Part shown: in pieces, positions 1 to 64,000 of the stretch
Layout of the letters: the number at the start of each line of letters is the position of its first letter
Numbering within the stretch: position 1 is the stretch's first letter
Source: Daphnia pulex
Lineage: Eukaryota > Arthropoda > Branchiopoda > Diplostraca > Daphniidae
DNA length: 64,000 bases
Reading direction: 5' to 3'
Assembly: GCF_021134715.1 (NCBI RefSeq)
Contig: NC_060020.1
Location: forward strand, 5,084,001-5,148,000
Made by a program: the position numbers and the translations under genes
The notes under the pieces: model-generated
The model's input: only the letters and a program-made list of their open reading frames with translations
What the model was told of the DNA's origin: nothing
Databases searched by the model: none

Positions 1-250
1 TTCGAGTGTGACTGTCCTTTCCTTTATTTGCAGGTTGACGTTGCTAGGGATGGGTCTACAACAACCAATATCAAAATGAATACCAAATGGTTATGTAACA
101 CATCCCGTTCTCACATAGCCCCTACACCACTGCATGACACGTTTTACGTAAAAGTTCTCTGTAACCTTCGAAAGTGAAGGTCATACAATCTGGCCTTTCT
201 TTCTGCAGGTTGACGTTGCTGGGTGGTTGGGATGGGACTACAAAACTACA
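1..250. repeat. Dispersed repeat, inverted relative to the 52.4-53.1 kb array
   Basis: About one and a half units of a repeat whose core reads TGCAGGTTGACGTTGCT (29-45, again near 204-220). Around it are a 'gggtctacaacaacc' stretch and a 'ccgttctcacatagcccctacaccactgcat' type stretch. The reverse complement of the whole arrangement recurs several times at 52440-53130. Both copies are non-coding as far as I can see. The family is unidentified. The unit is cut by the window edge, so the true left boundary is unknown. Confidence 0.85.
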
Positions 251-299
251 ACTTTAATATTATAATAATAGTTAACAAAAAGTTTAGTATTGATTCGGG

Positions 300-305
300 T
301 TTATT
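300..305 (-). terminator. Poly(A) signal of the CHK kinase-like gene
   Basis: AATAAA on the minus strand, about 165 bases past the stop codon at 471-473. It is well placed to end that transcript. This rests on motif and position only. Confidence 0.45.
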
Positions 306-470
306 GCCGACAATTTATGCCGATAAAGAACCAAGTTATATAAATGCATTGAATATAAAAGTGGCATATAAAATATAAAGAAAACTATAGAGTAAAAAAT
401 ATAAACACTATTAAGCGAAATTATTGGGGGAACCGTTTAGGACTAAATTTGCTGAGCTTTTAGCAGCAGT

Positions 471-2128
471 TTAAGCAGAGTGGTTTAGGGCTTTGACTTC
501 ATCCATAAGTTTTAGAATCCGATCGGATAAAATTGGATTGTCGCTTAGTTTGTAAGACGCCATTATGGTTTTCATCATTTCTTCCATTTCAACACTCATT
601 CCAACCTCTCCCTTGATTGTTTCCATGTCCATCTCTGAATGAGATAAAAAGAAACATGTTAGTAATGTATTTCGTGTTTTCGTGCGTAAAAAATAAAGAA
701 AATGTAGAAGGAAATAAGGAATTACCTGGTGTTGGTGCTTGAAGTATTTCTTCTGGTAATAAATTACCGAGGGCTTTCTTGTTCAGAGCATTCGCCAGAA
801 GCATGATGCACAAAAACATCCACATCAAGGATCTTTTTTTGTACTCAGCCAAAAAGTCTTGCCAGGTGTAATCGTTGAGTGAGATGCCAAGGAGTCGCAA
901 ATCAGCAGCCAACGTGTCAAAATAGTAACGTAGTAAAACGAGCATGTGCTTTTGTCTTGTTTCAAACAGTGTGCTTGTATAGAAGAAATACAGGATGTCG
1001 TTGAGGGGATGGCCGATCCTCGACTGTTGAAAGTCAATCATTCTCAGGGAAACTGGGATGGAAGGAGATTTTTCTCCGTCTCGAGTTTGACTTTCATCAG
1101 AGTATTTGAACAGCATGTTGTTAATCCAGTAATCTCCGTGCAAGACGCAGCCCAATGGACCGCTGCTCTCTACTGTGTCCATTAAGATGATCTCGGATAA
1201 ACGTGGCAACAATTCTGCTAGCCATTCACCTAGCTGGTATTGATTATAAATCAAAATTATTAAAGATTTTACGAATATAAAGTATTCAAGTACTCACGTC
1301 TGGCCTTTCTACTTCTTGGGCAAAATCGAGGAAACTCTTGGAAGCATTTTCAACCATTTTCAAGATTCCAACCTCGATAAATGTTTTTTCTTCTATAAAC
1401 TTTGCAGAAGGTGGAATGTGCGATAATTCGCCAGTTGATGGATCCTTCCACTTTCTCATTGCACTTATCGCCAAGGCGTGGTAATGGGCAAGTGAAGTCA
1501 GTGCCATGTGACAGTGTCGATAATCAATCCCTTTTACTTTATCGGCCATACGATAACCGGCTGCTTTGAGATCCTCCAGGAGAGTACAAGTTCCTGATCC
1601 ATCCGATTCGCCCTGGACTATCTCCTCCAAATGGGTGTAGTACACATCCGGAACATCCAATGGGATCGGCTGGTCGACGTGCATTTCCCGCAGGAGTCCG
1701 AAGAAATTCTGGTAAATGTTTATTTCGCGGGGATGGGAGCGTGACTCGCAAGCCATTTGTCGCATAAAAGGATTCGACGGCAGCACCTGTAGAATTATAA
1801 TTTTATCTGACTGTTGTTGCTTCTGTTAATTATAAGAACATAATACCTTGACGAAAGTACTCAAAGTGTATCTGGACGTGTCATCTTTGGCATTAGGTGG
1901 CGTAATTTGAGCCGTTACAATGAACGTGTCGCTCTGGAAATTATCACCAATTTTTGAGCCGGATCCCACCTTGACGTGCAAATGTCCAAACTGCGGAATG
2001 TCATCGAAGGTGATGCCATTAACATGTTCAGTTGCTAGCGAGACCAGTTGGGATGCAAGCTTCTTTTCCTTAAAAAGTGTCGTCCAGAATAGTTGTTTTT
2101 GCGCTCGACTCTTCATTCCATCGGCCAT
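471..2128 (-). CDS. CHK/ecdysteroid 22-kinase-like (EcKL) phosphotransferase
   Basis: Four exons (2128-1847, 1786-1298, 1233-726, 634-471) join in phase into 480 residues, the usual length for the arthropod EcKinase/CHK family. The ATP-site and catalytic signatures are visible. HGDYWINNMLF is the Brenner-type HGDxWxxN catalytic loop, and MIDFQQSRIGHP, some 30 residues later, supplies the metal-binding Asp. Family members phosphorylate small hydroxylated substrates, with ecdysteroids the best known; many are tied to xenobiotic response. The substrate here cannot be read from sequence. The start is the first ATG of an open exon (MADGMKSRAQ). The short last exon encodes a Met/Glu-rich tail ending KALNHSA. 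It is a single cytosolic enzyme with no signal peptide. The call to family level is firm; the specific function is not. Confidence 0.9.
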
Positions 2129-3972
2129 TATTTATAATTCTGAATTTCACCTTGAAAATGTAAGTGTATATCAATTTCAAACTTGAGATTTAAAGAAGGG
2201 ACAAACATAGTCACATAAATTTTGAATCTGAATCGACAGCGTCAACAACTCAACATGAAGTGCACACACTTTCCAAGTTACAAGTTTCACAACTTTTTCC
2301 AAACTCTATCGTAAAAATTTGCCTATCATAAACTTTGAATTTTTCCTTTTCCTGTTCTCTCATTCCCTTCCTTTAAATTTTTCCGAACCAACCAGCCGCG
2401 ACGCCATCTCTGGAGCTAATGCGTAGCGTTAGCAATCCCAAGCTTTACAATGTTTAGGTAGCTCCGTGACTCGTTTCCAACGTGAATGTATACATGATAA
2501 GTTCATAGCGTCAAGATCAATAAAATTTCAGTTTTCCAAGCATTCAAACTTCAGTTATAGGTTTTGCTTCTTACCTTCACCCGTGTAATAGTTGTAGTAA
2601 ATAGGAGCTGAACGAACGCTGCTTTCGATGGGAATCCAAAATGTCACTGAAGGAAAACACACGTACAGGGATAACGGGACTTTGTGATAAAGTCGGTATG
2701 ATAATTTGAACGGATAAGGTTGACGGTAATAGCCTGTCGAGTGTCCTGAGGGTTAAAACGAAATTTTTAATCTAAATGTTTTATACAACTTTCTGTTGAC
2801 TATTTACCTTATCGCGATCTACTTTCTCGAGCGTTGAAGCTTAAACTGCAACTCAACAGTGACAAACAGCCACTAGACGTAGTCTACAGTTCGATATATC
2901 AGAAGCGGTTGCCTGAAGCGAGTGGGGCGACACGGAGCACACTGAAGCTAACTTGTATTTTCAGCTCGCACGATGTCCGCTAGGCTTTCTGTTCTCTTAT
3001 CCAACTGCGTCACAATGCCGTGGTCTATACAATACGACGAACTGAACAGGAAATACATGAGAATCATAGAACAAAAAGAGAGCTGTAAATGTTTGGTTAT
3101 AAAGTGATACATCCTTTTTTAACCCAATAAAACGCATTTAAGTGCGGCTGCACTTCCTTACTGTAGACTGTTGGCCATTTCAACGCACTACAAAATGAAA
3201 ATGAAATCAATGTTTTAGAAATCACATATCCCAAAAAGAGACATCACTTTCAACATGATTCGATTATACTAGAAATTTTATTGAGAAAAGGTTTGAATGG
3301 TTAAAACTGGCAACCAATGACGTATGATTCATAATGAAAAAAAAAATGAGTTTCTCATAGTTTCGTTCCTAGAAATAATAAATACGGAAAACGGTGCGGA
3401 ATTTATGAACAGAGCCGGTTAGTCGGTTACCAACTTGATTGATTGGTTTAATCGAAATTCTTGATGCTGCAATAGTATATTTGAAGCTAGATAGTTGTGT
3501 CAGAAATACTCTTTAAAAAACACTAAAGTTAATTATTGACATAGTTTGAATGGGACAGTTTGGGAACAGCACGAATGTATCAAAAATTTAAGGAATCCTG
3601 AAAAATGGCACGTGCGCTGCCCGAATCCACACATGAAAAAAAAAGGAAAGATATTCAACAGATTTACAGACAGTAATTGAAGAGGCACTTGGAAATGATC
3701 AGTTGACGTAAACCGTAGTTTTCATCAGAGAGATTGCACTGGAAATGTAAATCATTTCGTGTCCGATAACGACATTAAATATGACACACGAATAGCAGTC
3801 ATTATCTCCTGTACTCCTAACCAATTAAACTTGGAACGTTCTTTGGGAATGACAGCTCTCGCAATATCAAAAAAACAAAACAACGAGGCTCAAATTGGAC
3901 CCATCGTTTACATATAGTACGTGTAAGTTTTTTTTCAAAAGAAATTTTTTATAATTGCCGATATCGATGTGT
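2129..3972. other. Intergenic: 5' side of EcKL gene and 3' side of IP3K
   Basis: No supported coding exon lies here. It contains the EcKL promoter/5'UTR, a CTCF-like site near 2399-2412 (cgacgccatctctgg), and the likely 3'UTR of the IP3K gene at the right-hand end. Short open frames are not conserved-looking. Confidence 0.6.
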
Positions 3973-6900
3973 TTAGGTTGGATTGGTGGTGTGGTTTTGG
4001 TCCCGATTCACCAATAGTTGGTCCAGCAGCTGCGTTAGATTGCACAAACCAATCAGGTAACCGTCTTCGTGATTGCCCACACGCCAGGGGCTGTTGTGAT
4101 CGATCTGGACTCCGCCTGGCAGCCGATGAGTCTTAGCAAAATCGATCATCCAAATATTTGCTTTGCTGTGATCGTGGACGAAAAGCAACGACGTGCCGAT
4201 CAACTGTTGGATTAAATTTTAAGATTTGATGAAATCAGTAACAAATACTTTTAAGTCAACTGTAGTTACCTCATGCGTTGCGAAAAATTCGGAACGAGCC
4301 AATGTGGCTTGCAATTGATTCAGTCGCTCAATATATTTAGCCTGATAAAAATAGCATGCTCATTAACAAACAACTCAAATCTAAAAATCCAGCCTTATTC
4401 CATTATATTTACCAATGCGTGAGGATGATGCTGCACAAAATCATGTAGGACGCTCACAATCTGTTGAGAAGAGCCTACAGTTTTGTAGTCTTTACTGGAA
4501 CTACCATCCTGTTTGCGGATGCCTTCGATCCGGAAGCCCAAAGTGGCCGTCGATGAAATAGTCTCTCGCCACACCATGTATCTCGGTTTGGTCACGCCAC
4601 CCATCTGAAGTTCCTCAGCCGTCGGGGCGCTCGGATCGACTTGTAACATTTTCTCAAACATATCCTGCAATTAGGTATTGTTGCGGTTAAACTTTGCTCA
4701 GATTGCCCAGGTTTAACACAAAAAATGTATATACTTTTCGTAATTTTGGTTTGAGTTTGGCTTTTGCCAACTCGTCTTCGAGATAAGTGCGCACTCCCAG
4801 TTTGCAATCCATAACGGACGGGTTGCGAAAGTCTCCCAGAAGGTCTTCCAGAACTAGAAATTCTGCGAGCCGATACAACAAGAGAATAATTAATTGGGGG
4901 GATCTCTTATTTGTCTGGGCTAAAGAATATTGATAAGGCCATTACTCTCGCCATCGTCGGATGTCACATTGCCCTTATAAGAGGGTATGAATGGCCGAAG
5001 CGGATCCTTCATCAACAGCTGGAAGCAGCTTTCTTCTTTGGGGCAGAGTTTCTTCAGGATGGTGCCGCGCTCGCCTCCAAGTTTGAAATTGCCTGCATAA
5101 CGAGGAAATGGAAATGAGGATGTTTCTTTTCTTTTTTTTTTAAGGCATCCAACAGCAAATGAATAAAAAATGATGTCTAACCCTGGTGGCCGGCCAATTG
5201 AACCCAAGGGTAGCGCTGGCGTCGAAATGTCTGGACAAATGGGGACCACTGGACGGCGCTGCGCACTTTACGCCACGCTGAGACCTGGCAAAAATCAATT
5301 TAAACAGTCCGCTCCTTATTCTCTTTTCGTTCAAACACAATAACAACCCAAAGACAGCATTATACACACAAACAAGATTCGACATCTCTCCAAAAAAAAA
5401 AAAATCCAAATGGCAAATCAACATGAAACATTGGCCAGACTCCGCCCTCCCCCTCTTTCCCCTGCTGAGCATCATTCAAGATCCCGGCGAGCATGGCGGG
5501 GAATCACGAAATGAGCTCTCTCTCTCTCTCTCTACTAAAGCTCTGCACTGTTTTTGCATCGACATTAAGCGGCGCGGCCTCAATCGATGGCGTGAAGGAG
5601 GTATCCAACTCGCGCGTAATAGGGACGTGGCCCAATAATGGTGTATCCTTTCTGTCGAAACTAAGCGGAGATCCTGTATTAGACTCGGTTCATGTCAGAG
5701 AGCAAAAAGAGAGAGAGAGAGAGAGACGGGATGGAAAGAAGAAGTAGAAAAAAAAAGAACCACGGCCAGCGGTATTACGCTCTAGCGTCCAAATCAGGCG
5801 CTATACAACAACAACAAGGAGGAGTAAAAAGGGAAGACAGACCAAGGCAACAACAACTTTCACTAGAAGCATTTTTCTATGTCTCATTTGACCCAGACAT
5901 TTCTCTTTCTCTTTACACGCTTTTTCATCCTCTTGCTTTTGCGCTTCCATTCGTTTTCGTAGCATACACACATATATATGCAGCACGCATAATATGTATA
6001 CTACATTGTTTTCTTTATTTATTTTCTCGTCGCGAGTTATTGGCTGACAATCTTTGGCCCAGGTAGCCCACAGACTCTCTCTATTATTCGATCTCCTTTT
6101 CGTTCGGTTATAGTTCGCTGCGACTAGTAAATTGTCTGGCCAACATTTATTTTTTGGGGAAATGAGGCCTCAGGGAACCGGGCCCTCCACATTAAAAAAA
6201 TCGTGCAGGTTTCGCATTCAGTTCAGAATAAAGTGTACTCGACCGTCTTTGGTAAAGCTCCGACCATAGATGCGGGTCGGGATATGGGGGAGAAGGCAAC
6301 GCTAAATTTTCCGTCACGCAATAATTCTGGTGAATATTGACAGGAGTAAATGAGAGAGAGAGAGAGTTGGCTGCGGGTTTTTTCGTTACACCGCCAAGGT
6401 ACCACCACCCAGCTGATCAGTAGATAGGCCTGTGATGTTTATGTTTTTAAGGCCATATACTGTAGATGGCGAATAATGCGCACTCGGACAGTATTTTTTT
6501 GTTTTTACGAGTGACCACAGCTAGTGAATGGCCACCAACATGTCTATACAGTGTAATAAACAGGCAAAGATAAAAAAAAAAAAAAAAAGCACGGTACGTT
6601 TCGCGTTCAATCATTTTGTCCGGCTGGTATGCTATTGTGTGTCGTTCATGGCCTCGGGACAGACAACTCAGCCTTTAAAAAATAAACGCGGTCTCTGCGC
6701 GTGTAGGTGTTGGTGCAGACCGCTTGTGGGTACATGGAGAAGCGATGGTTTGGTGGCCGATAAGGGTTTCTCCCAGCTTAAACCCCCTTTCCTCCTCCTC
6801 TTTTTCTTACTCTCTCGTCTATTTTCCCAACTCTGTCTCACTCCTTATTTATGCACATTCAATAGCACGACCTTTGATTCCTTCTACGATTCTTTTTACG

Positions 6901-9900
6901 ACACACTGCGCGTTGTGTGGGCTCGTCACTTACTTTCACAACTGGAGGTCGAGCTTGATGGACTTGGCCGTCCGTCTCGGCCTCCCAGTCCGACCAGGAC
7001 GAATCATCTCCGGAGCTGGACGAAGAGTCGCCGTACGAATTGTTACGTCCCCGGACGTCCATCGGTCCCGACAGGCTCTGACTGTAGCCATCGTAACCTA
7101 ACGAAACAGCCGCCATTCGACGATTCAAATTTTTTTACAAATCAAAATCCTTACGACCGAGAAACTCTCTGTCCGAGATGAAGTTCACGTCAAAAACAGC
7201 TAAACGTTAGCAAACACAAACTGGTTACTTCAGGCAAGCACGAAAACACGGCACTGACTGGAACACCGTCGCAGGAGGTAACGTCACATCTCCAGCAGTC
7301 GAGTTCCTTTTGAAAAAGGTGGTAGGGCTATACAATCGAACGAACCATCTGTTTCAATACGCAACCACTGTACGCTAAACCCTACACACTGTCACTGACG
7401 TGGGCGACTATTTCGATCGTGCAATGCAAACATTCATGCAGACGTCAATAAAAAAGAAAAAAAAGGGGGAGGAAATGTAAAGAATTCCAGTTCTCACAAA
7501 AGAAACAACAAACAAGTGTCCGGTGTTTTTTATTCGGGACTATCCGAAGTCGTGGGTAACCAAAACGAAAAAAAAAAAAGATGCGCAAGGTTTTCAATTC
7601 CCGCTCAACTGCGTGTTTTTTCGGACAGACCTCAGAGGGCACGCGTGCGTCAAGAGGCTACTTTAGAAGCCAACTGCGGTCGGATGGGAAAGTTGTCGTC
7701 ACTTTATCAGCTCAGCTGTTTCTTTTTTCTTTCCTTTTTTTTTCTCCTCATGATTATTTATTTTTTTCTCTCTCATTCTCTCTTCTTCTTTTCTAACTCA
7801 TTTTTCAAAAATAGTTTTATATGCGCCGGGCCGACGCAGTAACTCTTGCACGAGCCCATTTTCTTCCAGCCGTTATATGGATATAGCCGCTGTGCCGAAC
7901 ATGACTTGGAAGCTTTTTTTTTCTCTCTTTTTTCTTTTTTAACGCCAGGGCAATAACCGAAAAGGAGAGACTATGATTTGTGTTAACAAGACAAAGCCAA
8001 AACGAGAGCGCCAACAAGACTGGAGCTAATTGAAGGGCAGTTGTCGCGTTCCCCTTTTGGCCTCCTCCCTCCCTCCCGTGTTAGTGTATAGTTATTAGCG
8101 ATCATCTCTGCGCTCACCAGTTAGTGGCTCGTATTCACACAACAAAAGAACTGGTTACAATGTTCTCTTGGCTGGAGGTGGGGGATCGGCAATTCAACAG
8201 TGGTCTCAACGCATTGTGTGTCAACGGCGTTTTGTGATGGGCGTTTTGGTTTGATTAGGCTAATCTAGATGTGCTAAATAATATATACCATACCAAGCCC
8301 TTGCACGCCCCCCTTGTCACGCCAAATAGGTCGATCCAGTTGGGGGGTTAGCCGACACCAAGACTCGCTTCGTGCGTCATGTATCTTGATTCCTAATGCG
8401 CGTTTAATGACAGTCTTCCGTTACGGAGACGGATTTCCTTTAACTCTCTTTCTTTTCTATCTTTCTCTCTCACTCTCTCTAGCTTCAGATGTCGTTCTTC
8501 AATTGTCGTGAAACAATTTGACAAGGCAAGACATAAGGAAAAGAGTCAAAGAGGAAAGAGAAACGCTGCACAGAGTTTTCCTTCCCGTCATTTCGGAATG
8601 GCTTGATTGGAACCGAAATCAGAGGAAACGTACAAATAAAACCCGCACGTTGTGTGGGCGACAAGCTGTGTGCGTAGATTGTATGCCATACCTATTGCTC
8701 TCTATTCACTCGAGTCTTTTTTCTCTGTCGTCCTCCATTTCAGCTCGGCAGTTGCAACTGTGTTTTTCCCCCCTCCTCTTGCACCTTTATTCGTTCGCCA
8801 TATATAGTCCGAACCATTGACTTTCACGGCTGAAAGGCTTCTCTTTCTTGAGTTATTTGAAGAAGAGGATCCGGTACAGAAACCATCGCGGAACAGCCAT
8901 CGTCCAAATTTGGTGAAACAAGATTTCCTAAGTTATATAGCCTTTCTATATCATCTATCAATCCCTATCTGAGATTATGAATTAACGCTCTTCCTTTATT
9001 CAGAATAGACAATACCGCATTCTTCGTTTCTGAAAACAAATCGACAGTGTATGCAGATTGGACGATAGCAACGTGACAAAGTTGATCTGATGCCATCAAA
9101 ATGTTGGCATCCACCCAACCCAAATCGCTATGCGAAAAACAAAAAACCCAAAAATGTGAAATGAAGGATAACTTTTGTAGAAACTTGACTATCCAACAAC
9201 GTGAATTTGACGCACCGCTATTATAACACACTCCAGCGGTTGGAATGACGCACAATAATTTCCGCACGACTTTAATACGAGCACATCAACGACTAGGTTA
9301 AAGAAAAAAAAAAGGGAAATAAAAACGTGTAGCCCTACTGTAACTTTTGAATTTGGTTGTGGCAACACACACACACACACTAAAAGCCACACACCATGAA
9401 GCCAGATAGCAACAGCTTTCCTTTTCCGTCTGGTTTGTTTGATTGCATTGGACTTTTTAATTCTATTTCATTTTTTTAAAAGTTCCCTTTTTTTTCTAGT
9501 CTTCTTTTTTTTTTCAATTTGCCGGTGAGACATTCAAAGTTGAACTGATAAGAATAAAAAGGAAAAGAAAGGGAAATAAAATCGACCCCATTCGAGGCTT
9601 TGGGTTACCCCGTAGCCTGTAGTACCGAATGGCCTCAATTTGTCTGTACACAGAGCTCTAGAGCAGACACCAATGCCGCCGTTTGACAAAGTTGATTAAA
9701 CCAGACACAAAGCGAATCGAAATGTGTGTGTGTAGCGTAGATTAGAGAAGAATTCCAGATCGATGGTCTTTCTCCAGCTCGTTAGACAAGAGGAAAGCAG
9801 AAAACAACAACAACAATGAAACGAAGACCGCCCCCCCCCATCCCGCACAGTCGCCATCATTAGCGTTTAGCCGTTTACCACTCGAGCGCCCTAGAGCGGA

Positions 9901-12621
9901 TGAATTACTACTTCCACCATACTACTACTATTATTACTGTTAGTACCGCTACAAGTATGGCAGCCGACTTTGCAGAAGAAAAAGCGGTTTCGATAATGGC
10001 TGCGGCACGTTGGTCGTTAACTAAAGACACGATTGAAACATGACCATCTACGGGTAAGAGATATCCCTCGCGCTTATTCGCGTTTCGTTATTTTTTTTTT
10101 CTTTTTCTAAATCGAAAAATAAATAAAAGAACGAAAATGAAGTCAAGAAAAACGCATTCTGGGTCACGTGCGATCTGTACCTATAGCCAAAACGGTAGAG
10201 AACCCCGCCAAAGAGAGATCAAGGCACGACCATTTCACGGACCAAGTGCCAGCGATAAAGTATGCGCCCTTTTAAAAAAAGCAAGTTTAGATAATGCGAT
10301 TCACATCGATTTTTTTATTTTGAAAAGCCAAACACTGCGACTGAATTGCACAGCACGTTGAATTGCCTTTAGCCGAAAACGATACGAAATAGCACCGGCT
10401 GTGCAGTCGCCAACTCGCTCTGGGGGTCTGCATCCCGCCAACCAAGATAGTTTTACAAATAGCGCGAAAGCAACCAAGCTCGATTCATTCTTTTCGTCAT
10501 GCCAAATGAAACTGTAAACGCTATTTTGTGGTCCAGCACATCGTTTTGAAGGAAAACGGTTGAACCACACAGCCAACAAACTACGTCTGCAATCTTGTAA
10601 ACTGATATGACCCTTTCGGAGATCCAAGATATCGATCCCAGAATGGCATGCAAGATTTCACAGCCATCAAAATTTCATCGAAAATTAACGAGTGTTGAAA
10701 AAAAAAAAAAATAAACATAGCAGGGAAAAACTTCTACGCGTCACCTATAGTTCCTCACTTCCGTCTAATCTATCAAAGTTACACCAGCCAATTTTGAACA
10801 AACAATAAAATAATCAGCACGTACCTTTGTGGACGAATTGGTATCGTCGGTTGATGATTCCTCTTGTTTCGTTGGTTCACCTCCTTCGGGTACGTCCGGC
10901 GACATTTCGAAACTCAACTGAAACGGCTGATGAGGATCAGCTTGGAAGCAGGTGGAAGGAGCCTGGGCAGAGCATGGGCCAGGACAGCACGGTTCCATGT
11001 CCAGTGTGGCCAAAGAGCTGCAACTGCTGCAATCAGATAGTCGGCGAACGGAGAGCAAGCTGGACGATAACGCAGTGTCATCATCTATAGATCCTTGTCC
11101 AGGGAGAATTAGAAAACCACTTGATCCGGCTCTGTACGATGACGACCAGCCCCAAGATGCAGCACTATTCTCGGCCTGGTCCATTTCGTGTGTCGTGTCC
11201 TGTCCAGAGCTGGAATGTGACGAAAGGGTCGGACTGGGCAGTTCGTTGAGGCGATAGTATCCGTTGGCCGAAATGACTGTGTCGCTGTTTTCAATAGGAT
11301 CGTCTGAACAGTCACTGACCACTACTGAGGGCATCCGCATGGTGCTAACCAGACGTCGGCCAGTTGGCGAGAAGTGATCTCTCAGATCGTTTGCACATTC
11401 GTTGTAGCCGCTATCCCATGAAAGGCTCGTGCACACTCGACTCTGCTGCTCTTGCTGATTCGGCTGCGGTGGCTGGGAGGATCCCGAGGCTGCTGCGCTG
11501 CTTCCGCTGCTAATATCTTCATCCGATACTGCTCCTATCTCCTCCTGCTGTGCCGACTGATAACCGTGCAGCCATCCGCTGGCCATGGCGACTAATGTCC
11601 GCTTCATGCACAGGCAGTCCAGACTTCTGCAACGCCTCCTTCCGCTGCACAGACAACGTTTTTGATTGTTTTTTTTCTTTTAAACACACACTTGTTTTTC
11701 TCAATGTGAATTAAATTAAAGGTTTCAAGGCTGGGTTGACACAAAGAAATTGGCAAACGCACAAAATGGTGACGCGAACGATTACACGACCATACAGCTA
11801 TAAAGACAAAGAGCAATTGGACTCGATCTCTATTTGGAACGCAACTAAGATGTAAGATGGCCAGTTTCCCAAAACCACGTCCATTTTGTGGTGTTGGTTT
11901 TAGCTCTACAAGACGAAGAATGTAAACGTGCAACAGGCAGGGCAGGACAAACTGCGAGAAAGCGAAAATTCGTCTGGAAAATAAAAAGCATGTGGCAACA
12001 ATGAGAGTGTAGATAGACATAGCGGGTTAGCGGCAGGATTATCCGCTATCAACCGACCATCACTCAACGTCTACTAGATCAAGCCATCTAAAACTCTTGT
12101 TCCACTGTGTGCAAGCTAGACCGCCAACGGGAGGCCCATTTCTGCGCACACACAAAAAAGTACAGGAACGCAATTTCGTCAATAGTATTTTTTGGTTTTC
12201 TTGTTGTTGGCTATAGACACAGGCAACTACTTTCAATAGTCATCAATCACTATCGTTTCCATGACTCCCCCCCCCCCCCCACACACACACTCGTTGGTTA
12301 AAGCGTGAATATTTCCATAAGTCATCATCGGTTGTACTCATTACACTACTCTCTACTTTCGAATCGCGAACACAAAATGAAAACACGCAAACATAAGACA
12401 CACCTTGGAAAGTGACTGTCCGCTGCAACATGGTCCGGATCGCTGTACGTTTTGTGGCGTTGCGGTCGCTGGTTGCTCATCGGTAGATCCGCAGTGGACA
12501 GGCTTTTCTTCGTGCGATTCCAGGAGTGATGCGTCGACGACAAACTGGATGGATCCGCGGTGGTATTACGAACGACAGACGGCTCGCCTCTGCGGTGGCG
12601 ACAACTGCAGTCAATTCTCAT
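3973..12621 (-). CDS. IP3K: Inositol-trisphosphate 3-kinase (long isoform)
   Basis: Phosphorylates Ins(1,4,5)P3 to Ins(1,3,4,5)P4, ending the IP3 calcium signal; calmodulin-regulated and cytosolic or actin-associated. Long-form exons: 12621-12404, 11644-10825, 5284-5182, 5092-4946, 4862-4735, 4664-4413, 4341-4270, 4203-3973. All phases agree, giving about 656 residues. Residues 1-346 are Ser/Gln-rich and low in complexity. The shared C-terminal 310 residues begin with [15 protein letters not shown], matching the calmodulin-binding segment. They then carry the kinase signatures: [18 protein letters not shown] (PxxxDxKxG), [13 protein letters not shown], and GTSLLFVHD followed by WMIDFAKT (metal-binding IDF). 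The catalytic region is full length. A second first exon at 7116-6934 is in the same phase. Exon 4862-4735 has a near-identical stray copy at 50461-50650. Confidence 0.93.
5515..5534. repeat. (TC)n microsatellite
   Basis: Simple CT dinucleotide run in the IP3K intron. A complementary-looking (GA)n run lies at about 5703-5724, another at 6352-6366, and a (CT) tract at 8464-8482. These explain several Ser/Leu or Arg/Glu open frames nearby that are not genes. Confidence 0.9.
6934..7116 (-). CDS. IP3K: IP3K alternative first coding exon (short isoform)
   Basis: Codes 61 residues starting [14 protein letters not shown], with a Ser/Asp-rich acidic stretch ([15 protein letters not shown]) and ending PPVVK at a good donor (AAA|GTAAGT). 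The donor phase (0) equals that of the long-isoform exon ending at 10825, so both can splice to the 5284 acceptor. An in-frame TTG lies four codons upstream, but ATG at 7116 is the sensible start. Predicted short protein is about 371 residues. Two N-termini driven by separate promoters are typical of IP3 kinases. The upstream DNA (7117-7450) would hold its promoter; no TATA box is obvious. Confidence 0.7.
7117..10824. other. IP3K intron / internal promoter region
   Basis: Between the two alternative first coding exons. Pyrimidine-rich tracts, a (CA)n run near 9365-9380, poly-A/T runs and short open frames. I see no convincing exon, RNA gene or transposon. Confidence 0.6.
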
Positions 12622-15529
12622 CGCGGCGTAATACTAGCGGATGATTTTCCAGTAACTCAGACAAGTTGAGGGTTTCTCGTTGACGAGTACATCTTGACTG
12701 TACTCGTCGGTCAGCCTAAATCAGCCAAGATGGAGAATGAAAAAGAAGCACTGAATTTTAACTGGACTGAATCGCCTTCACGCTGCGCAGAGAAAACAAA
12801 TGTCCACCACTAGTTAGCAACACGTCCTTTCACACTGGTGACAGACGATGTTTTGCGTCACCAACGATCGAGTTTGGCCGAGAGAGATCCAAAAGAAAAA
12901 AAAAAGACCCGTTCACTCAACAACGGGAAAACTCGGTCAAAAGCTCTCGTAATTTTCTTTTGAGGGCCAATCAATGAAAGAGAAGAAGGAAGAAAATGAT
13001 TGAACAGTCAGTTTTGGGCAGTCAGGGCCTCGGCCCACTATATGGTGGTGCAGTAGCTTTTTATCTAACTGACGGGCTGAAGTAACCTCGGAGTTAAACT
13101 CGAATAAAGAATAGAAAATGAAACCGGTGCAGTCGAGACGGACCAAAAAATTTCGCCTCGTCGGATGAAGAAAACAAAAACAAACTTCGAAAAAGACTTT
13201 CGCTCGTCACACGCCGCCAGCACTCTCTTTTATTCTCGATCAAAACAACAGCAACCGCTACGGGCAACAACGGGACGCAAAAAAGAAACAGAGGCTGCTG
13301 GGATGATGACGTCAAAAAATGCCCTTTTTAACATACGATGCTATGATATGGCGAATAAGGGGGGAGACTTCCAAAACTAACAAACTAGATTAAGGTTGTT
13401 TCGTTTCTTCTCGTTTCATCGGAATGGCGTCTGTCTGATTCTACACCAAACACGTCTTTCGTAGGCCACTGCTTTTTCGATCGAAAACGACAAATCACAT
13501 ATTGAGAATAGACGTGAACATATTTTCCAAGTCTCCAAAATAAATGTCGAAGCTCCTTTGATGGTCGTCTGGTTGACACTTGATACTGCAAATTCTTTTC
13601 TTTTGTATGCCCCAAGGAATTTATACTAAAATAGCAAGCACTCCACCCACCATTTTTTTTTTAAATCTCGTTCAACAGATGACTAGCACGCGCCTCACGC
13701 ACATACAAAAACACGACATTAAATTAAATGAACGTCTGCAGCAAGAACGTCTTTCAAACAAACTGTCGCAGTGAAATTCGTAACTACGCCACAAATGAGA
13801 ATGGCAAGAACTTTGACGAACGTGTAGGGATATTCTCGAGGGCGTTTACTAAGGAATAGGTCGGATTTTCTCAATGCCAGTAGTGGGTCGCTAGTAGTCA
13901 CGAGTTGGAAGGAGAAGGAGAAACAAAAAAAAAAACAAGATTATGCTGCCAACATAACAACAGAGACTTCAACTGATGAATGGTTTTATCGTTGGTGTAG
14001 TGTCGAGTTTCTGTCTGTGTCGTTCGTTGTTTCTCGCCCAGAGGTTTTTCACGAGGGAGTGTTTATTTCCCACAGCATTCGGCCGCACGAAAGCATCCAA
14101 ACCCCAGGGTCGATACCAACTTTCGTGAAAAGAGCAACGCCAAATTCATTCTCGTGGATAACTTACGTTTGGGCAACCTGGTGGCTTTTACTCTCAAGTG
14201 AGCCGATAACATATCTAACCTACACTTCACAGAAGTGTACACTGTAGTCAGATAAAAACAAAGATTCACTTGTGACTAAAATTTCGTCAATCAAAGTGAT
14301 AGTTTTGCTGTGTGTAAGAAAATGAGTCGACGTGCAGCCTGCCAAAAGTCAGAACGCCACCGTAAATTGAAGGGCGTGAGAAGACCCAGCAGATGAATAG
14401 AATCTGCTAGCTTCAGTTGGATTTCTCTCAGTCATTCAACTCACAATCATACAGACTTTTAAGATTAGAGTGAAAGAGAAAACGTGGTATGACTCATAAT
14501 AACTCTAATCCACCGTCATTCAACAGGTCGTTGGCAACACTGAATTTCTTCTTCGTCGGTTTTGAATGGATCGACCGTAGCTATCGAGAATTACCACCAC
14601 CACGAGACCCATTTCTCACAATAAATGCTGCGGTGGCGTATCATCATGTAGGTAGCATATTCAATGAAGGAAAGGGACAAGAACAAAACAAAAATGGCTT
14701 ACCTTCGTAGGGACACGAGTGCCTTTACAAACGTGGCTTATATCCGACACGACGACGACGTTGGCTTTTCTTTTCAACTAGGCCAGGGACTGACACTGAA
14801 CAGAGTGATTCGATGTTTTCGTTCCTAGGCAATTTCGACTGATCACAGATGATATGTTACAAAATACGTCTTGAAAAGAAAATCTGAAGAAGAACCACAT
14901 GGCCACATGCAACCAACTACGTCCACAGGCATTTGTGGACTGGTCTGTCAGTACACGTCTGCTAGCCTGTTGCAGTCGTATTTTTTTTCTTTCTCCGATG
15001 ACGTCATCTGTTTTGTGACGTAGGTACATTTTACCCGCAGCTATCTAATATCAACAAAGGATGCAACATATCTAATATATTTATTTATATTACGGGAGAG
15101 ACCCACACAAGTTTATCTCGGTAAAGTAAAAGCTGTGATATGGGGCTAATAAGCTTCAGAAAATACAACAGGTAAAACGCACGATGGAAAAGTTTAAGAG
15201 CGGAAGTTCAGCAGCTCTTTAGAGGGGACAAAATTTGAACTTTAAGCCTATTTGAGACAGTCTCATCTGACGTGCATCACGTTCAGTAATCAGTATAGTG
15301 CCCACAGATCCTGCTGGCCACCTATCTAATTCGTCAAACAATCAGCACATTTTATAGTTGAAAGGGATGTAAGTGCTGGTTGTCAGCAACCGATATGAGC
15401 AGTCCAGCGATTCTCACCAATACAGCTTTTAAAATGCAAAAAGGAAACACACTTTAAAACGGGAAGATAAGAGCTCAGTTTATTTCAAAGAGGAAGATGA
15501 TGGGTACGTCGTTACTCTACCGCAACTGG
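12622..15529. other. Intergenic: upstream of IP3K, downstream of FNTB
   Basis: Contains the presumed long-isoform promoter of IP3K just right of 12621, then AT- and homopolymer-rich DNA. Open frames here are short, with no family resemblance. I see nothing else supportable. Confidence 0.6.
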
Positions 15530-17507
15530 TCAAATCCTTAAAGGCTGCGAGTTAAAATAGTTCAGTGCACTCATCACAGCATTCACACCCAGATTATAGA
15601 TGGGATGGGTCAAAGCCTATAAAAAAAGAAACCATTTAGCTTAATTCATATTCAAAATGTTTATTAATTTTTGTTTTGTTTTTGTTTTCTTAATTACCAG
15701 TTCGTTGGTTGGGCTACCTACGATGGATGACTTTCCAGAGCCGCTTACATGCTGTGCTATGGAAAGACCACTTAATCCATAACAAGTGTGATAGAAATCA
15801 CGAGGTCTATAAATTACGTTTAGATGTTAGATTCGTAAGAATAATAAAAATGTTCAAGTAATTTCACATAGCGGTTCAAGTTGCAATGCGAAAACATTTG
15901 TTCCAACTATTACCGCCCAGGTTTGTCGAGAAGTCCGCCGAACGGGTGTTGACAACACACGAGCAAATACTCCTGAAGAGCTTCTTGGTTAAAGAGCCAT
16001 CTCTTGGCATCTAACGCTTCGCTATATTGATCTTTGGTGAATGTACAATTAGGTCATTATCAATCACAAAAGTAAAAGGTAATAACCTACCCGATTTCGC
16101 TAACAGGAAATGCAACAAAGGGAAAAGTGCACCTTGCCAGAATGAGTAGCAGCCATCCACCAGTTTATTTGTTCTTCCTTGAAAACCCCCTTCAAATTTC
16201 ATTTGCCGATTGCAAGCCCATCTCTAAAATAAAAACAAAAACACTTAACCACAAATAACCTTAATAAACGTATATAATTTTTCTTTTTTACCAATAAACA
16301 TCTTACGTTACATTTGCTTTCTTGGCCTAGAAGTGTAAGTGCAGCTAGAGCGCAAAATGTATAACCTGTGGTGAATGAGAATAAATATAATTTTTGTCAA
16401 CTTGTTTTTTGTTGCCTATTAACCTCCATGTGCTTCCTGATTTGGAGTTCCAGCAAAACCCCCTTCATATGTCTGGCATTTCAGAATCCATTCACTGGTA
16501 CCACTGAAAAGTTTCTGATCTACAATGCCTGTTAACTTGGCTACAACAACTGCACAGTATGTTCCTCTGACGTCCACTTCACCCCCAACATGCAAAGCAA
16601 ATGCCCCTTCCTCATTTCTGCAGTTCATTAAGAAATTATATAAATTTGTCCTGTAAGTGGAATAATATAAAATTAAATATCATAAATTGTGTTAGGCATT
16701 CCAAGAGTTATGCAACCTGTTGATTATTTTGAATGCTTCTTCGGACTGAAGGATAACGAGGGCATTAACTGCTGCATATGTAGGTGCTAGATGTGAATAT
16801 TGAAAAGGTCCGCCACCAAATCCCCCTGTTGGGTTCTGACATCTGCCAGTGCAAAGATTAATTATGATAAACTATGATCTTATTTAAATATGAAAAAAAT
16901 AATATTACAAATTTAAAAATGAGATCACAGCATTTTTTGTTTCATCTGGTAATGGAACTTCTAGAAGTTCTAATGAATGAAGGTTCCAGTAGCAGACCCA
17001 TGTTCTGCTTGCATCTAAACACTGTTTAAAAGAAATTCAACATGTATGTATATTTAACAAAACACAAACATATGAGCTCTATAGGACTACCTCATAAGAT
17101 GCTGAAAGTTTGCTGAGGCCATGTCTGACAAAATCAACAATCTGAAGTCGGTTTAGCCTGGGTAAAGTGGTATCTATCTCATGATTTTCTAAAAAGGTTT
17201 CCAATATATGTTCGATAGTGGATTCAACTTTCACCTGCAAATACAGCACATTAAAAATAAATACCGTTTTACAAATACCACACAGTTGTTAAGGAGAAAC
17301 ACAACAAAAGCATTCTAATTTTCACATGTTAGTAAAGTTAAGTTGAAGCACCAGGTGCCAGAATCACTCAACCTGTTCATCACTTGTAACGGTGGGGTTT
17401 CCTTCAACATCTAGGTGAATACGAGGCGTACATAATTCTATAAATTGGTGAGTTATTTCCAATGGTTCAGTTTGAAGAGAATTGGCAGAGATTGAAAATG
17501 AAGTCAT
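15530..17507 (-). CDS. FNTB: Protein farnesyltransferase subunit beta
   Basis: Catalytic subunit of the zinc enzyme that attaches farnesyl to CaaX proteins such as Ras and lamins; works as a heterodimer with the alpha subunit in the cytosol. Ten exons (17507-17373, 17234-17091, 17021-16909, 16842-16717, 16650-16424, 16365-16307, 16223-16091, 16031-15914, 15806-15698, 15616-15530) join in phase to 416 residues, close to animal orthologues. Seen in order: the CLDASRTWVCYW start of the alpha-alpha barrel, repeated GGF/GGG motifs (NPTGGFGGGP, HVGGEVDVRGTYC, YEGGFAGTPNQEAHGGYTFC, FEGGFQGRTNKLVDGCYSFWQ), then FYHTCYGLSGLS. Asp and Cys in VDGCYSFW and His in FYHTCY are the three zinc ligands, all present. 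It is tandem with ATG2, 455 bases from the ATG2 stop. Confidence 0.96.
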
Positions 17508-17605
17508 TTTTCAATTTTTCAGTTCAGAAGTTATAAAAAAACGAGGAAATAAACAAAAGCCATCTAGTTAGAGAAACTGAACCATTGTGCACATCACTGA
17601 CTGGA

Positions 17606-17619
17606 GCGCCATCTAGTGA
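17606..17619 (-). promoter_or_regulatory. CTCF-like motif upstream of FNTB
   Basis: Minus strand reads TCACTAGATGGCGC, close to the insect CTCF core (CCACYAGRTGGCGC). It lies about 100 bases upstream of the FNTB start codon, in the gap before the ATG2 stop. Motif match only. Confidence 0.5.
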
Positions 17620-17962
17620 AATAAAAGGGTTGCCTCTGTTTTCTAGATTTTTTCAATTTGAGTTCTGGGGTAGGGTTGATAAAAATCGTGATCTTGAACG
17701 AACCTAGTGTAAAAAAAATAACGAAAACTTTTTTTAAAATTTATTTTCATTTTTTTAAATTACATAAACGAAAACTATCGGAAGAAGAGTATGGAAATCA
17801 ATGTATATTTTCTGACGTTATACCATAGCGTTCGACAATTATGGAAAAATTTTAACTAAACGTATAAAAGCGATCATTGAAAGTAGACCAAAAAATGTTA
17901 AGGGAAAAAAGGCAGCAGCTGCTATTGCAGATCGCAACAAGGCTGAGTTTTAGATACAGTTT

Positions 17963-20900
17963 TCAATCGTCTTGTCTCCATTTGTCACTGGCTTCCTTGC
18001 GCGTGTCGGGCATTAACTGGCTTTGAACGCCACCAATCACATTGAAAGTGGCTTCAGTTGCTAAAATTATCGGCTTGACTACAATGGGAGGAATTTGTCG
18101 TAAAACACCACCTACGGCTCCTGTCATACCTTTTTGCTCGGCTTCTTCGTTAGCGACACGGACTAAAGTTTGAGCGGTTTCTCCCAAACCCTATATTTGT
18201 AAAATGTTAATTATAGATTTCAAGTCAATTTCGTACCCTCTCAAAATAATTACTTCTCTAACGACTTGGTAAGCTTTTGCTACTCCATCGCGGATGTCTA
18301 CGGGCTGGACTTGTCGACGACGGCGTCCTCGGGATCCCGTTCGAGTTCTCCTTACACTTGGGCCAGGCGAAACTACGTCGTATGCCGTTTCTGCAGCGCT
18401 CTGTTTCATTATGTTATAATAAAATTATGAAATATTTGTGTTTTTTTTATTTCAGTTGTTTGTAATAATACACACCTGTAATGTCTGTACCAGCCGAGAA
18501 GTCAATTCCAAAATTGCCAACGCAGCCGAGGTACTAAATGCATTAGCACCGCGCTGCAGTCCACGTACGATTCGGCCATCTTTTTGAAATTGTTCGATTG
18601 GTAACCAAAAGAGATCGCGGACTCCTTGAACTAAAGGTTGGAATGTCAAGAATTGGTAGCAGATTAATTTTTTTACGTTTGAGAAATGTATCAAATGCTT
18701 ACCTAATTGAACTATTGAATGCATCGGTCCCACACCAGCCATCACAGAGGGTAGTTGATTCTTTTTTATGTCCATTAGCCACTCATTAAGTGCATATGCA
18801 ATCAGCTTATGAGCACCTAAAAGCCTACATTTCACAACACATTTCATTAAATACTTTTAAATCTATGAAATAAAAAATGAAAAAACAAATCTCACCCATG
18901 ACGATGGGAAAGTCGTTTAAGAGTCAACTGCGAACAATTCAATTGTCCAAGCCCGACCAAAAGTCCAGAAAAAGACGGACCTTGGCTAAGATCAACCCCT
19001 TTGCCGTGATAGTCAAAACGAATCAAAACGTCGGGGGAAAAGATAAACGATCTAAAGTATACGGGTGGGGAAACTGCTAAGTCGCTGCTGTCGGCACTAC
19101 TAATTGAATCTGGTTGATTCGGAAAGTCTCGGCTACCCATAGTTGGTGAAATAACTTCGCCTGCTACACCCATCACGGGAACTGCAGTAGGTGTATTCAT
19201 GGAGGATTTCCCCCCTTCTTCTTCTAACATAAAAAATGAAATGATAGAAATAATCCTAAAATAATTACAAATAAAAATGTAAAGAACGAACCTTCACTAT
19301 GGCCTCCTGCTTCGGACAAGGCAGAGGAAAATTCACTCATAAAAGTAAGCGTGTCTTGATCTATATGTAGGCGTAGAGGTAAAATAGAGACCTGTAAGGA
19401 GACCAACGAAAATTTCTTTAAGCATTTCTTCTTTAAACAAACATTATAGAAGAGCTTGATTCGATTACTTTTAAACAGCACTCCAAAGCCGGAAGATGCA
19501 AATCAGGTCTAACATGTAACGCTTTAATCAGAACCATATTAGCATGAGCTTGTCGGGGTCGAGCCTCACAGCAGTATTGATACAAAAATTTGTTGATATG
19601 TGATTCGGCTAGGCGATCCCTGATTTCTATATCACCAATTGTCAGGACTTGACGAGAAGCTTGGAAAGTATCCTCAGGGTATACCTCGTGTATGAAGCGA
19701 ACCTGTTAAATAACGATTAATTTGAAATTAATATTACACGGTATATGGTGTATTTACTGTATACCTTATTCATTTGGAGCTCTAATTTGACATCCTGTTG
19801 TCTGTTACAACCTCCTGTATGGTTCTGAAGCCTACGTCCACCACTACTGGAGCTCCCAGCTAAGTGGGATTTATTTTCAGTTGATGGTCGAATTTTCACT
19901 TGTTCCTGACTGTCTTTTGAAAAACTAACAGTTCGATGAAACTTGTTTTTGCTGCAGAAAAACCACAATAAAATAAGATTACTGTTAAAGTTAAAATAAA
20001 GTAAAAGAATAAAATTAAAAACCTTGAACTAGGAAATGAAGTAGATGATAATTTTGGGAAATCTTGACCACCAAAGACTTCCCAAATCACAGTCATTTCC
20101 CCCAAGGTGTAGCGCATGACCGGGACAGGAAAATTTTTTGGAGCTTTAAGAACATCAGTTTTTCCAATAGGAGGCGCAAAGTGTCCCTCGACAACTTGAA
20201 CTGGATCTGACGTTAACTGACGAATTTGGGGTTCACCTCCACGAGGCTACAACAAAAGAGAAAGAAAAGAAAAATGTTAAAATACAAATAAAATTATTAC
20301 GGGAAAAAAATGACTGACCGTAAAGCCGATGCCAGGATCATTTTCCAAGATGCAAAATTCTTCTTCTAATTTCGGACAATCGTCGCACGCAGGATCAAGA
20401 GCATCGTCCATAAGTTGCTGATCTATTTCCTTGTGCCAAATTCCGCAGGGTTCGCTTTGATCGTCAACAACATTCTCCTTCTTAATAGGAGCTCGATTCT
20501 CATCCGGAAAGAAGAACACTTCAGTCGTATTGGAAACCAAATGTTCTTTTGGTGATACTTTCTGAGGCCGCTGATGCTGGACAGGACTTGAATCTTGCAT
20601 TGCTTCGGCCATCAGATCATTGACTTGTGCTTCTACTTCCTGTCCATGAAGAGATGACAGAGAACCCCCTACTGCACTATTCAACCCACTTCTCATCAAA
20701 CCACTTTCACTCGAGTCTTCCGACATGGCGATTCCTTTTTCATCGAAATCCCCGTCATCAGCCAAATATGTTATTAGATCGAGTAACAGGCGACAAGAAT
20801 CAGCGCAAGTCCTTAAACGTACTACATTTAAAGATGCTTGTAGTTCAACAAAAGGACTTTTGATTTCGCCGATTTCAATTTTGTTTTTTGACGAGGTTTC

Positions 20901-23900
20901 CGTAGGTTGTTGTTTTTCGCGTATTCTTAAAGACAACTCGATCAGGTCAATATCTAAGACGCAGACGTAGTCTCGCCGAAGATTTACCGTTCCGTAGCTT
21001 ACACGATTTGACAAATATAAGGCGGCATCTTCCATAACGAAACGTAGCACCGAAGAGTTGGTTTGAGCCATGATGTTGCTAGATACATTCAATGTCCCAA
21101 GACTAAGAAATGCTCTAGCGGGCAAATAAAGTGGCCTAAATAAAAAAATATTAAATATGAGTGAGTATTAAAATACGTGCACACACACAAAGAATTAAAT
21201 TGTAAGATAGAAACAGGAACGAAAAGACAAACAAACTACCTATAGTCGATTCCGCAGTTTGAAAGATTCAGATGAAGTTCTGTAATAACAGTAGGTGTAC
21301 GATATCCTGCTATAGGATAGTCAACAACGTCAAAGAAGTCGATAAGCTGGTTGAACCAACTCTGAGCTGGAAGACCAAATCGATGACGAAGAGTCCCTCC
21401 TTGAAGCGAGATAGCCGTTTTGAAAGTCTATTGAAATAAAATATAAAAACCCTGCACAACTTTAAATTAACAAACTAAATAAAGTAGTCTGACCTTTACG
21501 TCCTGGCGGGTATCATTATGAATCTTTAAGGCCAAAGAAAGCATCGGCCCGCTTTCTAACTGTTCACGCCCCACTTTGGTATCATTAGATGATGGGTAAA
21601 TAACCTGATCGACTCGGCTTGTTTGGTGGATTTTGGAGTTGGGTCGATTACCAACATCATCGTAAGAATTTAGAACATACCCTAAAATTTTCCATTAATC
21701 ATAACAAATTAGCGATAGATTTCATTTCAAACTATTTAAAATAATGACTAATACCATTATGAGACAGAGATGCTTTTGAAGCTTGAAAACAGACGTATCC
21801 CGTTTGAGCATCTCCTTTAAAAGCGGTCACTGAAAACAGCCTCCCGTCTTCGACTGTACACTGGACCTCTCCATGGTGAGTCATACTATCGTTGCCAAAT
21901 GAATCCTTCACAAATCGACAATTAGAAAGAACATTTTGAAAAAAAAAAAATAAATTATGAAACTTACCTTGAGTTGACAGAACAACGTTCCAGATCCTTT
22001 GCCAATATTGACTGATACACACATTTTACTTGGAGAAGATTTTGCGCATTTTTTAATGTTCCATTGATCTTGACGATTTTTCATGTAAGAAAAAGTCCCA
22101 CTTTCACCTTCATCAGACTCCGAATCCGATTCTGTGATAATATAATAGTAAGTACCGTGTTGAGACTGGAGTATAAAAATTAAATATACTATTACCGTAA
22201 GCCACTCCAGATTTGCACATAATAAACATATTAGGAATCGGGCTTTGCAAAACAGCTGAACTAAGTCCACTGAAACTGGACATGTTTTGAGTCTCATGTC
22301 CATGAGAGGCGAAATATTCAGGAGCCGATGGCTCCCACAAGCATAAATCCGTTGAAAGCCTGTTGTAGATCGTTTCAAAAAACTGTTTTGATGGCAACAG
22401 AATCGTAGCCTTCGGAATGGAAATGTCTATCTGAGTTAGACACATTTTTGAAGCTACAGCCATAAACTCCGCGATCTCTTCACTGTTGCCAGGAACCAGC
22501 AACTCATCTAGAGTCGAACCTTTATAATTCCAGATTAATTAGAAAAACATAACAGATTTCATCTTTGACGTTTTTCTAACCTTCGTCACGATGATTATGT
22601 CCTTTATGAATGCGCCGTTGTTTACTGAAAGGTGAGGGTTGGGAAGAAGTTATACCAAGTAAAGCTTCTCCTGTTGACATAGTCATGACATCGATATCTT
22701 CTTCGTTTTCGTGGTTTGTTTCATCGTGATCTTCTAGCTCAAAACCATTAGTTTGAGAAGGTCGAAGTGTAAATGTTATTCGAGGTAGGTCATAATGCCC
22801 AGCACCGTCAGCTATATCAACGTCGTCCCCATCTTGAGCAGTAGCTTGCAAAAAGTTTATGGTTTCTTGGCCCGCTTTTTCTTGGTAGCTACCAAGTGCT
22901 TCTTTGCAGACAAGGTGGAAAGTTGTAATTGTTTCGTTGGGAACGAATGTAGAGTTTAAAACTACTTCATAGAGAGCAAAGGATAAAATATCGGGACGAA
23001 GACACCTTCGCCACCAAGGGTTCCGCTGCATATCATGGACAGGCCGCAAATCCGGAATAGGGAACCTAAAGAATTCGACCAATTTAATAGTTGTTTTTAT
23101 TTCTATTCAACCTTGTTTTTCAACTATTTAATTACCTCAACTTAACATTAATTTTGGGTGATGACACACTGAAGTATGTCTGACAAAGTGAATCATTGTC
23201 TAAGATGGCATCAACGCTGGGATGCTTCTCCTTTGCCGAACATAATAATCAGATAGACCATATATTATTCATCAATAAATTTCAAAAATAAATATTTTAA
23301 GTACCTGATACATTTGATTGAACTTAGCCTTTGGACTATTCAAGAAATTCGGCCGATTTAAAAGGGCTGTAATACGATCAACTATCGACATATCGATTTC
23401 AACCTCGCACGGACTGAGGCAAATACTGTGTTTCAAATAAAAAAATTTTCGACATTGTCCAATAAATAATAGAACACGGTACAAATTTACTTGATATGCA
23501 TCTCGGGTTTGGAAGGGTTGCGAACTTTCTGTAAAATACGCCCCGGTTGATGAGAAACAAACTTCAACTGAAGGTTTGGCTTTGGTTGGATAGATCCATC
23601 CACATTCGGGAAGAAGTTGATAATCTAATTTAAAAGAGTAAGATGATAATTTAAACATATAAAATTTGGCAAAACTAGTCACTTACGGAACTGTAGTCAA
23701 TCCCACTATTAGGCACTGAAGGATTTTTTTCTAAGAGGCATTCCAAGACGTCTGCCACGGCCACGGTCAAATTAAATTCCAAAGTAGTTCCTACAGCAGA
23801 ATCCTGCTCGGTGCCAGTAATACTTATAGGGGCCAGAATAATTCTAAAGCAACCGAACATAACTGATCAATAACGAGTAAATAAAAAAAAATTGCAGTGA

Positions 23901-26189
23901 TCTTTTCTTACCGTAAATAACTTTTAGTACAGGCCGAATCAAGCTTTTCTTTAGCAACAGATAAATCTTTAATTCCAGCTCCAGCCAAACTAAATAGCCC
24001 TAGTTTTCCAAAGAAAAAATTGGCCAAAGAACGCATCTGTTCAACGGAAGAAGCTGCTAATTGGCCTGTAGTTGAACTGCAAGTGAGGATATCTTCATGA
24101 AGCAGCAGAGCTGCTAGACTTCCCATTTTAACAGAGAACCGCATTCGCACAGCTGCGTTATCCTCCGTCGCGGAGAATCCATTCTCAGACAAATCTGATC
24201 AAGCATCGAGCAGAGTAATTACGTTAGCACAAGAAAATACTTACAAGAAAACGCTGATTTTAAAAAGAGCGAACGCGCTACATAAAAAGGGCATTATACC
24301 CATGGAAATTTAAATGATACGTTACATACTGTGGAAGGTACGATTGTTAGCTTTGCAAGGTCGAGTTGAAGGAGAATCGTTACGCCCGTTGTTTTCACAT
24401 CTAAAACAAGATAAAAGATTAGGACAATCTGGCAAAAATTGCGAAAAGAAAAATATTTACTTACGATGAGCCAGTTGAAGGTCGCTGATGTTTTGATTCC
24501 ATTTGTATTTTCTCGGGGGACGATGGTTCAAAAGCATGAAACTCATCATCACTGTCATCTGTGGATGACAATAATATATAAATAACGCAATGACAATATT
24601 CTATAAAGTTAATTACGATTCCAACCTAAGTATCCAGTGGACCAGCCTTTCCTACTCAGTGATTCTCCTGGAACGTTTGTCGTACTAGTTGTTTGTTTTA
24701 TTTGTTGTTGGAGCTCGTTTTCGATCCGGCGATAGTCTGAGAGTTGCATAGGCTTTTCAGTACGTTTGCATTTGATGCTAAAAGGCGGAAGGAAAAAATT
24801 AGCGTGCTTTATTTTATTTTTATTTTATATCATTTTAATAATTCAAATTACTTAATCTCAGAAGTTGGCAGGAGCAAAGCTTGAAATATCGCATGGAATG
24901 AATGAAGTTGCCGAGGTGAAATGAATACGAGCGTTGACCCCAGTGTTACGTCTAGCTCCATCTAATATATAATCGAACTAATTAAAGTATTTGGCAAAAT
25001 CAAATATCCGACTATACCTTGGGCCCTGGCAAGGTGTCACACTGTTTGTATCGTACTGCTATTTCATGTCTGCCACTTAGTTTTCCACAAAGAATCGTAG
25101 TATCGGAAACTTTTATTTGCTCTTGAGACTTATTGCTTTGATTGGATTCTGAAAACGAATCGGAATTCGAGGCACTTTCAGAAGAAGAACAATAGCTTCT
25201 TGACTGTGTTTTTTCATTTGCGGCAAATTCATCAGAATAGATTGAAACACCTTCCAATCTCAATTTTTTAGTTGCATATGCTGATTTTTCATTGACAATT
25301 TGCTCTCCTTTAGGAATACTTTGGTCCAGTCCTGCCATATCATAGTAATCCACTCTGGGAAGCAAAACATTTACTTTTAGTTAAATTGAATGCTTTATCA
25401 ACATCTGGAGGATTTTTTCAATATTAAGACCTACTTAGCAGATACTTCAGATTATTAATTATTTACCTTTTAATATGGATTTCTATTCCAACACCTGACA
25501 GAGAGCTTTGAGGAACATGTTCCAATCTGATGACAGTGTCAATGAAGCGAACTTTAATGCGTGCTAGAACTGTTTCGAGTGTTTGGGCAAATAATTCCAG
25601 TCCCTCAAAGGAATTTTGAGATTCATCCAAAGGTTCACCTTCATTTTGCTTCAAGCACTCTTCTGCAAGCTGCATACTTGTAGTCATAATCATACTATTG
25701 ATCATAGATTCCCACATAAATGCTATCATTAAAATGAAAAGGAATTAAAATTACTAATTAAAATTTTACAACGGTTTTCAACTTCATACCATTCTTGCAT
25801 TGTTGCTTTGGATTAACAACCAAGCAAAGTCCTTTTATTTCTACAAAACTACTGTCACTGAGTAGAGCTGACCATGGAACAGACACTGATACTTCTGCTA
25901 TAGACCCATCTAAAAATTCTACTGGAAAACCTTGTTCATCACTAAGGTCATTCAATGCCTGCAAATAAAAATCAAGGGGGTGTTTACGTACAACTTTAAT
26001 TAACTTTAATTTCTTATTTACCTCTACATCAAGGTTTACATCTTTTACACAACCAGTTCCTTTGTACAGATCTACACTCAATTGATCTAATCCTAATTTT
26101 GTTTCCAAGAATCGACCAAGATAATGTTGCAGCAAATATCTGCATGCCCTTTTCTTGATAGCCTCAGACCAAGGAAAGTACCAAGGCAT
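17963..26189 (-). CDS. ATG2: Autophagy-related protein 2, bridge-type lipid transfer protein
   Basis: Moves phospholipid from ER to the growing phagophore and works with WIPI/ATG18 and ATG9. The N-terminus MPWYFPWSEAIKKRACRYLL is the chorein-type start typical of ATG2, and DLYKGTGCVKDVNL follows. The C-terminus (RQIPPIVVKPIILATEATFN, then KWRQDD) is the ATG2_C amphipathic tail. I traced 29 in-phase exons from 26189 to 17963; all junction phases close, giving 2,062 residues against about 1,940-2,080 in vertebrates. The largest exons are 21135-20319 and 23065-22581. Middle landmarks are RFPIPDLRPVHDMQRNPWW and RQVLTIGDIEIRDRLAESHI with PRQAHANM. One choice was decided by phase: the exon ending 21968 starts at 22131, not at the earlier AG near 22165. 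No frame break seen. Confidence 0.96.
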
Positions 26190-26939
26190 TTTGGATTTTG
26201 GCTAGATGCAGAATTTCTTTAAATCTTTAAAATACCAACTTCACACGCTGTTAGAATGTTTTCCCAAATAATTTTTGTTTTATTCACTGAATTAGGTTTT
26301 ACTTGAGTACATTATACACAACTTTTAAACGTATCAACTAACTCGCGAATGTACGCATTTAAGAGTGCGTATTTACAGCTGTTCGACGATTCGACCTTTG
26401 TTTATTATTTTGTTTTCCCTTTTTGTTCGTACACTTCCGTAAATCTGTAAAGATGCACCATCTAGTGATGAAAATACACAAAGAAAACGCCATCTATAGC
26501 AAGGAAGCAGAAAAATAGAATGCGTATTTCGGCCTTCAGCAGAGCCTTCAGTTCCGTTTTGTGGGTGTATAAATTTTCCAGTTAATTTCGAGGATTGTAT
26601 TTAGCTCTGGAAAGCACGGGGTACAACAACTAATGGAAGAACAATATGAGTTAACTAGGCCATTGGAAGAATTTTAATTTAATTTAATAGACTGTTCCTA
26701 TTGGTTTAGAAATAGCAACGTTGCATTGCATACACAATTTTTAGGGGCTGGGTTTGTGATTTCGTGAGCAGACGAAGAATTAGTGATTCTTCTTAGTTTA
26801 GTTCCTGCCTTGATGAATCATCTGCTTGTCAAAGTCTGAAATCTCATTCGTTTAACGAATGTGGCAATAGTTACACTACAATTATTGTTTTGCACACATA
26901 GTTTGAAAAACATTGTTGACGACCGCTCAGAATAACGAA
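26190..26939. promoter_or_regulatory. Bidirectional promoter interval ATG2 / VPS28
   Basis: 750 bases between the two divergent start codons. It holds two CTCF-like sites, 26455-26468 (gcaccatctagtga) and 26487-26500 (acgccatctatagc), both in the same orientation. No TATA box is placed convincingly for either gene. A VPS28 5'UTR and an ATG2 5'UTR must both fit here. Confidence 0.6.
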
Positions 26940-27801
26940 ATGTCAGGGTTGAAAAACGTAGACTTTGAAGAGGCCAAACTGTACAAGAATGCAAGAGAAC
27001 GAGAAAAGTAAATATACTATTATTTTGCAATGTTAGAACTCCTTACTCCATCTTTGTGACTAATTGTAGATAATTGTTGGTTAGAAAATCTTATTTTTTT
27101 TTAATGGAGAAGTGCTGTGTTTATTTGCCTTACTATTATTTAAAAAAAATGGTAATTTGTTTTCTTTCTTTAGGTATGATAATATGGCTGATTTGTATGC
27201 AGTTATCAATACAATTCAATGTCTTGAAAAGGCATACATCAAAGATTCTGTGACAGCAAAAGAGTACACAGCTGCATGTTCCAAATTGCTTGTTCAGTTT
27301 AAAGCTGCTTTCAAACAAGTCCAGGGAGAAGAGTTTCCATCCGTTGAGAAATTCACCTCACATTTCAAGCTAGATTGCCCAGCAGCGATGGAGAGGATTA
27401 AAGAAGATCGCCCAATCACAATAAGGGATGACAAGGGGAACACTAGCAAATGGTAAAATAAATTAAAGAAAATTGCTTTCGAAACAGATTATCACACCAA
27501 CAAATGATTTCTTTACAGCATTGCAGATATTGTTTCGTTATTCATCACAAGTATGGATAAACTTCGCCTGGACATTCGAGCCAATGATGAACTGCAGCCA
27601 GACCTTAGGGACCTTGCTGATACTATGGCAAGACTTAGTTTGGTTCCTGATGAATTTGAAGGCAAGAAGAAGGTCAATCAGTGGCTTCAAACCCTTTTAT
27701 CCATGCAAGCGTCTGATGAGCTCAGCGAAAGTCAAGTACGACAATTACTCTTTGATCTTGAAACTTCTTACAACGCATTCAATCGTCTTCTGCACCCGTA
27801 A
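26940..27801 (+). CDS. VPS28: ESCRT-I subunit VPS28
   Basis: Core ESCRT-I component that sorts ubiquitinated cargo into multivesicular bodies; its C-terminal domain contacts ESCRT-II/III. Three exons (26940-27007, 27174-27452, 27519-27801) join in phase to 209 residues, the normal length. N-terminal domain: [20 protein letters not shown], then [12 protein letters not shown] and [19 protein letters not shown]. The C-terminal four-helix domain starts near [19 protein letters not shown] and ends [10 protein letters not shown]. The start [15 protein letters not shown] fits animal VPS28. Head-to-head with ATG2 and tail-to-tail with the transporter gene, 333 bases from its stop. Confidence 0.97.
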
Positions 27802-28134
27802 ATGAAAATTCATCTCGGTATCGAAATTTAAATTCCCATTTTTTCGCGATTGTTTTTTAGTTAGTTTTCGTTTACCTTGAAGTAAAATTGTATTGAATGC
27901 GATTACAAGTGAATAAGAAAATGTATATGAATGTTTTTTTCTGTTTTAACACCAATTTTATTGGATGTCATAATATTAGTATAAACGCTATTGTTTCATT
28001 GTTTCGGATTTCTGAAAGAACTACTTTAAGTCAAAACAGCGTCAATTAAAACTCGTCAACATTATTTCAATTTTATCTTTAGGAAGACTTTGAGTTGCGA
28101 GAAGCGGAATTCAAAGATATTTTTAAATAAAGGG

Positions 28135-29963
28135 TCACCGTTTCGTTCGACGCAGAACGTAGCAACCAATCGTTGATGCTGCTGCTAGAAATTGAATAAC
28201 AGTAGCAAATACAAATGCCAACCAATAAGACCGTCCTGGAGTGCTATCTACAATTAGTCCGGCCTGTAGAAAAATAATGCACTGTAAACACGAAGAGCTA
28301 TTTTGAGCTAGGAGCGTTATAAATTTCCTTACAATTGGTGGACCAATGAGTATTCCAAGACCCCCGAAAAACATTGTTATTCCGAAAACTCGGCTCAAGT
28401 TCAGTGTTCCAAAAAGAGATCGCGGTACCAGTGCTAGGAAAAAAAGGGAGAATTAATACATAACATTTCTCTCAACTGCAAGGTCAATTACCAAGGAGCA
28501 AACACTGAAGGCCATAGCTTACGCTAAATAAAAAGCCTTGGATAATCATTTGAATTCCGTTCACTACTAATGGAAAGGATGCGATCAAAATAGCGCAAAA
28601 CACCTGGGAAACGGCGTAAATTTTTGTCACATCAAGATTCCAAAATGTAACGAGCGGACCGATAACTAAACGGCCCACAAGGTCTCCTACTCCCATAGTG
28701 CTCAGCATAACGATATAATATCTAAAAAAGAAGAGAGAAAAAATAAATCCATAAAAGTTTCAGCAATTTTATTTGAATGGCAATTGTAACAAATAAAAAC
28801 ATACTCCTCGAGATCAAGAGAGCGAGTGTAATCAGCCAGTAAAATGTAAGGTATGGATGTGGCAAGTAACCAAAAAAAGCTGCTAAGATGCAACAGCCAG
28901 GCCGAATAGTCCTTCCACTTTAACTGCTGGGTCCCGTCGATGTAATCATCAACTATAACCTGGGGTTCAATTAAATCCGAGTACCTTTTCTCTTCTTTCT
29001 CTCCTTGCTTGTCGTTTGCGTTGAGAGGAAAGCTTTCAAAATCCACATTTTCATTTTTCGCTGGCTTCCTCGGTGGAAATATCAAAGCGCCCAAGCAAGT
29101 CAATTGAAAAGTGCAGGCGCCAGTGATGAGGAATGCACCTCTCCATCCGTACAGGTCAATTAGAAAATTGAAAAGTGGGCCAAAGACGAAAACACCTAAT
29201 CCAACACCAGATTGGCTTAGCGAGAAGGCGATCGCGTGCTTCTTGACGAAGCTGTCTGAAATAGCCACGATCCACGATGTGTAGTTTAAGCATAGACCAA
29301 ATGCTTGTAAAGGTAAAATTTTTAAAAAATTAATGAAGTTATGTCTATCGATAAGTAATGCTGCGATTCCTACCTGTTATTCCTCCATGTGTAAAAAACA
29401 GCATTATAAGGCTGGGCGCAATGCTACTCAAAGCGAACCCGATCATCGATAATATTCCGCCCAGCATAACAGTCCATCGGCATCCAATCCGCTTGATAAA
29501 TATTGTGGCTATTGGACCTATATATGTAATGATTGACATGGTCATTTGAACTGGCCATATGGTATGAAATTTCACAAACAAAATCCTAACCTGCTAACAT
29601 GTATACGCCATTGTTGAGCGATCCAACCCAAGCGGTGGTCGACCGTGTCGCTTGGAATTCATTGAGAAGCAACGGGAAATACATGCTGAAGGTGTAGTAG
29701 ACAGCTGTCTTACGGGAATAAATGGGGCATTAAATCTGTGCTAGAAAATATATCGCGTGGACTTTACCCGACGAAATCGCCGAAGCGGCGAGAGCAGCTC
29801 CAGCAATAACCCAAGCCCATCCAGCATCGATGTCTGGACTCAGACTAGGAGCTGAGCGGCAACGGCCGGCCGCCGTTTTTTCTGTGAAGTATTTTAAGCC
29901 AATAAAAGTATATCCAACAATATTTTGGTAAATATAAACATAATTACCAGTTTTTTCGGTCAT
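28135..29963 (-). CDS. Monocarboxylate transporter-like MFS protein (SLC16 type)
   Basis: Twelve-helix plasma-membrane carrier of the SLC16 group; substrate unknown. Exons 29963-29948, 29881-29768, 29704-29591, 29550-29374, 29303-28805, 28721-28492, 28433-28333, 28263-28135 give 459 residues with matched phases. The N-terminal DIDAGWAWVIAGAA matches the MCT signature (D/E-G-x-W-x-W) before helix 1. Helices 1-6 run to about residue 205. GLCLNYTSW and YGWRGAFLI are conserved MCT segments. A charged loop (about residues 210-270, NENVDFESFPLN, KQGEKEEKRYSD) splits the halves, and helices 7-12 end CYVLRRTKR. Exon 1 codes only five residues (MTEKT), and its promoter plus exons 1-2 are duplicated at 34104-35482. 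The acceptor of exon 3 was chosen by phase (CAG before 29704). Confidence 0.9.
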
Positions 29964-31176
29964 GTTGGATCGTTCTTCCTGACTTCTTCTCCTGGTTTGA
30001 CGAAATTAGTCCAGTTGATATTGGTCTTGAAACATCGACTGCTCACAGAAAACGGTACATCAACATTGTTTCGCGTGTTCGGGTAGAGAATTATGCTGCA
30101 CTTCGACTCACTTGCCGATAAAATAAGTGGCTTGATTTCCGATTGCGATATGACGACTTAGTTTCACTGATACGGGGTACGACTTCACGGCCGCACAGAA
30201 GTAACTTGATTCTATCCGCGTTGATGCTTCCCATGCCGATGCGACAGTATACAGACCCGCGTGCGAGATCTCTTTGTATGCTACAACCGGACTGAACTGG
30301 TTCTTTTGCTGGCGCAACTTTGTGGTCCAGATAAACAACAACATTTGTCGTCTGCAGGATCTCAAACGCAATGGGCATGCGCCAGAAGCAAGAAGGCACC
30401 AGAATAATTCAAGGATTTCACCTAGAGGCTATAAGAGCGTTTGATGTTTACTCACAAACATGGTGGTGATTTCCTAATTCCGGACGCTTAGCTATGTCAG
30501 AGTTTCTAAAAAGTTGGCGTTCGTATATGGATATGTAAGAATCTTCTATTTCACAAGAGTTTTATCGATTTACTGAGTTAATTGTACGTCATAATAGGAT
30601 TATAACGGTAAAAGTATTACTGCTGGTGGCTAACCCAACTTTTTATCGCAAGAAAGTTGAAAACGTTTGATCAATAATTCAAGTCGCTACTGTAACCTAG
30701 AAATTGTTATTAGCCTACCGTCACAACTTTAACGGAAAAAGTTGGGACTTACATATATAATTCAGGTTAAAGGTTTTTCCTCGAAGCAGTAATACAGAAG
30801 TTTATAACCATACCATTGTAAAACAACAAAAACTGAAAGAAATCTGAAAGAAATGAAAGATATCACTTAGGCCTACCTAGATAACACATTCATATGGCCA
30901 TTTATTTGTTTATCTCATCAACCCATTTTCCTTTATCAAAACTTTAGACCTACAAAAAAAAACTATTAATTATTCAATCGTTTGAATTGATTTCGACAAA
31001 TTTTGTCCTTACCGCAATAGAAACTCATCCCATCAAGTTTATCATAAACTAGGGAAAAGCTAACGGATGAGAACGAGAAGATTGTATTGTCGTTACAACA
31101 TTGAAGAAAGTCCATCAAATTTTAGGGTTGATTAAGAATTTTGTAGATTTTTGTAAAGTGTGATTAAGGTTATATA
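29763..31176. repeat. Segmental duplication, copy 1 (transporter promoter and exons 1-2)
   Basis: About 1.41 kb shared with 34104-35482 in the same orientation and at high identity, with small indels and scattered substitutions. It begins at the splice donor of transporter exon 2 and runs back through exon 1 and its upstream DNA. It is followed by a 47-bp segment (31177-31225, tagtgaacattgttagatta region) that also appears just before copy 2. Confidence 0.95.
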
Positions 31177-31510
31177 CAGACTAGTGAACATTGTTAGATT
31201 ATTTTCCGTGGGTCATCAAGGGGGGAAAACCAAGGCCATGATTGCTTACAGTTATTGCTGCTAGGATGAATATAGTAATTAGTAATATAGTAATTAATAG
31301 TGAAGGATTAGCTTTGGGGGGTCATGGCCGTCGTGCGCTGATTTCTCCTTCAGCCAATCAGATTAGAGAAAGGGAAGGGTCAGAAAAGGTGAGGACGCCA
31401 TTTTGTTTAGAACTTGTTGCATTTTGGCATATGTCAGTTTCGCAGTTGTCGTGTGATTTACTCCTCTGATAGTTTCATGGTTCTCTTTTCGTCAAATCAC
31501 ACCAATCGCC

Positions 31511-33605
31511 ATGGAGGAATTTAAATTTGACTTTATTGAAAGCCTGCATGGTAAACCCTAATAACCATTTGCATAAAGAAAATGAAAGTTGATTGAATTG
31601 TGTAATTTGACCAATTTGTGTATAGGTCAATACCTGGATTTCATTTGTGATCAGATTTTTGCCTATTTGGATTACGATTCTTTGATGAATTCAAAAATGG
31701 TCTCAGTTTTTGGAAAAAGATCATCTCCAAAGGGGCCTTCTGGAAGGTGATGTTGGAAAGAAAGGTAAAGCGATATCTTTTAATCTTTTAGCATGTGTTT
31801 GAGTAGGAGATGCTATATGGTGTAAACAGCAACAGTTATGTTATCTCTACCTAGAAAAAAGTGTTGCCCTATTGGAAAAAAGTGTTTGATGCAGTAAAAG
31901 TATTTAAAGATCAAGAGCTGCTGAGTCGTGGAAATGCTGATGCTTCTCAACGTCATTGTGAGTACTACCACACAATGTATTGTCTGGTGGAAGATGAAAT
32001 TCAAAAGGTAATGTGTCCAAGTAATAAAAATGTTTCAGTATCAGTTTTGTTCATTTTAAATAATTTGGTGTCCATTTCTAGAGTGTGGATTCAAACTGGA
32101 GAGCTGGAGGAAAACATCAGCGTGTCAAATACAAAAGCTTTGGAAATCCCTGTATCTTGGTTCATCGCTATGAATGTGAAGTGGATTCACAATGGATCGT
32201 TCAAATACAGCAGCAATGTCGTATACTTGTTCGTAATCGCTGGACCCTCAAACTGGAAAAGGTTAATATTTGTTCAAAATGTGAAAATGTACTATTGTAC
32301 ATAATAGGCCTAAGTGTGGTAATATCCTTCAGGTTCTTGAAATTCCGTTAACTGAAATCAACATGAATGGAAGGGATCGTGATTTTGAACTGACTCGTGT
32401 GAAGATTAATTCGAATTTCATCACAGCATCCTTTTCTGTCCACCCAGAAATTTGCGTTTGGGATGCAAAATCACATGAACTGGTAAGCAAACTCTATATG
32501 GTGTCACACAACGTTGATAGTTAATAAATTGCTTTAAGTTGAGAGTCTTGAAACCTGTTCCGGAGCAAGGAAACGGACGGAGGTCGGTCTATGTGAAAGG
32601 CCATTGCCTATGGAATGATTTGCTACTGTCGTGTTACCAAAGGGTTTCGGTATTAAATGCAAACTCAGGTTCCTTTGCCATCAGTTTACTTATTTTGAGT
32701 AATTGGTTATTTTTAGGATGAATCAGAATGCATTGTGACACTGCGCAGAATTCCCCTGAATGGGGACGGAGACGTCACTTTACTTTATTACCAGAAAGTT
32801 CTACCAAGTCCCAGATTTTTTCTGGAAGTTGCAATGGATGACGATTATATCGTGTTATTTTTCTCCAGAGATGAGCAACGATTGTACATGCCCAGTATGG
32901 CAGAAACTTTCGAGATAGAAATTCGAAGCGCAGTTTCCTATGATGTCGTCCATAAAATTTCGATTCCAACGTCTTCACCATTCGAAGACTACCAATTCCA
33001 TTATCTAAATGGATTTATTGTTATGGGCCAAACGGAAGACAATTTTTTTAGGTTTTATTTGACGTTGATTTTTTTTTATTGGTCATTTCCGCTCATTTCA
33101 CTGTTATTAGCATCTGGAGGGCTGCTGTTGGTCGTTGTGTCAAAACCATTTGCCATGGCGACCAAGGATTATGTGCAATCAGGTAAGTTAACAAGATTAA
33201 ATCTTACCGTATTCTTACAGAAATTACTACAACTTTGTTTCTTTGATTATTTCCATTAGAATCATTTCGGAAAAATTCATCGTCACTTGTGATGACGACG
33301 GTGTATTGAAGATCTGGGATTTCCAAGCAGCTCTCATTCACCCGGAGCCATCCAGCTCTAATTTCCTGATCAGGAAAATCTCCCACCTGAATGCTGTCTC
33401 CCGTTCGGCTTCGGCTAAACCATCTGCAGTATCCTCGAAGGTGAAGAGGATCGATGCCCGCAAGAAAACGCCGCGCGTTCCGCCAATTGAATATGTGGGA
33501 ACTACCTGCATGGTGGCCGACGAATTGCAAATGATCCTTGTTTTCCATTCGGACGATGGTTCTTCCTATTTGCACGTTGAAACCTTCTTGAACGCAGCCC
33601 AATGA
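31511..33605 (+). CDS. F-box / WD-repeat-like protein, one frameshift
   Basis: Probably an SCF substrate adaptor. Exons: 31511-31550, 31626-31764, 31855-32007, 32082-32261, 32333-32482, 32539-32668, 32727-33051, 33111-33182, 33260-33605. The start MEEFKFDFIESLHG leads into an F-box-like helix (LDFICDQIFAYLDYDSLMNS). The remainder holds NWRAGG, typical after F-boxes of FBXW proteins, and WD-style blades ending ICVWDAKSHEL, SIWRAAVGRCVKT and GVLKIWDF. About 511 residues if read through. In exon 2 the frame breaks at a run of five T (31707-31711): before it reads SKMVSVF, and the downstream in-phase frame reads WKKIISKGAFWKVMLERK. One missing T would explain it, through an assembly error or real damage. 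All later exons stay open, favouring an error or a recent hit. The acceptor at 32727 was phase-chosen. Confidence 0.72.
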
Positions 33606-34049
33606 GAAAGCCAGTCGTGTAAGTCTTCCACCCTGCCTGCTTTAAAGTCTTAACCATGCTGTGTTGCCTTGTTGATTGCGTTTAAACGCGCGTTTAAAAG
33701 TGACGTCAAGTTTCTCGGAAATTCGCATTTGTTTCAAACTCAGACCCCAGTTTGCTATCGTTCCAGTTACCTTACCGAAAATATTTTGAAATTCATTTGA
33801 TGAGTACAAGAAAATGTAGAAATACAATCGGTACACTACCGTACCGATTAAGTTTTGTCAAATACCGTCCTCTCTTGACTTTTTCTCTCTTGACCCAACC
33901 AACCATTTCGGTATATTTCAATTTGAATGATGCGTCTGGCCGCGCTTTCCAAAGTTGGTTCCGATTCATACAAAGGCACAGATTCCTGATGATGGCTTTC
34001 CCAAATGAAAATGGACAATACGCCACGCACGACCAGCAGTCGACCACTA

Positions 34050-34096
34050 TAGACTAGTGAACATTTTCAGATTATAATCCGTGGGTCATCAGAGGG
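34050..34096 (+). repeat. Direct repeat flanking the F-box gene (right copy)
   Basis: The segment tagactagtgaacattttc ... ccgtgggtcatca closely matches 31177-31225. The pair bounds the 2.8-kb block holding the F-box gene, and each copy abuts one copy of the 1.4-kb duplication. Confidence 0.8.
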
Positions 34097-34103
34097 TGGG
34101 GGG

Positions 34104-35482
34104 TTTACCCGACGAAATCGCCGAAGCGGCGAGAGCAGCTCCAGCAATAACCCAGGCCCATCCAGCATCGATGTCTGGACTCAGACTAGGAGCTGAGCGG
34201 CAACGGCCGGTCGCCGATTTTTCTGTGAAGTATTTTAAGCCAATAAAAGTATATCCAACAATATTTTGGTAAATATAAACATAATTACCAGTTTTTTCGG
34301 TCATGTTGGATCGTTCTTCCTGACTTCTTCTCCTGGTTTGACGAAATTAGTCCAGTTGATATTGGTCTTGAAACATCGACTGCTCACAGAAAACGGTACA
34401 TCAACATTGTTTCGCGTGTTCGGATAGAGAATTATGCTCCACTTCGACTCACTTGTCGATAAAATAAGTGGCTTGATTTCCGATTGCGATATCATGACGA
34501 CTTAGTTTCACTGATACGGGGTACGACTTCACAGCCGTACAGAAGTAACTTGATTCTATCCGCGTTGATGCTTCCCATGCCGATGCGACAGTATACAGAC
34601 CCGCGTGCGAGATGTCTTATATGCTAAAACCGGACTGAACTGGTTCTTTTGCTGGCGCCGGTAAACAACAACATTTTTCATCTGCAGGATCTCAAACGCA
34701 ACGGGCATGCGCCAGAATAATTCAAAGATTTCACCTAGAGGCTATAAGAGCGTTTGATGTTTACTCACAAACATGGTGGTGATTTCCTAATTCCGGACGC
34801 TTAGCTATGTCAGAGTTTCTAAAAAGTTGGCGTTCGTATATGGATATGTAAGAATCTTCAATTTCACAAGAGTTTTATCGATTTACTGAGTTAATTGTAC
34901 GTCATAGGATTATAACGATAAAAGTATTCCTGCTGGTGGCTAACCCAACTTTTTATCGCAAGAAAGTTGAAAACGTTTGATCAATAATTCAAGTCGCTAC
35001 TGTAACCTAGAAATTGTTATTACCGTCACAACTTTAACGCAAAAAGTTGGGACTTACATATATAATTCAGGTTAAAGGTTTTTCCTCGAAGCAATAATGC
35101 ATAAGTTTATAACCGTACGATTGTAAAACAACAAAAACTGAAAGCAATCTGAAAGAAATGAAAGATATCACTTACCTAGATAACAAATTCATATGGCCAT
35201 TTATTTGTTTATCTCATGAACCCATTTTCCTTTATCAAAACCTTAGACCTACAAAAAAAAAAGAAAAACCATTAATTATTCAATCGATTGAATTTATTTC
35301 GACAAATTTTGTCCTTACCGCAATAGAAACTCACCCTATCAAGTTTATCATAAACTAGGGAAAAGCTAACGGATGAGAACGAGAAGATTGTATTGTCGTT
35401 ACAACATTGAAGAAAGTCCATCAAATTTTAGGGTTGATTAAGAATTTTTGTAGATTTTTGTAAAGTGTGATTAAGGTTATAT
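34104..35482. repeat. Segmental duplication, copy 2 (spare transporter promoter and exons 1-2)
   Basis: About 1.38 kb matching 29763-31176. On the minus strand it retains exon 1 (34304-34289, MTEKT) and exon 2 (34222-34109). The exon 2 frame is open (EKSATGRCRSAPSLSP... to SAISSG) and a GT donor is intact in the same phase. Two coding changes are visible (TAA to SAT). It could serve as a second promoter and first-exon set for the transporter, splicing across the F-box gene to 29704; otherwise it is a dead fragment. Nothing downstream inside the intervening block looks like a new partner exon. Confidence 0.9.
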
Positions 35483-36754
35483 ATATAAACACACTTTGAA
35501 ACATTCCTTGGCAAAAAAAAAATAAGAAGGATGAAATAAAAGGAAGGAAAAGGGAAAGATGGGAGTGAAAAGCGACAAAATCGGAAATGTTATGCCTTCA
35601 TTTGTTGGTTGAACGTGTGCCTGAATGGTGTAGAAATAGACATCGGTAAAGGCGTCCGGCTCCGAAATTCTTACAAAACACGGCCACAGCAGATGGGAAA
35701 GTAGGGCACACAGTTATTAATGATCATCAACAAATAAACAGCGGCGAGAAAATGGTCTGCAAGAAGCAAATCGGTGCGTATAATTTAGAATAGTGTCCGA
35801 TGTCCCCCACCCTCCACACAAAGCCCATACTCATTTTCTTTGACGAAACAATCACTGAGCGTGTGAATCATCATCATCTATCACTTATTTTATGCTATAC
35901 GGCACCACGTTGCAAGTCTTAAATTTCGTTCGAAACAACTCTTGCCCGAATACGATCGGGGTAGTCCTTGACATTGTTATTATATACATAGAAACACACA
36001 CACGACAGAGCTTATTATAATAATTTCTTCCTCTTTTGTCTGTTTTTTGTTGGTTTGTTTTTCGTTTAGTTTAAAGATAAAGAGATGTACAAAATTGTGC
36101 AAGAGTCCGCGCTTCCATGAAAAAAAGCCTGCGGATCGAAATCAAATCGTTAATTGTCCGTTGTTTAGGAGGGCAACAGTCTGGTGCGAAATGGACGACA
36201 AAACTAAAAACAAAAGTTAACCAAAATAATCGTTCGTTCCCGTCTCTCCTCACCCTATCTACTAATTTCAGCCGACAGCATCACTACATGACCAAGTCGA
36301 TGCGAAATTTAAAATAAAAGGATGGAATTAGTTCATGTTTCAATACCCACGCGCGAGATCTGGCCAGCTTTGACAGCTCAGCGAAATATAGGGAATGGGC
36401 ATCGCAAATTTTTAGAACTGTTGTAAAGGTTCATATCCCGCCATCGTTGCACAAGGGGCAAACTTTGAATTGGCAGGGATCAAATCAAATGATATCTAAG
36501 AGGAAAAACAAAGCACAAAAAATGATGATGGCAAAATTAAGAGCGTTCCGGCACACGAAGTATAGGAATGTCTGTGTTTTCTTGAAAGAAAAATTAAAGA
36601 AAGAAGGAATTTTTAAGGGTTGGTATGGGAGAGGTATATATAATACATCAAATCAGTCTGGCATTTAAAAAAAAAAGGTAAAACCACTGATGGGTTAGTT
36701 GTCTCAGGGTAACGGGGGAAGGAAGAATTACTGAAAAGAAGTGTGCCATCGTCT
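35483..36754. other. Downstream of numb, probable 3'UTR
   Basis: No convincing coding frame. As the stop of numb is at 36755, part of this is presumably its 3'UTR. A short Lys-rich frame at 36447-36668 (+) is AT-driven noise. Confidence 0.5.
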
Positions 36755-39239
36755 CTACATACGAACTTCAAAGGTCTTGACGACAGAATTCTGAAGAAAA
36801 GGATTTGTGTTGCTGGGACTGCGCGTGGCTAAAGCGGCCCATTCGGCGTCGAACGGATCCGATATTAGTGCGTTTGTTCGATTGGTGATTGACGGGGAAT
36901 GATGTGCCGGCGTACTGGTGGGCGAAGAAGAAGAGGAATGAAGAGCCGTGTGGAAAGGACTGCGCGGTGGTATCGCCGGCAAGTGTGGTGGCGGAGTGGC
37001 CAAAGAATGACTGGCCGGAGCAATGGAAGGAGCTTCTGGGGGCGATCCTAGTGATTGGGATCGTGAATGAGCCATCAAGGCAGGCGGGCGACGTGGCGGC
37101 AGCGAGCTCGGTCCTTGGGACGCCACGCTGGCCGTTAAACTGCCCAGCCACTGTTCCCCTCGTGACATTGGATTGTTCACCGACGCTTCCTTATTGTTCA
37201 CCTGGAATCCGTTAGTGGGTGGGACCATCTATTTGAAAAATATAAAGTCCAAATTAGCCTCTATTAACATTAATCTAAAAACAAATGAAAAATAAAACTT
37301 TACGTTGACTTTGTTGTCCACCAGGAAGGGATCATCAGTAGACGATAAGAGTGACAATCCTTGGGATAGCTGCTGACACATGGCGCTAACTGCGTTGGAA
37401 CGTTCTACCATAGGCGAAGTTTCCGGAATCGGAGTCACTTTAATAGCAAATCCATGAAAACAATTAATTAAAAATTGTCTCTGATCGGTTAACTGAAAAG
37501 TCTTTGACATGTCACTCAAATTGGTGGTCCAATCAAAATTTCCAAGCGGGAAATGGAAAAGCAACAAAACAAAAAAGTAATGCATTCACTCACTAGATGA
37601 GTCTTGGCTAGGAGATGGCTGCATACGGTGACGACTGACTCGAGGAGGAGGCTGAGGACTTTCTGTACGGTGGACGAATGGGATCGAAGCATGCATCAGA
37701 CACATTGCAATAGAGAAGAAAAAAAACACCATCAACACCCACGAACAAACAAAAAAAGGATCGTCTACGGTACTGGAACAAGGACGGTAAAAAGCCGCAA
37801 TGGGGAGACGAATGAGCCAGACGAAAAATAACGAAGAAATGTTTACCAGGCGTGACGATCAGGTTGGACTTGTAGCTGGGTGCTTCATTGCTCAACGAGT
37901 TTTGTTGGCGTTCGACGGTCGAGGGTAAATCTCCGATTCGAAGCGACATCTGACGTTTGAAAGGTGAACTCTGATTGAGCTGGGAGAGCCCACGAAATGA
38001 GCCTTGTCGCTCGAGCAGGTGCGGAGCAGCGTGGGGACGTTCAATGGCGAACGGATTGACCACTGCCTTGGCCGGCGCCGGTGGTTCTAGAATTTCCCAC
38101 AATGAGCAATCAACACGTGAGATGCATGAGTCACTTTTGGGCTCAAGAAATAGATGTGAGGTATTACCGGCCGGTCTGTATTCCTGCGGATCTTGAATGC
38201 GTTCCGTCAAGGGCGCTGCTCTAAAACTGCCCGAGCGCGTGAATGTAGAGTTGGAGGTGTCGAAATTCATCGTCACGCTGCACTCCTTATCTCGTTTTTG
38301 TTTCCGTTCCAAGCAAACGGCAAAAGCGCAACCCACTGCATGACTCAACCGCTCTCCCTGAAAAAAGAAAAAAACCAGGGCATCAACAATAGTATTAATA
38401 ACCAGCGTAAGTCAAAGGAGGAAATAAGACCGGAAACCGTCAATCCATTATCATTGACGATGGCCACTTTCATTATTGGGGTAATCAAGCTTGTCTCTCT
38501 CTCTCTCTGTTGGATTGACAGCAATTCATTTACGATCCTCACCGAGTCTTTGCTGGCCAAGAATCCGTGGCACATCCAACGACGCGTAGTACCATCACGA
38601 CAGATGTACGAGAATCCTTTTTCGTGATTACGATCCGGAGCACAAAAGGAGACTTTCTCAATCGTCTGGTCGACAATCAATCCCTGTGATTCACGATGCA
38701 ATAGAGAGAAAAGTGAGTCTAAGATGTCGGTGACGAAATCAACGGAAATTTCATACTTTGGTGTCTTCTTCGACAACTCGTAATCCATCGCCGGAAATGT
38801 GCAGAACGCCTTTTACTGGTCGACGTCTAGAATTCTGTTTTGGGAATGAATAAATAAATAAATGTGGAATATTTTGTCATCATCGTTTCAATGGAAATGA
38901 ATATTTTACCCTGAGCACTTTGAGTGCTTCCTCGCAAACAGGCATACCACGTGACTCGTACACTTCCACGCATCCCAGATACTGGAAAAAATAAAAATTC
39001 AAAAAGGTGAGCGAATCGCAAATAAATAGAACCACGTGGATTCCTGCCAAACGTCAACAACAAAAATATACGTCCTGCACAATGTATATAACGTGCTCAC
39101 GAACCTTGACGTAAAAATTGCAAGTTCCAGCTCGAACGGCAGCCTCGTCCGACTGCCATTGGTGCGGTTTTGAACTCTCGGGGACGTGGTCTTTGCGGCG
39201 ACGGAAACTTTCGCGGAAGCTTCTCCGCAATCGCTCCAT
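36755..39239 (-). CDS. numb: Numb, cell-fate determinant and endocytic adaptor
   Basis: Membrane-associated adaptor that antagonises Notch in asymmetric division. Exons from the ATG used here: 39239-39105, 38981-38910, 38834-38757, 38683-38543, 38357-38168, 38086-37847, 37662-37594, 37437-37304, 37228-36755; 510 residues, all phases matched. [25 protein letters not shown] opens the protein, and the PTB domain follows ([72 protein letters not shown]). Numb-family middle motifs are [26 protein letters not shown] and [11 protein letters not shown]. The C-terminus carries [10 protein letters not shown] (AP-2/alpha-adaptin binding DPF) and TNPFLQ (EH-domain NPF), ending KTFEVRM. The first exon is open back to an acceptor at 39281 ([14 protein letters not shown] before the ATG), so an upstream exon giving a longer membrane-targeting N-terminus is likely; I could not place it. 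Confidence 0.95.
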
Positions 39240-39281
39240 CCTCTTATGGCGTCCGCTCTCCTTGGTCTCGCTCTTCTCAGC

Positions 39282-42200
39282 CTGCAATAAGAAAAACCGA
39301 AGCAAAATATTAGAGACGCCGCGATCTGCAATGGTGTCGGGTCCAACCCGAATTCCGGCCATTCCAGCCGTTTCATGGAGAAATTAACGTTGCAACATAA
39401 CGGCAAATTCGTTCAGTTAGCGCAACTATCCCGTTACGCTTTCGCAAACGCACGCAATGAATCATGCCCTGAAGAGTACGGTACCTCGGTGGAATAATAA
39501 AAAATTAACGAAAGAAACGAGAACCCACACGCCCCGAATATTATCGATTGTTTCTCAAGCGCGGGCACGTCGAGACGGCGCGCCATTGCCAAGAGAGATA
39601 TTCTTTCGACCGAATCTTGATTATTACCCAAAGAATAAACAGCAACTTGTGAGATAATAAAAGAATAGGGCATCTCCGTTCGGGAAACGACAGACACACA
39701 CACACACGTGAAAAAGAAAAACATGGCAAGATCAAAGAGGAGGAGCTGGAGCCTCAGAGGAAAGGGGGGCGTGACGTCGCTTCACACGTCAGCTAACGCC
39801 AGAGGGCAACAGGTCATCGCTACGCCCCAGGTAAGACGCAACGTGTTACACGCTCCGAGACCCAACCTAGCCCACATTCCAATCTTTTTTAACCTTTTGC
39901 TTCCTCAACTAAAATTACCCGATACATTCTTAGAAAGTTTCCTTGATTCGACCAAATCGAGTTGGCCACGGTCAAATGTTAAGCAGGAATTAAAATATAA
40001 GAGACCCGATCACCTTGTCGATTTCATTGGCCACCGGAGCGATCGGATGGGTTACGGCCGATTCGAGCGGATCGTGCGGAAGAGCAGAATGGGCGTTGCC
40101 CATGTTTTGGTTTTTTTTTAAATTAAGATTTGGTGGTGCAATGTGTGCAAAATAAAATGTAAAAGAGTTTTTTGTTGGATATTTTGTAGATGAACGAAAA
40201 ACTAGATGTGCATCAAGATCCGTGCGAATTAAATTCGTGCGTCGTCACACGGCCGGTTTCCATTACGCCGGCACCGGCGACCCGTAAAGTCAGAAAATAA
40301 GAGATATCCGCCCAGTTGCCATTCCGGTAAAACAGAAAGACGAGCAAATATTTCCGTCTTATTTCTTTGGGTTGCACAAACGATTCCGCACGTGCAAACA
40401 CACGTCACACACAGTAGTCACAATCTAGTTCACTCTTAAAAAAGATCACACTCGGCCGTAAAACACAGAAACGAAATGGCGTAAAACGGACGCAAAACGT
40501 CTGTCCAGTTGAATCACGTCGGGAGGGAAATCGATGAGAACGACCGCGAAGCTGCTGGAGGAGCAGACTATAACAACAAGCGAACGTTCCCCAGCAAGGC
40601 GGACCATCAAAATGGCGCCCGTGACGTGAGAAACCCAAGCAAACTACTGCCAAAGAGTGGAATGTAGTCCCGACCAGGTATATAGACGCATGCGACCGTG
40701 GTTGGCTCCCTTCGTGTTGCCATAGGTATGTAACATGAGGCTTTGGCCTTCATGCTTGTTCAGCTCGAGGCCATCTTTGAACTCCCTCCTTCTTTTCTGT
40801 CTTTTCTTCTACCTTTTTACTGACTTATTTCTCTCTTCTTTCCAGCTAGACAAAAAAGGTAGCAGCCGATTCCTACAGTCTCGGGGTTAGCATCGAAAAT
40901 AATAATAACAAGAGATGGGCTTCATCGAAATTGTTTTTTCCCGATGATGGCATCTATGGTGACGGATCACATCTCGTACGGGGGTTATTGCATACATGAA
41001 TATGAATGGACCCGCAACAGAGGAGGTGAACGAACCACATGAGAGAGCCCTACGTCGTTGAAGGACACTTTGCTTTTATCAGTTAGTCCTGTGATACGTC
41101 CGGCAAACATCAACGTGATGTGGCCATCACTTTCTCTTTCATGTCATAGAAACCAACACGATATCAATGCAGGGCAAGGTAGATTACGTTCATGATTTAC
41201 CTTTGTTCAAAGCCAGCCAAGGGTCGAATCAATAAATGAAGTTACCTCGTCTGCAAATGATATATCGATAAGCATGTCAGCAGACGGTTAGAGGACAAGG
41301 GTTGCTTAATAATCTACTGATAATAAATATACTACTACTAGCTGCAGCACACACACACACAATCTTCAAAGTGGGAAAAGCAACCAAATTGGTTAGTTTC
41401 TTGGCCTTGCGGTTGCACTGACCCTGGATCAACAATGCCCTATGGCGAAAAAGGCCGACTCTTTCACTCATCGTCAAAAAAAAGAAAAAATAAAACCGTA
41501 AACGTATATGAGAGACAAGGAGAGAAAAAGAAACGGTAATGGCTTCGTGGAAAGAATGTCAACGTGTATACGTAATGGCGTGAGAGTCTGAGAGAGACCT
41601 AGTGAAGTTGCTACACGGCCTGTGTGATGAAAGTCTCTTATCGATCCGGCTCACAGGCACATCTCACATCAGGGTTGTTGATAATGAAACTGATTTCTCT
41701 TTTAGCTTCTACCAACGTTTGATCGGTTCACCGACACCAAAAAATCTCAAGAGGGGTGAAATGGCCACACGCAACGTTTCTCATCAGATTTTACGAAAAT
41801 GTGATTGTCGATGAGAATTTTCCCATCGAAAAACGATAATATCAAATAGGCTGGAAAAAACAATCTACAAAAGGTATGTACAAACGTAAAGGGGAGAGAA
41901 CAAATGCCGTCGGTTTCACTTGATGCTGTAGACCTCTGGGCAGAGAGAAAACCAACCAAGACTGCCTTGAATGAGAAACTGAAAACAAGCCCCGACGAAA
42001 AGCCTGTCAACACACACCAAAACAGAATCGGCCAAACTTACCGGCCTCGCGATGAACTGGACGATCTCAATGAAAACAATACGTTCACAAACTAACTAAT
42101 CACACCACTCCCACCGCTTTAGCAATACTCTCAGAGCACTTCGGTTTAAGAAACCGTTTTGACTGCAACTGCATCTCTCTCAGTGTGCCACCACAAAAAA

Positions 42201-42529
42201 AAATCATTTAAGATTCATCAGACTGCCATCTGGTGTTGATAGTGTGCACAAGCCTTTATTAAAAATTTAGGGCGCGTCGTGAACGCCATCTGCTGGTTTT
42301 CTGTGGTACCTCAATGAATATACGATTTGATCATGGCTTTTAGATTCGGCTTCATTTGGTCGTCGTTTACTCGCTTCACCCGTTTGGTTCTCTAACAAAC
42401 TTGTTTTGCTATCGTGTTTCTTTCAAGGCAGTTTTAAATTAACGTAAAACTTCATCGTGTTTTACTTGGACGCGTCTATTTTGTCTATTGATTTGAAACA
42501 CCCTTTTGATTGTGTGATTATTCTTTAGA
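39282..42529. promoter_or_regulatory. Upstream region shared by numb and SF3B2
   Basis: Divergent interval. It probably holds 5' exons and promoter(s) of numb (GC-richer DNA near 40400-40640) and the SF3B2 promoter near 42300-42500. CTCF-like sites lie at 42223-42238 (ctgccatctggtgttg) and 42283-42298 (acgccatctgctggtt). An (AC)n run lies at about 41349-41361. No other gene supported. Confidence 0.5.
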
Positions 42530-42557
42530 AACAGAAAGTTATTTAGTTGAATTTGAC

Positions 42558-45094
42558 ATGGATCATCACATGCCGCCCGGCTACGGCCAGGAGAATTACA
42601 TGTATGGAGATCCTTCAAGGTCCTTCCAGGGTAATGCTGTCGGTATGTATGGATCAGGTGCTAGACCGATGTCACCTCCTCCAGGTGATGAAGACATTCC
42701 CGCCCATGAACATCTCCCATCAGCACTTGAAGAAGTCCTTGCTTACAAAGAATACCGAGTACGAGAAACGGGCCACTCTGGAGAGGTTGATAACATTAGT
42801 GAGTAACACTTTTATAAATTTTCTAGTCTTCATGAAAGGTTTCGCTTGCAGGAATGAACTTTATTCTTTTCTATTTTTTTTTTAGTTAATGAAATCCCTG
42901 TCAAAACAGTTATAGAAACTGAAGGAACTATTGAAGAGAGGAAAGATGATTTCGGTGGGGAAGAAAACCTTGAAGAAAAAACTAAAACTCAAAGAAATCA
43001 AAAGAAGAAAAAGAAGAAGAAGCGCACTAAGAGACATCAACAGAAAGAAGAAGAAGAAGAAAATGAAAGGAATGATGATGCTGAAGAACCTCCACAAGTG
43101 GATATTGAGTATGTCCAGGAAGAAATCATTTATGACGACAAAAATCCTTTCTACCGACAGTTTGCCAAAATCTTCGAAGCATTTAAAATCATTGATGAAA
43201 AAACTGCAAAGAAAGCTGAAGAAGATGAAGCCAAAAAGAAAGAACTTCAAAGAAGTTTAGAACTTAAGAAGGTCCCCAAGTTTGCAGAAGAGGAAGATTT
43301 GGAGGAGAAAAAGGAAAATGCTGATGATGACAAGCCAAAAGTTTCAAAAAGAAAACTAAAACAACTTACTCGACTAAGTGTGGCCGATTTGAAGCAATGT
43401 GTTGCCAGACCAGACGTCGTAGAGATGCACGACGTTACTGCTAGAGACCCCAAACTGTTAGTTCTTTTGAAAGCAACCAGAAATTCGGTCCCAGTTCCTC
43501 GACATTGGTGTGCGAAGCGCAAGTACTTACAGGTATATTTTACTATGCACAAAGGGTAAACAATTCGTTTTAAACAAATTTTTTTGTACTTTAGGGAAAA
43601 CGTGGAATAGAAAAGCCTCCTTTCAATTTGCCCGATTTCATCAAAAAGACCGGAATCATGGAAATGCGAGCTGCTTTGCAGGAAAAGGAAGAGTCAAAAA
43701 CACTTAAAGCTAAAATGCGTGAGCGTGTTCGACCCAAGATGGGGCGTGTTGATATCGACTATCAAAAGTTGCATGACGCTTTCTTCAAATGGCAAACCAA
43801 ACCCAAGATGACGATTATGGGTGATTTATACTATGAAGGAAAAGAATTTGAAACTCGAATGAAAGACAAAAAACCCGGAGAGTTGTCTGACGAACTGCGA
43901 ACTGCTCTCGGAATGCCTGTTGGTCCTAGTTCAAACAAGTAAGAATCTATTCTTAATTTGACACCGTTTTGTGTTACAGTAGTTAATGTTAATGGCGTTT
44001 TCTTTAAGAATTCCTCCTCCTTGGTTGATTGCCATGCAAAGATATGGTCCACCACCGTCTTACCCTAACTTGAAGATTCCAGGATTGAACGCTCCAATTC
44101 CTGATGGTTCTTCCTTTGGCTACCATGCCGGAGGTTGGGGAAAACCTCCTGTCGATGAATTCGGGCGGCCTCTGTACGGCGATGTTTTTGGATTGACTGG
44201 AATCGCAGGCGATGTAAGAAAATATCTCATACTCTGTGTATAACAAATTCTATTAACCACGAATACTTTTGCCTCTTTTTCAGACAATTTTACTCGACGA
44301 AGAAGTTGATCGTACCTTGTGGGGTGAACTTGAATCGGAAGAAGAGGAGGAGGAAGTTGAGGAGAGTGAAGAGGAAGAAGGAGAGGACGAAGAAGGCGCC
44401 ATTGATCAATCAGGTCTGGTTACTCCTGCAGAAGGACTTGCTACTCCTTCGGGATTCTCATCTGTACCTGCTGGTCTGGAAACACCAGATATGATTGAGC
44501 TACGAAAGAAAAAGATTGAAGCAGAGATGGAGAGGTATGTAACCAGTGTCAACTACTATACAACTGCTACTTTACATTTTTAATTATTCCTATTTTCACT
44601 CTTATTTAGTAACGAAACGCCTCAGCTGTATACCGTCCTTCCAGAAAAGCGAACGGACAGAATCGGTCAAGCGATGATGGGATCTACCCATGTATATGAT
44701 ATCGCTTCAGCTACGACCACTCAGAAGAGTAAGATTTGTCATTTTTTAGTTAATTTGTTGTTATTATGATTTTTCAATTAAATTTTTCATAGGTAGTGGT
44801 GGTGTGGAACTTAGTTTGGATCCCTCCGAGTTGGAAGGTTTGGACTCTGAATCAATGGCCGCTCGTTATGAACAAACATTGCGGGAGCAACAAGGCAACT
44901 TGGCTAAGGAAGATTTCAGTGACATGGTGGCTGAACATGCCGCCAAGCAGAAGGTAAGTCGTAAATCCAAATCAGTGATTATTAACTTGATTAATAAAAT
45001 GTTTTCGTAATTGCAAAAACAGAGCAAGAGAAAGAGACAACAACAACAGACGGACACTAAACAGGCCAAGAAATACAAAGAGTTCAAATTTTAA
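42558..45094 (+). CDS. SF3B2: Splicing factor 3B subunit 2 (SAP145)
   Basis: U2 snRNP SF3b component that contacts pre-mRNA near the branch point; nuclear. Exons 42558-42798, 42886-43532, 43595-43938, 44009-44213, 44284-44534, 44610-44728, 44793-44953, 45023-45094 give 679 residues with consistent phases. Lys/Glu-rich N-terminal third (KKKKKKKRTKRHQQ), then the DUF382 core (LKATRNSVPVPRHWCAKRKYL, KPPFNLPDFIKKTGI). Next is the PSP domain (PPPWLIAMQRYGPPPSYPNL, GYHAGGWGKPPVDEFGRPLY), then an acidic patch and a C-terminus ending KKYKEFKF. Shorter than human (about 895), mainly at the N-terminus: no SAP domain is seen. The first coding exon is open upstream to an acceptor at about 42528, so a longer N-terminus is possible. 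Convergent with the bHLH gene. Confidence 0.95.
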
Positions 45095-45140
45095 CATCCC
45101 TTTTGAAGCATTAAAAATCTTGTAATACACGCTCCGTTGT

Positions 45141-45146
45141 AATAAA
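45141..45146 (+). terminator. SF3B2 poly(A) signal
   Basis: AATAAA, 47 bases after the SF3B2 stop. The convergent bHLH gene has a minus-strand AATAAA near 45282-45287, about 185 bases past its own stop, so the two 3' ends nearly touch. Confidence 0.6.
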
Positions 45147-45470
45147 CAATTTGTTCTTAATTGTGTTTTTGAAACTATTTTTATTAGATACCGCCACATA
45201 TCTCCTCCACACACAAAAGAAGAAATTCCGGTACAGCATGTTTGTATTAACTATATAGCATTAAACTACAGAATAGGTTATTTTATTTCCTTATTATGTT
45301 TGGTATGTTGCAACAGAATCGTCAAGAATTGCAGCAGTCATCGTGCTTTTGGAAGGTAAAAAAACGAAACACATGCTGATGGAAAGTCGTATAAAATATT
45401 ATTAGCCAGTATTGCACTCTAACCTTGATTTCGTCTAATGACTAGTATTATAACAGGTTGCACAAGGTAT

Positions 45471-47375
45471 CTAATTTGACTGATGATTCCAATTCAACGG
45501 CGAAGTTTCCTCGTATGAGCAAGAAAATTGGGCTGCTCCTATGGCCGAATGCTTGAACGGTTGATCAACATCCTGCATGCTAACGATCCCAGATCCTGAG
45601 GCACCCAAATCAACGTTCTGATGTTGACTGTGTCTTAATAACAAAGATGAGAAATCGTAACTACTGCTTGTTGTAGGACGGATATCGCTCGATGTTGAAG
45701 CTCCATTAGAAGAAGTAGATAACAACCCCATAGAACGCCAGGATGGTAAGGGATCCAGAGAAAAGTTGGTTGCTTCAAAATCAACTGTACTACCAGGAGG
45801 AGACGCCAATAAGAATTGCAAATGACGAATGTATTTGATAGCCAACCTGAAAAAAAAGGAAAAAGGTTAATCCAGGTTTTAAGCGAATGTTTATTGCTCA
45901 TAAACGATTAAGCCAAAACAACCTGAGGGATTCGATTTTCGACAATTTTTTCCCTGGTGGTTTGATGTACGGTAATTTTTCACGTAGAGAATCGAATGCT
46001 CGATTCATATCTCGCATACGCGTCCGTTCCCGATCGCATGCCGATTTCTTGTAATCTAATAGCAAAATGAAAAATAATTTAATAGCTTGAATTTATTTAG
46101 ACTATAGACGATGGGCCTTCAGACCTTTTTCATACTGAGCTCTGCTGCTATTGGAACCTCTCCAACAACGACTGGGATTTGGATAACGCTCAATGCTGAC
46201 GGCATGTTGAAGTAGTTCTTCATTTTCAAAATCTGCTGCCATGAAAACGTCTCCTTCTTGCACTTGACCCAATCTGAGTCCAGTTGATCCTGGCATGCTG
46301 GTACGATCCGCTATAACGCTCCCGCGGGCTGAACAGCCTTCTGGAACCCAAATTCGTCGATTATTGGTATCTAGGTGGTAAAGCGGGTTAGATCCAGGTA
46401 TCGACAAAGATTTGAACGGATCTTCCATCAACATGAACGACGGGTGAGAATATTCCAAATGGGTGTTTTCTGTTGACATCATTGGAAAATGGCATGGTGA
46501 GCCAAGTTGCTGATGAGACGATGGAAGACCAAAATGAGCTTGAGCTTCTTCGTGAGCGTTGGACATCCAACACGACGGGTTGAAATTGAGCATGTTTGGG
46601 ATAAGAGTTAGACTGTTAGCGCTTTCACCGGAGGTGTCCGGCACCTCACCATCGTAATGGGTGATGGTGGGCAGATTACAAGAGGCCAAAGTCACGTAAC
46701 GTGTTGGTGATTGATGTTGGTCATCGAGATATGAATTTTCCAATTCTTCTTTATCTTCTATTAGAGATCCATTCTTGAAAAGTTCATTGTCTTCATTTAC
46801 TTCCACGAAGTTAGAAGGCGGTTCCAACAAAAGATCTTTCCGAAGTTCCAAATTTCCTCTCGATTCCCTTTCGTCCTCTCTAAAAATAGCATCAGGTTTA
46901 AAGACGATGACACTGGTTTCTTTAATTTCATTAATAGAGTCCTCCGGAGACTGTGTCACTGATTGATCATAGTTGATTTCGTCCAGAACAGAAGATGGCA
47001 TCGTCAAATCCTCTGCCTAATCAAAATTAATATTTTACATTGATGAAGTCTCTCACACACACGATTTTAATGCCATACCGTATCTGAATGAAAAATTGGT
47101 ACCTCCACAACTTGACCATCTTTATGAAGCTCGATATTGAAATGCTCAGAAACTTGTCCGCTGGGAATCTGAATAACGCTTCCAGCCGATGCTGGAATCC
47201 AGTGAATTACCTCCACGGCTCCTTCTCGTTCTGTAGTCTTTGATGTGGAGACACCGTCGGTTTGACTATCTTCTGACAATGAATTACATTCCGCTCTCGT
47301 ATCAACGATTTTCTTCTCTTTCTTTTTTCCTTGCATTTTCCGCGGTGAAGAACGATTCTTTTGGTAGCGAGGCAT
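45471..47375 (-). CDS. bHLH transcription factor, sage/Mesp-like
   Basis: Nuclear DNA-binding regulator. Exons 47375-47079, 47016-46125, 46055-45923, 45846-45471 join in phase to 565 residues. The first 400 residues are acidic/Ser-rich with no domain I know. The bHLH lies at about residues 400-455. Its basic region is [20 protein letters not shown], carrying E and R at E-box contact positions. The loop is [14 protein letters not shown] and helix 2 is [16 protein letters not shown]. The [14 protein letters not shown] basic region resembles Drosophila sage (salivary-gland bHLH) from memory; Mesp/mesogenin is the next nearest. The start is the ATG at 47375 ([13 protein letters not shown]); an upstream in-frame TTG was ignored. 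The very long N-terminal extension is unusual for this group. Confidence 0.85.
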
Positions 47376-50300
47376 TTTGGTGGTTAGTTCCAACTATACT
47401 GACCTCAAGGGCCTTTCAGTAATATCAGTTCCTACTTTTATTCCAGAAATATTGTAGAATTCCGAATAAACAGCCTAAAAATGAATATTTTATTCTGAAG
47501 TAATCGAGTAAACCTATTTAAGTTGAAAAGCAATATTACGTCATGATGATCTACCTGCTAAATGTATCTCCAACCGTGCGCTCTGTCGCTTTCTGTGCGA
47601 CTGTTGCATAGCAGGTAGCGACAATGACTGTTTTCAAAGTTCTATCATTTCCCCCTCTCTCCCTGAATAATAGTGGAATATTGTCTGTTTTCACAGGTTT
47701 TCTAGAAACGTTTTTCTTTTATAATAAATTTATAAATAAGTAGCGAGATGGGGGTATTAAAGACGATAGCCTCATCACTTTATTACAAAAATGTCAGTAA
47801 ACTTAAAGAAAAAGTATGTCATATTATTTTGCGCACAAAATTTGTATAACACATCCTGTAATCTGTCAGTCTATCAGTGATCAATACGGAATACAATATT
47901 ATCATAAAAATATACCCCCATATTTAAAAAAAAATTCCGTCAAGAAATTATTTTTCAAAATCTACGTATTTGCGGCTATATCAACCCATGTTGAGATTGG
48001 CTTGTATAGGTTCCTGTTATGGGAATATGTGATGCAGCAGACCACGGTAGACTAACACCTGTGCAAAGTGAGGTTGAATCGACACATGTGGCACGCGTCG
48101 TCATCATCGCAAGTAAAACACAGGTGGACAGGTGGTCCTTAGTCAGTTCCCCTTTTTTTTCGAAAGAGCGGAAACTCAGAAAGAAACAATTGGACTGCAA
48201 AACATTATGGCAGCAAGCCGTTCGTGCCCTACATTTCACGGAAAAAATAAAGGGTAAAACTTTAATGAGAATTCCAAAGGCAAACAGCTCCCGATCCAGG
48301 GTGAAGTAATTCTTTAAAACTTTTTAAAAAGCTAATGACAAACAAATTAGTAATGCGCAAATTACAAAGTGTTTGCAGTGTATATAAAATGTCATTAAAA
48401 ACACTGCATTAAAAAGCACAATAAAAATTGATTTGAATGGATTTAAATGTAGGATTTAATCAATATTTAGCCTTACTGAAATGCCAAAATTGGACGGTTA
48501 ATTCCAGTATTCGTGGAAAAAAATTTTAACTAACGTTATTGACGGTTAAACATAGGCTACACAAGCGTGTAAACCGTTAACGGTTTAGTAAATTTTTATT
48601 CAAATCCCCACCCTAGATGGCGAAAACGTCGAGTACCCCCCCATCTTGCGGCAAAATTTGTCGTCTGATTACTGATTAGTACCTTCTTAATAAAAATGGC
48701 GACCAGTCCGACCGCGTTACAGAGCAGTTACGACCTACGATCAGTTGGAACCTGCGACTGCGAGTGACTGACAATTCCTGCCTTTTACGAAAAGTTTTCG
48801 TCACTCACGAATATTCGTCGAAAACAGCCTACAGCAGTAGATTGTTGTCGGTGAGAAGGTAACTCAGTTCCCAGGTTTCTCCGGTTTATTTAAGTAGTTA
48901 AGAAATGTAGAATCGCGAAGAGTTTTTAAAAAATTAAAGACGTGTAGGAATGAAAATCTTGCAATAAGGTAGAGAAATCAGTTTTTGCGGTGAAGTAATA
49001 ATTGTAGAGAAAAGAAAGAAATACTTTTACGAAGTGGTATTGCAAAACGTGAACGTACGAAATCAGCCAGAGGTAAATGGGCTTGCAGGAATATAGTTCA
49101 CATTTTGAGTACTTCTTTGAGATCATTTTTCTGTGATGTATCATGGTATGTATCATAACCATTAAAATATAATGTTTCAAGTAGATTGTCATTCAAAATA
49201 GCTAGGTGGATGAATACATCCAATTAATGATATATCCAATTACAACACACACAGTAAACCTTTCCTGAGCAAGTCAGAAAACATTGTCGTGGCGGTCCTG
49301 ACAGAGAGAAATCCTAGCGATATACTATTTGATTTGTATTAAATTAGTTCCAATATTTCATTTTTGGTTCTTTTCCATCTAGAGTTAAGTTAATATTTTA
49401 CACTACTTGTGGTTTACCACTAACTAAAGCCTAGGTTTGCAAATTAGTTTCTAGTTCTTGTTTTCAATGTTAATTATGAAGCTGCTAAAATAATGGTTTC
49501 TTTGATTCTTTTAAGCTTCCCAACCTACCACATTTGTTTTTGTTTTAATTGGAGTAGTGGAGTAGCAGTCGTGAAGTGAGAAAGCAGAAAGGGAAACAGG
49601 TATTGCTTTTTTAATCTTCTTGTGTCTCTTTTCAATGCTACAATTCTGATATTTTTTATATTTTATGTGTAATATTTGGTTAGTTATAACTGTGTTTTGT
49701 GAGAGCTGTTTCTTTTAGTCTAGAGGAAAGAGCACTGGCATTCTTTGAGAGAACACTAGTTCTATACAAAACAAGTCATTTAGAAATTAGAATAAAGTAG
49801 GTTTTGTGTTGGAATTTATTTGGATAGTTAATGAGTAATGCGGGTCGTAGGCTGCCAAAATCAAACTTTTCTTCTGTAGGAATTTCTCCCAGATATTAAG
49901 TAGAGTTATGTTTTATTTGTTCCACCTTCTGACCTCCACTCACAATTCCACCAAGTTTTAGCATACAAAAGAATAATTACAATGACAATTTGCTGATTTT
50001 TTTTCTGATTTTTGAATATGGCTTTATGAAGATTTTGCGGTACCAGGCTCAGGAAAAAAGAAACCGTAGAAGTCACTTGTCGCTCAAGTTCTCCATTATC
50101 TAACCTTTAACCACCAATTGCGTAAAGCACTAGGTAATAAGAAAAATTTTTTATTTCTTTTTCGTTTCCATTTCTCATTAGCATTATATTATCTTCAACA
50201 GATTTTGAAACACAAACGCGATGCAATTTTTCTTTACGGTGAATGAGTTAGACCGTATCACGAAGTCAAGCATCTAGCCCGATGTTCAAGATTTTCATTA

Positions 50301-50460
50301 GGGCCTCAAGAATAACTCACCGGCTTGGATATATTGTCTTCCGTCAAGAAAGTTGTCTAGCCTTTAGCTAGATCTTAATACAAACCTTAGTCTTACACTC
50401 TACTGATTATAAAAGGTATGGGATCATTCTTTACCATTTCACTTTCCTTCCCAAGCGAGA
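47376..50460. other. Gene-poor region, possible non-coding 5' exons
   Basis: No open frame with family resemblance. A CTCF-like site (48608-48622, ccaccctagatggcg) lies just upstream of a GC-richer stretch at 48690-48860 that ends at a donor-like GTAACT. A second exon-like stretch at about 49560-49600 ends CAG|GTATTG. These could be untranslated exons of an unmapped plus-strand transcript. Otherwise AT-rich filler. Confidence 0.4.
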
Positions 50461-50650
50461 GCCTTATCAATATTCTTTAGCCCAGACAAATAAGAGATCC
50501 CCCAATTAATTATTCTCTTGTTGTATCGGCTCGCAGAATTTCTAGTTCTGGAAGACCTTCTGGGAGACTTTCGCAACCCGTCCGTTATGGATTGCAAACT
50601 GGGAGTGCGCACTTATCTCGAAGACGAGTTGGCAAAAGCCAAACTCAAAC
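50461..50650 (+). pseudogene. Stray copy of one IP3K exon with its upstream intron
   Basis: 190 bases nearly identical to the reverse complement of 4939-4749. It comprises the intron, acceptor and most of the exon encoding [20 protein letters not shown] and [17 protein letters not shown]. One base is lost from a C-run (five C against six). The copy starts just past the position where the source intron has its GTAATG donor, and stops inside the exon at ...AAACTCAAAC, so it lacks both neighbours. It cannot make a kinase. The near-identity argues for recent duplication or gene conversion. Confidence 0.92.
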
Positions 50651-50885
50651 GGAGTAACTTTTTGTCATGGAAATTTTTCCTCCGGATTTCAGGTGCAGAC
50701 TGGAAAAAAAAGAAACTTCGCGACAGATGGAGAAAATGAAAAACGATCACGAGGAAGCGATCTTAACAGCCGTTCGCGATGCTCTAAAGCCGGTCGATAG
50801 CGAATTAAGAGTCCCTCCATAAAGATCGTGAAGCCTATCTTCTCCTTCAAAAGGAGTATGCGGATCACCAAACCTCACAAAACCA

Positions 50886-51621
50886 ATCACCAAACAACTG
50901 CATCCTTTGGTTCAAGCCGAGTCCTCTGTTATCGTCAATGTCCTTTACCGACCGGAATACCTTTTCCAGCCTGGCACGGAAGCACGGAAGAAGTGTGATA
51001 ATGGCGGATTCATTCGCAGGTAAATTCGATTTGTACTTATGTTAACCATTGATCTAACTTGGAATTTCTTTTTTATTGAAGGTTGATTAAACACACTGAA
51101 CGATTGCTGGAGGACAAGGAGGAAAAACTTTGCATCCAAGTTCTCAACACTTTACGTCACATGATGAATTTCGATGGTGGGAATGGCGAAAAGGTAATCA
51201 ACTAATCATTCTATAAAAATTTAAAGCAATAAAATTACCTTAATGCATCAATTATTTTCAGGGAGACGCATTGAGAAAGAATCTTTGAGTTCGCTACTTT
51301 GCCAAACTAGCCTCTCATAGTTCTAAAAAGGCCGAGTTCAATGGCGGAAGCGGAATCTACCGCTGGAATTCATTCAACATTATCTGGTGGTACTGGTGGT
51401 GGAGGAGGCGGTGTCGGACAATCTTCATCGCTGACAACCCACGGACCTCGAGAGCGTCTCCTGTCGCGAGGTGAAATGTGTTTCCACGAGGTGCAAGTGT
51501 ACCTGTACTGAGCAGGCGCCTCTGATTTGATGGCCATATTGGTCATGAAGTCGTCGTTATCGCCATCGTTTTCATGGAAGCGGTCCAGTTGGGGATCGCC
51601 CTGTTGGAAGGCGACCACCCC
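50886..51621 (+). pseudogene. Decayed IP3-receptor (ITPR) exon cluster
   Basis: Three exon-like pieces with introns kept. 50886-51019 contains PLVQAESSVIVNVLYRPEYL and ARKKCDNGGFIR. 51082-51193 contains [19 protein letters not shown] and [18 protein letters not shown]. 51262-51621 contains GDALRKNL, then LSRGEMCFHEVQVYL, and in another frame VQLGIALLEGDHP. These match the central region of inositol trisphosphate receptors as I remember it. Damage: in-frame TGA at 51286-51288, a frame change before 51340, a TGA after EVQVYLY and another frame change near 51560. A good donor follows 51621. Introns present, so not a retrocopy. The upstream piece (about 50690-50885) also looks exon-like but is unassigned. 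Confidence 0.8.
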
Positions 51622-52439
51622 GTAAGCAAGCGGAGTCTCTACACGAAATTTACTGAAAAATAACGATTTAAAAAAAGGAAATTCGATCGTTTTTCAGCTG
51701 TCAAAAGCCCCAGCTTTAGTTACTTTTATTTTTCGTAGTTCTAAAGTCATTTATTGTAATTATTTTGAGATTATTTGGGGTGATATTTTACCGTAAGTGA
51801 TCTAGCTTCAAAGCTCACTTGTTAGATTTTTTATATTTTGCGTTTATATCTACTTCCGGTTTCTAAATCAGTTAATAGTTCAGTAAGTTTGTATGTGACA
51901 CCCAAATAAACCCATTATTCGTGATCCTCGTCAAATTTGGGGTCGATTTCATGTGAAAGTACAAAATGTCGGAAAATCGTCCAAAATCGAGAATTTTCCT
52001 GATTTCACTTAGGTCTGGTACGAATGTTGCGTGACGAAACCTCTTTTCAGTGTTCACTATCTGTTGGATCGATCGCACAATATTGGCCTCTAAATGTAAT
52101 TAAAGGACAAAGCATTTTTATTGTCATGATTCCACTCTACTCTAGTCTAGTTCTTCCAAAGTTGCTCATGGGACTGAGTACCAGGATTGTTCCAGTGTTA
52201 ACATTTTTGCAACTATTGAGAGCTTATTGACAGAGAAAAGAGGTTTCTAACAAGGCTCAACTGTGTGCATATCATGAAATGAATATGGATTGATCATGTG
52301 TTTGAAACTTGGATAAGATTGCAGAGGAATATTTTCAAAAAAACCGACTGTCCTTCAAACGGTTTGAAATGGAAGATTTATTCATTCACTGAAAAAACGA
52401 GTCAAATGACTCAAATTTAAATTGGTAAAGTTTTAAGCC

Positions 52440-53130
52440 ATAACCATTTAATTTAGTATTCATTTTGATATTGGTTGTTGTAGACCCGCCCCAGCAACGA
52501 CAACCTGCAGAAGGAAATAAGGTACGTAAAACTTGTCATGCAGAGGTTGGGTGAGAACGGTATGTGTTACATAACCATTTGGTCATTCATTTGGTATTCA
52601 TTTTGATATTGGTTGTTGTAGACCCATCCCTAGCAACGTCAACCTGCAAATAAAGGAAAGGACAGTCACACTCGAAGGTCACGGAGAAAAACGTGTTATG
52701 CAGTGGTGTAGAGGTTGGGTGAGAACGGGACGTGTTGCAACATTATCAAGCAGGTACTATAGCCGCAAGGCTTAGCCATTTGCATTTGGTATTCATTTTA
52801 AAATTTGTTTTTGTAGACCCAACCCCAGCAACGTCAACCTGCAGAATGAAATGCCAGTTTGCATGTCCTTCACACTCGAAGGCCACGGAGATGATTACGT
52901 AAAACGTGTTATGCAATGGTGTAGGGGCTTGGTGAGTACGGTATGTGTTACATAACCATTTGGTATTCATTTTGATATTGGTTGTTGTAGACCCATCCCC
53001 ACCCCCAGCAACCTGCAGAAGGAAAGGCCAGTAACACACTCGAAGGTCACGGAGATCTTTACGTTAAACGTGTCATGCAGTGCTGTAGAGGTTGGGTGAG
53101 GACGGACGTTTCGCATCATTATCAAGCAGG
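52440..53130. repeat. Tandem array of the dispersed repeat (four units)
   Basis: Cores CAGCAACGWCAACCTGCAG at 52492, 52631, 52826 and a shortened one at 53006; spacings about 138, 196 and 180 bases. Each unit also carries 'ttggtattcattttgatattggttgttgtagaccc', 'cactcgaaggtcacgga' and 'atgcagtggtgtagaggttgggtgag' modules. An inverted copy starts the window. Repeated minus-strand open frames over it are a by-product of the repetition. Confidence 0.9.
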
Positions 53131-53177
53131 TACAACACCCCGCAAGGCTTTAGAGGTGAGGGTGAGAAAAAAAATCG

Positions 53178-53215
53178 TATAAAAGGAGAGAGAAAAGGCG
53201 AAGGTAAATCAGTCG
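53178..53215 (+). promoter_or_regulatory. TATA box and arthropod initiator of Tyr-rich gene
   Basis: TATAAAAG at 53178-53185 and TCAGTCG (arthropod Inr TCAGT) with its A at 53211, 33 bases from the first T. Spacing is right for a strong regulated core promoter. It lies just upstream of the ATG at 53293. Confidence 0.75.
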
Positions 53216-53292
53216 AGTGAGCATCTTCGACACGGCAACAACTACAGCGCACTCACCATCTGCCTTCTTCACTGTATTGCCAGTTCGCAACC

Positions 53293-53835
53293 ATGGGTAA
53301 ATTTTCTGTCTTTACATGGAGTATTGTATTAATGGCGATTATTTTCTGTTTGTTAATATGCAAGATATTATTGAATGTTAATGTTTGAATTTTTTTACTG
53401 TGTAGTTGTCTAAGGCGTCGTATGCTGTTGGGTGTTGTATCGTTAATGGCTGGGTCGACCACTGGTGTACCGATGTCTCCTGGGGTGTGGCGGATGCCAA
53501 ACCGCAACGCCGCCGCCTTACTACGCAACAACCGGTTCCTACACCACCAAGGTTCAAGAGTGTTACACCACAATTTATGATGCCCCGAGCTGCTACACCG
53601 AATCCCGAAGTATAACTCTGCCCCGAGTTACATCACTAGAGAGCCGGATTACTACACCGAGGCTCCGAAGTACTACATCACTAAGACACCGGAATACTAC
53701 ACGTCTATGTATGCTGCCCCTGCCTACTACACCGAGGCCCCGCATTACTACAACACCGAATCGCTTAAGTACTACACTTCAACCTACGCTGCCCCAATCT
53801 ACTACACCTACGTCCCGAAGTATTACTGTGCGTAA
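53293..53835 (+). pseudogene. Tyr-rich repeat protein gene, frameshifted (copy 1)
   Basis: Exon 1 is ATGG at 53293-53296 before GTAAAT. The acceptor at 53405 leads to a large exon. Spliced in phase it stops at once (MVV then TAA). Three frames share the exon: GVADAKP early, then YYATTGSYTTKVQE and CYTTIYDAPSCYTE, then from about 53608 APSYITREPDYYTEAPKYY, TPEYYTSMYAAPAYYTEA and TSTYAAPIYY to the stop at 53833-53835. The repeat is roughly YYTEAPKYYTT-x-YAAPS, like secreted extracellular or cuticle-type Tyr-rich proteins of branchiopods. At least two frameshifts in the repeat. The promoter is intact. Confidence 0.7.
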
Positions 53836-53918
53836 AAGGAGTCGTCTAAGTCGTGCCTGAACTGCAGAGCCCTATCTGTCACCAACTGCATTCCTCATCG
53901 TGTAACCGATTCGCAATT

Positions 53919-54859
53919 ATGGGTAAATATTGTCTTAATTTTGTATCAATTTTATTTTTTCTATTTGTTGATATGCCTGTTAATGTTTAATGTTATTGTT
54001 TAGATTTATTTACTGTTTACTTGTTTAGTCAACGATGGCGCCGTGCTCCCTGTTGGGTGTTGTATCGTTGATGGCTGGGTCGACCACTGGTGTACAGATG
54101 TCTCCGAGAAGTCTCCTTGGTATGGCGCAAACCAAACCGCAACGCCGCTGCATTCCGACACAACTTATGCAACGACCAGTTCCTACACCGAGGTCTTCAA
54201 GTACTTCATCACTACAGCACCGGAGTTTTATACCACAACTTACGCTGCCCCGAGCCACTACACTGACGCTCTGAAGTATTAGTCTGCCCCGAGTTACTAC
54301 ACCATCTAGGCGACGGAGTACTACATGATTACGTATGCTGCCCATCCTACTACACCGAGGCTTCTAAGTATTACTCTGTTCTCATTTACTTGCTGCACCT
54401 ATTTTCCTAAGTACTACTCTGTTCACAGCAACTACACCGAGGCTCCCGCTGATTACTCCACCAAACGGTTGAGTACTACACCTAAGCGCCAAAGTACTTC
54501 TCTGCCCCGATCTACACAACCACAACTGAGGCAGCCAAGTATTACGCAGTCCCGACTTGCTACCCAGAAGCTGTTCTTTCGTGCTACGTTGAACAGAAAT
54601 ACTACACATACTACGCTCCAGTTAACTACACCACGACCTACGTTACACCTAGCCACAACACCGCAGCCCCCAAATACTACACCGAAGAAGCCGCCTATTA
54701 CACAACCACGTACGCTGCCTGGTATACTACATCCAGGAATTTAAGTATTACTCTGCTCCAAACTACTACCAAACTGAAGTTAATTTCTATTTCACCAGCA
54801 ATTCTCCCGACCATGTCACCACTACTTGTGTTGCTCCGACCTATACATCGAAGTTCTGA
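53919..54859 (+). pseudogene. Tyr-rich repeat protein gene, broken (copy 2)
   Basis: Tandem partial copy. Exon 1 ATGG at 53919-53922, acceptor at 54028, open to TAG at 54280-54282 as an 85-residue frame (MVNDGAVLPVGCCIVDGW, later SSYTEVFKYFITTAPEFYTT and TYAAPSHYTDALKY). A hydrophobic signal-peptide-like run (LLGVVSLMAGS) sits in another frame of the same DNA, so a frameshift separates it from the repeats. Beyond 54283 decayed repeats go on (NYTTTYVTPSHNTAAPKYYT, EEAAYYTTTYAA) to about 54859. No TATA box copy was found upstream. An 85-residue product is possible but would lack a signal peptide. Confidence 0.6.
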
Positions 54860-57672
54860 AGTATTTCTCTTGATGTGTTGAAAGTTTGCTGAAATACAAG
54901 ATTGATCGATAAATCACGTCTATGTCTATTTTCTCCTGAAGTACCTTTCCTCCTGCTGATCATTTCGTGATGTGAGAAAATATTTCTGATTGCCATGTAA
55001 ACTTGAAATACAACAACAAAAATTCAAACTTATTATTTTTACAATTAAATAACACTCCTTTTAATTTTTTCTATTTTTCTATCATTAAACTTCAAAGTCC
55101 AACAAACAATATTTCTATTATCCAAAGTTCACCACCCATTATTTCTGCTAAGTCCAGACTTTTGTTTTTGAAAAAAAATTTAAAAAAGTTCCCCTTACAC
55201 GAAATTATTAAAAAATTGTCGCGAAAAAATTTCATTCGAAAATTTTGTTGTACACAAAGTTTATTCATATTCAAAGTTTATACAAAATATTTATTTGATT
55301 TATTTGAATTCATATTTTTCCTGTGACCCCCAGGGGGGGGGCCTGTCGCTTTCTCTACCGCGATAATAATATGATGCAAGTTATATGCAAATTATTATTT
55401 GTTTGGCGCAGAAAGCTTGTTTGATCTAGCAGTTCTCAACTGTGTCAAACCTGACATTGATCAGGTTGCCTCAGTCGTATACTGCATGATTGAATGAAAA
55501 CTCAAAAGACGACAGATCAAACTATTTGAAGTCACAACACAAAATACTGGCACGCAAACAACAACAAAAAAATTTTCAAGTCAGGAACCCAGATGGAACA
55601 GCTCAGCTACAACAGCACAGCAATTTCAGGATAACACCAGCACAGCTACTTCTGAATATCACAGCAACCGCATGCTGCATACAATGGTTCCATCTGTCTT
55701 CGTCACACCTTTCACCATTTGGCTGCAACAAGGTAACCAACAGCGTTAAAGAAGTGTTTGTCAAACCTGTTTAAGAAAAGAAAATTATTTTCGAGAAACA
55801 CAACTGTGTTCACATGCATACTCATTATAACAAAAGAATACAAAGAGTAACAGAAACCTACGCAGTCCAACAGAATAACTTTAATATGTGATTCAAAATT
55901 TCTATAGTAGCGAAGCAAATTGGTCTACTCTCTAGTCATGTTAACTAAATCTGTAGTACTTTTGCAAGACATTTGATCAAAATAATTACTTTTCGTTGTT
56001 GCATGGGATGAGACGTAGGCCTATAAGAATAGGAATAGGCAGCGAAACACACGAGGCACGCCATTTCGGGAATGTACAGGCACTTCCAAGTCTGAGTTGA
56101 ATGATTTGGCAAATTCGTTTCTACATGCTAAATCACCTGTAAATTTTCAAATCAACATTTTACATTCAATAACAATAGGAAATTAACAATGTATACCTTT
56201 TAATTTTCATCGTGAGAAACGTCACGACCAGCAAGGCAGCAACCCATCTCTGCTGCGCCTTGGAACAAAATGGCCGCTATGAGAAAATTCTGAAGATACT
56301 CGCGCTATCTGGCGGACATAATTTCAACCACCTATTGACAGCCATTAGATTCCTGTTCAATGACTGAACGCAACGGCTCGATTGCTTGCTTCCAGACAGC
56401 ACGCAGCAGTTCAACTTGAATTCGACATGTCTTTCAGCTTTCACTAGCTGGCACGAAATGAATCAAATGAGCATAAATACCAGATTACTCCAGCAGCTTT
56501 CCCTATAACACGAATAGACAAAGTTTTTAGTTAGCTTTTCAGACTTTTTAACTCTTTCAAGGCTCCACATCCCAAAATCCCTTAAAGTGTGCCCTTAAGT
56601 CGAAAAAGATAAGCTGGCCTTACCCGTCTAGCAGCAGCTTTTTCGTTCCTCTCGTGGTAATGCTTTGTCGTACTTAAGTTCCAAGCTATCTTCACTCCTC
56701 TGTGACGCGCGACATCCCTGACGGTTTTTACCATCTATGCCCATGTTGCGGGCTTTGGTTGCCATTTCTTCTCAGCGGGACACGCACGGAGGGTTGGCAC
56801 TTACAGAGAGAATTCTTTCAACGATTTGAGGCCGTTTGTGCGAAAAAAAACAAACAAAAACGATTAGACACAGAGTTTAACGCAAGTAGATTATTAGTAG
56901 ACAATCTACGGAATAAACTCAATTGTCGGTTACCTGGGCATAATCCTGTGGCGAGTGACTGCAGGTGTGTGCAACTTCTCAGTCAGTAACTCGTAGTAGC
57001 GTGGTAAAAGGTGATAATGATGCTTTATCATTTGGGTGACAAACTCAGTAAGGCATTTGACTTCATCAAGCAGACTTCACATTCTTCACGTCACTGAAAC
57101 TGGAACTCTAAGTAGCAAAAGGATAAAGAAAATTATCTACATTATTTACAAATTTACACAAATCTATCTATGAAACCTCTACATATCTCTAAGCTAGGTT
57201 GCCTTATAAATGGATGTAGAAGACGTAATAACAAACATGCAGTCACAGGATACACTATCAAAATCACAAGATTTGGAATAGATCCTATGGTTCATGAGCA
57301 AAAATACATCTGTTATATGAAAATATGATTTATAACAGTTTTAATGCTTAATTTTTCTGGTGTGTTAGTAGTAATGGGAAAATACCTCATCTCGGCACAT
57401 TTATCCATTTCCACTGTATGTGGGCTTCAAATATGAGTTTCCGGCTTTTGAGTTTTTACAGCATAAGGATCTAATGGATGGAAAGGACTGAGCAAGTCAA
57501 CTTGTTGGAATGACGACTGACAGACTTTCTGTAATTTAAAGAAATGGATGTAATATATATAAAATAAATAAACTAGTTCAAGATAAACCTACACAAACGA
57601 AGTTCAATTCGGTATTTGGAATCACAGAAAAATAAGTATAAAATAGCAACAATTTGTTTCGCCATGTTTCTT
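54860..57672. other. Gene-poor AT-rich interval
   Basis: AT-rich, with a G-run at about 55330-55340. No frame resembles a known family. A CTCF-like core (gcgctatctggcgga) near 56305 sits in a GC-richer patch that might be a promoter. Confidence 0.4.
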
Positions 57673-57681
57673 GATGCAGGC

Positions 57682-58970
57682 GGGTCGCCATAATTCGTCA
57701 TCGTCATCGTCATCGTCATCGTCTTTTAGGGACTAAACTGCGGAATGTGTTGTGGAAATCATGAATCGGCCACCAGAGGGAGCCGCTTGACTTCTACTTG
57801 GCATTTCGAACAACCACTACAGTTTTTTGTGGTTCGAACATGGTAGTACAAATATCTTTTAATGTCTAGCTCTAGCGTAACGCTAATGCAATTGGTGTAA
57901 TGCATTAAATACTTAAAACTAAAACGAGGTGCGAATGCAAAATTAATTTAGAAAATGAACACAACATTAAAGAAAACACGGGGAAATGCTTAATATTGAT
58001 GGTGGGTTGAAATTCACCATGCACAATCATGATTCGTTTTCTCGGCGTTTTCTCATGACGGGAAAACCAAACTTATTGGTGGCTTTTCCACTGCCACCTG
58101 CCGCAGCAAAATATTTCTATCACGTATACATGAATCGATAAGTTCCATGATATTATCAGTGTAATGATGTGATCCGTTCAAGTTACGTGGTACTTTGTTA
58201 AAATATTTTCACGTCACCTCTGGAAAATTATCTGCCTTTAATTTGATAGGAAAATACCTTGAACGACTTTATATATTTATGTATAAAATTATATACAAAA
58301 ATATATATAATTATATGCGATATTATATAACCGCATATAATTATATATATTTTTATACATCCGATATTATATAATCGCATATAATTATATATATTTTTAT
58401 ATTTAATTTTTGCCCTTACTGTCATTCATGTGTACGGTGTACCTTCTCATATAATTGTATACATTATATATAAGTGTATATAGTATATACTATATATACA
58501 CTCATTTAGCTATGTAATATAACATGTTCTGACGGACATGATTTCGTCTTATGTGTTGACCATATTTTATTTGCGAAATTCTAATTCTAATTAGAATTTC
58601 AGAGGTTCTGATTGAAGCGTTGTTTTATAACTTGTTATAGGATGTCTAGTTATCTACGACATTACGCCGATTAATTTTTTCGGAAATAACGTCTATTTTT
58701 TACATTAGTTTTATGTTTTCTATGCGTGAATGTTTTAGAGAATACAGGAAAATTTGTTAATTTTTTGCATTACAATTTCTATTTAATTTATTATTCCCTA
58801 TTTTTAAAATAAAACAAGCATTAAAATCTAGATAAACTTGCACAACTTTAGCCTATGACGATTTGTAATCTAGTGGTGCCCCCTGGTGGCATCCACAGCG
58901 GATCCCGCATTTTAGCCCCCTATGGGCAAACGATGACGATGACGATGACGATGACGAATTATGGCGACCC
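57682..58970. mobile_element. Non-autonomous Mutator-like (MULE-type) DNA transposon
   Basis: 1,289 bp bounded by terminal inverted repeats that start GGGTCGCCATAATTCGTCAT and continue with four more TCATCG-type units; the two ends match over the first 40 or so bases. Both ends sit next to a perfect 9-bp direct repeat GATGCAGGC (57673-57681 and 58971-58979), the target duplication length typical of Mutator-like elements. Weaker inverted similarity runs about 120 bases in: GGACTAAACTGCGG against GGGCTAAAATGCGG, and GGCCACCAGAGGGAGCC against GCCACCAGGGGGCAC. No transposase frame; the inside is AT-rich with palindromic blocks at 58265-58410. Confidence 0.88.
58265..58410. repeat. AT-rich palindromic repeats inside the transposon
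   Basis: Two tandem units of about 62 bases built from ATATAATTATATGCGATATT and near mirror forms (ataaccgcatataattatat). The same block is self-complementary, so it could form hairpins or cruciforms. Confidence 0.8.
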
Positions 58971-58979
58971 GATGCAGGC

Positions 58980-61900
58980 AGCAGGCTGTACTTTCATGAC
59001 AAAATCAATTGAAGTCAGTGGCATCTAGCGGTCAGTAAAGAACCAGTACCAAAAGAACAGCTCGGAATGCGACAGCTTCGGTCTTCGTCTGCCCCACACA
59101 ACACACGGGAAACATCATTATTAGGCCTAGTTAGTTAGATCATTTTTCTGTGGCAATCAAATAAGAATGCGTCTCAAGACCGATCGTTGGTGTCGTTTAC
59201 CGTCGTATCGTTGGTGTGAACAGAAGTTCATTACAGACAAACATGATACATCCGAAACCCAGGGAGGATATTGTTATTTACTTTATTAAAGAAGTAGGCT
59301 AGCTATATTGATGGTTCTGTGTGTTCGGCATTGTCATCAATCTCGTAACCCAGCACCAGCAGACAAGACCTCCACTTAAGATGAGACCCTATTCATCGCT
59401 GGATCCCGTGCTTTAGTAGCCCAGCTATTCAGCTGTTCACCCAACGAGTTGTCTATGCACACGTCAAATCTCAAACGCTATTCAAATCCTTTCGTCATTG
59501 TGGGATGTATTTGTCAGCTCGATGTCAAACAGTCAGCCCATACCCAATTCATGCGATTAAACAGTGCGGACCACCAACGATTCAAACGTTTATTACACCT
59601 TCAATGGGGAATATATAAAGCATAGTATTGCGCAGAAAAAAAAGACAACACGAAGAATGAACTTTGCAAACAACTGACACATACATCGGAATTGGATGCC
59701 TTTATTTTTTTTTTCAGTTTTTCATTTTATTCTTTTCGTCTTGCAGTTAATTTGTAGCCCGAATGTAGTCTTCTCACTGCCAGCCGCGTGCTTTCCATTA
59801 GCACATATTCACACACCTTTTAGATACGCGCGTGTAAAGAGCGTGAATACAGCCGTATATATCAGAAGAGCAGTCCAGAACCAATAAAAGAGCGATTCTT
59901 GTAACTTTGGCGTAGACAATTTGGCCATCTTTCCTGTTATCGGTAAACGTAGACGTTGGAGGTGTTGGACTGGTCACGCACATCGAACACCTGCCTCACC
60001 TGCAATATCAACATGAAAGAACAATCAATATTGAAAAGGAAAAAAAGCGTCGGGTACTATATATGTTGCGTTAACGTTCTTCTGCTGCTTAATATCGATT
60101 GGGCTTTGCGATATTAGTTGGAAGCCGCGCTGATTTCTCATTACACGTAGTTGGTCAAGCATTCACGACAACCGAAAACGACTGCTTCTGTTCCCTAGCT
60201 CGTTCCATTAAAACTCTGTGCGCATAGTGCGTTCTATAGATGGTCTATTGATTGATGCTGAAAGATGTGGTCATACTGTAAGTAAGATGTGGCGCTATTT
60301 ATAGGGCAGCTTGCACATCTCGCCTGCTGGGTACACGCGCCGAGACTGGCGAATCCAGCCAGCTCCACTCGAGAACGACTTTGCTCTGTTCGACAACTAT
60401 AACGAGTTCCTCTATTCGTCCAGTCTATATATATATATATATATGTGACCAAGTCGGCGAGAGAATGCATCGCCTTCTTAAGTACAACATACAAGAAAGT
60501 TTGGACGGCTTCTACAATCCAACACCAGCCCCGGTGAACATAAAATATGGAGCAATCCCACGGCCTGCTGCGCTCTGCAGTCTGCAATAGCCCAGTGTTA
60601 TATGCCGAGCGCGGGCGTGATGAAAGTTACCACGAGTCCCCACCCAGTTTTGCGAAGGAGCCCCTTCGAAGAAGCTATCAAGAATTCTTCTAACGTAACG
60701 CGGATTCTCGCTTGGATTTCCGTTCGAACCCAAGACCATTGCTCATAATCCAACCTACTCACGAACAGAAGCACTATATGGCCCGCTTCTCACAACGACG
60801 GAGGGCCGCGATTCGAATTGCGATTAGGCTATCACGACTAGGAGTAACTATCCTTGTAAGATTCCGATGGATACTTAAATTGCCGAATTGGTCGACAATT
60901 TTTCGGCGAGCTTTACGGCTATTGTTAATTTAATTTACTCTTACCGCGATACTTACGACGCAAAGTTTTTCTACTTTTGACTGTTGAATCAAATCGATCC
61001 TTAAAGATTGAGCTTTGAAAGAATCAAAATTTCAACACTTGGTTGTTAACGGTGAGTCAAGCGACTTCTAAAAATATTGACGGATAACTTTCAATAGAAA
61101 ATGAAATCATATTTGAAATTTCAGCCAGCCCCAACTGAGGGAGGTTCCGATTGAAAAACACTGGATCCTCCCTCGATGCGAAAAAAAAGGCCAGAGATTT
61201 ACCAGAAGTTTGTGAATGCATGATAAACTCTAGTTCTTCTTCATACCGAGAAACATTTCGTTTTTTGTAAACCCTACATGACTTGGCCACTAAATAATTC
61301 TTCTGTCTCCCTGCTGTCGACTGCACCGTGACCCCCGCTCCGCGCCAAGTTACCGTATCTTGATCCACAAACTTTCTTATGAGATCTGGTACACAGAGGC
61401 GACCCCCCACAAATCGAGTAACACAACTCAAAACTAACTCGAAAAAAAGAGAGAAAAAACAAATTACTTTTAGCGTATAGGTCCTAATAAATGCATCTCT
61501 ATAAAGTATTAATTTGGAACTTGTACTGAATACTAGCTTTGTATGACTTTTAGCGTGCAACGAATTCACTGGCGTTTTTTTCTTTGTATCGGAGCAAATA
61601 TGAATCAGGCCTACTCGGAAATGAAACCACGAAGCCTCAAATCAAACAAAAGTGAAAGCTTAGTTTGATGGAGCCAGTCGAGTTTGTTGATTGAACACAA
61701 GTGGAAGTCAAACAAACGAATCTCCTCTCCAAAGCCAATTCCTTGGTTACATTGCTGCCGCGCCACCCCTACTATTTGAGGTGAACTTTTTCGAACTGAA
61801 AGATTATATCAACAAGTTTTAAGATTAGTGGATCTTAATCAGACGGAGGATCGAATTGATATAAGGCAAGGATACCACACCATCAACCAAACATTCTATA

Positions 61901-61995
61901 AATATTTTGGGATTTCACTAAACTAACTTAATTTTTTAATTCTAGTCGAAACGCAACACTTCAAAAATAAAATCATAGATGGAAAACTTTCTGAC
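58980..61995. other. Gene-poor interval
   Basis: A (TA)n run lies at about 60427-60443. On the minus strand 61443-61361 could be a small exon (CVTRFVGGRLCVPDLIRKFV, donor GTAACT) in phase with the membrane-protein gene to its right, but I do not recognise it. Nothing else supported. Confidence 0.4.
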
Positions 61996-62687
61996 CGTAA
62001 AATCTGCGGGGTGCTGTTGCTGGTGCAAACGCAGAGTTCCCGGCTTGTGTGGGTTGCTGGTCATGTTGCTGGAAGAAGTCGCATTCGGATCTAAAATTCT
62101 GTCTCGATTCCGATCGTTCATCGCCGTCTGTTGAACCGCAAACGTCACGGCGGATTCTTCGTTAAATTTACAGGGTCCGTTAGCGTTGTTTGAAGTGCCA
62201 GCTGCGACGACAAGCGACGAATGCGATGACTCATTCGACATACCAGCGAGCTGGCATTCCAGGTCTATTCCTATACCCGAAACAAAGATGACAAATGTTA
62301 AGATGACGTATTGTTCTCCTCGCCTTTGTTCTTCGATGTTCGACGACGGACAATTGAGGCCGACGAAAGATACAGTGCAGTGTGCAATTCTATACTTAAA
62401 AATAATAATAGGCATACTGTACCTCGCTTAGATTTAATTACATCCGGTTTGCCGTTGGCCGTTTTGGTGTAGTTGCTGACGTCGTCATTGGCATCGTCAC
62501 CGTCGCACGTCTGGGCAGCAGATTGAGACGGCTGCTGTCGAAGATTCCTCCTTCGTTGTCGATGGTAAACGGCCAGGATAGCAGCTAGTCCGATAATGGC
62601 AATTAAAAGGGCGCCCGGGGCGGCCAGAACAACCACCATTGTCACCGACGATTCCGGCTCGTTAGCTGCATTCAGTATACGGTTCAT
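61996..62687 (-). CDS. Single-pass membrane protein, partial (two exons)
   Basis: Exons 62687-62423 and 62270-61996 join in phase (AAG CGA G|GA ATA). The first has a 24-residue hydrophobic helix (TMVVVLAAPGALLIAIIGLA...) followed by a positive stop-transfer segment (YHRQRRRNLRQQ), so the C-terminal side is probably cytosolic. The tail is polar, Asn/Ser/Gln-rich (GTSNNANGPCKFNEES, HKPGTLRLHQQQH). The second exon ends at a GTCAGA donor (ADFT|), so more exons lie to the left. The first could begin at the ATG at 62687 or at an acceptor at about 62673 (ATGCAG|CTAACGAGCC), which would make it an internal exon of a larger gene starting outside the window. Family not recognised. Confidence 0.55.
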
Positions 62688-64000
62688 TGTAAGCGCAGAG
62701 AACGGCAACGTACAGCCAAAGCAACAGTCGAACAAGAGAGACATGGACAACCGGCCCCCGCAAAAAAAAAGTTGGCAAGACAATATCAAATATTCCGCGT
62801 CGCTGCAGCGCTTCCATCTTTCTTTTGACTATGCATATTATTCAGGCTTCCTGGCCAGCAAGAAGAACAATGCCTACTACATCCATTCACCCGCCTCTCT
62901 ACTCTACATATTCCTCCTCCGTAGTTCCGTATGCTAAGCTTTCTTACATTTGCCATTTAATTTTAATACTTGCGGTACAATACGTTACGTATATATATAT
63001 ACCAGCCATTCGATTCCCAACCCCCGAGCTTTTGATATTCCGTTTTTTTCCTGCACGGTCCTTTGCAAAGAGGTTACAACTGCATATGAAAAGTAAAGAA
63101 AGCAATAAGAGTCCCGAAAAATCTAGCGCGATATTATTGATACGAAAGCCCATGCAACTGATATCGAATTCACAAGCGGCTCCAGTACCGAGTCAAGTCA
63201 CGCAGACAGCAGACCCAATATCGACGACTGGTATTTGGGGAGCCCACGCAGCAGCAGCAGCAACGGCAGATCGCATTGTTTTCCTCGTTTTTAGATTTTG
63301 TTTTGTGTGTGTGTGATTTTATTTATTTATCACTTTTTTCCTCAATTTTGTTTTTTCTACCCCTCTGTATTTTTTGTTTTGTTTCACGTTCGACTTTTTT
63401 TCCCCTTCTGATCTTTTGTTCTATTGTTGCACAATTATTTCGTCTAAAAAAGTAAAACGCTTTACCGAGCATTACGCAGCTGTTGGGAATATGAAAGGAA
63501 TTTTTCGACAGCCGCTTTTAATTTTGATTCCCTCCGAATTTCGACAGACGTTTCATTTATTACTTATTTACTTTGGGGTGTTCGTTGGCGTTATTGGGCG
63601 GCAAACACGAACCCTGACAGGACAGACACGAATCTTTTTTTCTCTTTTCTTCTTCTTTGTCGTAGTTTCCTCGAACGCTGTCAATCGATATGACCAATCG
63701 GCGCCCATCCATTCTGTCAGCGAGCGTCTATAATAGTTGGCAAGTCATTATTCTCTCTGGTGTGATATTTACAATGAGCACGAGTCGAAGCGCCGAGTGA
63801 CTAAAAACCGAGCGCAGAAGCGTTCGACTATATAGCGTATAGTCTCACGCATGTATCTAATATTTAGGCAGGGTATATGGCTGATAATAAAGGGCCGAGG
63901 CGCACAGCTGGTTGCGACCCGTCTCGTATTTGTATAACGGAAATGCCAAAGTTTATAGGTGAAGAACGAGAGATGATTGAGCCAAGGAGTCCCCCACCCC
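62688..64000. other. Upstream of the membrane-protein gene
   Basis: Open frames are short. Low-complexity (TA)n near 62991-63002, (GT)n near 63303 and T-rich tracts. If the gene at 61996-62687 begins at 62687 its promoter is here; otherwise this is intron. No other feature seen. Confidence 0.4.

Follow-up and report, generated by a model that had tools for sequence, protein, structure and literature searches.

Can a partial duplication that copies a gene's promoter region and first exons, leaving the later exons in single copy, give that gene a second working start? The question is raised by a transporter locus in Daphnia pulex, within the 64,000-nucleotide stretch of contig C4 analyzed here (C4:5084001-5148000, 40.6% G+C; "the window"). 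Comparison of the window with itself by BLASTN returned one long same-strand match (93.6% over 1425 columns, E = 0), between a near copy (A) continuous with the body of the gene and a far copy (A') upstream of it (Table 1). In a MAFFT alignment the two differ by 35 substitutions in 1369 aligned bases (2.56%) and by nine gaps, of which six, with 45 of the 56 gapped bases, are in A'. The repeat is genuine and well outside what chance would produce. It amounts to a 1.4-kb partial tandem duplication of the 5' end of a gene of the major facilitator superfamily (MFS): it takes in about 1.2 kb upstream of the ATG and the first exons, and its limit falls beyond exon 2, 5 bp into intron 2. An earlier note on this DNA had read promoter, exon 1, and exon 2 as occurring twice in the same orientation, and both BLASTN and MAFFT bear this out.

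Table 1. Features of the transporter and F-box region (window positions).
Feature	Position	Strand	Remarks
Transporter gene (MFS_1 family)	28135..29963	-	8 predicted coding exons, 448 aa, open; hand-made exon model
Exon 3	29591..29704	-	predicted; acceptor is the one proposed as shared
Near copy A	29763..31176	-	upstream region, exon 1, intron 1, exon 2, 5 bp of intron 2; BLASTN and MAFFT
Near exon 2	29768..29881	-	predicted, 114 nt, phase 1 in and out
Near exon 1	29948..29963	-	predicted coding part, 16 nt
Repeat B	31175..31225		left edge of F-box unit; 86.5% to 34048-34099
Segmental copy	31199..33993	+	88% to C4:109562-112337, introns kept
F-box/WD40-like gene copy	31511..33605	+	9 predicted exons; frameshift in exon 2, codon 55 a stop (31748-31750)
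Filler, 54 bp	33994..34047		outside the C4:110 kb match
Repeat B'	34048..34099		BLASTN and genome search
Far copy A'	34104..35483	-	BLASTN and MAFFT
Far exon 2	34109..34222	-	predicted, open; 3 substitutions, 2 amino-acid changes; donor GTAAAC
Far exon 1	34289..34304	-	predicted; identical to near exon 1

The exon calls are predictions made by eye. In the resulting model all seven transporter introns have GT/AG ends, and the product matches Pfam MFS_1 with an E-value of 5.8e-33 and 114.7 bits, against a curated cut-off of 33.4; it is presumably a transporter of the monocarboxylate (SLC16) type. The far copy retains the ATG, exon 1, intron 1, exon 2, and a GT donor, and no disabling change was found in its exon 1, exon 2, or predicted splice sites in this assembly. 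As predicted, then, both copies of the first exons are open with their splice sites in phase: phase 1 is shared by the end of exon 2 and the start of exon 3, so that the far donor could be joined to it in frame. The predicted far protein start is MTEKTEKSATGRC, against MTEKTEKTAAGRC for the near copy, two of the three exon 2 substitutions giving the changes T8S and A10T. In near-copy positions the three substituted sites are 29814, 29870, and 29876. The open far frame, the exon 1/2 splice sites, the donor in the phase of exon 3, and an N-terminus altered at a few residues (here two) had all been anticipated, and hold in the exon model. Intron 1 is 66 nt long, a length divisible by three, and a transcript retaining it would likewise keep the frame open.

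Some features of the 5' region differ between the copies. The donor after exon 2 is GTAAAG in the near copy and GTAAAC in the far one; since a paralogue of the transporter on contig C11 carries GTAAAC at the corresponding exon end, the far donor is plausible and not evidently weakened. Exon 1 itself is not clearly confirmed by the C11 paralogue, which has no clear alignment over exon 1 or the 5' part of exon 2. Each copy has one match to the TCAKTY start-site motif, at -332 (near) and -334 (far), and within 600 bp upstream there are seven ATGs in the near copy and nine in the far. A 3-bp difference around 34495 gives the far copy an extra ATG at -191, which opens a frame of 64 codons ending in a stop that overlaps the main ATG.

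Are the far exons under selection? Alignment of the two copies, which the earlier note had proposed as a check for constraint, gave no sign of this. Conservation of the coding bases does not exceed that of the rest (3 substitutions in 130 against 32 in 1239; Fisher P = 1.0, a comparison of low power with 130 bases), and coding constraint on the far exons was not seen; by part, there are 0 substitutions in 66 bases of intron 1, 12 in 386 over the 400 bp upstream of the ATG, 20 in 782 further up, and 0 in 5 of intron 2. Since the coding bases do not stand out, youth or gene conversion explains the open far frame. The copies are identical over at most 206 consecutive nucleotides (nt), a run that takes in the whole of exon 1 and intron 1 together with 119 nt before the ATG and five bases at the start of exon 2 (P = 0.028, uncorrected, under random placement of 44 events). 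It could reflect constraint, conversion, or chance, and because the near copy alone would be expected to be constrained over this run, it is no demonstration of constraint on the far copy. Polarizing the exon 2 changes by means of the C11 paralogue was uninformative: at the sole clearly alignable difference (29814) the paralogue has a third base.

On sequence grounds, use of the far copy as a promoter seems unlikely. Two products can be envisaged if it occurs. In the first, the one originally proposed, transcription would start in the far copy, near exon 2 would be skipped, and 34109 would be joined to 29704, encoding a transporter that differs at two N-terminal residues. The open frame, identical exon 1, GT donor, and phase match are consistent with this, as is the 206-nt identical run described above, and there is a precedent in the PEP1 gene of Arabis alpina, where, according to passages of the published account, both copies of a duplicated first exon are spliced to one exon 2 (PMC3527215). 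Against it, the coding bases lack excess conservation, the intron required is 4404 nt long in comparison with 56-90 nt for 15 modelled introns of two window genes, and the acceptor of near exon 2, 4227 nt from the far donor, must be bypassed; such a transcript is quite unlikely. The second product, a possibility absent from the original reading, uses that very acceptor, which is the first after the far donor in the gene model: since exon 2 is a multiple of three with phase 1 at both ends, joining 34109 to 29881 would be in frame, and the hypothetical mRNA, with exon 2 twice and the first membrane-spanning stretch repeated, has an open joined frame. A doubled first helix would probably harm the MFS fold, however, and this product is highly improbable. 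Alternative promoter use is thus possible as far as the intact frame makes it so, and no further, and the original interpretation as a whole is only partly supported.

What lies between the copies bears on how they arose. The earlier note had placed a nested F-box gene there, on the opposite strand; position and strand are as described, but the sequence is a segmental copy of another locus, with a frameshift and a premature stop, and an open copy exists about 5 Mb away, on the other strand of the same contig. That copy, with an open 519-aa model, was the one other DNA-level match to the F-box unit in the genome searched (133,188,837 bases in 13 contigs; counts of this unit, of A, and of B are lower bounds), and weaker protein-level relatives were found on contigs C2, C3, C5, C8, C10, and C12, with 25 matched stretches in all. 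The profile scores of the open copy are 18.3 bits for F-box-like (cut-off 24.3), 15 for F-box (20.5), and 17.3 for WD40 (27). In this assembly the window copy lacks one base in a T run (31707-31711) of exon 2, the F-box exon, whose other two frames hold stops; the deletion may be a sequencing error. The model also requires an exon 7 acceptor other than that of the distant copy. Apart from this the frame is maintained: its length changes, of 6, 12, 9, and 9 bases, are all in frame, and between the window and distant copies dS is 0.17 and dN 0.084 (ratio 0.49) over 506 codons aligned in two pieces. At 31748-31752 (TGATG) the premature stop overlaps an ATG in frame with the rest of the protein, so that an F-box-less product is conceivable.

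Elsewhere in the window, an ecdysteroid kinase-like (EcKL) gene at 768-2091, on the minus strand, has a 70% relative in the neighborhood of the distant F-box copy, at C4 about 120.4-121.7 kb and roughly 8 kb from it. As the gene belongs to the EcKL family, this proximity was taken for a gene-family coincidence. A 190-bp stretch occurs twice in inverted orientation (4749-4939 and 50461-50650, 99.5% identical), perhaps a recent short mobile element, and diverged tandem-like repeats at 52435-54325 have related inverted copies at the start of the window (1-243).

Several general origins can be set aside. A genome search with the near copy returned three matches, two of them full-length places and the third a 79-bp match in exon 2 of the C11 paralogue, and the 52-bp repeat B was found, by a pattern search allowing up to three mismatches, at its two sites in the window alone. 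There are at least two long DNA copies of A, at least two of the F-box unit, and at least two of B, and not many, which argues against a dispersed repeat or transposon; the presence of intron 1 in the far copy, and of eight introns in the F-box copy, argues against a retrocopy. Could two haplotypes, or a misjoin, have been set in series during assembly? Alleles could in principle diverge by 2.6%, but a false haplotype would repeat the same order, and here A is followed by B, while A' comes after B' and before other sequence; an assembly artefact is hardly credible.

The order of elements, A-B-Fbox-filler-B'-A', needs at least two novel junctions. Break repair with templated insertion or template switching would fit these, as would the integration of a circle. 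Within the inner half of B are 23 bases found ahead of the distant F-box copy as well; homology of its outer half with the flank of that copy was rejected, 22% of 2000 random 80-mers reaching the same score. No second genome copy of the filler was reported for a query that included it from 34000 on. On the left, the neighbor of the locus is VPS28 (PF03997), beside which lies a piece with sub-threshold matches to ATG2_CAD and VPS13_N, interpreted as Atg2-like; the right-hand neighbor is a minus-strand gene with a PTB/PID domain (PF00640), which we take to be Numb. The ancestral order would then have been transporter body, A, and the 3' flank of the PTB-domain gene; one or more replicative repair events would have inserted B-Fbox-B', along with another copy of A, between the last two. 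The gene body would have stayed with the near copy and the old upstream flank with the far one: A' and its right flank would represent the old upstream junction, and A and its left flank the old junction with the gene body.

Not all parts of this layout appear to be of the same age. Silent divergence between D. pulex and D. obtusa is 0.134 on average, as given in a passage of the source, and against this value the approximately 2.6% between A and A' would, at face value, make the A duplication younger than the split of the two species. A and A' are also less diverged than B and B', which have 6 differences in 51 aligned bases (an excess over the A rate; P = 0.002, uncorrected), and than the introns (62/520) and downstream part (39/384) of the F-box copies. 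Two readings follow: a later duplication of A, or sequence exchange between A and A'. By these comparisons the F-box copy looks older than the A/A' pair, or the pair homogenized; the older age rests on the coding, intron, and downstream parts, and not on the segment immediately preceding the F-box ATG, whose 11 differences in 256 aligned bases (4.3%) come nearer the A/A' value.

Taken as a whole, the locus is probably best explained as a partial tandem duplication with an F-box segment and its flanking repeat at the junction, the near promoter being the main one and the far copy young or homogenized, and most likely neutral. Normal transporter mRNA would most likely come from the near promoter. 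Youth (about 2.6% divergence) or homogenization with its neighbor would account for the intact look of the far copy, which is most likely neutral or the source of low-level antisense transcription over the F-box remnant, as opposed to a selected second promoter. A more elaborate possibility is that the young duplication did yield a second promoter, one still attached to the original distal flank upstream, the near promoter having come to lie next to the inserted F-box unit; the two starts would share exons 3-8, and the far transcript would run antisense through the decaying F-box copy. This is very doubtful.

The literature search found no paper on duplication of a Daphnia monocarboxylate transporter, and no title among the best matches listed named this locus. 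Partial 5' duplications of this type are nevertheless already known. The closest precedent is again PEP1, described in passages of the report as two overlapping genes arising from a partial tandem duplication, with a direct repeat of about 2 kb in which exon 1 is accompanied by parts of the promoter and of intron 1. Its exon 1 copies are separated by 6.3 kb, its downstream exons are single, and 5' RACE and cDNAs proved the two starts (PMC3527215). Common to both loci is a direct repeat with promoter region and first exon, later exons being single, and since PEP1 uses its duplicated promoter region and first exon, the idea of a second start for the transporter describes a known kind of event. 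As far as those passages go, the differences are that the upstream sequences of the PEP1 copies share little homology, in contrast to the long shared upstream region of A and A'; that the PEP1 repeat holds exon 1, whereas the transporter repeat holds two exons, with an opposite-strand, frameshifted gene copy between; and that both PEP1 starts are shown on RNA, while the far start of the transporter is predicted from DNA. Tandem or segmental gene duplication, as generally known, is similar in its direct repeat, kept intron, and low divergence, but here part of a gene is involved, and the junction holds a segment that is also present elsewhere in the genome. Were the far copy in use, this would be an animal counterpart of PEP1, with promoter duplication observed at an early stage, and RNA reads could separate the two transcripts by the three exon 2 differences. 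Otherwise, the locus would be a clean case of how little frame integrity and sound splice sites tell about function when a partial duplicate is young.
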